Shown piece after piece: positions 1 to 64,000 of a stretch of 64,000 nucleotides of DNA. A model generated the notes under the pieces. That model saw only the letters and a list, made by a program, of their open reading frames with translations, made no database searches and was not told the DNA's origin. Every line of letters begins with the position of its first letter. Within the stretch, counting starts at the first letter, position 1. The stretch lies in assembly GCA_947086655.1 (NCBI GenBank), contig CAMTZM010000002.1:1-64000 (forward strand). Reading direction: 5' to 3'. The position numbers and the translations under genes were made by a program. Origin of the DNA: an uncultured Eubacteriaceae bacterium (GTDB lineage Bacteria; Bacillota; Clostridia; Lachnospirales; CAG-274).

Positions 1-50
1 TAGCAGCCATAAAACTGCTACGCTTAAAAGTCTAACTTTTAGGGGTCACC

Positions 51-80
51 TCATTATTAAACGATAATGATGTCTTTTTT
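51..80 (+). terminator. Rho-independent terminator, + strand
   Basis: A 7-bp perfect inverted repeat (TCATTAT at 51-57, ATAATGA at 64-70) is followed by TGTCTTTTTT. The T-run is on the + strand, so it would end a transcript coming from the left of the window. Two more small dyads lie just upstream (TAGCAG/CTGCTA at 1-20 and AAAAGT/ACTTTT near 26-41), so this edge is densely palindromic. Confidence 0.5.
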
Positions 81-86
81 ATAATT

Positions 87-1301
87 TTAATCAAGCAAAT
101 ATTTATTTATGCCGTTTGCTTCTACATATTTCCAAAATACTTCTTTTTGCTCAAACCATAGTATTTTATTTTTTTCAACTCCGTCTTTTTCAAGGCAGTC
201 TATAACTTCTTTTGCTTTATCAGGGTTTTTTATTGTAACTAAAACAAAGTCATATTCTATTGACAATAAAATATTAGGTGACTGAGGATTTAATATATCA
301 TCATTAAATTTTGAATATCCGTAATCAATACAGCCCATTAATTTAAAATTTCCGTTTACTGAAAGCTGTTTTTTATATCTTCTTCCCAATTCTCCGGCGC
401 CATATAGCACAATTTTTGAGTTTGGAGGAATTTTATCAATATAATAAGGGTCAATCCATAATAAATTTCTAATTTTAAATCCCATTTTTGTATTTATACC
501 TATAACAAGAAACGATGTTATATAAATTTCGGATTGTATACGCATTTTATCAGTAAAGTTTTCATGTTCATATAAGCTTACAAGGCACTTATATATTTCA
601 TTTACATATAAAAGATAATCTTGATTAGGTGTGTGCATTATTGAGTCAGGATTAATAATGTAATGATAATACGCCTCTTTTAAAATTACTGCCGAATTAC
701 ATGATAAAACAAACGCAAGAACATACATTTTATCTTCGGCAAAAACCAATTTTTCAGAAATTGAAAACTGGACTTTTTTTAAAATTTCAGACAAAAAAAG
801 TTTGCAGCATAAAGACGCTCTTAAACCGGGCTCATTTTTATCTAAACTGTAAATAGTATTTTCTCTTAAATTCTGCATATTTTTGCCTTCGTATAAACCA
901 TAATCTACGGAGTCAAGATGCAATGTAGTATAACTGCCTTCAAGGAAATAACCGCTTGAAACCATATCAGCGTTATTTTCCTCTGCTGCTGACAAAAGCC
1001 TTTCATACATACAATCTTCAATATAATCGTCGCTGTCGATATAGCCTATGTATTTACCGGATGCTTCTCTAAGTCCGGAATTCCTTGCTGATGCTGCTCC
1101 TCCATTTTTTTTATTAATAACTTTTATTCTTTTATCTTTTTTGGCATAATCATTTAATATATCTAATGATTTATCATAAGAACCATCATTTACACAAATA
1201 ATTTCAATATCTGTTAAAGTTTGTGAAACTATACTGTCAAGACATCTTTTAAGATATTTTTCTGAGTTGTATACAGGAACAATAACTGATATTTTAGGCA
1301 T
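87..1301 (-). CDS. Family 2 glycosyltransferase with C-terminal Rossmann-like domain
   Basis: 404 residues. Residues 1-220 are a GT-A fold family 2 glycosyltransferase: the N-terminus MPKISVIVPVYN, the nucleotide-binding VNDGS near residue 38 and the metal-binding DSDD at 89-92 are all visible. It should transfer a sugar from an NDP-sugar onto a surface glycan at the cytoplasmic face. From about residue 291 there is a second module starting SKIVLYGAGELG, a glycine-rich Rossmann-like motif also present at the N-terminus of the next gene upstream in the operon. No membrane segment is evident. It is the last gene of a four-gene - strand operon for a surface polymer. Donor and acceptor cannot be told from sequence. 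Confidence 0.88.
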   Translation of the reverse strand: MPKISVIVPVYNSEKYLKRCLDSIVSQTLTDIEIICVNDGSYDKSLDILNDYAKKDKRIKVINKKNGGAASARNSGLREASGKYIGYIDSDDYIEDCMYERLLSAAEENNADMVSSGYFLEGSYTTLHLDSVDYGLYEGKNMQNLRENTIYSLDKNEPGLRASLCCKLFLSEILKKVQFSISEKLVFAEDKMYVLAFVLSCNSAVILKEAYYHYIINPDSIMHTPNQDYLLYVNEIYKCLVSLYEHENFTDKMRIQSEIYITSFLVIGINTKMGFKIRNLLWIDPYYIDKIPPNSKIVLYGAGELGRRYKKQLSVNGNFKLMGCIDYGYSKFNDDILNPQSPNILLSIEYDFVLVTIKNPDKAKEVIDCLEKDGVEKNKILWFEQKEVFWKYVEANGINKYLLD

Positions 1302-1345
1302 TAAATTCTCTCCTTTTTATGCGTATTTTAGGTGGATTATTAAAG

Positions 1346-3523
1346 TTATGGTATATAAAAACCTTTAAATTTGTTATTTGAAATATCAATTAATTTAAAA
1401 CTGTCTAAATTTTTAGTTGAAAACATTGTTAAGTATTTATCTGTATACATATCAATATAAGTATAATTATTTTGATATTCAGAACAGTTTTTTGTTACAA
1501 AATCAACATCTGTATATTTAAAAGCGTTTAACATATCTTGAATATAATATTTATTATAATTGTATTGCGAATTAATATAGCAAATAAATCTATATTCACT
1601 TATTAATTTGTCATTTAATTGGTCTTCTGAAATAATGTCTGTATTTTTGTAAGTTTGTTCTTCTATAATTTTATCAGATAATTCATTGCGTTGTTTAACA
1701 ATTACTAAAACTTTATTATTACTTTCTTTAAATGGTAAATCTAAGTAAGTTAAAATTTCTTTCATTCTGTCATGAGCTGTGTTTTCGGTCATAACATTTC
1801 TTATACCTATACTTTGGGCTTCAATAATATCTTTCATATTATTATATTTATTAAAGAAAACATTTAAATCCTCTTTTTTATTTACTATAAAAACATTTTT
1901 AAATTTTTCAGATACGCCTTTGCTATAATTTGATATTAAAATATTGCCTTGCGCTTGTAATTCATAAACCCTATTAGCAAACATTGTACTGCTGTTTTGT
2001 ATTGTATTTATATTAACAGCATAGTTAAATAATTTATGTACTTTTTGTAATTTATCATGCTTAATACATTTTAACACCAAAATTAAGTATTCAAGAGGGA
2101 AGAATATTCTGCAGTCTTCATTAAAATTTCTGTCAACAATATAAAGCGATTTATAATTTTCAATAATACCATCAAAAATTTCTTTTAAAATTCTATTTCT
2201 TTCTTCATATTTTCTATACCATGAACCCGAAAAAATAACGCTGTCAATATTAAACCTATTTATTCCAATAGGATTATGATATAAAGGATTTACAGCAAAA
2301 TTCACATTAAAAACATTTTCATTTTTTAAATCTGAAATATATTTTGGCAAACAGTTAATATCTGTTGTGAAAACATAATCAAAACCAAAAGCAAACTCAA
2401 CAAATTCATCATAATGAACAGGGTCTTCTTTTGAGTAGAAAACAGTTTTTATATTACTGTTTTTTTCTTTATAAAATTTTGTTATTTCTCTTATTGTTTT
2501 TAATTTTTTATCAATAGGCATAAACCATTCTTTATTTAAGCCTCTCCATACTGTAACAACCATTAATACGTCTACTTTTTCAGCGTAGTCTCTGTAATTT
2601 TCAGGTGTAATGAAAAAAACATTACATAAATCTTTATAAAGCACATACAAAAATTCATCGCATATTATGCCTAAATTAATATTAAATTTATTATAAAATC
2701 TTGAACCGTTGCTTTCATCAATATATTTTATTTTTTCCTCAATCAATGAATCAAATTCGCTTTGATAATTTGTTTCTTCCCAAAGCATATATTTAGATTT
2801 ATAATAATTAGTTATATTATAACTTGGGTCTATCAATTCTTTTTTTGCGCTTGCTGAAAAAATCTTATTTTTAATTTTTCTGCATGTTTCAATATCAATA
2901 TTCAAACCTAAAAAGCAATACAAGAAAGTTGCTTCTGAGACAGGAAAAAAGTTATTAATGCCGTTTTTCATCATATACGGTATTTCTCTTCTTAAAGATT
3001 TTAAATTATTACTTCCCTCAATATAAGAAAGTCTTTTATCTAATTTACTAACATTTAATTTTTTTAATTGAGAGTAAATATAATCTAAGCTGCAAAAACT
3101 GTCAACAATAATATTATCTATTTTTTCTAAACTTATTGTTTTATTTATATCATCTAATGTAAAATATAAATTTCCGGCATAATTATTATTTTCTTTTTTT
3201 ATTTCCTCAATATTTTTTTCAGTTATAATAAGGTTATTGGCAATATAAATATGTTCCTCAAATACATAACTTTTTATTCCTAATTCGTCAAGCTGTTTAG
3301 TAATTTCATCGTTATATTGAGGTGAAACTGCTATTATAACCGGAATATCTTTATAATTTTTAATATAATCGGCTGATACTATTTTTTTTTCGTGCAGAGT
3401 TTTGCCGGCTTTATTAGGGTCATTATCAACAAAGGCTAATATATTATAATAACCTTCATCTTCTAATATTTTAAATGTTTCTTCTCCGATTATTCCGGCG
3501 CCAAATAAAAAAATATCTTTCAT
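1346..3523 (-). CDS. CgeB-like glycosyltransferase with N-terminal Rossmann-like domain
   Basis: 725 residues. Residues 1-90 form a nucleotide-binding-like module (FGAGIIGEE at 7-15, then AFVDNDPNKAG), the kind found at the N-terminus of PglD-like proteins. The middle and C-terminal part resembles the CgeB/spore-maturation glycosyltransferase family: a DVLMVVTVWRG segment, a KEDPVHYDEF segment, then a GT-B-like half with SVIFSGSWYRKYEERNRIL and an ANRVYELQAQGN stretch typical of the family's sugar-nucleotide site. The last 120 residues have no domain I recognise. It lies 44 nt upstream of the GT2 gene and is preceded by AGGAGG. The acceptor is unknown; a role in decorating a polyol-phosphate polymer is inferred from neighbours. 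Confidence 0.75.
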   Translation of the reverse strand: MKDIFLFGAGIIGEETFKILEDEGYYNILAFVDNDPNKAGKTLHEKKIVSADYIKNYKDIPVIIAVSPQYNDEITKQLDELGIKSYVFEEHIYIANNLIITEKNIEEIKKENNNYAGNLYFTLDDINKTISLEKIDNIIVDSFCSLDYIYSQLKKLNVSKLDKRLSYIEGSNNLKSLRREIPYMMKNGINNFFPVSEATFLYCFLGLNIDIETCRKIKNKIFSASAKKELIDPSYNITNYYKSKYMLWEETNYQSEFDSLIEEKIKYIDESNGSRFYNKFNINLGIICDEFLYVLYKDLCNVFFITPENYRDYAEKVDVLMVVTVWRGLNKEWFMPIDKKLKTIREITKFYKEKNSNIKTVFYSKEDPVHYDEFVEFAFGFDYVFTTDINCLPKYISDLKNENVFNVNFAVNPLYHNPIGINRFNIDSVIFSGSWYRKYEERNRILKEIFDGIIENYKSLYIVDRNFNEDCRIFFPLEYLILVLKCIKHDKLQKVHKLFNYAVNINTIQNSSTMFANRVYELQAQGNILISNYSKGVSEKFKNVFIVNKKEDLNVFFNKYNNMKDIIEAQSIGIRNVMTENTAHDRMKEILTYLDLPFKESNNKVLVIVKQRNELSDKIIEEQTYKNTDIISEDQLNDKLISEYRFICYINSQYNYNKYYIQDMLNAFKYTDVDFVTKNCSEYQNNYTYIDMYTDKYLTMFSTKNLDSFKLIDISNNKFKGFYIP

Positions 3524-3579
3524 AATAAAATTTCCTCCTGTAAAAAAACAAATGATTTTGTAAATTTGTTTTGCTTTTT

Positions 3580-3650
3580 ATGGTTTTTGACCCGACAGAG
3601 TAAGTCCGTTTTTTAAGCGGCAGCACTTGCTCTTGTAGCCTTGACACATA
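3580..3650. repeat. Dispersed intergenic repeat, short copy (A)
   Basis: The spacer holds GAGTAAGTCCGTTTTTTAAG followed by GCACTTGCTCTTGTAGCCTTGAC. This matches the core of copies at 62993-63084 (AAGTAAGTT, TTAAGCGGGACGCTTGCTCTTTTAGTA) and, more distantly, those at 15648, 33105, 39803 and 48383. It separates two genes of the polymer operon, so it is probably transcribed. Confidence 0.5.
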
Positions 3651-3652
3651 TT

Positions 3653-5026
3653 TTAGTTTTTACTGCGATTTTTTCTTACATCAACAACCTGTCCTGTTAT
3701 ATTTTCCGTAACGGTTTTTAAAGTAAATTCCGCTACTTCCGAAGCGGTTAAAAGAGTTTGTTTTGGCTCAATACCAAAATTATTTCTTCTCATAGGAGTA
3801 TCTGTTCTTTCAGGATTCATAACATTAATTTTAATTCCAAAATCGTTATATTCCTCGCTTATTGCCTGTACAAAATTTACAATAGCGGCTTTTGTTGAGG
3901 AATAAATACTATACATGGCTCTTCCTCTTGTATAAGAACTTGATGTAAATAACAATATACTTCCTTTTGATTCTTTTAAATAATTAATAGCTGTTTTTGT
4001 AATATTAACAGGAGCGGTATAATTAATTGCAATCATATCATTAATATCATCATTTGACATTGCGTCAAATTTACATACTTTTAAAACACCAGCTGTAACA
4101 ATAACATAATCTATTTTACCTTCATTTTCGTAAACCTGTTTTAACGCTTTTTCAACACATTTGCAATCAGTAACATCATAACCATTTTTACGTGAAAAAC
4201 CATAAACAGTACAATTATGTTCTTTTGCTAAATTTAAAACAGCCTCTCCTATACCGCTGCTATGTCCAAAAATTATTCCAACTTTTCCGTTAAGTTTATT
4301 ATAATAACTTTTATCATTTAAAACCATTTCGGAAGAATTAAGCTGAAATAATTTATCAGCTAAGTAAGCATCTTCTTTATATGTTATTTTAATATTTTTT
4401 TCTTCTCCTGTAACAACAAAAACCTTTCCGAGATTATATTTTACAATTAAACCGCAGTCATCTGTAATATCTTTTATAGGCTTTTCTAAATATAACTCAT
4501 ACGCTTTTTTTATAATATCGATTCTAAATCCCTGTGGAGTTTGCCCACGCATTAAATATTTTCTTTTAGGAATGTCAGTAATTATATTGTCATCGTCAAC
4601 TTTTACTAATGTATCAGCAGAAGGAATAGCTACGTCTACCGCTTCATACTTTTCCAAAGCCTCTATTGTGTCGTTTATAATTTTATCTGAAACGAAAGGT
4701 CTTATAGCATCGTGAAATAATACATTTTCAGTATTATTATCACATGCCATTAAACCGGCGTAAGAAGATTCTTGTCTTGTTTTTCCGCCTTTTATTACTT
4801 TTTTTACTTTTAAAAAATTATTTTTTATAATAAGTTGATTCATATAATCATAAAAATCAGGATTAATTACAATAATTACTGAATCAATTTTTTCATTAGT
4901 ATCAATCCTGTTAAGAGTATGTTCAATTATAGTTTTTCCGGATACTTTAACAAATTGTTTAGGCACATTTGCGCCAAAACGCTCGCCAGAGCCTCCTGCT
5001 AAAATTATCATTTGTGTTTTTTTCAT
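3653..5026 (-). CDS. Bifunctional cytidylyltransferase / SDR reductase (CDP-ribitol-type synthesis)
   Basis: 457 residues with two catalytic modules. Residues 1-235 are an IspD/TarI-type cytidylyltransferase: LAGGSGERFG at 9-18, PKQF at 22-25 and FHDAIRPFV near 104-112. Residues 246-457 are a short-chain dehydrogenase/reductase: GHSSGIG at 254-260, catalytic serines at 362-364 and Y375-x3-K379. This order is that of Haemophilus Bcs1/Acs1, which reduces ribulose 5-phosphate to ribitol 5-phosphate and makes CDP-ribitol. It is therefore unlikely to be the isoprenoid enzyme IspD, although dxr lies elsewhere in the window. The start overlaps the stop of the upstream CDP-alcohol phosphotransferase by 4 nt (ATGA), implying translational coupling. 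The exact polyol is inferred. Confidence 0.85.
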   Translation of the reverse strand: MKKTQMIILAGGSGERFGANVPKQFVKVSGKTIIEHTLNRIDTNEKIDSVIIVINPDFYDYMNQLIIKNNFLKVKKVIKGGKTRQESSYAGLMACDNNTENVLFHDAIRPFVSDKIINDTIEALEKYEAVDVAIPSADTLVKVDDDNIITDIPKRKYLMRGQTPQGFRIDIIKKAYELYLEKPIKDITDDCGLIVKYNLGKVFVVTGEEKNIKITYKEDAYLADKLFQLNSSEMVLNDKSYYNKLNGKVGIIFGHSSGIGEAVLNLAKEHNCTVYGFSRKNGYDVTDCKCVEKALKQVYENEGKIDYVIVTAGVLKVCKFDAMSNDDINDMIAINYTAPVNITKTAINYLKESKGSILLFTSSSYTRGRAMYSIYSSTKAAIVNFVQAISEEYNDFGIKINVMNPERTDTPMRRNNFGIEPKQTLLTASEVAEFTLKTVTENITGQVVDVRKNRSKN

Positions 5027-5691
5027 AAGCTTATACCTTCTGTTTTTTCAATTTCCTGATTTCTGCCTAATTCAATCAGTCTGTAACACATGTCTATTAT
5101 GTATAAAACCATACTAATATAAAATGGAGCTTGTTTATAAGGGGTAAATAAAAATATAGTCATCAATACGTCTTGCATTCCGTTATCCATTCCAAATAAG
5201 AAACCTTTTTCAAATAATATTCTTTTTAATCCCCATCTTCTTACAACTGTCAATTTTCTGAGCCTTGGAACAATATAAAATGTAGCTGTAATTCCGTATA
5301 AATGAAATACAAATATAAATGCAGCTATTGTATAAATACTTAAACCAACTCTATATCCCAATATAATATAAAAGCCTGTGTAAAATAATATGTCAGTTAC
5401 TTTATCAAGTTTTTTGCCAAAATCCGAACAAAGGTTTTTATATCTTGCTAAATTTCCATCAAGTATATCAATAAATAAATATACTTGAATTAAAACAGCG
5501 GCTATGTAATATTTTTCAAACCAAGCTGTATAGCATAAAAGCGGAAGAGTTATAATTAAATTAAAAGCAGTAACCATATTAGGTGTTATAAATGTCTTTT
5601 TTAAAAAAGGAAGAAATAAAATAATTATTTCAGTATATATCCTTTCAATCCAATAATATTGTGGTCTTTTAGGTACAAATTCCCGACTCAT
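5023..5691 (-). CDS. CDP-alcohol phosphotransferase family membrane protein
   Basis: 222 residues, multi-spanning. The full family signature is visible: D75-x2-D78-G-x2-A82-R83-x8-G92-x3-D96-x3-D100, the metal and CDP-binding aspartates. Hydrophobic segments lie around 22-32, 45-58, 62-76, 101-135 and 185-200. The family transfers a phospho-alcohol from a CDP-alcohol to a second alcohol. It is first in the operon and coupled by a 4-nt overlap to a gene predicted to make a CDP-polyol. The natural inference is that the CDP-polyol is its donor and the product a phosphodiester on a lipid or glycan, rather than an ordinary phospholipid. PgsA or PssA function is less likely from context but not excluded. 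Confidence 0.8.
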   Translation of the reverse strand: MSREFVPKRPQYYWIERIYTEIIILFLPFLKKTFITPNMVTAFNLIITLPLLCYTAWFEKYYIAAVLIQVYLFIDILDGNLARYKNLCSDFGKKLDKVTDILFYTGFYIILGYRVGLSIYTIAAFIFVFHLYGITATFYIVPRLRKLTVVRRWGLKRILFEKGFLFGMDNGMQDVLMTIFLFTPYKQAPFYISMVLYIIDMCYRLIELGRNQEIEKTEGISL

Positions 5692-6025
5692 TTTTTAACC
5701 CCCTTTTTTGTGTAGTGTTACAGGAACTTATTAATTTTATATCGGCATATATTAAAAATTTCTTAAATACATAATTTTTTATTATACAAACATAGTACAT
5801 TATTTAAAAAATTATTTCAATGTTTTTTATTATAAAATTATTAAGCGTCACGCAAATAATAACTCTTATAAATTAAGAGAAATCAATTAAACAATCAAGT
5901 ATAATATCGGAAATATGTTTTTTTGTTTCTGATTGCTTTTTAAATAATTTTATCAAATTTATGGCAGCCTTATGAAACATATTTAAACTTTGCTGAACAT
6001 ATATTATTATATAAGAAAGGATTAT
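5692..6025. other. Gene-poor AT-rich spacer
   Basis: Very AT-rich sequence between the surface-polymer operon (-) and the holin remnant (+). It must hold the promoter of the - strand operon, but no convincing paired -35/-10 was found. The only open stretch of note is a 35-codon - strand frame near 5870-5977 with no ribosome binding site, not called as a gene. Confidence 0.5.
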
Positions 6026-6175
6026 ATGGAAAAACTTTTTAATTTATTTTGTATATTTACAAGCTTTATTTTTATTTCTAACGAAGGTCTTAGTATTTTA
6101 GAAAATACCGCTGTATTCATACTAATTCCGGAACAATTAAAAAAACTTTTATCAGTTAAGAAATACCAAAGATAA
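6026..6175 (+). pseudogene. C-terminal remnant of a phage holin (Holin_4/TcdE-like)
   Basis: A 49-codon frame starting at the ATG preceded by AAGAAAGG. It encodes a hydrophobic segment, then ISNEGLSILENTA and PEQLKKLL. The NEGLSILEN...P-LKK pattern is the conserved C-terminal end of toxin-secretion/phage-lysis holins of the Holin_4 family, normally about 120-150 residues with several membrane spans. Only the last span and tail are present, so it is best read as a decayed prophage gene. A short functional single-span peptide cannot be excluded because a plausible ribosome binding site and a downstream terminator remain. Confidence 0.6.
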
Positions 6176-6212
6176 CCTTAAAAAATAATAATTGTAAAAT
6201 CAAATGAAATAC

Positions 6213-6259
6213 CGAAGCTATAAACAAGACAAGCGGTTTATCAGCTTCGGCATTTTTTA
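6213..6259 (+). terminator. Rho-independent terminator
   Basis: Strong hairpin: CCGAAGCTATAAAC (6213-6226) pairs with GTTTATCAGCTTCGG (6237-6251) with one bulged base, followed by CATTTTTT on the + strand. It lies directly after the holin remnant and faces the convergent - strand gene ending at 6320. Confidence 0.75.
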
Positions 6260-6319
6260 ACTTAAAAACCAGTAAAATTCTTTTAAAGTAAATAATTCTT
6301 ATTCATTATTTGCAGTACT

Positions 6320-6799
6320 CTATTCCTCTATAACTTCTGCGGAACGAAGCAGCCAGCCCTGATACTCTAAATCAACAGCATCATTTTTTTTAAGCTCCTT
6401 ATATTTTTTTTGATTGTGCACTACTAAGTCTATACTATCTCCATTGCTCAGCAAAAAAACAACATGATCAACAGCACCATACCCGGCTCCATTTGTTTTT
6501 ACATATTTTTTTACAACTGTTGCTTTATCCGAATAAACAGGCTGTTCAAAAACCTCTTTACGAAATCTATAATTTGTAAAAGTTCTTGCTATAATCGCCA
6601 TTAAAATAAAATAAATAATATATTTTATGTTTAAATTTGATATATTAAAAATTTTAGGTATAATTACAAACGGCAACCAAGCAGCTATGGCTAAAACAAA
6701 CATACATAATGAACCCATAAACAAATCAGGTTTAAATGTGTACGTCCATAAACTACATACAGCGGAAATAAGTGTAATCAATAATAAAAATAACGTCAT
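6320..6799 (-). CDS. Membrane protein with C-terminal DUF2500-like domain
   Basis: 159 residues from the ATG at 6799, which sits 11 nt after GGAGG; a TTG six codons upstream lies on the ribosome binding site and is less likely. The N-terminal half has hydrophobic segments around residues 2-18, 28-48 and 58-70. The C-terminal 75 residues are a beta-rich module (KATVVKKYV..., VVFLLSNGDSIDLVV, then LKKNDAVDLEYQGWLL) resembling the DUF2500/YhhM-like family. The same module recurs in the two genes upstream, so this is one of three tandem paralogues. Function unknown. Its surroundings are phage remnants. Confidence 0.7.
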   Translation of the reverse strand: MTLFLLLITLISAVCSLWTYTFKPDLFMGSLCMFVLAIAAWLPFVIIPKIFNISNLNIKYIIYFILMAIIARTFTNYRFRKEVFEQPVYSDKATVVKKYVKTNGAGYGAVDHVVFLLSNGDSIDLVVHNQKKYKELKKNDAVDLEYQGWLLRSAEVIEE

Positions 6800-6833
6800 T
6801 ATATATTCATCCTCCAAATTTAGTTATTGTTTT

Positions 6834-7139
6834 TTATTTTTTTGACATATATTCCATTAATATCTTTTTAGATGAAAAATCTTCATTATAAATTGGTTTT
6901 TCATCTTCTTTTTTTATGTAATACAATATCCAGCCTTGATATATTATATCAAGCGTATCTCTTTTTTTCAGCGCCTTATATTGTTTTTTTGATACTGTCA
7001 TTTCAATTTTGCTTTTATCAGACAACAAAAAAACAACACTATTTCCGTATGCTTTAGATACTACTTTTGCCTTAGCTGACTGTATAGGATACTTAAAAGC
7101 ATACTTTGCAAATTTTTTTTCCGGAATCATACTCTCCAT
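6834..7139 (-). CDS. Small DUF2500-like protein, tandem paralogue
   Basis: 101 residues, no clear membrane span. It carries the same module as its neighbours: SAKAKVVSKAYGNS, VVFLLSDKSKIEMTV, QYKALKKRDTLDIIYQGWI. The C-terminal tail (EKPIYNEDFSSKK) aligns with the tail of the upstream paralogue (DKIPFFNGEYDSGKK), supporting tandem duplication. The start overlaps the upstream gene by 47 nt and has no clear ribosome binding site, so translation may depend on coupling. The true start could be the ATG three codons further in. Function unknown. Confidence 0.6.
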   Translation of the reverse strand: MESMIPEKKFAKYAFKYPIQSAKAKVVSKAYGNSVVFLLSDKSKIEMTVSKKQYKALKKRDTLDIIYQGWILYYIKKEDEKPIYNEDFSSKKILMEYMSKK

Positions 7140-7380
7140 TAAAAAACGGAATTTTATCTGTATCTTTTTTTACGCTATGAGTTAAAACCCCCTGATACAT
7201 CAAAGTAACATCATCATTTTTATTAAGGTAACAGTATTGATTTTCTGTCATTGTTAATTCTAGTTTACTTCCATCTGATAACAGAAAAACACCTGTAAAT
7301 GTATGATTTCTACCTGGAAATGGTTTTTTAATTAGCTTTGCTTTAACACATTTTACTGGCTTTTTTGCATTACTATCCAT
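7093..7380 (-). CDS. Small DUF2500-like protein, tandem paralogue
   Basis: 95 residues. The module VKCVKAKLIKKPF, GVFLLSDGSKLELTM, QYCYLNKNDDVTLMYQGVL matches the other two copies. The start ATG lies inside the end of the preceding 55-residue membrane-protein gene (ATGGATAG, 8-nt overlap), and its 3' end overlaps the next paralogue by 47 nt, so all four small genes are packed as one unit. Taken together, this protein and the upstream two-span peptide resemble the single-chain gene at 6320-6799 split in two. Function unknown. Confidence 0.6.
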   Translation of the reverse strand: MDSNAKKPVKCVKAKLIKKPFPGRNHTFTGVFLLSDGSKLELTMTENQYCYLNKNDDVTLMYQGVLTHSVKKDTDKIPFFNGEYDSGKKICKVCF

Positions 7381-7540
7381 ATCCTATATTATATAAAATA
7401 GGACTGAATATTACTAGGACAAGAGCAATAACAGTCATAGGAATTGAGCTATATTCGTATGAATATAATTCTGATATCAGAAAGTATAATAGCACAGGAC
7501 AAAAAACCAACCATGTAATAAATATTTCCCATTTAGACAT
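7373..7540 (-). CDS. 55-residue two-span membrane peptide
   Basis: Short gene beginning at the ATG at 7540, preceded by TTAGGTGAG. It encodes 55 residues with two hydrophobic stretches (about 6-23 and 34-50) separated by a short polar loop (SELYSYEYSS). The stop overlaps the start of the DUF2500-like gene at 7380 by 8 nt, the usual sign of translational coupling. The span-loop-span layout matches the N-terminal membrane part of the protein at 6320-6799. It is probably the membrane half of a split membrane/DUF2500 pair. No family recognised. Confidence 0.55.
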   Translation of the reverse strand: MSKWEIFITWLVFCPVLLYFLISELYSYEYSSIPMTVIALVLVIFSPILYNIGYG

Positions 7541-8184
7541 TCTCACCTAAATCACCTCTATTTAATTATATCATTCTTGCCAATAAGGTGGTAGTATCGC
7601 TATTAATAAGCTAACCTTTTAATTCATTATATCACATTTTTCAAAATCCCTCAGTTAAACATAGTTTTCATTGCCAATAAGCACTCTGTTTATCTGATTT
7701 ACATTATTATATTCTTTTCAATCTATACATAGATTTTGTTTCTATCATATATTCTTCCTCCAATGATTACAATATGTGGTTTTGTTTATTATATATTCAG
7801 ACACTTTATTTGCTATTAACGTAAAATCTTCTATTGAAAAAAGAGTACACATATCAACGTCTGCATGATATGGTACTCCTTTTTCAGCTTTTATATTTTC
7901 TATGTTTATTTAATTTACAAGCCAATTTATATTAATCTGGTTTTCTAATGTTAATGAAAAATATTTTGTCTCTCCGTTTACAAGCTTTTTTTATTTCGTT
8001 TATTTATTGTATATGTCAATTTTTTTAAAATTGATTTGCATGATTAAGTATATATAATTCTTGAAAATTTAACCTTTATGTAGTAATATATGTTATGGGT
8101 TATATTTAAGTTATATAAAAAATAATAGAATTTTATTAGATTATATATGAAAACTAAAATATATTGAAAGGAGAATTTTTTGAA
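7541..8184. other. AT-rich spacer upstream of gltX containing a phage gene remnant
   Basis: Apart from the tail-protein fragment at 7745-7990, nothing else coding is visible. The 120 nt before gltX are almost pure A/T with no T-box hallmarks (no TGGNACCGCG, no specifier loop). A possible weak promoter (TTGAAA at about 8062, then a TAATAT-like box 17 nt on) was judged too poor to list separately. Confidence 0.4.
7745..7990 (-). pseudogene. Fragment of a phage tail-region protein
   Basis: Reading the - strand from about 7984, one frame gives LVNGETKYFSLTLENQIN, then after an in-frame TAA (7910-7912) continues GVPYHADVDMCTLFSIEDF and ends with TTYCNHWRKNI at the stop 7745-7747. The order FSLT-x-x-x-Q-N, PYHAD-x-x-x-C, F-x-x-x-DF and TTYCNH-x-R resembles the C-terminal half of a small protein often found just before XkdX/holin genes in Firmicute prophages. 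With no start, an internal stop and no upstream half, it is a decayed gene. The family assignment is from memory of the pattern. Confidence 0.5.
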
Positions 8185-9627
8185 ATGATAAGAACAAGAT
8201 TTGCGCCAAGTCCTACTGGTTATATGCATATAGGGAATTTGCGTACGGCGCTATATGAGTATTTAATTGCACGCTCAAATGGAGGCAAATTCATATTGCG
8301 TATAGAGGATACAGACCAAGAGCGTTTTGTTGAAGGAGCAGTAGATGTTATATATAAAACGCTTAAGCTTGCAGGAATAAAGCCTGACGAAGGTCCAAAT
8401 ATAGGCGGAGAATATGGACCATATATTCAAAGTGAAAGAAAAAACTGTTATATGGATTATGCAATACAGCTTGTTGAACAAGGCGATGCGTATTATTGCT
8501 TTTGCACAAAAGAGCGTTTGGAAGGGCTTAAAGTTTCTTCAAAAGATAATATAGCTAAATATGACAGACACTGTGCGAATTTGTCTAAACAGGAAGTTGA
8601 TAAACTTATTAAAAATAATACTCCATTTGTTATAAGACAGAAAATAAAAGAAGGTTCTACTACATTTAAAGATGAGGTTTACGGCTTGATTACAGTTGAT
8701 AATAATGAAATAGAGGATCAGATTTTAATTAAATCAGATGGACTTCCTACTTATAATTTCGCAAATGTAATAGACGACCATTTAATGAATATAACTCATG
8801 TTATAAGAGGCAGTGAGTATTTATCATCAACACCTAAATATAATTTGCTTTATGAAGCTTTTGGCTGGAACATTCCAACTTATATACATGTTCCGCCGGT
8901 TATGAAAAATCAAACGGAGAAACTTTCAAAAAGAAACGGAGATGCGTCATTTCAAGATTTAATTGAAAAAGGTTATCTTCCTCAAGCTATTGTAAATTAC
9001 GTTGCGCTGCTTGGCTGGGCTCCTTCTACAAATCAGGAGATATTTACAATGGATGAACTTATAAAATCATTTGATACAAGCGGTTTAAGTAAGTCTCCGG
9101 CAATATTTGACATGACAAAGCTTACATGGATGAATGGAGAATATATTAAAAATCTTGATTTTGAGGAGTTTTACAATATTGCTATTTTAAAACTTGAGGA
9201 CTCAATTAAAAGAAAAGATATAGATTTAAGGCTTATTGCGCAATATATTAAGACTCGAATAGGAACATTTAATGATATAGCTGAAATGGTTAGTTTTATT
9301 GATTGTGTTTCTGATTATGATGTAAGTCTTTATAAACATAAAAAAATGAAAACTGATGAAGAGTTATCTTTGAAAGTGTTAAGTGAGATGATTCCTGTTA
9401 TGGAATCAATTGATAATTGGGATAATGATACAATATATGAAACATTAACTGATTTTGCTGCAAAAAATTCTATGAAAAATGGACAAGTATTATGGCCTAT
9501 AAGAACCGCTCTTTCAGGAAAACCAACATCACCATGCGGTGCAAGCGAATTGGCAGTTCTTCTTGGAAAGGAAGATACTATAAAAAGAATAAAAGATGCT
9601 GTTTTAAAACTTTCTTCAATTAATTAA
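8185..9627 (+). CDS. gltX: Glutamyl-tRNA synthetase
   Basis: 480 residues from the ATG at 8185, which follows AAAGGAG (8167-8173) at 11 nt. An in-frame TTG at 8164 lies before the ribosome binding site and is rejected. It charges tRNA-Glu, and in many Firmicutes also tRNA-Gln as the precursor for GatCAB amidation. The class I catalytic motifs are present: H15-I-G-N18 in APSPTGYMHIGNLRTALY and the KMSKS-like K246-L-S-K-R. An FCTKE cysteine region near residue 105 may be the zinc-like insertion. Length is normal. It is monocistronic, ending in a strong terminator. Confidence 0.97.
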   Translation: MIRTRFAPSPTGYMHIGNLRTALYEYLIARSNGGKFILRIEDTDQERFVEGAVDVIYKTLKLAGIKPDEGPNIGGEYGPYIQSERKNCYMDYAIQLVEQGDAYYCFCTKERLEGLKVSSKDNIAKYDRHCANLSKQEVDKLIKNNTPFVIRQKIKEGSTTFKDEVYGLITVDNNEIEDQILIKSDGLPTYNFANVIDDHLMNITHVIRGSEYLSSTPKYNLLYEAFGWNIPTYIHVPPVMKNQTEKLSKRNGDASFQDLIEKGYLPQAIVNYVALLGWAPSTNQEIFTMDELIKSFDTSGLSKSPAIFDMTKLTWMNGEYIKNLDFEEFYNIAILKLEDSIKRKDIDLRLIAQYIKTRIGTFNDIAEMVSFIDCVSDYDVSLYKHKKMKTDEELSLKVLSEMIPVMESIDNWDNDTIYETLTDFAAKNSMKNGQVLWPIRTALSGKPTSPCGASELAVLLGKEDTIKRIKDAVLKLSSIN

Positions 9628-9651
9628 TTTTAATTGTTTTCTGCATTAATT

Positions 9652-9706
9652 AAAAATTGTAATGGCATATAGAAAATATATTTTCTATATGCCATTACAA
9701 TTTTTT
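9652..9706. terminator. Bidirectional terminator between gltX and folBK
   Basis: A long near-perfect palindrome: AAAAATTGTAATGGCATATA and its complement, 23 or more base pairs, flanked by A-tract and T-tract. It serves gltX on + and the folate operon on -; the folBK stop codon overlaps its right edge. Confidence 0.9.
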
Positions 9707-10538
9707 AATTATTTAACATATAAAGCATTTTATTTACAGTTATATTTAGAATAGGATGTATTTTATTAGGTGCTATTTCGTTAAGAGGTTTTAATACAAA
9801 CTCTCTGTTTTGCATATCAATATGAGGTATTGAAAGTTTTTCGGTATTTATGGTTAAATCATCATAAAATAAAATATCAATATCAAGAGTTCGTGGACCC
9901 CATCTTACTGTTCTTTTTCTGCCGAAATCGTCTTCTATTTTGTTTAAAAAACTAAGAAGTTCAAATGGATGCATTAAAGTATATATTTCAATACAGCAAT
10001 TTAAAAAATTATCTTGTTCAACTCCTCCATAGGGTTTTGTTTCAATTATTTGAGAAACAGAAGATACTAAGTTTAGTTTTTCTTTTCTCAATAAGTCGAT
10101 AGCGTTATTTATATATGAAATTTTATCACCAATATTTGAGCCTAAAGATAAATAAGCTTTATGCCATTTTCTTGTTATTTTTACTGAAACAGAATCAATG
10201 TGCAGCATTACAGGAGCCCATGGTTTTTTTATTTCCAATTCAAGTTTTTTTATTTTAAGACCATATTTAATAAGTAAATTTTGGGAAAGCATTTCAGCGG
10301 CTGTTTCTATAAGCGAGTATGTATTTTTTTCCATAAAGTCTTTACATTCCTTTGCGATTATGCCATAATTTAGAGTATCATCAATTGAATCTTTTAAGCC
10401 GGCTGTTCTTGTATCCGTATATATATTGATACAAACATAGAATTTTTGTCCAAGCTCTCTTTCCTGGCTGTAAACTCCGTGTCTTGCAAAAACTTCTATA
10501 TTTTCTATATTTATTACATCAAATGTAAAATCATTCAT
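9705..10538 (-). CDS. folBK: Dihydroneopterin aldolase / HPPK fusion
   Basis: 277 residues, two fused folate enzymes. Residues 1-122 are FolB (dihydroneopterin aldolase, releasing 6-hydroxymethyl-dihydropterin): GVYSQERELGQKF at 21-33 and the active-site lysine region EIKKPWAP at 102-109. Residues 128-277 are FolK (ATP-dependent pyrophosphokinase): AYLSLGSNIGDK at 128-139, then GPRTLDIDILFYDD and IPHIDMQNREFVLKPL. Fusion of consecutive steps is common in Clostridia. It is the last gene of the operon folC-folE-HD-folP-folBK, 31 nt after folP. Confidence 0.95.
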   Translation of the reverse strand: MNDFTFDVINIENIEVFARHGVYSQERELGQKFYVCINIYTDTRTAGLKDSIDDTLNYGIIAKECKDFMEKNTYSLIETAAEMLSQNLLIKYGLKIKKLELEIKKPWAPVMLHIDSVSVKITRKWHKAYLSLGSNIGDKISYINNAIDLLRKEKLNLVSSVSQIIETKPYGGVEQDNFLNCCIEIYTLMHPFELLSFLNKIEDDFGRKRTVRWGPRTLDIDILFYDDLTINTEKLSIPHIDMQNREFVLKPLNEIAPNKIHPILNITVNKMLYMLNN

Positions 10539-10569
10539 TAATTAATTTACCTCCATAAAACATATTTTA

Positions 10570-11379
10570 TTAAATTCGCTGAAGAATTTTTTCAATCATT
10601 TTAACGGCTTGTTTATTTTCATTAACATCATGTACACGTATAAAGCTGCATCCGTTTATACACGCCCATACGCTTGTAGATATAGTACCTTCTAATCTTT
10701 TATTTTCAGGAAGATTGAGAGCAGTTCCAATCATTGATTTTCTTGATGCGGCGTATAAAACAGGATATCCCAATTTTACAAGTAAATTAATATTTTTGGT
10801 TATTTCTATATTATTTTCATAACTTTTTCCAAAACCTATACCCGGGTCTATAATAATTTTATTTTGAGAGATACCAATATTTTTAGCTATATTAATACTT
10901 TCATTTAGTTCTTTTATAACATCGTTTAAAAAATTATTATATACACCACTTGATGAATTATGCGTAATTATACATACTACTCCGCTTTTTTTTACAATTT
11001 CAGCCATATCTTTATCTGCTTTAAGTCCCCATATATCATTTACTATATCTGCTCCGGTTTCAATTGCCTCTTTTGCTACTGTGCTTTTATATGTATCGAT
11101 TGATATAGGTATATCAAATCTTTTTTTAATTTCTTTTATTACAGGAATGACTCTTTTTTTCTCCTCCTCCGATGTTATAACTTTATGCCCTGGTCTTGTT
11201 GATTCTCCGCCTACATCTATAATATCTGCTCCTTGTGAAATCATTTCTTCACAATGCAATAAAGCTTTGTCTATTTTATTGTATTTTCCTCCGTCAGAAA
11301 ATGAATCAGGTGTAATATTTAATATTCCCATTATATAAGTTTTATTTTTAACATCAAAATTTTTATTGCCTATAATCAT
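10570..11379 (-). CDS. folP: Dihydropteroate synthase
   Basis: 269 residues, TIM-barrel enzyme that condenses 6-hydroxymethyl-dihydropterin pyrophosphate with p-aminobenzoate; the sulfonamide target. Both family signatures are clear: MGILNITPDSFSDGGKY near residue 17 and GADIIDVGGESTRPG near residue 51. SIDTYKSTVAKEAIETGADIVND and IIDPGIGFGKSYENN also match. Usual length. It lies 26 nt after the HD-domain gene. No pabA/pabB/pabC is seen in the window, so the pABA source is elsewhere or external. Confidence 0.96.
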   Translation of the reverse strand: MIIGNKNFDVKNKTYIMGILNITPDSFSDGGKYNKIDKALLHCEEMISQGADIIDVGGESTRPGHKVITSEEEKKRVIPVIKEIKKRFDIPISIDTYKSTVAKEAIETGADIVNDIWGLKADKDMAEIVKKSGVVCIITHNSSSGVYNNFLNDVIKELNESINIAKNIGISQNKIIIDPGIGFGKSYENNIEITKNINLLVKLGYPVLYAASRKSMIGTALNLPENKRLEGTISTSVWACINGCSFIRVHDVNENKQAVKMIEKILQRI

Positions 11380-11405
11380 ATTTTTCCTCCGTTTTCATAT
11401 AAGCT

Positions 11406-11888
11406 TTAGTATATTATTTTTTTATTTTTCTTTTCTTCACTCCAGTTACATGTATCTGAAGAAATACACTCGAAACAAAGCCTTGAAAGTTTATCAGCTT
11501 TATATAATAAACTTGCTATATCATCTTTTTTACGAGATAAGTATTTTCTATGACATAAAATAGCATCTGTTATAATTATAATTTCATTATTGTCAAAATC
11601 GCATTCTTTTAAAATATTAGCCGCTATTTCAGCGCCGGCTATATTATGAGGTATATTTGACTCGTATTGAGTTACCCTTCCTAAATCATGAAGTAAGGAT
11701 GCGGCGTAAATTATATCTTTATTTATAGTAAGTTTTTCTTCTAAACTTATTATATATGCTATTCTGGCAACATCGAAACAATGTGTAAGTCCATGTCCGC
11801 AATATTTTCTGTCTTTTTCAAAAAAATTAAGTTTTTCAATTAAATTACGAAATCTTGAATTTGATATAATTTTATGTACTCTTTCCAT
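11406..11888 (-). CDS. HD-domain hydrolase in the folate operon
   Basis: 160 residues. The HD metal-binding pattern is complete: H36 (GHGLTHCFDV), H67-D68 (LLHDLG), H81 (IPHNIAGAE), then TDAILCHRK with D108 and H113. These proteins are metal-dependent phosphohydrolases. It sits inside the folate operon, 14 nt after folE and 26 nt before folP. In the pathway, dihydroneopterin triphosphate made by FolE must lose its phosphates before FolB acts, and no Nudix FolQ is in this operon. A role in that step is an attractive inference; a housekeeping nucleotidase is the alternative. Confidence 0.85.
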   Translation of the reverse strand: MERVHKIISNSRFRNLIEKLNFFEKDRKYCGHGLTHCFDVARIAYIISLEEKLTINKDIIYAASLLHDLGRVTQYESNIPHNIAGAEIAANILKECDFDNNEIIIITDAILCHRKYLSRKKDDIASLLYKADKLSRLCFECISSDTCNWSEEKKNKKIIY

Positions 11889-11902
11889 TTATTATAAACC
11901 TC

Positions 11903-12454
11903 TTATTTTATATAATTTAAAAACATGTTTTTTAGTTCGTTATTATTTTTAAATTCTCCTCTGCATACATATGTAAATGTTTTACTTCCGGGTTTTTTAA
12001 CTCCTCTCATAGTCATACACATATGTTCAGCTTCAATAGCTACAATTACGCCCTTAGGTTTTAAAATCTCCATTATAGAATCAGCTATTTGATTTGTAAG
12101 CTGTTCTTGTATCTGAGGTCTTTTAGCAAATACATCTACGCTTCTTGCTAATTTACTTAAACCTACTACTTTTCCATCCGGTATGTAAGCAACATGGGCC
12201 TTTCCGTAAAAAGGCATTAGATGATGTTCACATATTGAGTATAAAGATATATCTTTTTCTATTATTATTTCATTATTTTTTGAAGTAAAAGTCTTTTTTA
12301 AATGTTCTTTGGCATCTTCATAAAGTCCCGAAAAGCATTCCTCATACATTTTCGCAACTCTTTTAGGTGTGTCGATAAGTCCTTCTCTTTTAATGTCTTC
12401 TCCTATACCATCAAGTATAAGTCTAACGCCTTGTTCTATTTTTTCTTTATCCAT
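11903..12454 (-). CDS. folE: GTP cyclohydrolase I
   Basis: 183 residues, the zinc-dependent type IA enzyme converting GTP to 7,8-dihydroneopterin triphosphate, the first committed step of folate synthesis. Zinc ligands are visible in [20 protein letters not shown] (one Cys and the adjacent His pair) and in [16 protein letters not shown] (second Cys). The [12 protein letters not shown] helix also fits. The ATG is 1 nt after the folC stop codon, so it is tightly coupled to folC. Confidence 0.97.
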
Positions 12455-12455
12455 A

Positions 12456-13751
12456 TTATTTATCTGTCCTTCCTATATTATTAACACATTTTATTAATTC
12501 ACCTAAATAAGACAATGAGCCAAAAGCTAAAATTGCATTGTTATCTTTAGTTAATTTTATAGCTTTAGAAACAGCATTTTTAATATTTTCGGCTTTAAAT
12601 GTATTTTCATTATATTTCTTATAAACTCTTAAAAGAGTATCTGCATCGGCTGTTCTTTTGTTACTGCATTCAACTATAATTATTTTTTCAGCTTTGCAAG
12701 CGGTTATTTTTGCTACTTTTTCATATTCTTTATCAGCTAACATTCCTATTATAAAGATTAACTTTTTGTTTTTTAAATACAATTCGGTTGATTTCATAAG
12801 TTTTTCAGCGGCATCAACATTATGTGCTCCGTCAACAATAAATATAGGTTTATTTTTTAAAATTTGAAATCTTCCAGCCCATGCAGCTTTTAAAAGTCCT
12901 CTTCTTATATTGTCTTCATTAACTTTAAAGTTATATTTATTTATTAAATCGCATGCTTTGACTGCTAATGCGGCATTTTCAATTTGATATAAGCCAAGCA
13001 TTGAAATACATAAATTTTTATAATATCCATAGTCAAAATATTGTTTATTTTTATATAATTTATAATTAATTATATCTTTTTTATTTAAAAATAATATTTC
13101 GGAATTTTTTTCATTTGCCTCTTTAATTAACGCTGTTTCAGCATCAGTTTTTTGTTGAGCAGATATACATAAAACGCCTTTTTTTATTATTCCGGCTTTT
13201 TCTTTTGCTATATCATATAAATTATTGCCTAAAATATTAATATGGTCAATGCTTATACTTGTGATTATGGATAAAATTATATTTTCTGTTATATTAGTAG
13301 CGTCGTTTCTGCCTCCTAAACCAACTTCAATAACTGAAATATCACATTTTTTATTTTTAAAATATAAAAATGCTACGCATGTTTCAATTTCAAATCTGGT
13401 AGGATATACAGAAGTTTTATTATATAATTTTTCAGCAGCATTTTTAACTATACTAACATATTCTGCAAAATCGGTTTCATTTATAAATTTACCATTTAAC
13501 TGCCAGCATTCTTTTGTATCTATAACTGCTGGTGAAACATATCTGCCAACTTTGTATCCAGAATCAATTAGTATTTCTGAAATAAATGTACCAACAGAAC
13601 CTTTCCCGTTTGTACCAGCTATATGTATTGCTGGAACGCTGTTTTGTGGATTTCCCAAAAAGTAAAGAAGCATTTTCATATTTTCAAGCCCAAGAACTAT
13701 GCCTCGTACATCTAAATTTTTTAAATAATCAATAGCTATTTTATAATCCAT
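12456..13751 (-). CDS. folC: Folylpolyglutamate synthase / dihydrofolate synthase
   Basis: 431 residues, Mur-ligase-like ATP-dependent enzyme that adds glutamate to dihydropteroate and folates. The P-loop [13 protein letters not shown] near residue 45, YVSPAV, the [13 protein letters not shown] motif near 142, SIDHINILG and the C-terminal domain motif [13 protein letters not shown] are present. First gene of the folate operon, preceded by AAAGGACGG and a good sigma-A promoter at 13771-13799. Length is usual for FolC. Confidence 0.95.
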
Positions 13752-13770
13752 AAATCAATCCGTCCTTTAA

Positions 13771-13799
13771 ATTATAGTACAAAACTAATAATACATCAA
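13771..13799 (-). promoter_or_regulatory. Sigma-A-like promoter of the folate operon
   Basis: On the - strand TTGATG (13794-13799) and TATAAT (13771-13776) are separated by exactly 17 nt, about 20 nt upstream of the folC start. A consensus -10 and a 4/6 -35 at ideal spacing. Confidence 0.7.
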
Positions 13800-13934
13800 A
13801 ATATAATATTTGAAAAGACTATTAAAGATTGATTTATACAAATAAATATGCTAAAATTTTAAAAATAAGTAAAATTTATATGTATTTATAAAATAAATGT
13901 GGTTGTAAAATATAATTTATTAGGGGGATAAAAA

Positions 13935-15083
13935 ATGAAAAAAAAGTTTTTAAAAATAACTGCGTCAATAGCGTCTGTTATAATTATTTTATCAGGCTGT
14001 AACAGTTCAAATGAAAATATACCGGCATATAGTGATTTATCTGATAATATATCTAAAACAAATTATTCTGAAATGAAAATAGAAACGCAAAATCAAATGG
14101 AAGGAAATTTAACGGTAAAAGCAGAAAATGCAGTCAATGCAAATGTAAGCGGAAAAGTTTTAGAAACTCCTTTTTCACTTCATGGAGCTTTAAGAGTTGA
14201 TGGAACAAATTTAATAGATAAAAACGGAGAGAAATTCCAGCTTTATGGCATGTCAACTCATGGAATTGCATGGTTTCCGCAATATATAAATATTGAGACT
14301 TTTAGAACTTTAAGAGATGATTGGAATACGAATTGTATACGTATTGCTATGTATACCGATGAATACGGAGGATATTGCAGCGGAGGAGATAAAGAGGCAT
14401 TAAAAAACATGATTAAAAATGGCGTTCAATATGCCGGTGAATTAGGAATGTATGTAATTATTGACTGGCATGTGCTTAATGACCGTGACCCAAATATACA
14501 TAAAGAAGATGCAAAGGTATTTTTTAATGAAATATCTTCTATTTATAAAGATTATGATAATATTATATATGAAATATGTAACGAGCCAAACTCGTCAGCA
14601 ACATGGGAAGGTATAAAAAATTACGCAAATGAGATAATTCCAATAATAAGAGCAAACGACAGTAATGCCGTTATAATTGTAGGTACGCCTACATGGAGTC
14701 AAGATATTAATTTAGCTTCTGATTCTCCTTTACAGTATGATAATTTAATGTATTCTCTTCATTTTTATGCAGCAACACATACACAATGGCTTAGAGATAG
14801 ACTAACAACATGTATTAATAAGGGACTGCCTGTTTTTATAACTGAATTTGGAATGTGTGATGCCTCAGGAAACGGAGCGAATAATTTTGAGGAAACAGCT
14901 AAATGGCTGGAATTAATACAAGAATATAATTTAAGTTATTGTTGTTGGAATTTAGCAAATAAAAATGAAACAAGCAGCGTAATTTCTGCTAATAACGGTA
15001 AAATTTCAGGCTGGGAAGAAAATGATTTAAGTGAAAGTGGAAAATGGATTAGAAAATATTTTAAAGATAATAAAAAATATTAA
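13935..15083 (+). CDS. Surface lipoprotein GH5 glycoside hydrolase (endoglucanase-like)
   Basis: 382 residues. A lipoprotein signal peptide ends in ILSGC with the lipidated Cys at residue 22, followed by a polar linker of about 60 residues. From residue 80 it is a family 5 TIM-barrel hydrolase: FQLYGMSTHGIAWFPQYIN, NCIRIAMYTDEYGG, IIDWHVLND, the acid/base glutamate in ICNEPNS (E217) and the nucleophile in FITEFGMCD (E304). It probably cleaves beta-1,4-glucan or mannan at the outer face of the membrane. No carbohydrate-binding module or dockerin is present. It has its own AGGGGGAT ribosome binding site and stands alone. Confidence 0.9.
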   Translation: MKKKFLKITASIASVIIILSGCNSSNENIPAYSDLSDNISKTNYSEMKIETQNQMEGNLTVKAENAVNANVSGKVLETPFSLHGALRVDGTNLIDKNGEKFQLYGMSTHGIAWFPQYINIETFRTLRDDWNTNCIRIAMYTDEYGGYCSGGDKEALKNMIKNGVQYAGELGMYVIIDWHVLNDRDPNIHKEDAKVFFNEISSIYKDYDNIIYEICNEPNSSATWEGIKNYANEIIPIIRANDSNAVIIVGTPTWSQDINLASDSPLQYDNLMYSLHFYAATHTQWLRDRLTTCINKGLPVFITEFGMCDASGNGANNFEETAKWLELIQEYNLSYCCWNLANKNETSSVISANNGKISGWEENDLSESGKWIRKYFKDNKKY

Positions 15084-15122
15084 AAAAATACTTTAAAATT
15101 AAAACATTTTTTTATATTAAAT

Positions 15123-15211
15123 AAATAAACCCGTAACATAGTGTATTTGAAGATTATATATTTCAGTTTTATATAATTTCAAATACTTAGTAAAATGTTA
15201 TGGGTTTATTT
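15123..15211. terminator. Long bidirectional hairpin after the GH5 gene
   Basis: Outer arms AAATAAACCCGTAACAT (15123-15139) and ATGTTATGGGTTTATTT (15195-15211) are exact complements. Inner arms (TATTTGAA/TTCAAATA, TATATAA pairs) extend the pairing over almost the whole 89 nt. It sits between convergent genes and probably terminates both. Confidence 0.8.
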
Positions 15212-15226
15212 GTTGATTTTGTAAGT

Positions 15227-15370
15227 TTAATTTATATTTTTTGTTTTTTTAAGCATATAAGGACATGTATTATTGTTAAAATTTATATTTAATTGTTTTT
15301 TTGTAGGTTTTGTTAATGTACACTTTCCGTCAGATTGGTATACACAGTCATTAATACAGTTTATATTCAT
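15227..15370 (-). CDS. 47-residue four-cysteine small protein
   Basis: Short gene on the - strand with AGGAGT 8-13 nt before the ATG at 15370. It encodes 47 residues, begins MNINCINDCVYQSDGKCTL and contains NNNTCPYM. The four cysteines (C5, C9, C17, C36) in a C-x3-C-x7-C-x18-C arrangement suggest a small metal- or cluster-binding fold. Similar tiny C-x3-C...C...CPY proteins are widespread in Clostridia and often misannotated as hydroxymyristoyl-ACP dehydratase. No function is established to my knowledge. Confidence 0.7.
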   Translation of the reverse strand: MNINCINDCVYQSDGKCTLTKPTKKQLNINFNNNTCPYMLKKTKNIN

Positions 15371-15859
15371 AATTTATACTTTACTCCTAATCTTTTTTAT
15401 TTATCTAACATTTATATTTCATGTTTATAAAAAACTAACATTTATATTGTTTTTTTGATATAATATATATTATTTTAGGGAATAGATGATTTATATAGAA
15501 TTTAAAAAATAATTTTATACTTATAACTCTAAATTATATTTTAAAGATATTAAATAAAATTATTTTTATTTTTATACTAATCAAGTATTTCCTTTTGAGT
15601 GTGTTTAAAAATTAATTCGGTAAACAATTTTATGCTTTAACAAGTTTATTTAACCAATGGAGGAAGTCCACCGCTATTTTAAGTGAGTACTTACTCTTAT
15701 ATTCAATGGGATTTTAAACTCTCACTGAATATAAAGGCGAATGTTTTAGCAAGGCGGCTGCTCGAATTTTTTTGTAACAAAATTTTCGTAGTTTTGATTT
15801 TGTATACATCGAAATTTTTTTAAATGCCATATAGTTTATTACATAATGGAGGAAAAAAT
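15371..15859. other. Intergenic region with a long dispersed repeat
   Basis: AT-rich stretch between the small cysteine protein (-) and the amidase (+). The right half is repeat copy B (15648-15802). The rest has no gene. It must hold the promoters for both flanking genes, but none could be chosen with confidence. Confidence 0.5.
15648..15802 (+). repeat. Dispersed intergenic repeat, long copy (B)
   Basis: Begins TTTAACCAATGGAGGAAGTC, then CCGCTATTTTAAGTGAGTAC, an internal dyad (TATATTCA-TGGGA...TCTCACTGAATATA) and a second dyad near the end (TCGAATTTT...AAAATTTTCGTAG). The same blocks in the same order occur inverted at 33105-33246 and, diverged, at 48383-48523. Intergenic and non-coding. 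Confidence 0.7.
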
Positions 15860-17605
15860 ATGAAGGTAAGGTTGTTTTTAATTTTTTCTATTTTTTTAAA
15901 TATATTTTTGTTTTCAGTTTCAGTTTTTGGAGCAGAGTATTTAAGTATGGAACTTGTATATGACGGAATTGTACATAAATATGGAGCGGAAAAAGTGACG
16001 CTTGTTGTTGAAGATGAGGAACTAAATAATCTTCCTATGCCTCCTGTTATTTTTCAGAATCTTACTCTTGTTCCAGCAAGAGAAGTTTTTGAAAAGCTTG
16101 GGGCAGAGGTTTTATGGGATAGCTTAAATTATGAAGTTACTGTAAATTATAACAAAAACAAACTTGTTTTGAAGATAAATGACAAAAATGCTCTTTTAAA
16201 TGATAATAATATTAGTATGGATTTAGCGGCAAAAATTATTAATAATAAAACAATGATTCCTTTGCGTTTTGTTTCTGAAAATCTTGGATTTGATGTAAAT
16301 TGGGACTCGGCAAGCAGAACGGCATCTGTAAATAGTGTTAAAAATTTAATAGAAATTAATTCCATAGATATTTCAAATAGTGAAAAGGGAGTTTATACTA
16401 TTAACGCATCTGATAAAATATCGGATTATAAGACAGATTTTTTGACTGGAAATAGACTTGTTATTGATTTTTATAACACTCTTATAGATAATAATGTATA
16501 TGAGAATAAAGGGGTAGCAGAGACAATTAATATTTCTGATTCGGCGGTTGAAAAAATAAGAACAGCTCAAAATCAAACAAGCCCTCAATATATTACGAGA
16601 GTAGTTTTTGATTTTAATTATGGATATGACCCTGATTATAATGTTTCTCTTTCAAATGATGAAAAATCGTTGATAGTAAATATAAATAAAGAATCAGTAG
16701 AGGACGTATTTTCGGAAGTAAATGAAAACATATATTATAGTCGTAAAGAAAAGTCTTTTGTTATAAATAAAAGAGGAAGTTATATTGATATAAATAAATT
16801 TACACATAGTGACGACTATAATTCAAAAAAATATACAATAAGCATGAATCAAAGTTGGAATAATATTATTAAAGATGAAACTATTTATGTAAATGATAAA
16901 TATATTAATTCAATATCAATTAAAAGCAGCAATGGAAATACAGAGATAACTTTTGACGAGAAACAAATACTTACTTATAATGTTTCCGAAGATAATGAAA
17001 ACATTTACATAAGGCTGCAGCATCCTAAATTAAAATATAAAAATATTGTTGTGCTTGATGCCGGACATGGCGGAAGTGACCCCGGAGCATCAGGATATGG
17101 GCTTGTTGAGAAAGATTTAACAGTTGACATTGTAAATCGAATAATGCTTCTTTTAGAGGATGATAATGATATAAAAGGGTATGCAACAAGAACAACCGAT
17201 GTTTATCCTTCGTTTACTGATAGAAATGATTTAGGAAATGCGGTAGGAGATGTATTTATTTCAATACATATAAATTCAGCAGGAAGCAATACTAATCCTA
17301 ATGGAACAGAAGTTTATTATCTTAATCCTAATACTTCGGATTCTGGAATGACAAGTAAAATACTTGCAGAGACTTTACAAAAAAATCTTTTAAAGGAATT
17401 AGGCTCAAATGACAGAAAAACAAAAACCGAAAATTTTATAGTATTAAGACAAAGTAATATTCCGGCTTCTTTATGCGAGATAGGTTTTGTAACAAATCCA
17501 GAAGAGGCAGCAAAACTTGGCAGCAGTGAATATAGACAAAAAGTAGCTCAGGCTGTTTATAATTCTTTAAAGGAGTTGTTTAAATTGTATCCAACAGGAA
17601 GATAA
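15860..17605 (+). CDS. N-acetylmuramoyl-L-alanine amidase with Cu-amine-oxidase-like and AMIN domains
   Basis: 581 residues from the ATG at 15860, which follows TGGAGG; an upstream in-frame ATG at 15824 lacks a ribosome binding site. Signal peptide of about 24 residues (cleavage near FGA-EYL). Residues 40-160 are a copper-amine-oxidase-N-like stalk domain (VPAREVFEKLGAEVLWD, MIPLRFVSENLGFDVNWD), followed by AMIN-like beta segments. The C-terminal Amidase_3 domain has zinc ligands H403 (LDAGHGGSDPG), E417 (GLVEKDL) and H470 (SIHIN) and catalytic E540 (CEIGFVTN). It cleaves the stem peptide from muramic acid. First of a three-gene envelope operon. Confidence 0.92.
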   Translation: MKVRLFLIFSIFLNIFLFSVSVFGAEYLSMELVYDGIVHKYGAEKVTLVVEDEELNNLPMPPVIFQNLTLVPAREVFEKLGAEVLWDSLNYEVTVNYNKNKLVLKINDKNALLNDNNISMDLAAKIINNKTMIPLRFVSENLGFDVNWDSASRTASVNSVKNLIEINSIDISNSEKGVYTINASDKISDYKTDFLTGNRLVIDFYNTLIDNNVYENKGVAETINISDSAVEKIRTAQNQTSPQYITRVVFDFNYGYDPDYNVSLSNDEKSLIVNINKESVEDVFSEVNENIYYSRKEKSFVINKRGSYIDINKFTHSDDYNSKKYTISMNQSWNNIIKDETIYVNDKYINSISIKSSNGNTEITFDEKQILTYNVSEDNENIYIRLQHPKLKYKNIVVLDAGHGGSDPGASGYGLVEKDLTVDIVNRIMLLLEDDNDIKGYATRTTDVYPSFTDRNDLGNAVGDVFISIHINSAGSNTNPNGTEVYYLNPNTSDSGMTSKILAETLQKNLLKELGSNDRKTKTENFIVLRQSNIPASLCEIGFVTNPEEAAKLGSSEYRQKVAQAVYNSLKELFKLYPTGR

Positions 17606-17632
17606 TAAGCATAATTAGGGGGGAGATAGTTT

Positions 17633-20356
17633 TTGAAATTATTAAAAAGAGATAAAAGAACTGCTTTAATTTTAATGTTTATGGTTGTTATTATAGTTTT
17701 TATTCTTTTATTAAACGCTTTACATATTTTTTTGGATAAGATGATTGAATATGATGTTGATTTTACATCATATTCCTATTGTCTTGATAAAGAGTTTGAT
17801 GATATATTAAAAGAAACAGAGAGAATTTCAAATCTTAGTTTTTTTAAAGAATTATTAAAAGAAAATAAAAGCGATAATGATAGTAAAAGATATAATGAAC
17901 TTAAAATGGACTGTTATAAAGTAATGAATGACTATCTTTCGGACGGCGGAATAATAGGAATATATATATTTGATGAGTCAAATAATATTATTTACTCTCA
18001 AGAAAATGACGATTATTATAAAAAAGCTTTAGCTTATATTGATGAAAACGGATTAAATGACGATTACAAATTATCTGATTTTTTGTTTGATGAGTACAAT
18101 GAGAGATATTACATTTTTTCTTATAGTCCTGTAAAAGATGATGATATTACTATTGGAGCTGTTTTATTGGCGTATAGTATGGATGTATTTAGCAACTTAA
18201 TGTACTATGGAGGTATAAACGAATCATCTTCTTATACGTTTATGCTTTCTGACGGTTCTCTTCCTATGGGATATAATTATATGGATGGCGAGTTTGCGGA
18301 AAAATTAAAATCTTTTGATTTTAAAGATATTTTATTGATTAAATCGAATAGCATTGATTTTTCCAATAATAAGTCTGGGAACTTTAAAATAAACGCTGGT
18401 AAAGAAAACCTTATTATATATTATAATTTTTATAAATATGATAATTTGATTATGCTTTATATTATGGAAAATGATAATTCAGAGTATTTAAAAAAATTAT
18501 CTTTTGATTTTCTGTTGTTTTTTGTTTTCTTTATTATTGCGGTAATTCTTATAATTAAGTTTATTAATATAAGAAAAAGAGAATTAAAAGCGTATACTGA
18601 AAGTATTACGCTTAAATCTTCAGGGCTTAATGGATATTGGTTTTCTAAAACAGGCATTGATGAAATTGATATGGTTATAAATGAAGTTGAAACGCTTATA
18701 AACTCTGAAAATAAACCTATGTATGAATTAGAGCGTATTTTTGAGATAATTGGAATTGATGCTGGTTATTTTGAGGTAAGACAAGATGAAGGAGTTATAA
18801 TTTGTTCCACTCGTTTAATTGGAGCGCTTGGTTATAACATAGAAGAAGAAAAAGATGTAATTACAAAGATTCCCATAGATGTATTTTATAAAGAAAGGGA
18901 AAATACTGTTAAATGTCATTTTGAAAATGAGAAAAATATTTTTTGTATAAATAAAAATAATACTAAAAGATGGATTAAATTTATAGATGATTGCTATAAT
19001 AATAAAATGAAAGGATTTGTAGTTGACGTTTCAAAAAAAATAATAGAGAAATATGGTGCTGATTATGACGATAAAAGAGATTATATTACAGGCATGCTTA
19101 CAAGAGAAGCATTTATAGAAAAACTTACGATAGGCATAAATAATTATTCATTTGGCTGTGGTATTTTTGCTGTTTTTGATTTAAGCAGTTATAATTATAT
19201 TGAAGAAGTTTATGGAAAAGATAACGCTAATAAGTATATAAAGGAAACATCAAAACTTTTCTCTATGTTTGATAATGAGGTTATTGCTGCCTATAAGGAA
19301 GGCAGTGAGTTTTTGGTTTTTATTTATTCAACTGATTCAAGAGCTGATTTAAAGCAAAGTTTATATAAATGGCATAATGATTATTGTAAAAAGCTTACTT
19401 ATGAAACTCCTGATGGAAAAAAATATAAAATCAGATTTACAATAGGATATTGCTTATATCCAAATGATGCCGATAATGTAAATATGCTTATGAAATATTC
19501 AACTTATGCTTTATATGAGTCAAAACGTATGTACAGAGAAAGTATACATGCGTTTTCGCTTGAAAATTATAATAGGGATATATTTTTAGAGGTAAGAAAA
19601 GAAGCTTTTGATAAATTAATTGACCAAAATGAGTTAAATTTTTATTTTCAGCCTATAATAAGTCTTTCAGATGGCTCTATATATGGTTATGAAGCGTTGA
19701 TGCGTCCTGACAATACTATTTTTTCATCTCCTATGGATGTAATAGATATTGCTATATCTGAAAAAAAGGAATATGTTTTGGAAAAATTAGTTGTGCTTAG
19801 CTGTCTGAAAATTGTACGTAAAAATAAAGATTTATTTAAGTCAAAAAGATTTTTTTATAATTCTTTAGGAAAACAGACACTTTCAGAAGAAGATGTTCAA
19901 TCTATGAAAATAGAATACAGCGATATTGGGCACCTTCTTATTGTGGAATTGTCAGAAGATGAAAATGTAAATGAAATTGATATTATGAATAAATGTAAAA
20001 GAATGAATGAGGATAATTCAAAGGTTGCAATAGATAAATACGGTGGAAAGTTTATAAGCGACGATACGCTTCTTATGATGCATCCAAATTATATTAAGCT
20101 TGATAGGTCTTTGATTACTGATATAAGTTTAAGGAAAGAAAAACAGTCTCGTATTAGTAAGATAGTTAAATATGCGAGGGAGCATAATATTATGGTTATA
20201 GCGGTAGGAATTGAAACAAGAGATGAGTTGTATACAATTATTCGTCTTGGAGTAGACTTTGCACAAGGATTTTATTTGGCTTTGCCTAAACCTAATTTTG
20301 AATTAAATATTAATTCAGATATTAAAAAAGAAATACTTGAAATAAATATGCTTTAA
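17633..20356 (+). CDS. Membrane-bound degenerate GGDEF/EAL protein
   Basis: 907 residues from a TTG start 7 nt after GGGGGGAG. Membrane spans at about 12-34 and 284-306 enclose an extracytoplasmic sensor domain. A cytoplasmic region then leads to a GGDEF-like domain (from about 485, DDKRDYITGMLTREAF) whose signature is K-E-G-S-E-F at 555-560 instead of GGDEF, and an EAL domain with E687-A-L-M-R. In the EAL domain the DDFG motif reads D801-K802-Y-G and the EGVE motif reads V858-G-I-E, so two acidic catalytic or metal positions are lost. It is probably a c-di-GMP sensor or scaffold rather than an enzyme. It lies between an amidase and a SpoIID/LytB gene. Confidence 0.85.
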   Translation: MKLLKRDKRTALILMFMVVIIVFILLLNALHIFLDKMIEYDVDFTSYSYCLDKEFDDILKETERISNLSFFKELLKENKSDNDSKRYNELKMDCYKVMNDYLSDGGIIGIYIFDESNNIIYSQENDDYYKKALAYIDENGLNDDYKLSDFLFDEYNERYYIFSYSPVKDDDITIGAVLLAYSMDVFSNLMYYGGINESSSYTFMLSDGSLPMGYNYMDGEFAEKLKSFDFKDILLIKSNSIDFSNNKSGNFKINAGKENLIIYYNFYKYDNLIMLYIMENDNSEYLKKLSFDFLLFFVFFIIAVILIIKFINIRKRELKAYTESITLKSSGLNGYWFSKTGIDEIDMVINEVETLINSENKPMYELERIFEIIGIDAGYFEVRQDEGVIICSTRLIGALGYNIEEEKDVITKIPIDVFYKERENTVKCHFENEKNIFCINKNNTKRWIKFIDDCYNNKMKGFVVDVSKKIIEKYGADYDDKRDYITGMLTREAFIEKLTIGINNYSFGCGIFAVFDLSSYNYIEEVYGKDNANKYIKETSKLFSMFDNEVIAAYKEGSEFLVFIYSTDSRADLKQSLYKWHNDYCKKLTYETPDGKKYKIRFTIGYCLYPNDADNVNMLMKYSTYALYESKRMYRESIHAFSLENYNRDIFLEVRKEAFDKLIDQNELNFYFQPIISLSDGSIYGYEALMRPDNTIFSSPMDVIDIAISEKKEYVLEKLVVLSCLKIVRKNKDLFKSKRFFYNSLGKQTLSEEDVQSMKIEYSDIGHLLIVELSEDENVNEIDIMNKCKRMNEDNSKVAIDKYGGKFISDDTLLMMHPNYIKLDRSLITDISLRKEKQSRISKIVKYAREHNIMVIAVGIETRDELYTIIRLGVDFAQGFYLALPKPNFELNINSDIKKEILEINML

Positions 20357-20380
20357 ATTTTTACAGGATGGTATAAAACA

Positions 20381-21874
20381 GTGAGAAAATTTATATTTTT
20401 GTGTATTTTGGTATATGGAATGGTTTTCGGGGCATTTTCTGTATCTGCACAGGAAATGCTTCGAGTAGGACTTGAAAGTGTATGCAATCATGTTCAGCAA
20501 GTTAATATAGGAAATAATAAAATATCAATTGGAATTTCAGCGGATGGCAATTTTATTTCTGATGCTGTTATTGAGGGAACGCAATTAAATGTAAAACCTT
20601 TAAATGGGGGTTATATTATCTCTGGAGTTTTTAACGACTTTATTTCAGCATCACAATATTTGAAAAATAGTAACAAAGTTAATTCTGTTCCTGTTTTTTT
20701 GGGATTAAACAAGTGGAGTATAGCTGATTTATCAGGCGGCGGAAATGTTGGAGCAAATGCGGTAATTATTTATGATGGCAGTAATCCTATTATGATTTCA
20801 GATTGTGAATATATGCTTCAAATAAAAGGTTACGATGATACAATTATAAATTCAAAAAAATATAGAGGAGTTATTGAGTTATATAAATCGGCTAATAGTA
20901 TTACCGCTGTTAATGTTATTGATATAGAGGAATATCTTTATGGAGTAGTTGCTTCTGAAATGCCTTTTTCATGGCATATAGAAGCTTTAAAGGCACAGGC
21001 AACAGCGGCTCGAAGTTATGCTGTTTCTATGATTGAAAAGCATAAAGAAAAAGGTTATGATGTATGTGATACTGTTGATTGTCAAGTATATAAAGGTATT
21101 GAGGGAGAAGAAGAAACAGTTAAAACGGCTGTTAATGAGACAAAAGGAAAACTTATATATTATGATAATCAAGTTATAAACGCCGTATTTTTTTCATCAA
21201 GCGGAGGAAGTACGGCGGCGGCTGAAGATGTATGGGGTACGAGTTTTGAATATTTAAAACCTGTTAAAGAAATTAATGAAAATGAGGCTAAGGAATGGAC
21301 AAGAACATTTACATATCTTGAAATTTCTCAAATTTTATCAAGAAATAACATAAATATAGGAAATATTGAAAACATATTTATTAGTGAAACCGATAAATAT
21401 TCAAGAGTAAACGCACTTACAATAAAAGGAACAGAAGGCGAGAAAATATTAAAAAATGAGGAAGTAAGAACATTTTTTTCTTCTACAATAGGAGGAAGTC
21501 TTGATAGCAGAAATTTTGTTATAGGAGGAGTATCAAGCGTAAGTCAAAGCAATACTTTAAATGCTTTATCGGAAAATGCTTCAGAGTTTGTAAAACTTGC
21601 AGATGTTTATGTTGCTGATGTTAATAATAAACCTCAAAATATATCAAGTAAAAGTATATATGTTTTAGGGCAGGAAGGACAAAAAGAATATAATGTTAAT
21701 AATATTTCAGTTACAGTTGATAAAGTAATTCCAAATAATACTCTTGTAATTAGTGGAAAAGGCTGGGGACACGGCGTAGGAATGAGTCAGTTTGGAGCAA
21801 AAGGAATGGCAGAGGCAGGACATAGTTATATAGAAATTTTAAAATATTATTATACTAATGTTGAAGTTATGTAA
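20381..21874 (+). CDS. SpoIID/LytB-domain cell-wall protein
   Basis: 497 residues from a GTG start. Signal peptide of about 23 residues (VSAQ). Family blocks: DIEEYLYGVVASEMPFSW, EALKAQATAARSYAV, VNETKGKLIYYDNQVINAVF, SSSGGSTAAAEDVWG and the C-terminal GWGHGVGMSQFGAKGMAE. SpoIID is a lytic transglycosylase acting on denuded glycan, and LytB-like relatives modify amidase action. Pairing with an amidase two genes upstream fits a peptidoglycan-remodelling operon. Length exceeds B. subtilis SpoIID, with an N-terminal extension including a SPOR-like segment. Whether it is the engulfment SpoIID or a vegetative paralogue cannot be settled. Confidence 0.88.
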   Translation: MRKFIFLCILVYGMVFGAFSVSAQEMLRVGLESVCNHVQQVNIGNNKISIGISADGNFISDAVIEGTQLNVKPLNGGYIISGVFNDFISASQYLKNSNKVNSVPVFLGLNKWSIADLSGGGNVGANAVIIYDGSNPIMISDCEYMLQIKGYDDTIINSKKYRGVIELYKSANSITAVNVIDIEEYLYGVVASEMPFSWHIEALKAQATAARSYAVSMIEKHKEKGYDVCDTVDCQVYKGIEGEEETVKTAVNETKGKLIYYDNQVINAVFFSSSGGSTAAAEDVWGTSFEYLKPVKEINENEAKEWTRTFTYLEISQILSRNNINIGNIENIFISETDKYSRVNALTIKGTEGEKILKNEEVRTFFSSTIGGSLDSRNFVIGGVSSVSQSNTLNALSENASEFVKLADVYVADVNNKPQNISSKSIYVLGQEGQKEYNVNNISVTVDKVIPNNTLVISGKGWGHGVGMSQFGAKGMAEAGHSYIEILKYYYTNVEVM

Positions 21875-21890
21875 ATACTTTTATTTAAGT

Positions 21891-21920
21891 CTAAGCATAC
21901 AAGTTTACTTGTATGCTTAG
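21891..21920. terminator. Hairpin after the SpoIID/LytB gene
   Basis: Perfect 13-bp dyad CTAAGCATACAAG / CTTGTATGCTTAG with a 4-nt loop. The following bases are AATGCTG rather than a T-run, so it may be a weak terminator or mRNA 3' stabiliser. Confidence 0.55.
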
Positions 21921-22083
21921 AATGCTGATAGAGCAAATATGCTTATTTTGCTTATTTAAAGTTTGTGATGTTTTTTGTTTAGAATTTTTTAAATTTGCCT
22001 TGATTTTATATTGTGTTTTTTAGAATAATAAGATTAAGAACAACTGTAAATTGAAATTTAAAATTGAAAGGATGTAAATTTTT

Positions 22084-23106
22084 ATGTATTTAAGCGATTT
22101 TAATTATGAACTTCCCGCTGAGTTAATTGCGCAAAAACCATTAAATGACAGAGCGTCATCAAGGCTTATGATTGTCGATAAAATTACTGGAGAGATTAAG
22201 CATAGCTGTTTTAAAAATATAAAAAATTATATAAATGAGGGTGATTGTCTTGTAATAAATGATACAAAAGTTATACCAGCTCGTCTTATAGGCAAAAAAA
22301 ATACTGGCGCTAAAATAGAAATACTTTTGCTTAAACGTATTGATAAAGATAAATGGGAGACGCTTGTATATCCGGGGAAAAAAGCGAGAGTCGGAAGCGA
22401 GGTTTATTTTGGAGACGGTATTTTAAGAGCATTTATAGAGGATAGTACAAATGAAGGAAACAGAATTGTAAGATTTGAATATGATGGAATTTTTGAGGAA
22501 ATATTAGATAGATTAGGACAAATGCCGCTTCCTCCATATATTAAAGAAAAGCTTGAAGATAAAAACAGATATCAAACAGTATACGCAAAATATGACGGTT
22601 CAGCAGCAGCACCAACAGCCGGACTTCATTTTACACCAGAATTGCTTGATGAAATAAGACAAGCTAAAGTAAATATAGCAAGTATAACATTACATGTAGG
22701 ACTTGGAACATTTAGACCTGTAAAAGAAAATAATATTTTAGAGCATAAAATGCATTCTGAATATTATAATATAGAAAAATCTCAAGCTGATATAATAAAT
22801 GAGACAAAATTAAAAGGCGGAAAAATAATAGCTGTTGGAACTACAAGTTGTCGTACTCTTGAATCTGCTGTAAATTCAAATGGTTTATTAGAAGCAAAAA
22901 GCGGCTTTACAGATATTTTTATTTATCCCGGTTATAAATTTAAAATAATCGATAATCTTATTACTAATTTTCATCTTCCGGAATCAACACTAATTATGCT
23001 TGTTAGCGCTTTAGCCGGAAGAAATAAAATTATTAAAGCTTATGAAACGGCGGTAAAAGAAAGATATAGATTTTTTAGTTTTGGAGATGCTATGTATATT
23101 AAGTAA
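22084..23106 (+). CDS. queA: tRNA preQ1(34) S-adenosylmethionine ribosyltransferase-isomerase
   Basis: 340 residues. It makes epoxyqueuosine in tRNA from preQ1-modified tRNA and SAM. Family motifs: [19 protein letters not shown] at the N-terminus, [49 protein letters not shown] and [16 protein letters not shown]. Usual length. Preceded by GAAAGGATG. No other queuosine gene is nearby in the window, so the precursor genes are elsewhere or preQ1 is salvaged. Confidence 0.96.
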
Positions 23107-23219
23107 TTATAACAAAATAATCTATAAAATTAAAAAATTTGTTATAAAGAGCTGCTTTTAAATTTTTATATACAATTTAACGGTATTTAGTATAAATTAA
23201 AAAAAGGAGATAGTATTTA

Positions 23220-24545
23220 ATGAATTTATTTGAATATCAAAGAAATAAAAATATGAAAAGCGAAGCTCCTCTTGCAGCAAGGCTAAGACCGGAAAAGCTT
23301 GAGGATTTTAAGGGGCAAAAAGATATTGTCGGTGAAAATACTCTCCTTTACAGAGCAATTAAAGCAGACAAACTATCGTCTATTATTTTATATGGTCCTC
23401 CGGGAACAGGAAAAACAACTCTCGCAAAAATTATAGCAAATACAACCTCAAGTGACTTTGTACAAATAAACGCTACAACAGCAGGTATAAAAGACATTAA
23501 AGAAACAATTGAGCAGGCTAAAGATGTTAGAGGAATGTTAAATAAAAGAACAATTCTTTTTATTGATGAGATACATAGGTTTAATAAAACACAGCAGGAC
23601 GCTTTGCTTCCGCATGTTGAGGATGGAACAGTTATACTTATTGGTGCGACGACTGAAAATCCATATTTTGAGGTAAATAAAGCCCTTATTTCAAGAAGTA
23701 TTATTTTTGAATTAAAAAAACTTAAAAAAGATGATATAAAAGAAATAATAAATAATGCTTTAATTGATGAAGAAAAAGGGCTTGGAATTTATAATGCTGT
23801 TATTGAAGATGATGCATCTGATTTTATTGCAGAAGTGTCAAACGGAGATGCAAGAGTAGCGTTAAATGCCATAGAGCTTGCCGTATTAACAACACCAAAG
23901 AAAAACGGGGTTACGGTTATTGACATAGAAACGGCTCAGCAGTGTATACAAAAAAGAGCAGTTAATTATGAGAAAAATGGTGATAATCATTATGATACAA
24001 TATCCGCTTTTATAAAAAGTATGCGTGGTTCTGACCCTGATGCTGCTGTTTATTATCTTGCAAGAATGATTTATGCTGGAGAAGACCCTAAATTTATTGC
24101 AAGAAGAATTATTATATGTGCATCTGAAGATGTTGGAAACGCAGACCCACGTGCATTACAAGTTGCTGTTTCAGCAGCTCAGGCAGTTGATTTTATAGGT
24201 ATGCCGGAGGGCAGAATAGTACTTGCGCAAGCGGCAGCATATGTAGCTTGTGCACCTAAAAGCAATTCTGCTATTGTTGGCATTGATAAAGCGCTTGAAG
24301 ATGTAAAAAATATAACTATATCAGGTATTCCTCCTTATTTAAAAGATGCACATTATTCAGGGGCTAAAGACTTAAACAGAGGTATCGGCTATAAATATGT
24401 GCATAACTATAATAATCATTATGTAGAACAACAGTACCTTCCGCTTGAGTTACAAGGAAATTGTTATTATGAGTTTTCTAATAATGGATATGAAAAAAAG
24501 CTTAAACAATGGCTTAACTTTCTGAAAGGCGAGAATACTCTTTAA
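23220..24545 (+). CDS. rarA: Replication-associated recombination protein A (AAA+ ATPase)
   Basis: 441 residues. AAA+ clamp-loader-like ATPase: PLAARLRPEKLEDF start, Walker A YGPPGTGKTTLA near residue 61, Walker B ILFIDEIHRFNK, sensor GATTENPYFEVN, then the RarA-specific C-terminal tetramerisation region with KSMRGSDPDAAVYYLARM and ASEDVGNADPRAL. It acts at stalled replication forks. AAAGGAG precedes the ATG. Its last 32 nt overlap the convergent exonuclease gene. Confidence 0.95.
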   Translation: MNLFEYQRNKNMKSEAPLAARLRPEKLEDFKGQKDIVGENTLLYRAIKADKLSSIILYGPPGTGKTTLAKIIANTTSSDFVQINATTAGIKDIKETIEQAKDVRGMLNKRTILFIDEIHRFNKTQQDALLPHVEDGTVILIGATTENPYFEVNKALISRSIIFELKKLKKDDIKEIINNALIDEEKGLGIYNAVIEDDASDFIAEVSNGDARVALNAIELAVLTTPKKNGVTVIDIETAQQCIQKRAVNYEKNGDNHYDTISAFIKSMRGSDPDAAVYYLARMIYAGEDPKFIARRIIICASEDVGNADPRALQVAVSAAQAVDFIGMPEGRIVLAQAAAYVACAPKSNSAIVGIDKALEDVKNITISGIPPYLKDAHYSGAKDLNRGIGYKYVHNYNNHYVEQQYLPLELQGNCYYEFSNNGYEKKLKQWLNFLKGENTL

Positions 24546-25167
24546 GTATTATTTTATATATTTCAAATGTAGTAAGAACGTCTGCATATGCTCTATGGGC
24601 GTTTTTATGTTCTATATTAAAGTGTTTGGCAAGATATTCAAGATTATGTTTTTCAGCTGTTTTTAAATATTTACGGCTCAAATACAATGTATCTAATGAA
24701 GGATTTTGAACAGTCAAATTTTGTTCAAAAGCGTTTTTTAAAAGAAAACTCATATCAAATCTTGCATTATGCGCTATTAAAGGCAGATTATCTATAAACT
24801 TTACAAATTTAGGCAATACATTATTTATAGTTTCTTTATTTTTTACCATTTCATTTGTTATATGAACTTTTTCAACTATAAACGGAGGTATTACTGTTTC
24901 TGGATTTACAAGAGTATTAAAACTTTCATTAATTTCTCCGTTTTTTATTTTTGCTGCTCCTATTTCAATAATTTTGCTTGAGTAAGGGTCTAATCCTGTT
25001 GTTTCAAAATCAAATATAATATAATTGTCATATATTGGCTGTTCTATTTTTTCATAATTGAATTTTTGTTTTTTATTATCTTTTTTATTTACAGGGGGAT
25101 TATAATTATAAAACTCATTTTTAGATATATCCGATTTTTTAATAAGATATTTTACAAATTCATACAT
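24514..25167 (-). CDS. DnaQ-like 3'-5' exonuclease (DEDDh)
   Basis: 217 residues. DEDDh exonuclease fold: Exo I F-D53-F-E55-TTGLDP, Exo II HNARFDMSFL, Exo III HRAYADVLTT. A basic N-terminal extension of about 45 residues precedes the nuclease core; no BRCT or polymerase part is attached. It is related to the epsilon/PolC exonuclease domain and probably acts in DNA repair or proofreading in trans, though an RNase role is possible. It lies 10 nt downstream of lexA on the same strand, which suggests a shared transcript and SOS linkage. Confidence 0.85.
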   Translation of the reverse strand: MYEFVKYLIKKSDISKNEFYNYNPPVNKKDNKKQKFNYEKIEQPIYDNYIIFDFETTGLDPYSSKIIEIGAAKIKNGEINESFNTLVNPETVIPPFIVEKVHITNEMVKNKETINNVLPKFVKFIDNLPLIAHNARFDMSFLLKNAFEQNLTVQNPSLDTLYLSRKYLKTAEKHNLEYLAKHFNIEHKNAHRAYADVLTTFEIYKIILKEYSRLSES

Positions 25168-25177
25168 TTTATCACCT

Positions 25178-25786
25178 CTATATATTTCTAAATAATCCAG
25201 TTACTTTTCCTAAAATAACTATATTATCTGATATAATTGGTTCAAATTCATTATTTTCAGGTTTTAGTATTACCTTTTTGTTTTCTAAAAAATATCTTTT
25301 ACAAGTAGCAAAATCATCGGCTAAAGCAATTACAATATCTCCATTTTCAGCAAAAGACTGTTTTTTAACTATAACTAAATCATTGTTTAATATTCCGGCA
25401 TTAATCATACTGTTTCCTTTTACTCTAAGTACAAATGATTCTCCACGTTTTAAATAAGCGGCTGGAAGCGGAAAATATCCTTCTATATTTTCTTCTGCAA
25501 ACATAGGTATTCCAGCAGAGACATCTCCTAAAATTGGTATTTGTACTATTTCTTCAAAATTAGTATAAAAATTTTCCTCAAGTATTTCTATATGACGATT
25601 TTTTAAATCTGAACGTAAAATATACCCCATTTCTTCAAGTTTTGTCAAATGAGAATGAACTGAAGAAGTAGAAGATAATCCGGTGACGGCACATATTTCA
25701 CGTACTGTGGGAGGAATTCCTTTTGTTTTTATTTCTTTTTTTATAAAGTTAAGTATTAATTTTTGCTTTTCTGTAAGTTCTTCCAT
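25178..25786 (-). CDS. lexA: LexA repressor
   Basis: 202 residues from the ATG at 25786, 9 nt after AGGAG; a GTG three codons upstream lies too close to that site. N-terminal winged helix (LTEKQKLILNFIKKEIKTKG, PPTVREICAVTGLSSTSSVH) and C-terminal S24 autoprotease: cleavage bond A91-G92 in GDVSAGIP, catalytic S126 in KGNSMINAG and K163 in ATCKRYF. The usual KGDSM reads KGNSM. It represses SOS genes until RecA-stimulated self-cleavage. No canonical GAAC-N4-GTTC box is visible in its own upstream region. Confidence 0.95.
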   Translation of the reverse strand: MEELTEKQKLILNFIKKEIKTKGIPPTVREICAVTGLSSTSSVHSHLTKLEEMGYILRSDLKNRHIEILEENFYTNFEEIVQIPILGDVSAGIPMFAEENIEGYFPLPAAYLKRGESFVLRVKGNSMINAGILNNDLVIVKKQSFAENGDIVIALADDFATCKRYFLENKKVILKPENNEFEPIISDNIVILGKVTGLFRNI

Positions 25787-25839
25787 ATTTGACACTCCTA
25801 ATTTTTATTTATAATTAAAAATATATTTAATTTATAATA

Positions 25840-25936
25840 TTGTTAAAAAGCATTGCAATTTTATGTATATTTTATCATGTTTTGAATAAAAGTAAATAGC
25901 TTTTCAAAATTTTGTTAAAAAGTGCAATTAAAAATA
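25840..25936. promoter_or_regulatory. Repeated motif in the lexA-spoIIAA divergent region
   Basis: TTGTTAAAAAG followed by TGCAATT occurs twice, at 25840-25860 (with CAT inserted) and 25912-25928. The copies are about 72 nt apart, near seven helical turns. The spacing and position between divergent genes suggest an operator pair, but no known regulator consensus was matched. Confidence 0.35.
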
Positions 25937-26019
25937 TATTGATTTTAACAATAATATGTAATAAAATAAAAAACGTAGATGTTAAAATTTGTAAATAAAA
26001 AGTCTGCGGAGGGATAAAA

Positions 26020-26370
26020 ATGACAGTTGAATTTTCAAAAGCCGGTAGGCTTTTAATTGTAATTATGAATGGTGATTTAGACCATTGTTCTTCAGAAGAA
26101 ATAAGATATAAAATAGAAAAAGAATATAAAAGAATTAATGCTAAAAATATACTTTTTGATTTTTCAAATGTAAATTTTATGGATAGTTCTGGAATAGGAA
26201 TGATAATAGGAAGATACAAAAAAATTGAAATTAATGGAGGAAAGGTAGCAGTAACTTGTATTAATGAGAATATTAGAAAAATTTTTGAAATGTCGGGGCT
26301 TTTTAAAATAATTGAAAATGTAGATGACAAAAATGAAGCCATTAAAAAATTTAGTATGGGGGGCTTCTAA
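26020..26370 (+). CDS. spoIIAA: Anti-sigma F factor antagonist
   Basis: 116 residues, STAS domain. Phosphorylatable serine in FMDSSGIGMIIGRYK (S56, equivalent to S58 of B. subtilis SpoIIAA); MNGDLDH, MSGLFKIIENV and the overall length match the orthologue. Unphosphorylated SpoIIAA binds SpoIIAB and frees sigma F in the forespore. Strong ribosome binding site CGGAGGGAT. Its stop is 1 nt before the spoIIAB start. Confidence 0.94.
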   Translation: MTVEFSKAGRLLIVIMNGDLDHCSSEEIRYKIEKEYKRINAKNILFDFSNVNFMDSSGIGMIIGRYKKIEINGGKVAVTCINENIRKIFEMSGLFKIIENVDDKNEAIKKFSMGGF

Positions 26371-26371
26371 A

Positions 26372-26821
26372 ATGGATTATGATAATGAAATTGAACTTGT
26401 TTTAAGCAGCAATCCTAAAAATGAAGCTGTGGCAAGGGTTAGCGTTTCTTCGTTTATAATGGAGCTTAACCCTTCAATGTCTGAATTAACTGATGTTAGA
26501 ACAGCGGTATCAGAAGCGGTTACAAACTCTATTATACATGGATATGAAAATAAAAAAGGAAGAATATATATAAAATGCGCTATTAAAGACCGTACAGTAT
26601 ATATATCTGTTGAGGATAGAGGAGTTGGAATTAAAGATGTAGAAAAAGCTATGCTTCCTTTATATACATCAAAACCAGAACTTGAACGCTCAGGTATGGG
26701 TTTTACTGTTATGCAGACATTTATGGACAGCCTTGAGGTTATTTCAGAAGAAAATAAAGGTACAAAAGTATTTATGGAAAAAAGCATATCAAAAGAAGTA
26801 TTAAATGAAACATTAATTTAG
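26372..26821 (+). CDS. spoIIAB: Anti-sigma F factor / serine kinase
   Basis: 149 residues from the ATG at 26372, behind ATGGGGGG; an in-frame upstream ATG inside spoIIAA is rejected on length. GHKL-type kinase: N-box VSEAVTNSIIHGYEN, G1 ISVEDRGVGI, G2 ERSGMGFTVMQTFMD. It holds sigma F inactive and phosphorylates SpoIIAA. One nucleotide separates it from spoIIAA, so the two are coupled. Confidence 0.94.
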   Translation: MDYDNEIELVLSSNPKNEAVARVSVSSFIMELNPSMSELTDVRTAVSEAVTNSIIHGYENKKGRIYIKCAIKDRTVYISVEDRGVGIKDVEKAMLPLYTSKPELERSGMGFTVMQTFMDSLEVISEENKGTKVFMEKSISKEVLNETLI

Positions 26822-26930
26822 ATACTGTATTAAAAATTATTATGTTTACATAAAAATTTAAAAACTATATTTTATCATAATTATAACATATTAGAAAACT
26901 CTGTATATATTATTTAAAAAATTTTAATAA

Positions 26931-26960
26931 TTGACACAGAGTTTTCAGACAGCCCATAAT
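26931..26960 (+). promoter_or_regulatory. Sigma-A-like promoter between spoIIAB and sigF
   Basis: TTGACA (26931-26936, perfect) and CATAAT (26955-26960, 5/6) are 18 nt apart and 52 nt before the sigF start. The box match is good, but an internal vegetative promoter here would be unusual for this operon, so chance occurrence is possible. Confidence 0.45.
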
Positions 26961-27011
26961 ATTTTAATATATTTTGGCTATATTGTTTTTATAACGGAGG
27001 TTGGTACTATT

Positions 27012-27728
27012 GTGGATGATACCATAAAGTTAATAAGAATAGCGCAAACCGGAGATGAAGACGCGAAAAGAATGCTTATTGAGCAAAACACGGGATTAAT
27101 TTGGAGTATTGTTAAAAGATTTTTAAATAGGGGATATGAGGCTGAAGACATTTTTCAAGTTGGAGCAATTGGATTGTTAAAATGTATAGATAAATTTGAT
27201 GAATCTTTTAATGTTAAATTTTCTACTTATGCTGTACCTATGATTATGGGCGAGATAAAAAGATTTTTGCGTGATGATGGAATGATAAAAGTTTCAAGAC
27301 CTTTAAAAGAAATAGCGATTAAAGCTAAGTATATTGAAGATAGTATTATAAAAAAAACTGGGGAAAGTCCTAATTTAAATGAAGTTGCAAAACAGCTTAA
27401 TATAAATGTTGAGGAGCTTATACTTGCACTTGATGCAAATAGAGATGTTGAATCACTTTATAGTACAGTTTATCAAAATGATGGTAAAAGCGTATATTTA
27501 ATTGATAAGCTTGATAAAGGAGATAATAAAAATGATGAAATTGTAGATAGTATAGTACTTAAAGAAATAATAAATACTTTGTCTGAAAGGGATAAACAAA
27601 TAATAACCCTTAGATATTTTTGTGATAAAACTCAAAGTGAGGTTGCTAAAAAAATAGGAGTGTCTCAAGTACAAGTATCACGTATTGAAAAGAAAATTTT
27701 AAAATCAATGCGTGAAAAGTTTTCATAA
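27012..27728 (+). CDS. sigF: RNA polymerase sigma-F factor
   Basis: 238 residues from the GTG at 27012, 11 nt after CGGAGG; the longer in-frame extension begins at a TTG that overlaps a promoter-like box. Region 2: LIEQNTGLIWSIVKRFLNRGYEAEDIFQVGAIGL and FSTYAVPMIMGEIKRFLRDDG; region 3: VSRPLKEIA; region 4.2: CDKTQSEVAKKIGVSQVQVSRIEKKIL. Forespore-specific sigma factor, identified by sequence and by spoIIAA-spoIIAB upstream. The 190-nt gap to spoIIAB is larger than usual. Confidence 0.94.
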   Translation: MDDTIKLIRIAQTGDEDAKRMLIEQNTGLIWSIVKRFLNRGYEAEDIFQVGAIGLLKCIDKFDESFNVKFSTYAVPMIMGEIKRFLRDDGMIKVSRPLKEIAIKAKYIEDSIIKKTGESPNLNEVAKQLNINVEELILALDANRDVESLYSTVYQNDGKSVYLIDKLDKGDNKNDEIVDSIVLKEIINTLSERDKQIITLRYFCDKTQSEVAKKIGVSQVQVSRIEKKILKSMREKFS

Positions 27729-27766
27729 AAAAGGAACACAAAAAATAATATGTGTTCCTTTTTTAT
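27727..27766. terminator. Terminator between sigF and metA
   Basis: AAAAAAGGAACACA pairs with TGTGTTCCTTTTTT across a 10-nt loop, A-tract on one side and T-tract on the other; bidirectional between convergent genes. Confidence 0.88.
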
Positions 27767-27774
27767 TTTTATAA

Positions 27775-28680
27775 TTATAAATCATATGGCGTCATTTGAT
27801 ATACATAATAATTAAGCCAATTACTGAATAATAAACTTGAATGAGATTTCCATTTTATAATAGGTTCTTTATTTATGTCATCATCTTTAAAATAGTTTTT
27901 AGGCAGTTCAATATCAAGTCCTTTTTCTTTATCTCTTAAATATTCATTTTTAAGCGTATTTGAGTCATATTCCGAATGTCCTGTAACAAATATTTGTTTT
28001 CCGTCTTTTGAGGCAGCTATATATACTCCTGATTCATTTGATTCGGATAATAATTCCAATCCGTCTGTTTTTTCAATATCCTCTTTTTTTATTCCTGTAT
28101 GCCTTGAATGAGGAGCATAAAAAACATCGTCAAACCCTCTTAATAAATCGCAGTGTTTATATACTTTTGTATGCTCAAATACTCCAAACATTTTTTTAGG
28201 AAGTAAATATTTTTTTATGCCATAATGATAATATAATCCCGCTTGAGCACCCCAACATATATGAAGCGTGCTTGTTACATTTGTTTTTGTCCATTCCATT
28301 ATATCTGAAAGTTCTTTCCAGTAAGTAACTTCCTCATACTCAATTTTTTCAATTGGTGCACCGGTTATAATCATTCCGTCAAAACGTTCATTTCTTAAAT
28401 CAGAAAAAACATTATAAAATGTTGAAAGATAATCCATTGATGTATTTTTTGAAATATGACTTTCCATGTGCATAAACTTTATATCAAGCTGTAAAGGTGT
28501 ATTGCTTAAAAGTCTTAAAAGCTGAACTTCCGTTTCAATTTTTTTAGGCATAAGGTTAAGCACAATTATTTTAAGAGGACGTATATCTTGGTGGAACGCT
28601 CTGCTTTCTTCCATTATAAATATGTTTTCTTTATTTAATATTTCTTTTGCCGGTAAATTATCAGGTACTTTTATTGGCAT
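27775..28680 (-). CDS. metA: Homoserine O-acyltransferase (predicted acetyltransferase)
   Basis: 301 residues of the MetA family, the first committed step of methionine synthesis. Catalytic cysteine C142 in [12 protein letters not shown]; the RHTGI and VTGHSEYD blocks carry the other active-site residues. Position 111 is Glu ([13 protein letters not shown]); in this family Glu111 marks acetyl-CoA use and Gly111, as in E. coli, succinyl-CoA use. It is therefore predicted to be a homoserine O-acetyltransferase. It is monocistronic with no SAM riboswitch or T-box visible upstream. Confidence 0.94.
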
Positions 28681-28737
28681 TTTTATCAGTCCCTTTCATT
28701 AAAATACTTTAAAATATTTTATATAATTATTTTAAAT

Positions 28738-28766
28738 TTGTAAAGTGTTATAATATTTGATATAAT
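28738..28766 (+). promoter_or_regulatory. Sigma-A-like promoter of the GH28 gene
   Basis: TTGTAA (28738-28743), 17 nt, TATAAT (28761-28766). A long dyad follows in the predicted leader (ATATATGAAAA / TTTTCATATAT, 28793-28822, with CTTTTTAATTTA / GAATTTAAAAAG outer arms), a candidate operator or attenuator. Confidence 0.6.
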
Positions 28767-28882
28767 AAAAAAAAATGCTTTTTAATTTAGTAAATATATG
28801 AAAATTAAAAAGTTTTCATATATATTCTGAATTTAAAAAGTGTTTTATAAAAAAATAAAACAAAAGTATAGGGGAAATAATT

Positions 28883-30241
28883 ATGAATAGGTTGAATTTT
28901 GATATAACTATTATGCCGTTTAGAGAAAGTTTATATTTTATAACAGATTTTGGGGCGAAAAGCGGAGGAAATTTTAAAAATACAAAAGCTATTAATCAAG
29001 CAATTGAGAAATGCAGCCAAGAGGGCGGAGGAAAAGTTGTTGTACCTCGTGGAATATGGTATACCGGTCCGATAATATTAAAAAGCAATGTTAATTTGTA
29101 TCTTGAAGATGGGGCTGTTATTTTATTTAGTTCTGATTTTGATGATTATCCTTTAATATACACAAGCTGGGAGGGATTTTTTACTTATAGATGTATTTCA
29201 CCTGTTTATGCTGAAAATTGTGAAAATATAGCAATTACAGGAAATGGAGTAATTGATGGAAATGGAAGTGCGTGGAGACCTATTAAAAAATTCAAAATGA
29301 CTGTTGATGTATGGAATGAACTTATATCGTCTGGAGGCATAGTAGACGAGGAAGCTGAAGATATAACATGGTGGCCAACAGAATCGGCTATGTGGGCTGA
29401 CAGAGCAATTAGAAAGGATTCGTCTATTATAAAAAACGAGGAATTATGCAAAAAATATAGAGACTATTTAAGACCTGTACTTGTTAATTTTACAAATTGC
29501 AAAAATATTTTGCTTGATGGACCTACATTTCAAAATTCACCGGCATGGTGTATACACCCGTGGAAATGCAGCAATATTATTGTAAAAAATATAAATGTAA
29601 GAAATCCATGGTTTTCTCAAAATGGAGATGGTATTGATATAGATTCATGTAATTTTGTGAAGATTTTAGATTCCACATTTGATGTAGGTGACGATGCTAT
29701 TTGTATTAAATCAGGTAAGAATAAAGATGGAAGAGATTTAGGTATAAAATGTGAAAATGTTATTATTGAAAATTGTATAGTTTATCATGGACATGGAGGT
29801 TTTGTAATTGGAAGTGAAATGTCTGGAGGAGTTAAAAATATTGAAGTAAATAATTGTACTTTTATAGGAACTGATACAGGAATAAGATTTAAAAGCTGCA
29901 TAGGAAGAGGCGGAGTTGTTGAGGATGTATACATAAATAATATAGATATGACTTTAATTGAAAACGAGGCTATTATATTTACTATGGGTTATGATATTGA
30001 TACAAAAGAAGGTCAAAAAATTAATGATGAGGAGATACCTGAATTTAAAGATATAACTATCGAAAATGTTAATTGTGTCATGGCAGATAAACCAATATGT
30101 ATTTGCGGACTTAATGTTAAACATATACATGATATAAACTTTAAAAATATAAATATTAAATCTAAAAAGATGGGAGAAATAAAATACGCTGATAATATAA
30201 ATCAGTTTAATGTAAATATAGATGTTGATAATAACTTATAA
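28883..30241 (+). CDS. Intracellular GH28 polygalacturonase-like hydrolase
   Basis: 452 residues, right-handed beta-helix. GH28 motifs: TDFGAKSGGNFKNTKAINQA at the N-terminus, QNGDGIDIDSC, DVGDDAICIKSG (paired catalytic aspartates), GHGGFVIGSEMSGG and IRFKS. These residues hydrolyse alpha-1,4-galacturonide links by inversion. There is no signal peptide, so it should act inside the cell on imported oligogalacturonides or a related pectic fragment, probably as an exo-enzyme. No transporter is adjacent. Preceded by TAGGGGAA and its own promoter. Confidence 0.9.
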   Translation: MNRLNFDITIMPFRESLYFITDFGAKSGGNFKNTKAINQAIEKCSQEGGGKVVVPRGIWYTGPIILKSNVNLYLEDGAVILFSSDFDDYPLIYTSWEGFFTYRCISPVYAENCENIAITGNGVIDGNGSAWRPIKKFKMTVDVWNELISSGGIVDEEAEDITWWPTESAMWADRAIRKDSSIIKNEELCKKYRDYLRPVLVNFTNCKNILLDGPTFQNSPAWCIHPWKCSNIIVKNINVRNPWFSQNGDGIDIDSCNFVKILDSTFDVGDDAICIKSGKNKDGRDLGIKCENVIIENCIVYHGHGGFVIGSEMSGGVKNIEVNNCTFIGTDTGIRFKSCIGRGGVVEDVYINNIDMTLIENEAIIFTMGYDIDTKEGQKINDEEIPEFKDITIENVNCVMADKPICICGLNVKHIHDINFKNINIKSKKMGEIKYADNINQFNVNIDVDNNL

Positions 30242-30293
30242 AATTATATTAAAATTCTTTCAAATTGACATTATTAAAAAAAAGGTGAGTAGG

Positions 30294-31298
30294 TTGATAA
30301 AGAAGTTTATTTTATTTTTATTAATTTTTTCATTTATATTATTTATTAGCGGGTGTACGGAAAAAAATGCCGATGAAAAAAGTATAACTGTATATGCAAT
30401 GGATACGGTTATGGATATAAAAGTATATGGCGGAAATGATGAAATACTTGATAAAGCCGAAAGTGAAATAAAGCGAATTGAAAAATTGTTTAAACGTGAT
30501 GACAATAATAGTGATGTAAATAAAGTTAACAACTCTGAAAGTATTAAAGTATCAAATGAAACTTCATATTTGTTTTTAGAAGCTTTGAAAATAAGTGAAG
30601 AAACAGAAGGAAAATTTGATATATCCATTGCACCTGTAATGGACTTATGGGGGTTTTATGTTAAAAAGTTTTATGTGCCTTCTTCAGAAGAAATAAAAGA
30701 AGAATTAAAAAAAGTAGATTACTCAAAAATATCTGTAAATAATGATGTTGTATCAAAGCCTGTTAATCTTGAAGTAGATTTAGGAGGTATTGCTAAAGGG
30801 TATACATCTGATATGCTTATAAATATGTTTAAAAAAGATGGAATTAAGTCGGCAATAGTTTCATTAGGAGGGAATGTACAGGCGTTAGGCACTAAAACAA
30901 ACGGTGACGAATGGAAAGTTGCTGTTCAAAATCCATTTGATGAAAACAATTATATTGGAATTATTAAAATATCAGATAAAGCTGTTATAACTTCAGGAAA
31001 TTATCAGCGGTATTTTGTTAGTGAAGGTAAAACTTATCATCATATTATAGATACATCGACAGGTTATCCGGTTGAAAACGGACTTGTTTCGGTAAGTATA
31101 ATAAGCAAAAATGGTACATGGGCTGATGGTTTATCCACAGGGATTTTTGCAATGGGGCTTGAAAAAGGAATTGAGTTATGGAAAAAACATAACGATTTTG
31201 ACGTAATTTTTGTAACTAATGATAAAAAAGTTTATATTACAGATGGTATTGCTGATAAATTTGAAAGTGATATGCCGTTTGATATTATAAGAAGATAG
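30294..31298 (+). CDS. apbE: ApbE-family FAD:protein FMN transferase lipoprotein
   Basis: 334 residues from the TTG at 30294, after AAAGGTGAG; this start gives a proper lipoprotein signal peptide ending FISGC with the lipidated Cys at residue 21. ApbE links FMN covalently to a threonine of target proteins such as RnfD/RnfG or NqrB/NqrC and extracytoplasmic reductases. Family blocks: YAMDTVMDIKVYG, LDLGGIAKGYTSD-like VDLGGIAKGYTSDML, VSLGGNVQALG, DTSTGYPVENGLVSVSII and GTWADGLSTGIFAMG. No Rnf genes are in the window. Confidence 0.92.
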   Translation: MIKKFILFLLIFSFILFISGCTEKNADEKSITVYAMDTVMDIKVYGGNDEILDKAESEIKRIEKLFKRDDNNSDVNKVNNSESIKVSNETSYLFLEALKISEETEGKFDISIAPVMDLWGFYVKKFYVPSSEEIKEELKKVDYSKISVNNDVVSKPVNLEVDLGGIAKGYTSDMLINMFKKDGIKSAIVSLGGNVQALGTKTNGDEWKVAVQNPFDENNYIGIIKISDKAVITSGNYQRYFVSEGKTYHHIIDTSTGYPVENGLVSVSIISKNGTWADGLSTGIFAMGLEKGIELWKKHNDFDVIFVTNDKKVYITDGIADKFESDMPFDIIRR

Positions 31299-31620
31299 AA
31301 AAAAATCGACTTTATACTAATAATTATAAATATTAATAAAGCAGACTGTCGAAAAAGTCAAAATTTTTTTAAAACTTTAATTTATGGAAAAAGCGTCGCA
31401 GACTTTAAGCCGCAAAACGGGCTTTGCCCGTTTGAGGAAAAGAGACGTTTCAAGGGCTTTCAAGCCTTGCACGAAGAAACGTCTCTTTATTCTTCTGCTT
31501 GAAATCATCGAAAACTTTTTTTTCGATGACAGCGTTGTCGACTTTGTCGACAAGCTGAAAGGTTACATATATTTTTATAGAATAAAAATATATGTAACCT
31601 TTGAATGTTTCGATTATTTT
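31299..31620. repeat. Five-hairpin intergenic element
   Basis: Between convergent genes lie five successive dyads: AAACGGGC/GCCCGTTT (31415-31433), AAGAGACGTTTC/GAAACGTCTCTT (31440-31487, with an inner AAGG-CTT/AAGCCTT), TCATCGAAAA/TTTCGATGA (31505-31529), TTGTCGAC/GTCGACAA (31535-31553) and GGTTACATATATTTTTAT with its complement (31561-31599). The block is noticeably richer in G/C than its surroundings. An 80-codon open frame over it is an artefact of the palindromes. The last hairpin may be a terminator. It is probably a genomic repeat or structured RNA. Confidence 0.65.
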
Positions 31621-33045
31621 TTATGAAGTTTTTTGTATTATATCACGTGCAATAAGTACGCCGGATGCTCCTGCCTGAGCAAGTCCTCTTGTTATTCCAG
31701 CTCCGTCTCCGCCGCAATAAAGTCCTTTTATTTTTGTTTCAAGCGAATTTGTTAATTCAGGACGGGCAGAATAAAATTTTGCCTCAACTCCATAAAGAAG
31801 TGTATGTTCAGATGCAATTCCGGGAGTAACCTTGTCAAGTGCATAAAGCATTTCAAGTATGCTTTTCATTGTTGTATAAGGCAGTACAAGACCTAAATTT
31901 CCGGGTACGGCTTCTTTTAATGTAGGCTCAATAAATCCTTCTTTTATACGTTTAGGAGTTGAACGCCTTCCTCTTACTAAATCTCCAAGTTTTTGCACAA
32001 GTACGCTTCCGTTTGAAATATAATTAGCTTGTCTGCATATTTCAACTGCGTATTCATTTGGTTTATTAAATGGCTCTGAAAACTTATGAGATACAAGGAG
32101 AGCAAAATTTGTGTTATTTGAGCCAAGTTTTGGGTCAAGATATGAATGTCCGTTTGCAGCCATTATTCCGCTGTGATTTTCTATAACAACGTATCCCGAA
32201 GGGTTGCTGCAAAATGTTCTAACTTGAGTTCCCACAGAAGCGTTAAATAAAAATTTACCTTCATACAAATTTTCATTTATTTCGCTCATTATAACATTTG
32301 ATGTTTCAACTCTTACTCCAACATCAACTTGATTGTTATACATTTCAAGTCCATTTGATTTCAGTACTGATGTAAGCCAGTTTGAACCGTCACGTCCCGG
32401 CGCTATTATTATATTATCGGCATAATATTCACTTAAATCAGAAGTTCTTATTCCCTTAACTTTTTTTATATTGTTTGTATCTTCTGTTATTATATTTGTA
32501 ACTTCTGTTTTAAATAATATGTCTATTCTTTTATTAAGGTACTCAAATATATCTTTTAATATATTAAGATTATTTTCAGTACCTAAATGGCGTACATGTG
32601 CACGTAAAAGTTTAAGACTTGCAGCATAGGCTTTATGCTCAATATTTTTAACCGGTTTTGTGTCAGGATTTGTTTTTATATCAGGAGCTCCATGAGAAAG
32701 GTTTATTTTATCTACGTATTCAATAAGTTCAATAAGTTCAGAAGGATTAATATAATCGCTTAACCAGCCTCCAAACTCGGTAGTTATATTAAACTTTCCA
32801 TCGCTGTATGCTCCGGCGCCGCCAAAACCGGATGTAATAGAACAGGCCGGAAGGCAGTAAGAGTTTATTTCTGTTTTGGGACATGATTTAGTTTTTCCTT
32901 TTAGTATAGGGCATGTACGTTTATATATACTGTTTCCCTTATCAACTAAAAGAATCTTTTTATTTGGAGCTTTAAGAGTAAACTCATAGGCTGCATATAT
33001 ACCACCGGGTCCAGCTCCTACAATTATTACATCATATTTATTCAT
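31621..33045 (-). CDS. NAD(P)/FAD-dependent oxidoreductase
   Basis: 474 residues. N-terminal FAD-binding Rossmann motif VIIVGAGPGGIYAAYE, a cysteine-containing stretch (KRTCPILKGKTKSCPKTEIN, CLPACS), a conserved GFGGAGAYSDGKFN, and a C-terminal FAD contact KGLYCGGDGAGITRGLAQAGASG. It belongs to the family of uncharacterised FAD-dependent dehydrogenases common in Clostridia and related to the aminoacetone-oxidase/HI0933-type group. The substrate is unknown. Monocistronic. Confidence 0.82.
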   Translation of the reverse strand: MNKYDVIIVGAGPGGIYAAYEFTLKAPNKKILLVDKGNSIYKRTCPILKGKTKSCPKTEINSYCLPACSITSGFGGAGAYSDGKFNITTEFGGWLSDYINPSELIELIEYVDKINLSHGAPDIKTNPDTKPVKNIEHKAYAASLKLLRAHVRHLGTENNLNILKDIFEYLNKRIDILFKTEVTNIITEDTNNIKKVKGIRTSDLSEYYADNIIIAPGRDGSNWLTSVLKSNGLEMYNNQVDVGVRVETSNVIMSEINENLYEGKFLFNASVGTQVRTFCSNPSGYVVIENHSGIMAANGHSYLDPKLGSNNTNFALLVSHKFSEPFNKPNEYAVEICRQANYISNGSVLVQKLGDLVRGRRSTPKRIKEGFIEPTLKEAVPGNLGLVLPYTTMKSILEMLYALDKVTPGIASEHTLLYGVEAKFYSARPELTNSLETKIKGLYCGGDGAGITRGLAQAGASGVLIARDIIQKTS

Positions 33046-33104
33046 ATAAATAATACCTCATTATACTTAAAAAACAACAAAAAACAATATCAATAAGTTA
33101 TCAA

Positions 33105-33246
33105 AGACTATTCGCATTTTTGCTCTGCAAAAATACTCATAACCGACGGTTTCTAATAAAATCTTTTATAGTAAATGGAATTAAATCCCATTTACTACAA
33201 GAATAAACGCCCTTTAAAATAGCGGGAGACTTCCTACATCGGTTAA
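33105..33246 (-). repeat. Dispersed intergenic repeat, long copy (C), inverted
   Basis: Read on the - strand it begins TTTAACCGATGTAGGAAGTC, continues CCCGCTATTTTAAAGGGCG, has an internal dyad (AGTAAATGGGATTTAATTCC...TTTACT) and ends GCAAAAATGCGAATAGTC. The first part matches copy B at 15648 and the end matches the copy at 62993-63084. Confidence 0.7.
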
Positions 33247-33327
33247 ATCGATTTTGTTTTTTTGTTGTTTTTTATATTCGTATTTTAATTTTAAAACATA
33301 CTTTTAATTAATTTTTGTAAGCTGTGA

Positions 33328-35082
33328 TTATATTGTTCCATTGTATACAAGTCCCTTTTTAGGGTCAACCGATATTATAACAGAGTTTTGTATAAGAGAA
33401 ACGACATTTTCATTACATATTATTACAGGTATGTCTAATGCGCTTCCTACTGTTTCAGCATGTGAAAAATCGTCTTGTCTGTCTGAACCTACAATAATAG
33501 CAGATGCTTTTTTAATATAAGGTATAAGTTTATTGTTTGTATTACTTACAACAAGTATATCGCCTTTTTGGAATAATTTTTCGGCATCATCTAATTTAGT
33601 GATTACATTTGCACGTCCGGAAACTATTTTTGTTCCGACACCTCTGCCTTTAACAATTACATCTCCTACAACCTGTACTTTTAATGTATTTGTTGTTCCA
33701 GTTATACCAACAGGTGTACCGCCTACAATTATTATTATGTCTCCTTTTTTAGCGAAATCAAGTTCAAGTGATTTATTTGCGGCAATATCAAAAAGGTCGC
33801 TTGTATTTGTAAGTACTTTTTCAATAACATAAGGATAACATCCCCATAAAAGGTTTAATTGACGACGTACTTGTTCATCTGGAGTCAAAGAAAGTATTGG
33901 GCATGATGGTCTGTATTTCGATACCTTTTTAACAGTATAGCCTGAATTTGATACGGCAGCTATACACGATGCGTTTAAATCATGAGCAGTAGTACATGTA
34001 GCATGACTTATTGCATTTGTGATATTTGTTAAATGTTCAGTTACCTGATTTGAAAATTCTTTTACATAATCAATAGATTTTTCAACTTTTGTAGCTATTT
34101 TAACCATTGTTTCAACAGCTTCAACAGGAAAACCGCCTTTTGCAGTTTCACCTGAAAGCATAATAGCGTCGCTTCCGTCATATATTGCGTTTGCTACATC
34201 GTTTGCCTCTGCTCTTGTTGGCCGTGGGTTGTTAACCATTGATTCAAGCATTTGTGTTGCTGTAATAACTGGTTTACCTTTGTATTTGCATTTTTTAATA
34301 AGTTTTTTCTGTATCATAGGTACTTCTTCAAGTGGTATTTCAACGCCAAGGTCACCGCGTGCAACCATTATTCCGTCAGCAACTTCAAGTATGTCATCAA
34401 TATTATCAACTCCGTCACGGTTTTCTATTTTTGCTATTATTTGAATATTAAGTCCATTATTTTGCTCTAAGATTTGACGAATTTCTAAAATATCATTTGC
34501 GGAGCGTATAAATGATGCGGCAATATAATCAAATCCCATTTCAATACCAAATTTTATATCGTCTATATCTTTTTGCGTAAGCGCTGGAAAAGATAAATGG
34601 ACATCAGGAAGATTAACTCCTTTTCTTTGTCCTAATTGAGCGTTGTTTAAAACTTCACAAATTACATTTGTTCCGTTTATTTCTTTTACCATTAATTCAA
34701 TAAGTCCATCATCAATTAAAACAATTGAGCCTTGTCTTAAATCTTTTACAATATCTTTATATGTTACTGAAACAATTGTATTATCACCTTCAACGTCATC
34801 AGTTGTAAGTATAAAATTTTGTCCTTTTTCAAGAAAAACGGATTCATCTTTTAATGTTTTAGTTCTTATTTCTGGTCCTTTTGTATCAAGAATTAATGGA
34901 ATAGGAAGGTCAAGCGCCTCACGTACTTTTTTAATTGTTTCAATTGCTTCCGTATGGGATTCATACGTACCATGAGAAAAATTTATACGTGCTGCATCAG
35001 CTCCAGCTTTAAAAAGTTTTGTTAAAGTTTCTTCAGAATTACTTGCGGGTCCTATGGTTGCAACAATTTTAGTTTTACGCAT
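33328..35082 (-). CDS. pyk: Pyruvate kinase
   Basis: 584 residues. Converts PEP and ADP to pyruvate and ATP. MRKTKIVATIGPAS at the N-terminus, IDTKGPEIRTKT-like LDTKGPEIRTKT, the lysine-containing active-site stretch IIAKIENRDGVDNIDDI, MVARGDLGVEIP and TATQMLESM. The last 110 residues (VVGDVIVKGRGVGTKIVSG onward) are the PEP-utiliser mobile-type domain that extends Bacillus-type pyruvate kinases, explaining the length. Last gene of dnaE-pfkA-pyk. Confidence 0.96.
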   Translation of the reverse strand: MRKTKIVATIGPASNSEETLTKLFKAGADAARINFSHGTYESHTEAIETIKKVREALDLPIPLILDTKGPEIRTKTLKDESVFLEKGQNFILTTDDVEGDNTIVSVTYKDIVKDLRQGSIVLIDDGLIELMVKEINGTNVICEVLNNAQLGQRKGVNLPDVHLSFPALTQKDIDDIKFGIEMGFDYIAASFIRSANDILEIRQILEQNNGLNIQIIAKIENRDGVDNIDDILEVADGIMVARGDLGVEIPLEEVPMIQKKLIKKCKYKGKPVITATQMLESMVNNPRPTRAEANDVANAIYDGSDAIMLSGETAKGGFPVEAVETMVKIATKVEKSIDYVKEFSNQVTEHLTNITNAISHATCTTAHDLNASCIAAVSNSGYTVKKVSKYRPSCPILSLTPDEQVRRQLNLLWGCYPYVIEKVLTNTSDLFDIAANKSLELDFAKKGDIIIIVGGTPVGITGTTNTLKVQVVGDVIVKGRGVGTKIVSGRANVITKLDDAEKLFQKGDILVVSNTNNKLIPYIKKASAIIVGSDRQDDFSHAETVGSALDIPVIICNENVVSLIQNSVIISVDPKKGLVYNGTI

Positions 35083-35149
35083 ATAATATACTCCTTTGTT
35101 AAAATTTTTGAAATATTGATTAAAAAAATAATCAATATTTCAATTACAA

Positions 35150-36124
35150 TTATATTGCCAATATTTTTATCATTTCATATAATGAATTATCGTACTCACG
35201 TTTGTATTCTAAAGCTTCATCTAAATCTAAATCAAGATATTTTCCATTACGGTATACCATTACTCTATTTTGTCTTCCCTCTAATATGGCTTCAACAGCT
35301 TTAAATCCCATTACAGAACCATGAAGTCTGTCAATTGCAGTAGGTATTCCGCCTCTTTGAAGATGTCCTAAAATAGTTGCTCTTGTTTGTATTCCTGTTA
35401 CTGATTCTATTTTTTCGGCTAATTCTTGAGAATTGCCTATACCTTCTGCTACAACAACAAGGTTGTGGTTTTTTCCGTGACTTCTGTTTTCTAATATTTG
35501 TTGAATTACCATTTCACTGTTTACATCAGGATTTTCAGGTATAAGAACTTCTTCAGCTCCTCCGGTAAGGCTGCACCATAAAGCAATATATCCGCAGTTT
35601 CTTCCCATTACTTCAACTACACTGCATCTTTCATGAGAACATGAAGTATCTCTTATTTTGTTTATAGCTTCCATTCCAGTGTTTACAGCAGTATCAAATC
35701 CAATAGTATATTCTGTACAATCAAGGTCAAGGTCGATAGTTCCGGGTATTCCAAATACGTTTATACCTAATTTTGAAAGTGCCTGAGCTCCATGGAGAGA
35801 ACCGTCACCGCCTATAACAACAAGCGCATCAAGATTTAAAACTTTTGCTATTTGAGCCGCTTTTTCCTGTCCGGCTTGAGTCATCATTTCCGGACATCTT
35901 GCAGTTAAAAGAGTAGTACCGCCTCTATACATAATGTTAGAAACATCAGACGCCTCTAAATCCATAAAGTCTCCTGATATAAGTCCCTCAAAACCTCTTC
36001 TTATACCAACAACTTTAAGTCCTTTATGTATGGCAGTTCTTACGACAGCACGAATTACAGCGTTCATACCAGGAGCATCTCCGCCGCTTGTCAATATACC
36101 AATTTTTTTAATTTTGTTTTCCAT
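35150..36124 (-). CDS. pfkA: ATP-dependent 6-phosphofructokinase
   Basis: 324 residues. LTSGGDAPGMNAVIRAVVR at the N-terminus, GGTTLLTARCPEM, the ATP-type GGDGSLHGA motif (Gly after GGD indicates ATP rather than pyrophosphate), GTIDLDLDCTEYTIGFDTA, VEVMGRNCGYIAL and ATILGHLQRGG. The usual GTIDND reads GTIDLD, a small departure near the catalytic aspartate. Gene order dnaE-pfkA-pyk is conserved in many Firmicutes and supports cotranscription. Confidence 0.95.
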   Translation of the reverse strand: MENKIKKIGILTSGGDAPGMNAVIRAVVRTAIHKGLKVVGIRRGFEGLISGDFMDLEASDVSNIMYRGGTTLLTARCPEMMTQAGQEKAAQIAKVLNLDALVVIGGDGSLHGAQALSKLGINVFGIPGTIDLDLDCTEYTIGFDTAVNTGMEAINKIRDTSCSHERCSVVEVMGRNCGYIALWCSLTGGAEEVLIPENPDVNSEMVIQQILENRSHGKNHNLVVVAEGIGNSQELAEKIESVTGIQTRATILGHLQRGGIPTAIDRLHGSVMGFKAVEAILEGRQNRVMVYRNGKYLDLDLDEALEYKREYDNSLYEMIKILAI

Positions 36125-36252
36125 TATTAATCCCTCTTATTCATATAATTTATTGTTTGATTGAATATATAATTTTAATGTCAATATTAAGCAATTTTAC
36201 CCACTATATATTTTACAATTTAATATATGTTTTAGTCAAGTATTTTAATAAT

Positions 36253-39200
36253 TTATTTATCCTCTTTTAGAACAACACAATTTTCTCCAAGAAGTTTTTT
36301 AAGTTTGTCTATTAGATTTTCATCAATATCAGCATAATTTTCACTTTTTAAAGTTAATTTTTGTTTTTTTGCCTCATTATATATTATAACAGGTGTATTA
36401 CCTTTTTTTGGTGAAATATATTTTATTATATCGTCAGGCATAAGATTTGAGTCTTTAGAAATTTTAAGCCATAATGTTCTTTTAACAGGCGAAAGATTTT
36501 CGTATGTCTGTATTGATTCGCAAATGACTTTTGAAGGCTGGTCTTCTGAAACACTTGCATGTCCTGAGACAAGTATTACAGTTTCTTTTTGTAAAATTGA
36601 TGAAAATGAGTCATATACATTAGGAAAAAGTATAATTTCTATTGTGCCATACATATCCTCAAGCCCTAAAAATGCCATTGTTTTATTGTTTTTAGTATAT
36701 TTGACTGTTATTTGCGATATTATACCGCCTATTATTACTTTTTGACCGTCATATACTTTTTTATTAGAATTTTGAAAGTCTTCGTTTTGTTCCGATGTAA
36801 AATCAAGACTTGTATTACTTATATATTTTTTTAGTACATTCTGATATTCCGATAGAGGGTGTCCGCTTATATATATACCAATTACTTCTTTTTCAAGACT
36901 TAATAAATACTTTGTATCAAATTCTTTAATATTCGGAAGATGATCTTCAAAAGCACGTTCTTTATTATCCTCAAGCTGAAACAAATTAATCTGCCCTTCA
37001 AGATTTTTTTTCTTTTTTTGTCCTATATCGTTATATAAATTTTTATATATTGCTAAATATTGGGAACGCTTTCCTCCTAATGAATCAAAAGCGCCGGCTT
37101 TTATAAGATTTTCTATTGCTCTTGAGTTAAATTTAAGACCAACACGTTCAATAAATTGAGACATACTTATATAAGGCCCATTTTTTGACCTATTTTCAAC
37201 AAGTAAATCAATAATTGCTTTTCCAACTGTTTTAATTGCTGAGAGACTAAATCTTATTTTTTTATCTTTTACAGAAAAATGTCCGTAACTTTCGTTTATG
37301 TCGGGAGGAAGTAATTCAATGTTCATTTTGCGGCATGCGTATATATATTCAGTTACTTTGTTTGGAAAGTCTATTACACTTGTAAGAAGCGCTGCCATAA
37401 ATTCAATAGGATAGTATGTTTTTAGCCATGCTGTTTGGTATGCTACAACAGCATACGCTGCTGCATGAGATTTATTAAAAGCATATTTTGCAAAATCAGC
37501 CATTTCATCAAATATTTTTTCAGCTGATTCTTTATCTATTCCATTTTTTATACATCCCGGAACATTTTCTTCATTTAATCCAAATATAAAGTTTTTTCGT
37601 TCTTTTTCCATTATATCTGCTTTTTTCTTACTCATAACACGACGCACCATGTCGCTTCTGCCTAAACTGTATCCGGCTAAATCCCGCACAATTTGCATTA
37701 CTTGTTCCTGATAAACTATACAACCATATGTGTTTTTTAATATAGGTTCTAAAGATTTATGAGTGTATTTTATATTTTTTCCAGAATTTTTTCCATTTAT
37801 GTATTTTGGTATAAATTCCATAGGTCCCGGACGATATAATGAGATACCGGCAATTATATCCTCTATATTTTTAGGTTTTAATTCTTTCATAAATTGTTTC
37901 ATACCAGGACTTTCAAGCTGGAATACCCCTTCCGAATTACCGCTTGCTATAAGTTCAAATACGTTTTTATCATTATAGTCTATATTTTTCTGTTCAATAT
38001 TTATTCCATAATTTCTTTTTATTTCATTAAATGCATTTTTTATTACTGTAAGAGTTCTTAAACCTAAGAAGTCCATTTTTAAAAGTCCAAGTTCTTCAAG
38101 TGTTGTCATTGTATATTGTGTTGTTATAACTCCATCGTTTGAGTTGAGCGGAACATAGTCTACTACCGGTCTGTCGCATATTACTACACCGGCGGCATGA
38201 GTAGAGGCATGTCGTGGCAAGCCTTCTAATTTCATAGACATGTCTATTAAATATTTTACGTTTTCATTATTTTTATATTCTAATGAAAGTTCAGGATTTA
38301 ATTTAAGCGCTTTTTCTATTGTAATTTTTAATTCCATTGGAATCATTTTAGCTATTCTGTCAACTTCTGCATAAGGCATTGCAAGGGCACGTCCAACATC
38401 TCGTATAGCATTTCTTGCAGCCATTGTTCCAAATGTTATAATTTGAGCTACATGGTCAGACCCATATTTTCTTACTACATAGTCTATTACTTCCTGTCTT
38501 CTTTCATAACAAAAATCTATGTCTATATCAGGCATTGTAATACGTTCCGGATTTAAAAACCTTTCAAAAATAAGACCAAAGCGTATTGGGTCAATATCCG
38601 TAATTTCAAGACAGTATGCCGCTATGCTTCCAGCAGCAGAACCACGACCGGGACCAACGGAAATATCATTATCTTTAGCATATTTAATAAAATCCCATAC
38701 AATAAGAAAATAATCAACAAATCCCATATTGTTTATTAAATCAAGTTCGTATTGAAGCCTGTCTTTTAATTCTTTTGTAATATTTTCATAACGCTTTTTC
38801 AAACCTTTATAGCAAAGTTCATTTAAAAAATCAAAAGCGTTTTTATTTTCCGGAACATCGAATTTAGGAAGTTTATATTTATTAAACTCAAATGTTACAT
38901 TACATTTATCAGCGATTTTGTTTGTATTTTCAAGCGCTTCATGTGCATAAGGAAATAGGCTGTACATTTCTTCAGGCGATTTAAGATAAAATTCTGAACC
39001 TTCATATTTCATTCGGTTTTCATCATTTATAGTTTTGCCTGTCTGTATACATATAAGTATATCATGAGCTGCGGCATCATCATGTTTTATATAGTGCAGG
39101 TCGTTGGTACATACTAAAGGTATATTTGTTTCTTTATTTATTCTCATAATTTGCTGATTTACTGTTTTTTGTTCAGGGATTCCATGGTCTTGCATTTCGA

Positions 39201-39726
39201 GATAAAAGTTTCCGTCTCCAAAAATTTCATTATACTTTAAAGCCATTTCCTTTGCTTTTTCATATGACACATTTAAAATTGTTTTAGCTATGGGGCCAGC
39301 TAAACATGCGCTTAAAGCTATTATGCCATCGTGATATTTTTCAAGTGTTTCAATATCTATTCTCGGCTTATAATAAAAACCTTCTGTAAAACCTATGGAA
39401 ACAAGTTTAGCTAAGTTTCTGTATCCATTATTGTCTTTAGCAAGAAGTACAAGATGATAGTAAAAATTATCTTTTGATGCATCTTTGTTAAGTCTTGAAG
39501 TGCTTGCCACATATGCCTCGCATCCAATTATAGGTTTTATTCCATTTGCTATTGCCTCTTTATAAAATTCAATAGCGCCATACATTACTCCATGGTCTGT
39601 TATAGCAATTGAATCCATACCAAGTTCTTTTGTACGTTTTATAAGTTCTTTTATTTTTGAAGAACCGTCAAGCAAACTGTATTCGGTATGTACATGAAGA
39701 TGTGTAAATTTTTTAGTAGAATTCAT
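36253..39726 (-). CDS. dnaE: DNA polymerase III alpha subunit, DnaE type
   Basis: 1157 residues. N-terminal PHP domain (FTHLHVHTEYSLLDGS, SIAITDHGVMYGA, GCEAYVA), family C palm with GPGRGSAAGS and the catalytic P-D-I-D-I-D-F, fingers with LYRPGPMEFIPKYI and YQEQVMQIVRDLAGYSLG, helix-hairpin-helix region, and a C-terminal OB domain (VIIGGIISQITVKYTKNNKTMAFLGLED). Firmicutes also carry PolC; DnaE is the lagging-strand or initiating replicase. First gene of dnaE-pfkA-pyk. Confidence 0.97.
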   Translation of the reverse strand: MNSTKKFTHLHVHTEYSLLDGSSKIKELIKRTKELGMDSIAITDHGVMYGAIEFYKEAIANGIKPIIGCEAYVASTSRLNKDASKDNFYYHLVLLAKDNNGYRNLAKLVSIGFTEGFYYKPRIDIETLEKYHDGIIALSACLAGPIAKTILNVSYEKAKEMALKYNEIFGDGNFYLEMQDHGIPEQKTVNQQIMRINKETNIPLVCTNDLHYIKHDDAAAHDILICIQTGKTINDENRMKYEGSEFYLKSPEEMYSLFPYAHEALENTNKIADKCNVTFEFNKYKLPKFDVPENKNAFDFLNELCYKGLKKRYENITKELKDRLQYELDLINNMGFVDYFLIVWDFIKYAKDNDISVGPGRGSAAGSIAAYCLEITDIDPIRFGLIFERFLNPERITMPDIDIDFCYERRQEVIDYVVRKYGSDHVAQIITFGTMAARNAIRDVGRALAMPYAEVDRIAKMIPMELKITIEKALKLNPELSLEYKNNENVKYLIDMSMKLEGLPRHASTHAAGVVICDRPVVDYVPLNSNDGVITTQYTMTTLEELGLLKMDFLGLRTLTVIKNAFNEIKRNYGINIEQKNIDYNDKNVFELIASGNSEGVFQLESPGMKQFMKELKPKNIEDIIAGISLYRPGPMEFIPKYINGKNSGKNIKYTHKSLEPILKNTYGCIVYQEQVMQIVRDLAGYSLGRSDMVRRVMSKKKADIMEKERKNFIFGLNEENVPGCIKNGIDKESAEKIFDEMADFAKYAFNKSHAAAYAVVAYQTAWLKTYYPIEFMAALLTSVIDFPNKVTEYIYACRKMNIELLPPDINESYGHFSVKDKKIRFSLSAIKTVGKAIIDLLVENRSKNGPYISMSQFIERVGLKFNSRAIENLIKAGAFDSLGGKRSQYLAIYKNLYNDIGQKKKKNLEGQINLFQLEDNKERAFEDHLPNIKEFDTKYLLSLEKEVIGIYISGHPLSEYQNVLKKYISNTSLDFTSEQNEDFQNSNKKVYDGQKVIIGGIISQITVKYTKNNKTMAFLGLEDMYGTIEIILFPNVYDSFSSILQKETVILVSGHASVSEDQPSKVICESIQTYENLSPVKRTLWLKISKDSNLMPDDIIKYISPKKGNTPVIIYNEAKKQKLTLKSENYADIDENLIDKLKKLLGENCVVLKEDK

Positions 39727-39802
39727 ATAAAAAACCCCTATTATTAAATTTAATCTTTATATTTTATTTAAAGCTGTTAAAATTTAAGTTTTATCAAAAT
39801 AT

Positions 39803-39898
39803 TATTTAACATGCAGATGAAGTCCGCCTCTGTTTTAATAAGGCGGTTACTCGAATTTTTGTGTAACAAAAATTCGAGTAGTCTTAACAATAAGTGTA
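39803..39898 (+). repeat. Dispersed intergenic repeat, medium copy (D)
   Basis: TATTTAACATGCAGATGAAG, TCCGCC, TGTTTTAATAAGGCGG and a terminal dyad TCGAATTTTTGTGTAACAAA with its complement, ending GAGTAGTCTTAAC. It shares the TTTAAC start, GAAGTCC-CC block and AAAATTCGA-GTAGT end with copy B. The CCGCC/GGCGG and ACTCGAATTTTTG/CAAAAATTCGAGT dyads make it a double hairpin. Confidence 0.6.
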
Positions 39899-39930
39899 AC
39901 ACAAATTATATTCCATTTCAATTATTTGGC

Positions 39931-39958
39931 TTTACAAAACTTAATTTAATGCTATAAT
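39931..39958 (+). promoter_or_regulatory. Sigma-A-like promoter of hisC
   Basis: TTTACA (39931-39936), 16 nt, TATAAT (39953-39958), about 100 nt before the hisC start. Confidence 0.55.
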
Positions 39959-40062
39959 TTAAAGAAACTTAATAATTAACATTTCTTTGTTTTATAGTAT
40001 AGTTTTACAGAGATTTTTTAGATACACTTTAAATAAAAAATATTAAATCTGGAGGGATAAAA

Positions 40063-41118
40063 TTGGAAAGAAAATGGATTGATAATATAAAAATTGTTGA
40101 GCCGTATATACCTGGTGAACAGCCAAAAGATGAAAATATTATTAAATTAAATACAAATGAATGTCCTTATCCGCCGTCTCCTTTGGTAAATGACGCAATA
40201 AAAAATTTTGATTATGGAAATTTAAGGCTTTATCCGAGTATTAATTGTGATAGACTTAAAAGTATAATTTCTGAGAATTATAATGTTTCTAAAGATATGA
40301 TTTTTCTTGGAAATGGTTCTGATGAAGTGCTTGCACTATGTTTTATGACTTTTTTTAATTCAGATAAACCTGTTTTATTTCCTGATATTACATATTCATT
40401 TTATGATGTATGGTGTAAACTTTATAATATAAAATATGAAAAAATTCCTGTTTCTGATAATTTTGAAATTATATCAAAGGATTATTTTAAAGAAAACGGA
40501 GGTATTGTAATAGCAAATCCCAATGCTCCTACGGGGCTTTATTTGGAATTTGAAGAAATTGAGGAAATTGTTAAAAATAATGAGAAAAGTATTGTTATTA
40601 TTGATGAGGCATATATAGATTTTGGGGGAGAATCAGCGGTATCTCTTGTTAATAAGTATAATAACCTTGTTGTTGTCCATACGTTTTCAAAATCAAGAGC
40701 TCTTGCTGGTATAAGAGTAGGTTTTGCTATATTAAACAGCGAACTTAAAAGCTATCTTGAAGCTGTTAAAAATTCATTTAATTCTTATACTTTAAATTCT
40801 TTATCTATTACGGCTGCCGAAAAAAGTATGTCTGATTTAGAGTATTTTCAAAAATGCCGTGAAAAGATTATTTCTACAAGAAACAGAACAATTAATATTT
40901 TAAATTCAATAGGATTTAAAACACTTAACTCAAAAAGCAATTTTGTTTTTACTACTTGTCAAAATCAAAAGGCGTCATATTTATATGAATATTTGAAAAG
41001 TAAAAAAATAATAGTACGTTTTTTTGATAAACCAAGGATAAATAATTATCTTCGTATAACAATAGGTACAGATTATCAAATGGACAAGTTATTTGAAGAA
41101 CTTAAAAACTGCTTATAG
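40063..41118 (+). CDS. hisC: Histidinol-phosphate aminotransferase
   Basis: 351 residues from a TTG start behind CTGGAGGGAT. Fold type I PLP enzyme: LNTNECPYPPSP, LGNGSDEVL, ANPNAPTGLYL, IIDEAYIDFGGESAV and the PLP-lysine block HTFSKSRALAGIRVGFA. It transaminates imidazole-acetol phosphate in histidine synthesis. It stands alone with no other his genes, so a broader aromatic or other aminotransferase role is possible; CobD-type threonine-phosphate decarboxylases are related but the motif set fits HisC better. Confidence 0.88.
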   Translation: MERKWIDNIKIVEPYIPGEQPKDENIIKLNTNECPYPPSPLVNDAIKNFDYGNLRLYPSINCDRLKSIISENYNVSKDMIFLGNGSDEVLALCFMTFFNSDKPVLFPDITYSFYDVWCKLYNIKYEKIPVSDNFEIISKDYFKENGGIVIANPNAPTGLYLEFEEIEEIVKNNEKSIVIIDEAYIDFGGESAVSLVNKYNNLVVVHTFSKSRALAGIRVGFAILNSELKSYLEAVKNSFNSYTLNSLSITAAEKSMSDLEYFQKCREKIISTRNRTINILNSIGFKTLNSKSNFVFTTCQNQKASYLYEYLKSKKIIVRFFDKPRINNYLRITIGTDYQMDKLFEELKNCL

Positions 41119-41166
41119 AAAAAAACTCATCTGTTAATTTATTAAAGCAACAGATGAGTTTTTTGT
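41119..41166. terminator. Terminator between hisC and leuS
   Basis: AAAAAACTCATCTGTT pairs with AACAGATGAGTTTTTT across a short loop; A-tract and T-tract on either side serve both converging genes. Confidence 0.88.
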
Positions 41167-41195
41167 TTTAATATAGTAAAAAGAATTAAGAATTT

Positions 41196-43610
41196 TTATT
41201 TAATAACGATATTTACAATTCTTCCGGGAACATAAATTTCTTTTACAATATTTTTACCTTCAAGTTTAGATGAAAGCTTAGCTTTTGCCAAAGATAAAAC
41301 ATTGTCTTTATTTTCATCCGGGCTTATTTCAATATTGTCTCTTAGTTTTCCATTTATTTGTATAGCTATTGATATAGTATCTTCTTTCATCTTATCTTTA
41401 TCATATACAGGCCATTTTTGTTTAAATACACTTTCGCTGTGTCCTATTTTTTCCCACATTTCTTCTGCTATGTGAGGTGTAAAAGGAGCAAGGAGAGTTA
41501 TTAAGGATTCAATCATTTCTTTTGAAACTCCGTTTTCTTCCTTTGCCAAAGATGTCATTTTATTTGTAAATTCCATAAAACCGCTTATAACAGTATTAAG
41601 CGTAAGTGCATTAAGACGATTTGTAATTTCATAAATCATTTTATTTCTTAGCTGTTCAGATTTTTTAGAAACAGGTATAATTTTATTACTATATTCATCG
41701 ACAAATTTCCAAGTTTTATTCAAATATCTGAAAACACCGTCAATACCGCTGTCATCCCAATCTGAGTCAACCTCTGGAGGACCTACGAACAATTCATACA
41801 TACGGAGAGAATCACAGCCGTATTTTTCAACAAGTTCATCAGGAGAAACAACATTACCTTTTGACTTACTCATTTTTGCGCCATTTTTATTAATCATTCC
41901 TTGATTAAATAAACGCATAAATGGTTCTTCAAAATCAACAACACCTATATCATATAAAAATTTAGTATAAAATCTTGCATATAAAAGATGAAGTACTGCA
42001 TGTTCTATTCCACCTACATACATATCAACAGGAAGCCATTTTTTAAGAGCTTCTTTTCCAGCAATACAATTATCATTGTGATTGTCACAATAACGAAGAA
42101 AGTACCATGAAGAACCGGCCCATTGAGGCATTGTGTTAGTTTCTCTTTTTGCTGGTTTGCCGCATTTAGGACAAGTTGTATTAACCCATTCATCAATTGC
42201 TGCAAGAGGAGATTCTCCAGTTGATGTAGGCTGATATGACTCAACATCAGGAAGTTCAACAGGAAGTTCATCTTCATTTACCGGAACAATTCCGCATTCT
42301 TTACAATGTATAAGCGGTATAGGCTCTCCCCAGTATCTTTGTCTTGAAAATACCCAATCTCTAAGTTTATAATTTACTGTTTTTTTGCCTATTCCTATTT
42401 TTTCAAGATAATCGGCAATTTTTTCTTTTGCGTCAGTTGCTTTTAATCCGTTAAACTCTCCTGAGTTTACCATTATACCATCTTCAATATAAGCTTCATT
42501 AAGGCTGTCTTTTAATGTATCGCCTTCTTTTATTATAACTTGTATTATTGGAAGGTCAAATTTTTTTGCAAAAGCAAAATCTCTGTCGTCATGTGCCGGA
42601 ACACACATAATTGCTCCTGTTCCGTAATCGGCAAGAACATAATCGGATACCCAAATAGGAAGTTTAGCACCGTTAAGAGGATTAATTCCATAACTTCCTG
42701 TAAATATACCAGTTTTTTCTCTGTCGGACATTCTGTCAACAGACGATTTTGTACTTGCATCATATACATATTTATCAATTTTTTCTTTGTTTTCTTTTGT
42801 TGTTATTTCATTTACAAGTTTATGTTCCGGTGCAATTACCATAAAAGTTGCACCATAAAGTGTGTCAGGACGTGTTGTGTATACTTTAAGCGATTTGTCA
42901 GTTCCGTCAATTTTAAAATCAACTTCAGCTCCATAGCTTTTTCCAATCCAGTCGGACTGCATTTTTTTGACTTTTTCAGGCCAATCAAGTTTTTCAAGGT
43001 CTTCTAAAAGTCTTTGAGCATAATTTGTTATTTTAAGCATCCACTGCCGTAAATTTTTCTTTGTTACAGTTGAACCGCATCTGTCGCATGTTCCATTTGT
43101 TGCTTCTTCGTTTGCAAGTACAGCTTTACAGTTATCACACCAGTTAAGCGGCATTTCTTTTTCATAAGCAAGCCCGTTTTTAAACATTTGTATAAAAATC
43201 CATTGAGTCCATTTATAATATTTTGGGTCGGTTGTGTTAATTTCTTTATCCCAATCATAAATAGCGCTTATTTCTTTAAGCTGTCTTTTAACATTTGATA
43301 TAGATTCTTTTGTAGCAGTTCTCGGATGAGTTCCTGTTTTAATTGCAAAATTTTCAGCGGGAAGTCCAAATGCATCCCAGCCCATAGGGTGAAGTATTTC
43401 AAATCCCTGCATTAATTTATAACGGCTTACAACATCACTTAATACATATCCTCTCCAATGACCTACATGCAATCCATTTGCTGATGGATAAGGAAACATA
43501 TCAAGACAATAATATTTGGGTTTGTCCGTATTTGTAGGATTTACAGGGTTTTTTTCCCAATTTGCACGCCATTTTTTTTCTATTTCTTTGTAATTATATT
43601 TTGTACTCAT
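41196..43610 (-). CDS. leuS: Leucyl-tRNA synthetase
   Basis: 804 residues from the ATG at 43610; an in-frame ATG four codons earlier is part of the ATGGAGGAAAAA ribosome binding site. Class I synthetase: HIGH-like HVGHWRGYVLSDV, CP1 editing domain (VYTTRPDTLYGATFMVIAPEH, CVPAHDDRDFAFA), zinc-like CDNCKAVLANEEAT...CDRCG, RDWVFSRQRYWGEPIP and KMSKS (GAKMSKSKGNVVSP). C-terminal anticodon-binding domain present. No T-box leader visible upstream. Confidence 0.97.
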   Translation of the reverse strand: MSTKYNYKEIEKKWRANWEKNPVNPTNTDKPKYYCLDMFPYPSANGLHVGHWRGYVLSDVVSRYKLMQGFEILHPMGWDAFGLPAENFAIKTGTHPRTATKESISNVKRQLKEISAIYDWDKEINTTDPKYYKWTQWIFIQMFKNGLAYEKEMPLNWCDNCKAVLANEEATNGTCDRCGSTVTKKNLRQWMLKITNYAQRLLEDLEKLDWPEKVKKMQSDWIGKSYGAEVDFKIDGTDKSLKVYTTRPDTLYGATFMVIAPEHKLVNEITTKENKEKIDKYVYDASTKSSVDRMSDREKTGIFTGSYGINPLNGAKLPIWVSDYVLADYGTGAIMCVPAHDDRDFAFAKKFDLPIIQVIIKEGDTLKDSLNEAYIEDGIMVNSGEFNGLKATDAKEKIADYLEKIGIGKKTVNYKLRDWVFSRQRYWGEPIPLIHCKECGIVPVNEDELPVELPDVESYQPTSTGESPLAAIDEWVNTTCPKCGKPAKRETNTMPQWAGSSWYFLRYCDNHNDNCIAGKEALKKWLPVDMYVGGIEHAVLHLLYARFYTKFLYDIGVVDFEEPFMRLFNQGMINKNGAKMSKSKGNVVSPDELVEKYGCDSLRMYELFVGPPEVDSDWDDSGIDGVFRYLNKTWKFVDEYSNKIIPVSKKSEQLRNKMIYEITNRLNALTLNTVISGFMEFTNKMTSLAKEENGVSKEMIESLITLLAPFTPHIAEEMWEKIGHSESVFKQKWPVYDKDKMKEDTISIAIQINGKLRDNIEISPDENKDNVLSLAKAKLSSKLEGKNIVKEIYVPGRIVNIVIK

Positions 43611-43777
43611 TTTTTCCTCCAAAAATATTTTTTACTATATTAAATCAGTGTTTATTATATGTTGTAAAACGCTGTTTGATATGGATAAATTTATAAAACA
43701 TTTTATAACAAAGTAATATAAAAAACAAGTGTTATTACTTAAATTACATTTGAAAACTCTATAAATGTACAAATAAA

Positions 43778-44446
43778 CTATATATTATTATAATTTATTA
43801 GTTTAAAAATTATTTTTTTTGCATTTTCTTTTTTTTCACTGTTTCTTATAACGCCTACATATCTGTTTCCATTTTTATAGTTATCATTATTTTTTAATAC
43901 GGTATCTGTATTTTTTAAATTAATTCCGTATGCAAAATTTTGAACTTTATCATCAAAAGTATAATTAAATAAAATTTTATCATCATTTAAAATATTAAGT
44001 TCATCAGTTGTAAATACTTCGGAAAGTTCAATAATAAAACCTTGTTCTATTAATTTTCTAAATGAATGTTCATCAGCTATTATAATATCAAGCATATTTG
44101 CCATTGAAAGAGTTTGGAATTTAATTTGAAGCTGATTTGCTATTTCAGGTTCGCTTTCTGGAACATAATAAGAAGCCGCTACTATTTGTTGGTTTGTATT
44201 TTCAAGATTTACATCTTCGGGAGTTATTTCATAAACAAGCCTATCTGTTGTATCACTGCTTACGGAGTCTGAATAAATAGCTATATTGCAATAAATATCA
44301 GGAGGCGGATTTATTATATAATTATTTATTAAAACAGATAAAGCCGCTATTATAAAAATTACTGAAAATATATGAAGTTTATAATATTCCCATATATGTT
44401 CAATTTTTTCTTTAGCAGTCATATTTTTAAATTTTTCGCTAATCAT
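43778..44446 (-). CDS. Single-span membrane protein, unrecognised
   Basis: 222 residues from the ATG at 44446, which overlaps the upstream stop (ATGATTAG, 8 nt) behind GGAGGAAG. The longer frame starting at 44542 lies wholly within the previous gene and is rejected. A cytoplasmic start (KFKNMTAKEKIEHIWEYYKLH) precedes one membrane span at about 23-39, then an outside domain of about 180 residues with PPPDIYCNIAIYSDSVSSD and short beta-like segments. The outside part loosely recalls solute-binding-like domains (ANMLDIIIADEHSF), but no family is claimed. Paired and coupled with the DUF6062 gene. Confidence 0.65.
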   Translation of the reverse strand: MISEKFKNMTAKEKIEHIWEYYKLHIFSVIFIIAALSVLINNYIINPPPDIYCNIAIYSDSVSSDTTDRLVYEITPEDVNLENTNQQIVAASYYVPESEPEIANQLQIKFQTLSMANMLDIIIADEHSFRKLIEQGFIIELSEVFTTDELNILNDDKILFNYTFDDKVQNFAYGINLKNTDTVLKNNDNYKNGNRYVGVIRNSEKKENAKKIIFKLINYNNI

Positions 44447-45200
44447 CTTCTTCCTCCATAAATTGTGATGATAGTTTTGTAATAGTTCGCTCAAGAGCGT
44501 CTTTTGACGTTCCCAACGGTACGTCTTTATAACGATAGTCAAATTTATTTATAAATAAGTCAATTTCATCTTCAATTCTTTTAATATTATTTATTTCAAC
44601 TTCTGAAATTATATCAAAAAAATTATTAAACTCCTTTGTTTTAAGTTCTTTAAGCCCCTCTGTTAAAAGCATTGAATAATGTTTTATACAAAATCCTTTA
44701 CAGTTTTTAACTGTTTCTTTAATTGAGTTGTCTTTTTTCCATAAATAAAAGAATGTATTTATGTATCTTTCAAATGTTGTATTTATTTTGTTGCAAATAT
44801 AACAAGAATTTGTTATATTATTAAGAAATTCGGGAATTTTTTCCGCTGAATTGTTTTTCTTTGAGAAAATTCCTTTTGTACTTGAAATAAGTCCCGGTTC
44901 AGGTCTGTTTTTTATATATTCGCTGGAATATTTTTTAATAGCAGAGTTTATTTTATGTATATGAGTTTGAGCCATTAAAGATAGCCCAAGACGGTTTTGT
45001 TTAGTATACATTTTGTGATAATGTTCTTTACAGAAACCTATTTTATCTGTTTCTTCACGAATATCGTCTTCCATATATGAAGGTCCAAGCATATACTCTA
45101 TGGCATCGTTATCAAGTTTATTGTACATACTGCAAAACGGACATTCACTGTTTTGGTTAAAACCGTCTGTTACCGGAATTGTATAAATGTTTTCTTTCAT
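44439..45200 (-). CDS. DUF6062 family cysteine-rich protein
   Basis: 253 residues, soluble. Features of the DUF6062 family are IPVTDGFNQNSECPFCSMYNKL at the N-terminus, EYMLGPSYMEDDIREETDKIGFCKEHYHKMY, NRLGLSLMAQTHI, a second CYIC pair and GFCIKHY. The pattern C-x2-C ... FC-x2-H ... C-x2-C ... FC-x2-H suggests two metal-binding sites. Function is not known to me. It overlaps the downstream membrane-protein gene, so the pair probably acts together. Confidence 0.75.
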   Translation of the reverse strand: MKENIYTIPVTDGFNQNSECPFCSMYNKLDNDAIEYMLGPSYMEDDIREETDKIGFCKEHYHKMYTKQNRLGLSLMAQTHIHKINSAIKKYSSEYIKNRPEPGLISSTKGIFSKKNNSAEKIPEFLNNITNSCYICNKINTTFERYINTFFYLWKKDNSIKETVKNCKGFCIKHYSMLLTEGLKELKTKEFNNFFDIISEVEINNIKRIEDEIDLFINKFDYRYKDVPLGTSKDALERTITKLSSQFMEEEDD

Positions 45201-45366
45201 GTCGCACCTCTTTTTTTAGCAAAGTAAATTTGCGTGATTTTGAATTTATGGAAATACTTATTTTAATAGTTAAAAAATATTTGTATTTCCTTAAAATAGC
45301 AACATATAACATTGTTGCGTTAATACAATTTTAGCATGTTTTTAAATTATTAGAAAGGGGATTTTT

Positions 45367-46230
45367 ATGAAATATACAGAAAAAAATAATACAATTATAT
45401 TAAAAGAACTTGATAGTTTTAATATTGAACAAATTTTAGAATGCGGACAATGTTTTAGATTTGAAAAGATTGATAATATGAAGTATGAAATTATAGCATA
45501 TGGAAAAATTTTAAATATAGAGCAAAGTTCAAATGGTGTAAAATTATATCCATGTAATGAAAACGAATTTAAAAATATATGGTATAATTATTTCGATTTA
45601 GAAAGAGATTATTCACATGTAAAAGAAACAATTACAAAAAATGACGATGTAATGAAAAAGGCATGTGAGTTTGCACCGGGTATAAGAATACTTAATCAAG
45701 AGCCGTGGGAATGTTTAATATCTTTTATTATATCTCAAAATAACAGAATACCTATGATAAAACAAGTTATAAAGAATATTTCGAAAATGTATGGCAATGA
45801 GATTGAAAATGAGCGTTATATGTTTCCGACAGTTGATGAACTTCGTGTTTCAGATATATCAGGGCTTGAAAAGTGTAAATCCGGATTTAGGGCAAAATAT
45901 ATATTAGACGCTGTTGAAAAGGTTGGTTCAGGTAAGATTGATTTAGAAAACTTAAAAAATTTTGATACTAATAAAATAAAAGAAGAACTGCTTGATATAA
46001 AAGGCGTAGGGCCAAAAGTGTCAGATTGTATTCTTTTATTTTCATTTGGAAGATGTGAGGTATTTCCTACTGATGTATGGATAAAAAGAATTATGGAACA
46101 TTTTTATTTTAATGAGGAAACAACGTCTATTCCTAAGATACATGAAAAAGCTAAAATGAAATTTGGCAAATATGCTGGTTTTGCACAGCAATATTTATTC
46201 CATTATGCAAGAACTATTTTGAAAAAATAA
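45367..46230 (+). CDS. ogg: 8-oxoguanine DNA glycosylase/AP lyase, OGG1-like
   Basis: 287 residues. N-terminal OGG domain (ECGQCFRFEKID, FDLERDYSHVK) and HhH-GPD domain: ECLISFIISQNNRIPMIKQVI, the hairpin LDIKGVGPKVSDCILLFSFG carrying the catalytic lysine, and the catalytic aspartate in VFPTDVWIKRIM. It removes 8-oxoguanine and nicks the strand. AGAAAGGGG precedes the ATG. Monocistronic. Confidence 0.93.
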   Translation: MKYTEKNNTIILKELDSFNIEQILECGQCFRFEKIDNMKYEIIAYGKILNIEQSSNGVKLYPCNENEFKNIWYNYFDLERDYSHVKETITKNDDVMKKACEFAPGIRILNQEPWECLISFIISQNNRIPMIKQVIKNISKMYGNEIENERYMFPTVDELRVSDISGLEKCKSGFRAKYILDAVEKVGSGKIDLENLKNFDTNKIKEELLDIKGVGPKVSDCILLFSFGRCEVFPTDVWIKRIMEHFYFNEETTSIPKIHEKAKMKFGKYAGFAQQYLFHYARTILKK

Positions 46231-46351
46231 GGAAATAGGCGTAAATTAAAGTATAAATTTAAAAAAATATGATAATACTTTTTTATAGTAAAATTTGGCT
46301 GTTTTTTGATATTGCATAAATAAAATGCTTAAATTAATATATATCATGTAA

Positions 46352-46378
46352 TTAGCACTCAATTTGAGTGAGTGCTAA
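46352..46378 (+). promoter_or_regulatory. CIRCE operator for HrcA
   Basis: TTAGCACTC, 9 nt, GAGTGCTAA: an exact match to the CIRCE consensus, 46 nt before groES. HrcA binds it to repress groESL until heat stress. A possible promoter just upstream (TTGCAT, 17 nt, TAATAT, about 46314-46342) fits this position but is weak. hrcA itself is not in the window. Confidence 0.96.
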
Positions 46379-46423
46379 CAGTCGAATTGAATTTTAGAAA
46401 AAATTCCGGGAGGTAGATTTATA

Positions 46424-46708
46424 ATGAAACTTAAACCATTAGGTGACAGAGTAGTTATTAAGCAATTAGAAGCGGAGGAAACTACAAAATCTGGTATTGT
46501 TCTTCCTACGCAGTCAAAAGAAAAGCCGCAGGAAGCAGAGGTTGTAGCTGTGGGACCAGGAGCTGTGGAAGATGGAAAAGTTGTTCCTATGCAGGTTAAT
46601 GTTGGCGATAAGGTTATATATTCTAAATATGCAGGAACGGAAGTTAAAATTGATAAAGAAGAATATATTATTGTAAAAGAAAGCGATATTTTAGCTATTG
46701 TAGAATAA
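46424..46708 (+). CDS. groES: Co-chaperonin GroES
   Basis: 94 residues. [19 protein letters not shown], the mobile loop [25 protein letters not shown] and [32 protein letters not shown] at the end are typical. Caps the GroEL ring. Preceded by GGGAGG and the CIRCE operator; 47 nt before groEL. Confidence 0.98.
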
Positions 46709-46731
46709 TTATAACTTATTAATAATTATGA

Positions 46732-48378
<1,647 letters not shown>

Positions 48379-48382
48379 TAGT

Positions 48383-48523
48383 TTATTTAACTAATTGAGT
48401 AAGTACCCCGCTGTTTTAAGGGGATACTTAACTATATATTCAGTGAGAGGAAAAACTTTCACTAAATATATAGGCGAATTTTTTAGCTCGTTGGTTACTA
48501 AAATTTTAGTAGTATTGACTATA
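48383..48523 (+). repeat. Dispersed intergenic repeat, long copy (E)
   Basis: TTTATTTAACTAATTGAGTA, AGTACCCCGCTGTTTTAAGG, GGATACTTAACTATATATTC, a dyad TATATTCAGTGAGA/TCACTAAATATA, then GGCGAATTTTTTAGC and TACTAAAATTTTAGTAGT. Block order matches copy B at 15648-15802. Lies between groEL and its terminator, so it is transcribed in the groESL 3' UTR. Confidence 0.65.
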
Positions 48524-48571
48524 AAAAAGGCTGTAACAAAATGTAAAATTGTTTTGTTACAGCCTTTTTAC
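48523..48571. terminator. Terminator between groEL and the THUMP methyltransferase
   Basis: AAAAAAGGCTGTAACAAAA pairs with TTTTGTTACAGCCTTTTT over a short loop; strong in both directions. Confidence 0.9.
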
Positions 48572-48590
48572 AATAATTTTTAAAATGTTT

Positions 48591-49718
48591 CTATGGGCGG
48601 GTTCCAAAAAATTGGTAATAATCTGTTTTAATATTTCCATTAAACAATTTTCTTTTTTTATCGGCTTTTCTGCCATAAAGTTTTTCAAATTCCTCACAAG
48701 AAGTTATTACATATACAGACCATGTTTTATTTTTATTAAATTTGTTTCCCATTTGTCTGTATAATTTTTCTATTTCATTAATAGTTCCAATTCTTTCGGC
48801 ATAAGGGGGATTACATATACAAATCCCGTAATCATCCATTAGTTTTATTTCTTCAAAAGGCTGTACTTTAAAATATATGCAGTCGTCAACTCCGGCAAGA
48901 GACGCATTATGCTTTGCATTTTCTATTGCTTTGCTGTCAATATCCGATGCGTAAATTTCAAGCTTTAAATTAACATCAATTTTACCATAAGCGTTTTTTC
49001 TTTCTTCTTTCCATAGTTTTTGGGGAATTATATCCCAATTTTCTGAAACAAATTTTCTCAATATTCCGGGAGCTATATTTTTTGCTTTTAAAGCAGTTTC
49101 AATTGGAATTGTTCCGCTTCCACATACAGGATCAAGCAGTATCCTGTCTTTTTTCCAAAAACTAAGTGCTATAAGAGCATGTGCTAATGTTTCTTTTAAT
49201 GGAGCAGTTACAGATGATTGTCTATATCCTCTTTTATTTAAAGAAGGACCGGTTGTATCCAGTGTTAATATGGCTGTATCTTTTAAAATTGATACTTGTA
49301 TTTTATATTTAGCTCCGTTTTTTTCAAACCAGTTTACATTATATTTTTTCTTTAAACTTTCAACTACGGCTTTTTCTACTATTGATTGACAATCAGGTAT
49401 ACTGAATAACTTTGATTTTACAGATTTTCCGCTTACTGTAAAGTTACCGTTTTTTGGTATCCAATCACTCCATGGTAAAGCCTTTGTGTTTTCAAATAAT
49501 TCTTCAAATGTTTCGGCTTTAAACCTTCCTATTACAACAAGAACCCTGTCGGCACTTCTTAGCCATATATTAGCTTTTGGGACTGCTGAAATATTTGAAG
49601 TGAAAGAAATTGCTCCATCACTTGTTTTTATATTTTCAAAACCTAAATCGATTATTTCTCTTTTTACTACACTTTCTAATCCAAATGTTGATGTAGCTAT
49701 AAATTCAAATTTGTCCAT
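48591..49718 (-). CDS. THUMP-domain rRNA (guanine-N2) methyltransferase
   Basis: 375 residues. N-terminal THUMP-like RNA-binding domain (FEFIATSTFGLESVVKREI...), then a Rossmann SAM methyltransferase with LLDPVCGSGTIPIETALKA, SDIDSKAIENAKHNA and the catalytic ICNPPYAERIG. This is the RlmL/YpsC-type class that makes N2-methylguanine in 23S rRNA. The exact target base is not set by sequence. It ends in the bidirectional terminator and borders the accessory island on the left. Confidence 0.9.
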   Translation of the reverse strand: MDKFEFIATSTFGLESVVKREIIDLGFENIKTSDGAISFTSNISAVPKANIWLRSADRVLVVIGRFKAETFEELFENTKALPWSDWIPKNGNFTVSGKSVKSKLFSIPDCQSIVEKAVVESLKKKYNVNWFEKNGAKYKIQVSILKDTAILTLDTTGPSLNKRGYRQSSVTAPLKETLAHALIALSFWKKDRILLDPVCGSGTIPIETALKAKNIAPGILRKFVSENWDIIPQKLWKEERKNAYGKIDVNLKLEIYASDIDSKAIENAKHNASLAGVDDCIYFKVQPFEEIKLMDDYGICICNPPYAERIGTINEIEKLYRQMGNKFNKNKTWSVYVITSCEEFEKLYGRKADKKRKLFNGNIKTDYYQFFGTRP

Positions 49719-49826
49719 TACTTATTTCTCCCTGTGTATTATATAAGCTTTTTTTTGTTTTGTTATTTTTAATATTTTTATTTTATCACAAAATCTATAT
49801 TTTGGACACTTGTAAAAGGCATTTAT

Positions 49827-50988
49827 TCACGGAAACAGGATTTACTTTTTTGCACCAAAAAGAATGCTCAATAAAACTTCAGGATTAAGAGCAGCTTTGA
49901 ACATCATTTTTTTGCTTATGCGTCCGTACTGTGCTTGTGTAACAAGAGAAAGTGCTGTTTTACGTAAAACATTCATATTTAACGGTGAATTATCTTTTCT
50001 TACTCTTGAACTATCTTCTAAAAATATTACATCTAAACACCAATGAAGCTGATTTTCTATAGACCAATGTTTTCTCGCAGAATATGCAAATTCATTAATA
50101 TCTGTTAATGATGTTATAAAATATCTCGTATATTCGCTTTTTTTATCATCTTCATATATTGTTGATTTGACTGCACCTATACTTTGTAATCCTTTCCAGT
50201 CCTTTTTTTGTTCAAGCCACGAAATGTCCCTGAGAAGTCTGTATTCTCGTTTTTCTATCCTTCCGTGTCCTTTGTCATATGTTTTAATACACGGCAGTTC
50301 CTTCTTAAATTCTAAAAAATAATTATCAACATCTTTATACAATATAGGCTGATTACTTTTTAATCCTATAGTATAATCTGCTTTTCCATCAATGATTTTT
50401 TTGACAATTTTTTTCTGACAACTCATCGCATCCGCTGTTATTATTGCTCCTTCTACATCTATTAAATTGAGTAATTCCGGAACTGCTGTTATTTCATTTG
50501 TTTTTTCTTCAACTGCTAATTCTCCCAATGTTATTTGATTTTCCGCTACAAATGCACTTATAACATGATACGCCTTATGTTCTTTATTTCCACTTCCACA
50601 GATTGTTTTTCCATCTAATCCAATAACACAACGTTTTTGACGCTCGATTTCAATCCAATTTGCCAAACATCTTGAAAGTTCCGATGGAACAAGTTTTTCA
50701 AATAAACGTCTGAATGTATCGCTGTCCGGTATACCGTTTGGAAGTTCAAGAAAATTTCGTAAAAATTCTTCACGTTCTATGCCGAATTCCTCCATATCGG
50801 CATAATCTTCACCGCCGCATATTATAGTACATAAACCAATAATTATTATATCTTCAAGTTTATGTCGGATATTTCCGTACTCTGTTCTTCTTGGGTCATT
50901 TATGTTTTTTATCTCTTCTTTTAATTTTTCTATTTTCATATTTTTATCTTATATTATTTTTCTAAAAAAGTAAATGCTGTTGTCATGA
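49827..50988 (-). mobile_element. ISAs1-family insertion sequence
   Basis: Imperfect terminal inverted repeats of about 25 bp: left TCACGGAAACAGGATTTACT (49827 on) and right, read inverted, TCATGACAACAGCATTTACT (ending 50988), both continuing into a T-run. They enclose one full-length transposase gene whose stop codon lies inside the left repeat. No clear target-site duplication was found by eye. Confidence 0.8.
49842..50939 (-). CDS. ISAs1-family DDE transposase
   Basis: 365 residues, apparently intact. The N-terminal DDE_Tnp_1-associated domain (INDPRRTEYGNIRHKLEDII, DYADMEEFG, GIPDSDTFRRLF) is followed by the catalytic domain with acidic residues in IGLDGKTICGSG, AIITADAMSCQKKI and WSIENQLHWCLDVIF. 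Encoded opposite to the defence operon on its right. The intact frame and clear ends suggest a fairly recent insertion. Confidence 0.92.
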   Translation of the reverse strand: MKIEKLKEEIKNINDPRRTEYGNIRHKLEDIIIIGLCTIICGGEDYADMEEFGIEREEFLRNFLELPNGIPDSDTFRRLFEKLVPSELSRCLANWIEIERQKRCVIGLDGKTICGSGNKEHKAYHVISAFVAENQITLGELAVEEKTNEITAVPELLNLIDVEGAIITADAMSCQKKIVKKIIDGKADYTIGLKSNQPILYKDVDNYFLEFKKELPCIKTYDKGHGRIEKREYRLLRDISWLEQKKDWKGLQSIGAVKSTIYEDDKKSEYTRYFITSLTDINEFAYSARKHWSIENQLHWCLDVIFLEDSSRVRKDNSPLNMNVLRKTALSLVTQAQYGRISKKMMFKAALNPEVLLSILFGAKK

Positions 50989-51006
50989 GAAATTAAACAA
51001 ATGATA

Positions 51007-51035
51007 TTTATTTTATTCGAATATTGTAATATAAT
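51007..51035 (+). promoter_or_regulatory. Putative promoter of the restriction/SEFIR operon
   Basis: Perfect TATAAT at 51030-51035, with a weak TTTATT -35 at 51007-51012 (17-nt spacing), 29 nt before the methylase start and just inside the edge of the IS element. It is the only candidate between the IS and the operon. Confidence 0.4.
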
Positions 51036-51064
51036 ATTAATTATGATAAGTGAGGAGTGTTTGT

Positions 51065-52135
51065 ATGGAATTTATGTCAGCAAAAGAGGCTGCTAATAAA
51101 TGGGGAATATCACAACGGCGTGTTGCTGTTCTTTGTTCTGAAAACAGAATTACAGATGCGGCTATGGTTGGAAATATGTGGATTATTCCTGATACTGCCA
51201 AAAAGCCTGAAGATGCAAGAAGTAAAAAGTATATAATGAATGACGATAAAATTATAAAGCCTTTTTTAAAATGGGCAGGTGGAAAAGGACAGCTTTTAAA
51301 GGAAATTGAAAAATATTATCCTTTTGACAGCAAGGCTATAAAAAAATATGCAGAACCTTTTGTCGGAGGGGGAGCAGTATTGTTTGATATTTTGAATAAA
51401 TATAACTTGGAAGAAGTTTATATAAGTGATATAAATTTTGAACTTATTAATACTTATTATACTATTCGAGATAAAATTGACGAGCTTATTAATTTACTGT
51501 CAGTCTATCAGTCAGAATATGTTTCACTTGAAACAGAATTGCGAAAAAAGTATTATATTGAAAAAAGAGAACGCTTTAATTATTTAAAAATTAATGGTGA
51601 TGAAAACGTAGATATAGAAAAAGCCTCGCTTATGATTTTTTTGAATAAAACTTGTTTTAACGGCTTATTTCGTGTGAATAGAAAAGGGTTATTTAATGTA
51701 CCTATGGGTGCATATAAAAATCCTCTTATATGTGATGAAATAAATCTTCGCTTAGTATCGGAAAAATTAAAAAATGTAAATATCGTTTGCGATGATTATA
51801 AAAAATCGGCTGATTTTATTGATAAACATACTTTTGTGTATTTTGATCCTCCGTACAGACCTTTGACAGAAACAGCAAATTTTACGGCTTATACGGAGGA
51901 ATTGTTTAATGATGACGAACAAATTACCCTTGCACGTTTTGCCGATGAAATAACTAATAAAGGGGCAAAAGTTCTTATTAGTAACTCAGATCCTAAAAAT
52001 ATGGATATTTCTGATGATTTTTTTGATAATATTTATTCTGAGTATAAAATCAAAAGAGTTGGGGCTAACCGTATTATTAATTGTAAAAGTGAAGCAAGAG
52101 GAAAAATTAAAGAACTTTTAATTTCAAACTTTTAA
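51065..52135 (+). CDS. Dam/DpnM-like adenine methyltransferase with N-terminal HTH
   Basis: 356 residues from the ATG at 51065, 7 nt after AGGAG. Residues 1-55 are a small helix-turn-helix-like module (MSAKEAANKWGISQRRV, NRITDAAMVGNMWIIP). The rest is a D12-class alpha-group N6-adenine methylase: motif X KPFLKWAGGKGQLL (65-78), motif I EPFVGGGAVLFD (97-108) and catalytic D261-P-P-Y. The predicted site is GATC, from similarity to DpnM/Dam and from the adjacent DpnII-type nuclease. DpnM is about 285 residues, so the extra N-terminus is a real addition that could bind DNA or autoregulate the operon. First gene of the accessory operon. Confidence 0.92.
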   Translation: MEFMSAKEAANKWGISQRRVAVLCSENRITDAAMVGNMWIIPDTAKKPEDARSKKYIMNDDKIIKPFLKWAGGKGQLLKEIEKYYPFDSKAIKKYAEPFVGGGAVLFDILNKYNLEEVYISDINFELINTYYTIRDKIDELINLLSVYQSEYVSLETELRKKYYIEKRERFNYLKINGDENVDIEKASLMIFLNKTCFNGLFRVNRKGLFNVPMGAYKNPLICDEINLRLVSEKLKNVNIVCDDYKKSADFIDKHTFVYFDPPYRPLTETANFTAYTEELFNDDEQITLARFADEITNKGAKVLISNSDPKNMDISDDFFDNIYSEYKIKRVGANRIINCKSEARGKIKELLISNF

Positions 52136-52148
52136 GGATGAAAATTTT

Positions 52149-52325
52149 ATGCCGTATACTATAAAAGCAAAATGTCCATGCTGTAATAAAGAAGCTGATG
52201 GATTAAAAGAAATAGATGAAAAATTTGGGTGGAGAATACCTAATGATAAAACAATACCCCAATCATATTGCAGAAAATGTCGTGCTGCTCATTGTAAAGC
52301 AGGAGAACCTTGCAAAGTGAAATGA
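52149..52325 (+). CDS. 58-residue cysteine-rich microprotein in the restriction operon
   Basis: Short gene with AAGGATG before the ATG at 52149, 13 nt after the methylase stop. It encodes 58 residues: KCPCCNKEADGL near the start, KFGWRIPNDKTIPQSY in the middle and YCRKCRAAHCKAGEPCKVK at the end. The seven cysteines include CPCC and C-x2-C-x4-C-x5-C, strongly suggesting a zinc-ribbon. It sits between methylase and nuclease genes in the same operon, so a regulatory or nuclease-associated role is inferred; I know of no assigned function. Confidence 0.75.
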   Translation: MPYTIKAKCPCCNKEADGLKEIDEKFGWRIPNDKTIPQSYCRKCRAAHCKAGEPCKVK

Positions 52326-52335
52326 GGTTGAATAT

Positions 52336-53199
52336 ATGAAAAATAGAAATTTTAATGATTGGCTATCGTATTTTCGCAATAGTATAGCGGATTATGGATA
52401 TTATATTGATTTTGAAAAAGTTCACAATAATGTGAACAATATAAAAGTTGAACTTAATATACTTAATTCTTTGATAGGTTCGAAAAATATTGAGAAGGAT
52501 TTTAAAAATTTGATTGCTGAATATCCTAAAGTAATAAAGTGTATACCTCTGCTTTTAGCAGTTAGAGCAAATGAAATATATGCTATTGATGAAGATGGTG
52601 CTTTTAAATATAATTTTAAAGAGCCTAATCTTTCGGTTGAACAATATAAAGTATTTATGCGAAAAACAGGATTATTTGATTTAATACAAAATCATATTAT
52701 AAGTAATCTTGTTGATTATGCAACAGGTGTTGAAACCGGTCTTGATTCAAACGGCAGAAAAAATCGTGGCGGTCATCTTATGGAAAATTTAGTTGAGAAT
52801 TTTATTAAAAAAGCCGGATTTATTAAAGATAAAAATTATTTCAAAGAAATGTATATTCATCAGATTACAGAAAAATGGGAAATTGATTTATCAGCTATTT
52901 CCAATCAGGGCAAATCTGAAAAGCGTTTTGACTTTGTTGTAAAAACTGATAATATGATATATGGTATTGAAACTAATTTTTATACAGGCGGCGGTTCTAA
53001 ACTTAATGAAACAGCAAGAAGTTATAAACAGATTGCCGGGGAATGTAAGGATATTGCTAATTTTACATTTGTATGGTTTACTGATGGGAAAGGCTGGACA
53101 AGTGCAAGACATAATCTTGAAGAAACTTTTGATGTTATGGAACATATTTACTCTATTAACGATTTGGAGAATGGTATAATAAAAGAGGTTTTTAAATAA
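52336..53199 (+). CDS. DpnII-family type II restriction endonuclease (GATC)
   Basis: 287 residues, almost exactly the length of R.DpnII. Family blocks: FNDWLSYFRNSIADYGYYIDFEKV at the N-terminus, GLDSNGRKNRGGHLMENLVE in the middle, and the nuclease core KWEIDLSAI ... KRFDFVVKTD ... YGIETNFYTGGGSKLNE. The core resembles PD-(D/E)xK with E-x-N in place of E-x-K, as in this family. It should cut unmethylated GATC and be blocked by the upstream methylase. Its stop overlaps the next start by 1 nt (TAATG). Confidence 0.93.
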   Translation: MKNRNFNDWLSYFRNSIADYGYYIDFEKVHNNVNNIKVELNILNSLIGSKNIEKDFKNLIAEYPKVIKCIPLLLAVRANEIYAIDEDGAFKYNFKEPNLSVEQYKVFMRKTGLFDLIQNHIISNLVDYATGVETGLDSNGRKNRGGHLMENLVENFIKKAGFIKDKNYFKEMYIHQITEKWEIDLSAISNQGKSEKRFDFVVKTDNMIYGIETNFYTGGGSKLNETARSYKQIAGECKDIANFTFVWFTDGKGWTSARHNLEETFDVMEHIYSINDLENGIIKEVFK

Positions 53200-53948
53200 T
53201 GAAGGAAAAGAAAATAAATAAATGGGAGCCGGAAAACTTTGAACTTGAAATGACTACACATTGGTCTTTTCCAAATCGTGGAGATTGGGCAACTCACGAT
53301 GCAAAATGGCATGGAAATTGGTCGCCGTACATACCAAGAAATATTATATTAAGGTATTCACAAGAAGGCGACTTGGTTCTTGATCAGTTTGCCGGAGGAG
53401 GTACTACACTTGTTGAAGCAAAGCTTCTAAATCGTGATATAATTGGTGTAGATGTTAATGAAACTGCATTAGAACGCTGTCGGGAAAAAGTTGATTTTGA
53501 TTATAAACTGGCTAAAGGCAAAGTATATATTAAAAAAGGTGATGCGAGAAATCTTGATTTTATACCTGATGAAAGTATAGATTTAATTTGTACTCATCCT
53601 CCTTATGCCAATATTATTCAATATAGTGAAAATATAGAGGAAGATATATCCCGTTGTAAAATACCTGAGTTTCTTGGTGAAATGAAAATGGTAGCATCAG
53701 AAAGTTATCGGGTTTTAAAAAAGGATAAATTTTGTGCTGTCCTTATGGGTGATACAAGGTAAAAAGGACATATGATTCCTATGTCTTTTGATGTAATGAA
53801 AACTTTTCAAGAAGTTGGATTTAAGTTGAAAGAATTGATTATAAAGGAACAGCATAATTGTACGGCAACTGGTTATTGGAAAACAAATAGTGTGAAATAT
53901 AATTTTTTATTGATTGCACACGAATGTTTGTTTGTATTTAGAAAGTGA
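53199..53948 (+). pseudogene. Second DNA methyltransferase, interrupted by one in-frame stop
   Basis: The frame opens at 53199 and runs to a TAA at 53760-53762, then continues in the same frame for 61 codons (KGHMIPMSFDVMKTFQEVGF ... LLIAHECLFVFRK) to TGA at 53946-53948. The whole is about 249 codons. Visible motifs: THWSFPNRGDW, NWSPYIPRNIILRYS, motif I LDQFAGGGTTLVEA, GVDVNETALERC, and motif IV CTHPPYANIIQYS. It is not DpnA-like; the I-then-IV order and short length fit a COG0863-type N4/N6 methyltransferase. The sense continuation after the stop indicates a recent nonsense change, most simply AAA to TAA. The truncated product keeps motifs I and IV but loses the C-terminal strands. Confidence 0.85.
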
Positions 53949-53955
53949 GGATAAA

Positions 53956-55404
53956 ATGCAAGAAGATAAAATACCAAAAATATTCATATCATATTCGTGG
54001 AGCAGAGATGATATAGTTTTACCATTAGCAGAACGCTTAGTTTCGCATGGTGTAGAAGTTGTTTTAGATAAGTGGGAATTAAAAGATGGTCAAGATAAAT
54101 ATGCTTTTATGGAACAGTGTGTAACTGACCCTAATATTGATAGAGTTTTAATTATCTGTGATAAGTTATATACTGAGAAAGCTAACAATAGAGAGGGTGG
54201 TGTTGGCGATGAAACTGTAATTATTTCTCCTGAAATGTATGGTCACGAAAAACAAGAAAAGTTTATACCAATAGTAGCAGAACATGACGAAAATGATGAA
54301 CCTTATTTGCCAGCATATCTAAAAACTAGAATTTACATTGATTTATCTAATGATACGGAATTTGAGGTGGGATATGAAAAGCTTTTGCGAAATATATATG
54401 AAAAACCCCTATTTAAAAAACCGAAATTAGGAAGTAAACCAGAATGGTTAGAAGATGAAACTAATTATTTTCTTATAAGAGATTTAATAAAACAGATAAA
54501 AGGTGCTTTCAATAAAAGAAAACAAGAAATATTAATTCAAAAATTTATAGCACAATATATTGAAAATATGAAACAATATTATAATAAGAATATTAAAGAT
54601 GCCAGAGAAGTTTTCAATAAATTTATAGAAACTAAGGTTATAAGAGATGTTTTTTTGGATTTTTTAGATGTTATTATAGAGTTAGATATCGAAATAGGCG
54701 ATTTATTATGTAATATTTTTGAAACCTTTTATAATACTTTGATTTATACTAAAACATATTCAAATTCATCTTCATGTAAAGATTATGAATTTGATGTATA
54801 TAAATGTTATATATGGGAATTATTTATATGCACAGTTACCTTTTTAAGATATTATAAAGAGTATGGTATACTTAACTGCATTTTAAGTAATACATATTTT
54901 CTTAGATTTACACCTTTAGATGATGAATTAACAGCTGCTAATTATTCAAAATTTAGACATTACAGCAGAATAATTGAGGAATATTATAAACCAACAACTG
55001 AGAAAAAGAATAAATATACTTTATTAGGTGATGTTATTTGTCATGAAAGAGAAAAAAAACCAATTTATACAACTGAAACCTTGGCTCAAGCTGATTTATT
55101 TCTACATCAGGTTTTTAATGCACTGAATTTAAAGGTAAATGAACGATATTATTTTTACAATTCACGTTGGTTTCCTACTTGTTATATCTATACAGAAGAG
55201 GGAGTAACCGAATGGATAAAAATGAAATCTAAAAGGTATTGTGAAAAAATGTTTGTATTATTTGGTGTTTCAAATGTTAGCGATTTAAAACAAGCTATAG
55301 CAAATTGTGCTACTAATAAAGATATTAGATACAGTGATTGCTACTATACTGCTCCGTCAATTTTAAGTTGTATAAAACTTGAAGAAATAGGAAGTATGAA
55401 TTAA
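53956..55404 (+). CDS. SEFIR-domain protein, candidate anti-phage effector
   Basis: 482 residues from the ATG at 53956, just after AGTGAGGA and 7 nt past the methyltransferase stop; an earlier in-frame ATG at 53914 lies inside that gene. Residues 7-150 are a SEFIR domain (TIR superfamily): IFISYSW at 9-15, AERLVSHGVEVVLDKWELKD at 25-44, DRVLIICDKLYTEKAN and ETVIISPEMYG. SEFIR proteins are reported single-gene anti-phage systems thought to act by NAD+ depletion. Residues 160-482 are a Lys/Tyr-rich, mostly helical region I do not recognise, presumably the sensor. There is no membrane span. Placement at the end of a restriction operon supports a defence role. Confidence 0.85.
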   Translation: MQEDKIPKIFISYSWSRDDIVLPLAERLVSHGVEVVLDKWELKDGQDKYAFMEQCVTDPNIDRVLIICDKLYTEKANNREGGVGDETVIISPEMYGHEKQEKFIPIVAEHDENDEPYLPAYLKTRIYIDLSNDTEFEVGYEKLLRNIYEKPLFKKPKLGSKPEWLEDETNYFLIRDLIKQIKGAFNKRKQEILIQKFIAQYIENMKQYYNKNIKDAREVFNKFIETKVIRDVFLDFLDVIIELDIEIGDLLCNIFETFYNTLIYTKTYSNSSSCKDYEFDVYKCYIWELFICTVTFLRYYKEYGILNCILSNTYFLRFTPLDDELTAANYSKFRHYSRIIEEYYKPTTEKKNKYTLLGDVICHEREKKPIYTTETLAQADLFLHQVFNALNLKVNERYYFYNSRWFPTCYIYTEEGVTEWIKMKSKRYCEKMFVLFGVSNVSDLKQAIANCATNKDIRYSDCYYTAPSILSCIKLEEIGSMN

Positions 55405-55798
55405 TTGTTACAGGTTATTAGAAATGTAATACTATTTATAATCCAATGAAACCTTACCAAAATTATAGTTTTATTTTTATTAAAAGGCGGCATTAATCCT
55501 TATTTTTATTTGGCAAGATTTTCTTAGGGGGAGCAATAAAAATAATTTTTTATATATTTATGTAAAAAATTATTAATAATATAATATTGTCAAATTTAGA
55601 TTTTATGTTAATATTAAAATGTAGGTTGTTTTTTCAGTTATTTAAATACTTTAGCATATAAATTTAGTGACAATAAAATGACAATAATAATTTAAAAAAT
55701 CTATATAATTTATATAATTTCAAATAATAAAAACTTATTTTTTCAATATTTCTATAAAGAAGATAATTAAAATATATATGAAATTTGCGAGTGGGAAT
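55405..55798. other. Gene-free AT-rich spacer before the IS200 element
   Basis: No coding frame, RNA gene or clear terminator is visible. GC-poor sequence with scattered ATAAT and TTATATAA runs. It may hold the weakly defined end of the defence operon transcript. Confidence 0.5.
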
Positions 55799-55927
55799 AG
55801 TCAGAACCACCGGCTAAGCCGGTGGTTCTGACTATTCATATTATGGGTCGTGACCCAGTTGAGCACCCAAAAGGTGCGAAACAAAAAACCACCCGCTATG
55901 CGGGTGAGGAACAAGGAGTTATACAAA

Positions 55928-56004
55928 AAAATCACCTTTCTGATATAATAACTGATATAATAAGGTTGTTCAAGCCAAAATTATATAAGAAGAAAGGTGA
56001 TTTT
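55928..56004 (+). promoter_or_regulatory. RBS-sequestering inverted repeat of IS200 tnpA
   Basis: AAAATCACCTTTCT (55928-55941) is the exact complement of AGAAAGGTGATTTT (55991-56004), which contains the tnpA ribosome binding site AAAGGTG; the ATG follows at 56006. In IS200 a 5' leader structure is known to hide the tnpA ribosome binding site, and this arrangement fits that mechanism. Confidence 0.75.
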
Positions 56005-56005
56005 A

Positions 56006-56457
56006 ATGGCAAATAAAGCAAACAGTTTATCGCACACAAAGTGGTTATGTAAATATCACATAGTATTTACTCCAAAATATAGAAGAAAAATAATATACAA
56101 TCAGTATCAAGTTTGCATGATATAATAAAACAGCTATGTGCATATAAAGGTGTGGAAATAATAGAAGGACATATGATGCCTGACCATGTACATTTGCTTT
56201 TAAGTATTCCACCCAAAATAAGTGTATCACAATTTATGGGATACCTCAAGGGTAAAAGTTCACTAATGATGTTTGATAAACATGCAAATTTAAAATATAA
56301 ATTTGGGAACAGACATTTTTGGGCAGAGGGATATTATATAAGTACAGTAGGGCTTAATGAGGCAACAATAAAGAAATACATACAAGAACAAGAAAAACAT
56401 GATATAGCGATGGACAAATTAAGTGTAAAAGAATATGAAGACCCCTTTAGGGGTTAG
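56006..56457 (+). pseudogene. tnpA: IS200 transposase TnpA, frameshifted
   Basis: From 56006 the first frame reads MANKANSLSHTKWLCKYHI and continues through PKYRRKIIYNQ, then runs into a stop after CMI. A second frame takes over at about 56106 (SSLHDIIKQLCAYKG) and continues to the normal end at 56457. The second part has the HUH motif in MPDHVHLLLSI and the catalytic tyrosine region ATIKKYIQEQEKHD. The join lacks part of the residues expected there, so a small deletion with frameshift has probably inactivated the gene. The right half alone cannot give active TnpA. Confidence 0.85.
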
Positions 56458-56603
56458 CCGGTATTACAATGCCCTTTTAAGGGCGGCAACGAGTCAAAGG
56501 CGATTATGGGCTTGAACAAAGTGAAAGCCAGCGTCTTTAGACGCCGGCTGGTAACTGCCCCTTATAGGGGCGAGCAAACCACCCGTTTGACGGGCGGTTC
56601 TGA

Positions 56604-58547
56604 TTATGTATAAATTATAATTTTTGTACCATAGTTAACTTTTTCTCCGGCAATAGGAAATTGATTTTTTACTATATCTCCGTTTCCTTTTATATCATAT
56701 TTTAAATTTAATTTATCTATTATCTGTTTACTTTCTGAAACTTTTAATCCTGTCAATTCAGGTATTGTAATTTCTGATGTTTCATCAAGCTGCATTTCTT
56801 TTTCTGAATATAAAGGGGTAATTCCTAAATAAGGAAGTGTATTTGACATTATTTCTTTCATTACAGGACCGGCAACTTGACCTCCGTAATATACTCCTTT
56901 TGGTTCATCAATAAGAACAAGCCCTATTACTTGAGGATTTTCTGCTGGGGCAAATGACATAAATGATGCTATATATTTTCCGCTTCTTCTTGGTAATTTT
57001 TCACTTGTGGCGGTTTTTCCTCCTATTCTATATCCTGGTATATAAGTTTTATTTCCTGTACCTTCCGATACTACGCTTTCAAGTATATATCTCATTGTAT
57101 CAGAAGTTTCTTTTGATATAGTCTGTTCACCTTTTTCGTAATTAAATTCTTCTACAACATTATTATTTTCATCAATTATTTTTATTCCAAAGTGAGGAGT
57201 AATAAGATGTCCTCCGTTTATAACTGAAGAAATAGCCCTAAGAAGCTGTAAAGGTGTAATTTGAAACGACTGTCCAAAACTCATTGTGGCAAGTTCGACA
57301 GGGCCAATATTTTTTAATTTGTGCATTATTCCTACTGCTTCACCGGGAAGGTCAATTCCGGTTTTTTTATCAAATCCGAATTTAAGCATATAACTGTAAA
57401 ATTTTTCTGCCCCAAGTCTTTCGGCTGAGTCCATAAATACAGGATTACAGGAATTTTGAACGCCTTGCACAAAGTTCAAAGTTCCATGACTTCGAGGAGA
57501 ACGCCAGCATTTTATTCTCCTTCCGGCTACTGTTCTTCCTCCGCCGCAGTTAAAACTATCGTTTACACTTACAACTTTTTCTTCTAAACTTGCAGAAGCT
57601 GTTATAACTTTAAAAGTTGACCCTGGTTCATATGTATCGTTTATACTGAAATTTCTCCACATTTGATTTAGATATTTATTTTGTTCTTCTGAAGATATTG
57701 TGTCCCAAATTCCTTTTAATTCTTCGGAATTTATAGTAAAAGGGTCATTTAAGTCAAAATCCGGCTTATTTGCCATTGCATATATTTCTCCGTTTTGAGG
57801 ATTCATTAATATTATAGTTCCTCTTTTTGCATCTTTTGCTTTTACAGCCTTTTCAAGAACTTGTTCGGCATACTTTTGCAGTGTTATATCAATACTTGTT
57901 ATAAGGCTGTATCCTTCTTCCGGCTCAATTCTGTCCTCTTGTCCGTCTTTCATTTCAACACCTCTTGCATCTGTTTCTGTAAGTATTTTCCCCTGTTTGC
58001 CTTTTAGATATTTTTCGTATTTTGATTCAAGTCCTATTATGCCTTGGTTATCTTTACCTACAAATCCAATAACTTGAGAGGCGAGTGTTGAGTAAGGATA
58101 TACTCTTTTTATATCTTCATCAATTACTATTCCAGGTATATTTAGCTGTCTTATTTCATTTGCAAGCTGAATATCAACTTTTGTTTTTATTCTTTCAAGG
58201 GCTACTTTCTTTTGTATTTTTTTAAGAACTTTATCGTAATCCATATTAAGCTTTTGAGAAAGAACTTGTGCTGCTTGATTTTCGTCTTTAATCTGTGCAT
58301 GTATAACACTAACTGAAGAAACTGTCTGAGTAAGTGCAAGCCCGTTCATATTTCTGTCGTATATACTTCCGCGTTTTGGGGATATTAATCTATCCCTTGT
58401 TTGCTGTTCATATGCTTTTTCCTGGTAAAACTGTGATTCAAAGCTTTGTATGTAAAAAATACGAAATATTACGGCAAAAAGCATTGTTTCACATACAAAA
58501 AGAAAAAATAAAAGCCTTTTTTTCATTTTTATAGTGGGTTTATTCAT
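56604..58547 (-). CDS. SpoVD/PBP2-like transpeptidase with one PASTA domain
   Basis: 647 residues. Membrane anchor at about 10-30, PBP dimerisation domain (SPKRGSIYDRNMNGLALTQT, GIIGLESKYEKYLKGK), transpeptidase with active-site serine in PGSTFKV, S-x-N as SCN in QNSCNPVF, and the third motif reading GGKTATSEKL (KTA instead of KTG). A single C-terminal PASTA repeat follows (TIPELTGLKVSESKQIIDKL). One PASTA domain favours SpoVD, the spore-cortex enzyme, over PBP2B. It is separated from any mra/mur division cluster. Its stop abuts the end of the IS200 element. Confidence 0.87.
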   Translation of the reverse strand: MNKPTIKMKKRLLFFLFVCETMLFAVIFRIFYIQSFESQFYQEKAYEQQTRDRLISPKRGSIYDRNMNGLALTQTVSSVSVIHAQIKDENQAAQVLSQKLNMDYDKVLKKIQKKVALERIKTKVDIQLANEIRQLNIPGIVIDEDIKRVYPYSTLASQVIGFVGKDNQGIIGLESKYEKYLKGKQGKILTETDARGVEMKDGQEDRIEPEEGYSLITSIDITLQKYAEQVLEKAVKAKDAKRGTIILMNPQNGEIYAMANKPDFDLNDPFTINSEELKGIWDTISSEEQNKYLNQMWRNFSINDTYEPGSTFKVITASASLEEKVVSVNDSFNCGGGRTVAGRRIKCWRSPRSHGTLNFVQGVQNSCNPVFMDSAERLGAEKFYSYMLKFGFDKKTGIDLPGEAVGIMHKLKNIGPVELATMSFGQSFQITPLQLLRAISSVINGGHLITPHFGIKIIDENNNVVEEFNYEKGEQTISKETSDTMRYILESVVSEGTGNKTYIPGYRIGGKTATSEKLPRRSGKYIASFMSFAPAENPQVIGLVLIDEPKGVYYGGQVAGPVMKEIMSNTLPYLGITPLYSEKEMQLDETSEITIPELTGLKVSESKQIIDKLNLKYDIKGNGDIVKNQFPIAGEKVNYGTKIIIYT

Positions 58548-58872
58548 ATATCCTCCTTTACATATTTCCGTAGAAACTTTTATTATATGCTTATTTTATT
58601 TTATTATACAGCTTAGAGAAAAATACATTGTAGTAAGTTTAATTTTATGTTAGAATAAATTTTGGAAAATAGTAGAATGTATCTTAAAACTATATAAATT
58701 TTTAAAATAATTGGATTTTTATACAGTTTCAATAATGTATATGGAGTTTTTGGATATGCTCTATATTGAGAAAATTTTAAAGTATTTATATAATACTTAT
58801 TTTTAATCTATATTTTGTATACGTATTTGTTAATAGTTTTATTAAAGATTATTATATAAAGGAGGTTTTTTG
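58548..58872. other. Divergent intergenic region spoVD-like / pyrH
   Basis: AT-rich, no gene. Holds the pyrH promoter (58766-58794). No other clear element was found; the PBP promoter must lie in the left part, with no confident boxes. Confidence 0.5.
58766..58794 (+). promoter_or_regulatory. Sigma-A-like promoter of the pyrH operon
   Basis: TTGAGA (58766-58771), 17 nt, perfect TATAAT (58789-58794), 79 nt before the pyrH start. Good consensus match and ideal spacing. Confidence 0.7.
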
Positions 58873-59574
58873 ATGTATAATAATGTAATTCTCAAATTAA
58901 GCGGCGAAGCCCTTACAGACGAAAGTAAATCGGGTTATGATAAGTCGGTAGTCAATAGAATAATTGATGAGGTAAAAGAGCTTATTTTTAAAGGAGTTAA
59001 ATTATCAATTGTTGTAGGAGGAGGAAATTATTGGCGCGGCAGAAGCGCTGAACCGTCAATGGATAGATGCCGTGCTGACCAAATAGGTATGCTTGCTACT
59101 GTTATGAACGCTTTGTATTTACAAGATTCGTTTGAAAGGAAAGGGCTTAATGCAAAAGTTATGACACCGTTTGAGGTTGGTACAATGACTGAAACTTTCT
59201 CAAAGGAAAAGGCACTTAAATATTTAGATGATAAAAAAATAATTATTTTTGCCGGAGGTATAGGACATCCTTTCTTCTCAACTGATACGGTTACAGCTTT
59301 AAGAGCGTCGGAACTTGAAGCAGAGGCTATTTTATATGCAAAAAATATTGACGGAGTTTATGACAGTGACCCAGCTTTAAATCCAAACGCTAAAAAATAT
59401 GATACTATTAAATGTAAAGAAATAATAGAAAAAAATTTAAAAGTAATTGATATTGCCGCAGCAAATTTGTGTTATGAGCAAAAAATACCTGTTATTATAT
59501 TTGCACTTTCTGAAAAATTAGGTATAATAAAAGCAGCGACAGGGGAAAAAATTGGTACGGAAGTTACTGTTTAA
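58873..59574 (+). CDS. pyrH: Uridylate kinase
   Basis: 233 residues from the ATG at 58873, 7 nt after GGAGG; an adjacent TTG at 58870 is too close. Amino-acid-kinase fold: VILKLSGEAL, VVGGGNYWRGR, DQIGMLATVMNAL, IIFAGGIGHPFFSTDTVTAL, KNIDGVYDSDP. Phosphorylates UMP to UDP. First gene of pyrH-frr-uppS-cdsA-dxr-rseP, an order conserved in Firmicutes. Confidence 0.97.
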   Translation: MYNNVILKLSGEALTDESKSGYDKSVVNRIIDEVKELIFKGVKLSIVVGGGNYWRGRSAEPSMDRCRADQIGMLATVMNALYLQDSFERKGLNAKVMTPFEVGTMTETFSKEKALKYLDDKKIIIFAGGIGHPFFSTDTVTALRASELEAEAILYAKNIDGVYDSDPALNPNAKKYDTIKCKEIIEKNLKVIDIAAANLCYEQKIPVIIFALSEKLGIIKAATGEKIGTEVTV

Positions 59575-59604
59575 AAAAATAAATATTTTAAGGAGGACAA
59601 AAAT

Positions 59605-60159
59605 ATGTCTAATCGTACTGATGTATATGAGGAAAAAATGAATAAATCAATTAAAAGTCTTGAAAATGAGTTAAACACTATTCGTGCTGGAAGAGCAAAT
59701 CCACATGTACTTGATAAAATATTGGTAGATTGCTATGGGGCACCTACTCCTATTAATCAAATAGGAAATATAACAGTTCCAGAAGCTCGTTTGCTGCAGA
59801 TTTCTCCATGGGATTCATCTTTATTAAAGGAAATTGAAAAGGCTATTAATATGTCTGATATAGGTATTAATCCATCAAATGACGGAAAAGTTATACGTCT
59901 TGTTTTTCCAGAGTTGACAGAGGAAAGACGTAAATTATTGGGAAAGGATGTAAAGAAAAAGGGAGAAGACGCTAAAGTTGCCGTAAGAAATATAAGACGT
60001 GATGGTATAGATGCGTTTAAAAAGCTTGAGAAAAGCCATGAAATTACAGAAGACGAGTTAAAATCTCTTGAAGATAAAATGCAAAAACTTACGGATAAGA
60101 GTATTTCAAGTATAGATAAACTTGTTGAAAACAAAACAAAGGATATTATGGCCATATAA
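59605..60159 (+). CDS. frr: Ribosome recycling factor
   Basis: 184 residues. [74 protein letters not shown] and VRNIRRDG match RRF throughout. It splits post-termination ribosomes with EF-G. AAGGAGGAC ribosome binding site, 30 nt after pyrH. Confidence 0.98.
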
Positions 60160-60166
60160 AACAAAC

Positions 60167-60211
60167 GGCTGTTTCAAAATTTTATACAGTTTTGAACAGC
60201 CTGTTTTAATT
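60167..60211 (+). terminator. Terminator or attenuator between frr and uppS
   Basis: GGCTGTTTCAAAA (60167-60179) pairs with TTTTGAACAGCC (60190-60201, one mismatch zone), followed by TGTTTTAATTTT. It may end or attenuate the pyrH-frr transcript, in which case uppS onward would have its own promoter. Confidence 0.65.
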
Positions 60212-60286
60212 TTGAGAAAATATGTAAAGTTTTCAAGTGATTAACTTTATAGACATAAGAGTATGTTTTAATATACGGAGGAAATT

Positions 60287-60991
60287 ATGGATAAAAATAT
60301 ACCAGAACATATTGCTATAATTATGGATGGAAACGGAAGATGGGCAAAAAAAAGATTTATTCCGAGAAAATTAGGGCATAGAGCAGGCGCTCAAACATTA
60401 AATAAATTAATAAAATATGCAGATGAAATAGGTATAAAGCATATGACAGTATACGCTTTTTCAACTGAAAACTGGAGTCGTTCAAAAGAAGAAGTTGATG
60501 CGCTTATGAATTTATTAAGAGAGTATATAAGCGATTACATAAGAGATAATAAAGATAGTAATATAAAAGTTGATATGATAGGTGATATAAGTGCTCTTGA
60601 TGATGATATTCAAGAAAAAATTAAAGAACTTGAAGATGTATCTTCTATAAAAAAGGGTATGAATTTGCATATTGCGGTAAATTACGGAGGTCGTGACGAG
60701 ATTTTGCGTTCGTTAAAAAAAATATATAAAAACATTGAGGAAGGCAAAATCTCATTTAATGATATAACAGAGAAAACAATATCAAATTTTCTTGATACGA
60801 GAAATTTTCCTGACCCTGATTTAATTATAAGAACAAGCGGAGAGTTAAGATTAAGTAATTTTATGCTTTGGCAGGCTGCTTATTCTGAGTTTTACGTTAC
60901 TGATAAATTATGGCCGGATTTTAACAAAGACGACCTTTTGGATGCGATAGAACAATATAAAAGTCGAAGCAGACGCTTTGGCGGAAGATGA
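60287..60991 (+). CDS. uppS: Isoprenyl transferase (undecaprenyl diphosphate synthase)
   Basis: 234 residues, cis-prenyltransferase. HIAIIMDGNGRWAKKR at the N-terminus (catalytic Asp in MDGNGRW), GHRAGAQTL, YAFSTENWSR, VNYGGRDEI, LIIRTSGELRLSNFMLWQAAYSEFYVTD. Builds the C55 carrier for peptidoglycan and surface polymers. Its stop lies 11 nt before the cdsA start. Confidence 0.96.
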   Translation: MDKNIPEHIAIIMDGNGRWAKKRFIPRKLGHRAGAQTLNKLIKYADEIGIKHMTVYAFSTENWSRSKEEVDALMNLLREYISDYIRDNKDSNIKVDMIGDISALDDDIQEKIKELEDVSSIKKGMNLHIAVNYGGRDEILRSLKKIYKNIEEGKISFNDITEKTISNFLDTRNFPDPDLIIRTSGELRLSNFMLWQAAYSEFYVTDKLWPDFNKDDLLDAIEQYKSRSRRFGGR

Positions 60992-61002
60992 GGTGCAGAA
61001 AA

Positions 61003-61809
61003 ATGGCAGTAAGAATTATATCTTCTATAATAGGACTTCCTATTTTAATAGCTTTGGTTTTATTTGGAGGAATATATTTAAAAATTGGAATATTATTTGT
61101 TTCTTTAACGGGAATGTATGAATTTTACAAAGCAGTTTCAGGCAAAATTATGCCTATACACTTTATAGGTTTTTTAATGGCTGTAATATATATTTTTTCA
61201 TTAAATACAAAATTAATTAATGTTGATTATAGATTGTTTCTTATGCCGACTATACTTCTTTTATTTGCTTTAATGGTTTTTCAGTATGGAAAAGTGAATA
61301 TATTTGATTGCGCTGTTACATTTACAGGTTTCTTTTATATAGCGTTTATGCTTTCAAATATTTTTCTTATAAAGGAATTAGAAAATGGGCAATATTATGT
61401 ATGGCTTGTATTTATATGTGCATTTTGCAGTGATATAGGAGCTTATTTTACAGGAGTTACATTTGGAAAACATAAGCTTACGCCTGTTTTAAGTCCCAAT
61501 AAAACGTGGGAAGGGGCAATAGGCGGTGTTGTTTTTACGGCGTTAATGACTGCTTTGTTTGTATTTGTGATTTCAAAAATATACAATTTTGAAATTAATA
61601 ACTTGTCAGTTTTGATTTTCTTTTTTATAGGCTCTATTGGTTCTATATTTGCTCAAATTGGAGATTTGACAGCATCAAGTATAAAAAGACATGTAAATAT
61701 AAAAGATTTTGGGCATATTATACCAGGACACGGCGGAGCACTTGATAGGTTTGACAGTGTGCTTTTTACAGCTCCGACAATATATGCACTTTCAAAGTTA
61801 TTATTATAA
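61003..61809 (+). CDS. cdsA: Phosphatidate cytidylyltransferase
   Basis: 268 residues from the ATG at 61003; an in-frame ATG five codons earlier overlaps the uppS stop and is less likely because GATGAGGTG then serves as ribosome binding site. Multi-span membrane protein (about eight hydrophobic segments). CdsA signature near the C-terminus: LSPNKTWEGAIGG and KRHVNIKDFGHIIPGHGGALDRFDS. Makes CDP-diacylglycerol for phospholipids. Confidence 0.95.
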   Translation: MAVRIISSIIGLPILIALVLFGGIYLKIGILFVSLTGMYEFYKAVSGKIMPIHFIGFLMAVIYIFSLNTKLINVDYRLFLMPTILLLFALMVFQYGKVNIFDCAVTFTGFFYIAFMLSNIFLIKELENGQYYVWLVFICAFCSDIGAYFTGVTFGKHKLTPVLSPNKTWEGAIGGVVFTALMTALFVFVISKIYNFEINNLSVLIFFFIGSIGSIFAQIGDLTASSIKRHVNIKDFGHIIPGHGGALDRFDSVLFTAPTIYALSKLLL

Positions 61810-61838
61810 GCTGTATAATTATGAAAGGATGATTTTAA

Positions 61839-62978
61839 TTGAAAAACCACATATCTATTTTAGGTTCGACAGGCTCAATTGGCATGCAGACCCTTGAAGT
61901 TGTAAGAACTCTTGGCAATATTAAAGTCGACGCTATTACTACAAATACAAATATAGATATTTTTGAAAAACAAATAAATGAATTTAAGCCGTCTGTTGCT
62001 GTTGTTGTTGATGATAAAAAGGCTTGCGAACTTAAAAAAAGAATAAATATTAAAGGCGTTGAAATTCTTTCATCAACTGAGGGTTTAAAAATAGCCGCAA
62101 CTGTCGATAATGCAGATATGGTTGTAAACTCTGTTGTTGGAAAGGCAGGACTTGAGCCAACAATAGCTGCTATAAGAGCAAAAAAAAATATAGCTTTAGC
62201 TAATAAAGAAACACTTGTAGCTGCCGGAGAGTTTGTAATGAATGAAATAAAAATAAATAATGTAAAAATGTATCCTGTTGACAGTGAACATTCTGCAATT
62301 TTTCAGTGCTTACAGGGTAATAATAAGAATAAAATATATAAGATACATTTAACGGCATCAGGAGGGCCATTTAAAGGTTACAAAAGTCTTGACAATATAA
62401 CTGTCGAAGATGCTTTAAAACATCCAAATTGGAATATGGGCAAAAAAATAACTATTGATTCAGCTACGCTTATGAATAAAGGACTTGAAGTTATTGAGGC
62501 AAAATGGCTTTTTAATATTAATGAGGATAATATAAATGTTGTTGTTCACCCTCAAAGCATAATACATTCTATGGTAGAATATGAAGATGGTGCAGTTATT
62601 GCTCAGCTTGGGCTTCCTGATATGAAACTGCCTATACAATATGCGCTTACATATCCCAAAAGAGTTAAAAATAATTACAGTAGATTAAATTTTTTTGAAT
62701 ATAATAATTTAACTTTTGAAAAACCGGATATGAATGTTTTTAGATGTCTTTATTTAGCTTTTGAGGCTTTAAAAGAGGGCGGAACAATGACTGCTGTATT
62801 AAATGGAGCAAACGAGGCATGTGTAAATAAATTTTTAAGCCGTCAAATAAGCTTTTCAAGTATACCTATGCTTATAGAAAAAACTATGTCTGCATATAAT
62901 GTTAAATATAATTATTCTCTTGAAGATGTTATAGAAGCTGACAACTGGGCAAGAAATTATATAGAAACGCTGATTTAA
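61839..62978 (+). CDS. dxr: 1-deoxy-D-xylulose 5-phosphate reductoisomerase
   Basis: 379 residues from a TTG start after GAAAGGATG. NADPH site ILGSTGSIGMQTLEVV, NKETLVAAGEF, metal/substrate region YPVDSEHSAIFQCLQG, LTASGGPF, NWNMGKKITIDSATLMNKGLEVIEA, HPQSIIHSMVEY. Second step of the MEP isoprenoid pathway. Repeat copy F follows. Confidence 0.97.
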   Translation: MKNHISILGSTGSIGMQTLEVVRTLGNIKVDAITTNTNIDIFEKQINEFKPSVAVVVDDKKACELKKRINIKGVEILSSTEGLKIAATVDNADMVVNSVVGKAGLEPTIAAIRAKKNIALANKETLVAAGEFVMNEIKINNVKMYPVDSEHSAIFQCLQGNNKNKIYKIHLTASGGPFKGYKSLDNITVEDALKHPNWNMGKKITIDSATLMNKGLEVIEAKWLFNINEDNINVVVHPQSIIHSMVEYEDGAVIAQLGLPDMKLPIQYALTYPKRVKNNYSRLNFFEYNNLTFEKPDMNVFRCLYLAFEALKEGGTMTAVLNGANEACVNKFLSRQISFSSIPMLIEKTMSAYNVKYNYSLEDVIEADNWARNYIETLI

Positions 62979-62992
62979 AGCAGTATTGTATA

Positions 62993-63084
62993 ATTTAACC
63001 AAAACAAGTAAGTTATTAGATACTTAAGCGGGACGCTTGCTCTTTTAGTATTTTTTTAAAGCAAAAATGCGAATAGTCTTTGAC
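62993..63084 (+). repeat. Dispersed intergenic repeat, short copy (F)
   Basis: TTTAACCAAAACAAGTAAGT, TACTTAAGCGGGACGCTTGC, then TCTTTTAGTA and GCAAAAATGCGAATAGTCTT. The start and the GCGAATAGTCTTTGA end match copy C, and the middle matches copy A. It lies in the dxr-rseP gap, inside a normally compact operon. Confidence 0.65.
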
Positions 63085-63114
63085 TAATATTATTATTTAA
63101 TGAGGTGAATTCAA

Positions 63115-64000
63115 TTGTCTATAATATTAACTGTCATTATATTTGGAATTATAGTTATTATACATGAATTTGGACACTTTATAGCGGCAGTAAAAAGCGG
63201 GGTTTATGTTGAGGAGTTTGCTATTGGAATGGGGCCAAAAATCTTTGGAATAAAAAAAGGAGATATTTTATATTCAATAAGGCTTTTCCCAATAGGCGGT
63301 TTTTGCAAAATGGCGGAAGAAGACAATGATGAAGTTGATAAAAAAGGATTTAATAGTGTTTCTCTTTATAAACGCATGATAATTGTTTTAGCCGGTGTGT
63401 TTATGAATTTTTTGCTTGCATTTGTTATATCAACACTTCTTGTTATGTTTAATGGCATTAACGAGCCTGTTGTAGCAGAAATATCGGAAGGATATTCCGC
63501 TCAAAAAGCTGATATGCATATAGGTGATAGAATTATTAAATATAATGGTAAAAAAATTCATATATATGATGAGCTTAGATTTTATTTGAATACGTATAGC
63601 GGAGGAGATATTAAAATCTCAATAGAAAGAGACGGAAAAATATTAGATAAGATTGTTACTCCAACTAAAAACGAGTATGGAGCATATATAATAGGTTTTT
63701 CACTTAATCCCAAATCGCCTTTTTTAAAAGAAAAAATAGAGGGCATGGAAAAAGCAGGATTTTTTGAAAGCTGCAAAAATGGTTTTTGGTCAATGGTTTG
63801 CATGGTTAAGGTGACGTTTTACGGACTTAAACAAATATTTACAATGAATGTTTCAATAGATGAAATGGCAGGACCGATAGGTTTGACTGCTGTTGTAGGA
63901 GACGTATACGAGCAAACTAAAGAAAATATATGGTATACAATACAATCTATGGCAAGCCTTGTAGCTCTTTTAAGTGCTAATTTAGGAGTTATGAATATTT
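63115..64000 (+). CDS. rseP: RIP metalloprotease RseP, partial at window end
   Basis: 295 codons, open at the right edge. TTG start after GAGGTG. Site-2 protease: zinc motif H17-E-F-G-H21 in the first membrane span (IHEFGHFIAA), GMGPKIFG, PIGGFCKM, a second span (MIIVLAGVFMNFLLAF), a PDZ domain (IGDRIIKYNGKKIHIYDELR, DIKISIERDG) and the start of the later helices (DEMAGPIGLTAVVG, LSANLGVMNI). The third catalytic aspartate lies beyond the window. It cleaves membrane-bound anti-sigma factors and signal-peptide remnants. Last visible gene of the pyrH operon. Confidence 0.94.
   Translation, partial: MSIILTVIIFGIIVIIHEFGHFIAAVKSGVYVEEFAIGMGPKIFGIKKGDILYSIRLFPIGGFCKMAEEDNDEVDKKGFNSVSLYKRMIIVLAGVFMNFLLAFVISTLLVMFNGINEPVVAEISEGYSAQKADMHIGDRIIKYNGKKIHIYDELRFYLNTYSGGDIKISIERDGKILDKIVTPTKNEYGAYIIGFSLNPKSPFLKEKIEGMEKAGFFESCKNGFWSMVCMVKVTFYGLKQIFTMNVSIDEMAGPIGLTAVVGDVYEQTKENIWYTIQSMASLVALLSANLGVMNI

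Follow-up and report, generated by a model that had tools for sequence, protein, structure and literature searches.

The window, by which we mean the whole 64,000-nucleotide stretch of DNA analysed, carries between the methylase and nuclease genes of a DpnII restriction-modification operon a 58-codon microgene that our data confirm as a real, conserved and selected gene. The sequence of its product suggests a protein that probably binds zinc through its CPxC and CxxC pairs, and its relatives recur beside DNA methylase genes both in DpnII operons and away from them. We tentatively propose, at rather less than even confidence, that it is a small zinc protein which binds nucleic acid, serves modules of DNA-adenine methylation and is translated by coupling between the methylase and nuclease genes.

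The microgene and its operon

The preliminary description of this DNA had reported a 58-residue frame with CPCC and YCRKC-x4-C-x5-C motifs, preceded by a good ribosome binding site and located inside a restriction operon. Translation of 52149-52325 bears the frame out: the product has seven cysteines, with CPCC at residues 9-12 and YCRKC-x4-C-x5-C at residues 40-55. A Shine-Dalgarno-like TAAGGATG stands about 10 bases 5' of the ATG and is overlapped by the methylase stop, and the genes on the two sides, a D12 methylase and a DpnII nuclease, both score over their Pfam cut-offs, placing the microgene in a DpnII restriction-modification operon. The features concerned are the following.

51065-52135, forward strand: Dam-type (D12) adenine methyltransferase, 356 aa (PF02086, E = 2.7e-60)
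52133-52148, forward strand: methylase stop overlapping the ribosome-binding site of the microgene, a coupling geometry (from the sequence and the intergenic gaps)
52149-52325, forward strand: gene of the 58-aa putative zinc microprotein, phrog_19700 family (open reading frame, phrog_19700 match at E = 5.7e-15, homologues, selection)
52336-53199, forward strand: DpnII-family restriction endonuclease, 287 aa (PF04556, E = 6.2e-112)
53199-53948, forward strand: second methyltransferase, N6_N4 class, with an in-frame TAA at 53760-53762 (PF01555, E = 1.6e-20)

The gene order in the window is D12 methylase, 58-aa frame, DpnII nuclease, second methylase and TIR/SEFIR gene. The TGA of the microgene overlaps the GAGG that precedes the nuclease ATG, and in DpnII operons with an adjacent D12 gene the gap from methylase to microgene is 12-28 nt. 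The N-terminus of the D12 methylase gives a weak helix-turn-helix match (HTH_59, 0.0043), which is below cut-off. Relatives of the second methylase are single uninterrupted frames of about 248 aa that match both halves of the window copy, so that the latter is probably a copy broken by the TAA. The 482-aa TIR/SEFIR protein (53956-55404) lies 3' of the restriction genes, and the restriction/TIR block is bracketed by a DDE_Tnp_1 transposase (49842-50939; presumably ISAs1-like) and a presumably IS200-like transposase encoded by two frames that overlap (55997-56457). The presence of transposase genes on both flanks suggests that the block is a mobile defence island.

A chance open reading frame was rejected on the basis of purifying selection and shuffle controls. 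Among the 51 window frames of 45-75 aa, one has at least seven cysteines and one has the CPxC...CxxC motif; 40 first-order Markov shuffles of the window yielded 2000 frames of that length, with at least seven cysteines in 2 and the motif in 0. The dN/dS ratio is 0.03-0.23 in 14 close homologue pairs with dS < 0.7 (dS was usable in 66 of 231 pairs and saturated in 165), and in the Firmicute-type relatives the differences fall mostly on the third codon position (0.18, 0.12 and 0.46 for the first, second and third). The preliminary description had named the absence of homologues from all other DpnII operons, with no purifying selection on the frame, as its refutation; homologues do occur in other such operons, selection is evident and the microgene is not refuted. 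Its remark that the gene is too short for most gene callers applies to the Escherichia coli F829 copy, which is unannotated in RefSeq, and fails for a Providencia copy, which is annotated. The idea of a microprotein often overlooked by gene callers fits in part. The annotation of the 60-aa Providencia plasmid copy (L004, 5001-5183) as 'hemagglutinin' (WP_140172924.1) looks like a misnomer.

Distribution within and beyond DpnII operons

A tblastn search with the peptide returned 23 plasmid records and 4 Klebsiella phage records, and a scan of a genome contig collection gave 26 loci found by sequence alone. A DpnII-type nuclease gene adjoins the microgene in 16 of these 26 genome loci, in hosts that range from Ruminococcus and Selenomonas to Brachyspira, Desulfovibrio and Oxalobacter, and 20 have a D12 methylase no more than 1 kb away. 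Residues C9, P10, C12, F26, G27, R29, Q38, S39, C41, C44 and R45 are invariant over 26 diverse rows, a constancy that is partly imposed by the search since the scans used parts of the core motifs. The superfamily core reads CPxC...FGxR...QSxCRxCR. By sequence comparison the four-cysteine site is the core of the family, because the window protein has three further cysteines that some relatives (L025, L048, L051) do not share. The window protein matches phrog_19700 over residues 1-50 (on 1-52 of 60), and two copies from P2-like prophages match the same family at 9e-42 and 7e-44, while Pfam, NCBIfam and PADLOC gave no family over cut-off for the window protein. Literature searches, which included peptide strings and the PHROG number, returned nothing on the microprotein or on its association with adenine methylation. 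The family has already been binned as a PHROG, its association with DNA-adenine methylation not having been found in print.

The microprotein is rare, as judged from the matches of the A2 profile in 2 of 398 genomes of the phylum and 9 of 345 in the order of genome G445, and of the P0001 profile in 1 of 48 genomes of the family. It is also optional in DpnII operons. A DpnII match was present in 22 of the 398 phylum genomes, and the two with the microprotein, one of them the source genome of the window, are both among those 22. In 20 DpnII stretches from 19 genomes, counted with the source genome excluded and G173, G144 and a third G076 fragment left out, the microprotein was present in 1 and absent from 19; the sole positive stretch (L083) has a microprotein identical to that of L016, on a contig of equal length, and is probably the same locus. 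Genome G076 holds an operon with the microprotein (L083) and another without it (L085), and a Fusobacterium operon of 73% DNA identity is without it. In two further operons (L030, L031) the microgene is frameshifted and the methylase and nuclease frames are kept, an observation that assembly error could partly explain in both cases. Since most DpnII stretches and the Fusobacterium operon do without the microgene and two operons carry it frameshifted, the DpnII nuclease and methylase do not seem to need the microprotein. In several operons (L012, L013, L014, L015, L018, L021) a gene of about 180 aa stands between microgene and DpnII gene; it is a PDDEXK_11 gene where scanned (L012, L010), and in L010 it replaces DpnII.

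These data bear directly on two of the roles that had been suggested for the protein. An obligatory cofactor of the DpnII nuclease would account for a microgene that adjoins the nuclease gene and is coupled to it, yet the protein is missing from 19 of 20 DpnII stretches and from the Fusobacterium operon, is frameshifted in two operons that keep the nuclease, and is present at loci without DpnII; this role is highly improbable. A regulator that acts on the transcription or translation of the nuclease gene, and so stands in for a controller protein by means of a zinc-finger fold, would suit the position between methylase and nuclease genes, the overlaps of stops with ribosome sites and the strict conservation, and we nevertheless consider it quite unlikely. 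No helix-turn-helix family matched the microprotein, whose predicted model has helices at 18-25 and 42-46 only; relatives are found without a DpnII gene (L009, L145, L155) and by themselves on mobile elements; there may be a helix-turn-helix in the window methylase, although the match is weak; and most DpnII operons examined are without the microgene. The antitoxin-like control that had also been put forward is not supported.

After clustering at 75% identity, 76 loci, a set that excludes repeat fetches of the same places (e.g. L001, L045, L046, L083, L134-L144), formed 36 clusters, and in 15 of them a gene for a DNA methylase or a methylase-like protein is found within 1 kb. Eight of these 15 are outside DpnII operons (L009/L010, L025, L027, L048, L145, L146, L153, L155). 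A D12 methylase stands beside the microgene without DpnII in L009, in L010 (with Mrr and PDDEXK_11 nucleases), in L145 (with two D12 genes) and, together with GmrSD-type genes, in L025 and L027; in L155 a phage Dam gene (PF05869) adjoins the microgene, and in L048 the neighbouring methylase is on the opposite strand. A 175-aa methylase-like gene with an FLEPCRG motif adjoins the microgene in L146 (5240-5767) and L153 (5297-5824) and matches methylase families only below the Pfam cut-off. The viral contig L051 has Dam, an N6/N4 methylase, a four-cysteine version of the microprotein and DpnII. Proximity by chance is unlikely, because the source genome has only one full-length D12 methylase in 2.79 Mb. 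The remaining 21 clusters, which include the plasmid copies, the P2-like prophage group and a short MSGSIKLP group, have no methylase within 1 kb. Across 13 operons the Mantel rho of microprotein versus methylase is 0.42, a weak value, versus 0.71 for methylase and nuclease.

In P2-like prophages the microgene lies between gpA and gpQ, a hotspot described by Rousset et al. (PMC9122126) as a reservoir of anti-phage systems. Of 5426 E. coli genomes, 1264 have a segment from just upstream of the microgene, and 17 have a place that covers at least 80% of a 680-base query which includes the microgene. In one of the 17, E. coli F829, the microgene and a gene for an 89-aa protein are the only genes between the DinI-like and portal genes. 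A protein of 89-94 aa is encoded directly 3' of the microgene in L028, L029, L036-L044, L046 and L050; it belongs to phrog_1090 where scanned (L028) and is missing in L034, L035 and L049. A D12 gene is present in 15 of the 17 records or genomes of P2-like type, and the two without it are fragments, 4 and 10 kb long. We dropped a link between dam and the microgene in these prophages: dam is core there, and its presence is uninformative because all 7 prophages without the microgene also carry it.

The prophage data raise the alternative of cargo in its own right, such as a small gene for anti-phage defence or counter-defence, that is met with restriction systems simply because both occupy the same defence islands and cargo slots. 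In its favour, the microgene and its 89-aa neighbour alone fill the place between the DinI-like and portal genes in F829, in the 7 prophages that lack the microgene the same place contains either nothing or different genes (AAA ATPase, TIGR02391, DUF262, ParA plus SIR2 or similar), and a TIR gene is near the microgene in L011 and downstream of it in the window. The tight coupling within the operon and the recurrence of methylase neighbours outside DpnII operons speak against it, and we regard it as unlikely. Much the same low probability is given to a restriction-alleviation or anti-restriction protein of mobile elements, similar to lambda Ral or Lar, that was captured by some restriction operons and protects the host until methylation has caught up. 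The copies that stand alone, on plasmids and in the cargo slot of P2-like prophages, would be in line with such an origin, as would the matches of L051 to the Lar-like phrog_599 (0.018), of L158 to Pfam Lar (0.045) and of L154 to the Lar-like phrog_5558 (1e-4). Ral provides a precedent, being a protein of 67 aa that accelerates the modification of unmodified DNA (PMC12707154). The window protein, on the other side, has no NCBIfam match at E up to 1, hence is not TIGR03655, and no PF14354 match at E up to 1; a profile comparison with three Lar-like rows gave a probability of 1.4 over 11 columns, and the common part may be just the CPxC knuckle. The NCBIfam search and the profile comparison thus give no support for placing the microprotein in the Lar family.

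The probable zinc module and the proposed role

The predicted model of the microprotein (mean pLDDT 82, pTM 0.55) has a beta hairpin around the first cysteine pair, and its second helix starts at the second pair. The fold may be called treble-clef-like, a name that is our reading of the model. The 'zinc-ribbon' of the preliminary description is upheld as far as a probable zinc module is concerned and is better described as a treble-clef-like one, related to HNH-type zinc modules. Foldseek returned nothing at E 0.001 against PDB or against BFVD, where the best match (0.014) is a Klebsiella phage copy of the microprotein family, and the best relative of solved structure found by sequence had E 0.13. 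Hpy99I is the sole aligned structure with Z > 2, a weak match (Z 2.9, rmsd 3.0, 43 aligned residues), and the distant relative L154 matches phrog_2255 HNH endonuclease (7e-6) and phrog_1035 endonuclease VII (1.5e-5). No alignment column has histidine in half of the 26 rows, and with no histidine conserved the microprotein is not itself a nuclease of the HNH or His-Me finger type. Fusions place the module behind a DnaD_N winged helix in L158 and behind PAPS-reductase-type domains in L032 and L159.

According to the methylase-partner reading that we propose, the microprotein would be a stand-alone zinc module of the kind appended in HNH and endonuclease VII-type proteins, with no catalytic site. 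It would bind DNA or a DNA-methylase complex, and this binding may tune the methylation side of the module and shift the balance of methylation against cleavage. It could, for instance, assist the methylase in acting on DNA that is unmodified or newly arrived or, alternatively, hold cleavage back until methylation is complete. Lone plasmid and prophage copies could do the same job with a methylase of the host or of the element. We count in favour of this reading the DpnII adjacency, the D12 proximity, the 15 of 36 clusters, the low dN/dS and the invariant core, as well as the fold model, the HNH matches of L154, the Hpy99I alignment and the one DnaD_N winged helix fusion. Counted against it are the 21 clusters without a near methylase, the core status of dam in P2-like prophages, the sub-cut-off methylases of L146 and L153, the opposite strand in L048, the Mantel rho of 0.42, the motif-imposed invariance and the fact that the search started from a restriction operon.

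A broader and doubtful extension is that such zinc microproteins form a widespread class, often left unannotated, of dedicated trans-acting partners of several classes of adenine methyltransferase (D12 Dam, phage Dam PF05869, N6/N4). They would consist of an HNH zinc module without catalytic site and would serve restriction systems, plasmids, prophages and solitary methylases in steering methylation versus cleavage. Type II restriction systems are usually seen as complete with a methylase, a nuclease and at most a controller; a conserved and coupled zinc microprotein that is also found beside methylases without DpnII and in a defence cargo slot would supply a part so far missing from the account of how elements weigh methylation against cleavage. 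Should the microgene prove to be cargo with no such link, it would still point to a small gene, as yet unstudied, in an established anti-phage hotspot.

Comparison with known systems

In type II restriction systems the controller (C) proteins have a helix-turn-helix; they share with our microgene the status of a small gene in a restriction operon, whereas the microprotein has no helix-turn-helix match. Lar and Ral are similar in being small, carried on mobile elements and linked to restriction-modification, and Lar has a CPxC knuckle, but the window protein is without a family-level match to them. To phrog_19700 the match is significant and covers most of the window protein; it is a phage family without function, and its record has no link to restriction operons or methylases. 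The zinc modules of HNH proteins, endonuclease VII and Hpy99I have the same CxxC...F...CxxC layout, L154 matches the two endonuclease families and the fold match to Hpy99I is weak; the microprotein differs in having no conserved histidine and no nuclease domain and in consisting of the module alone. With the DpnII system the window operon shares the D12 methylase, the DpnII nuclease and the second methylase. The order differs: we take that of the streptococcal system to be dpnM-dpnA-dpnB, without the microgene, and in the window it is methylase, microgene, nuclease and second methylase, the last of them interrupted.
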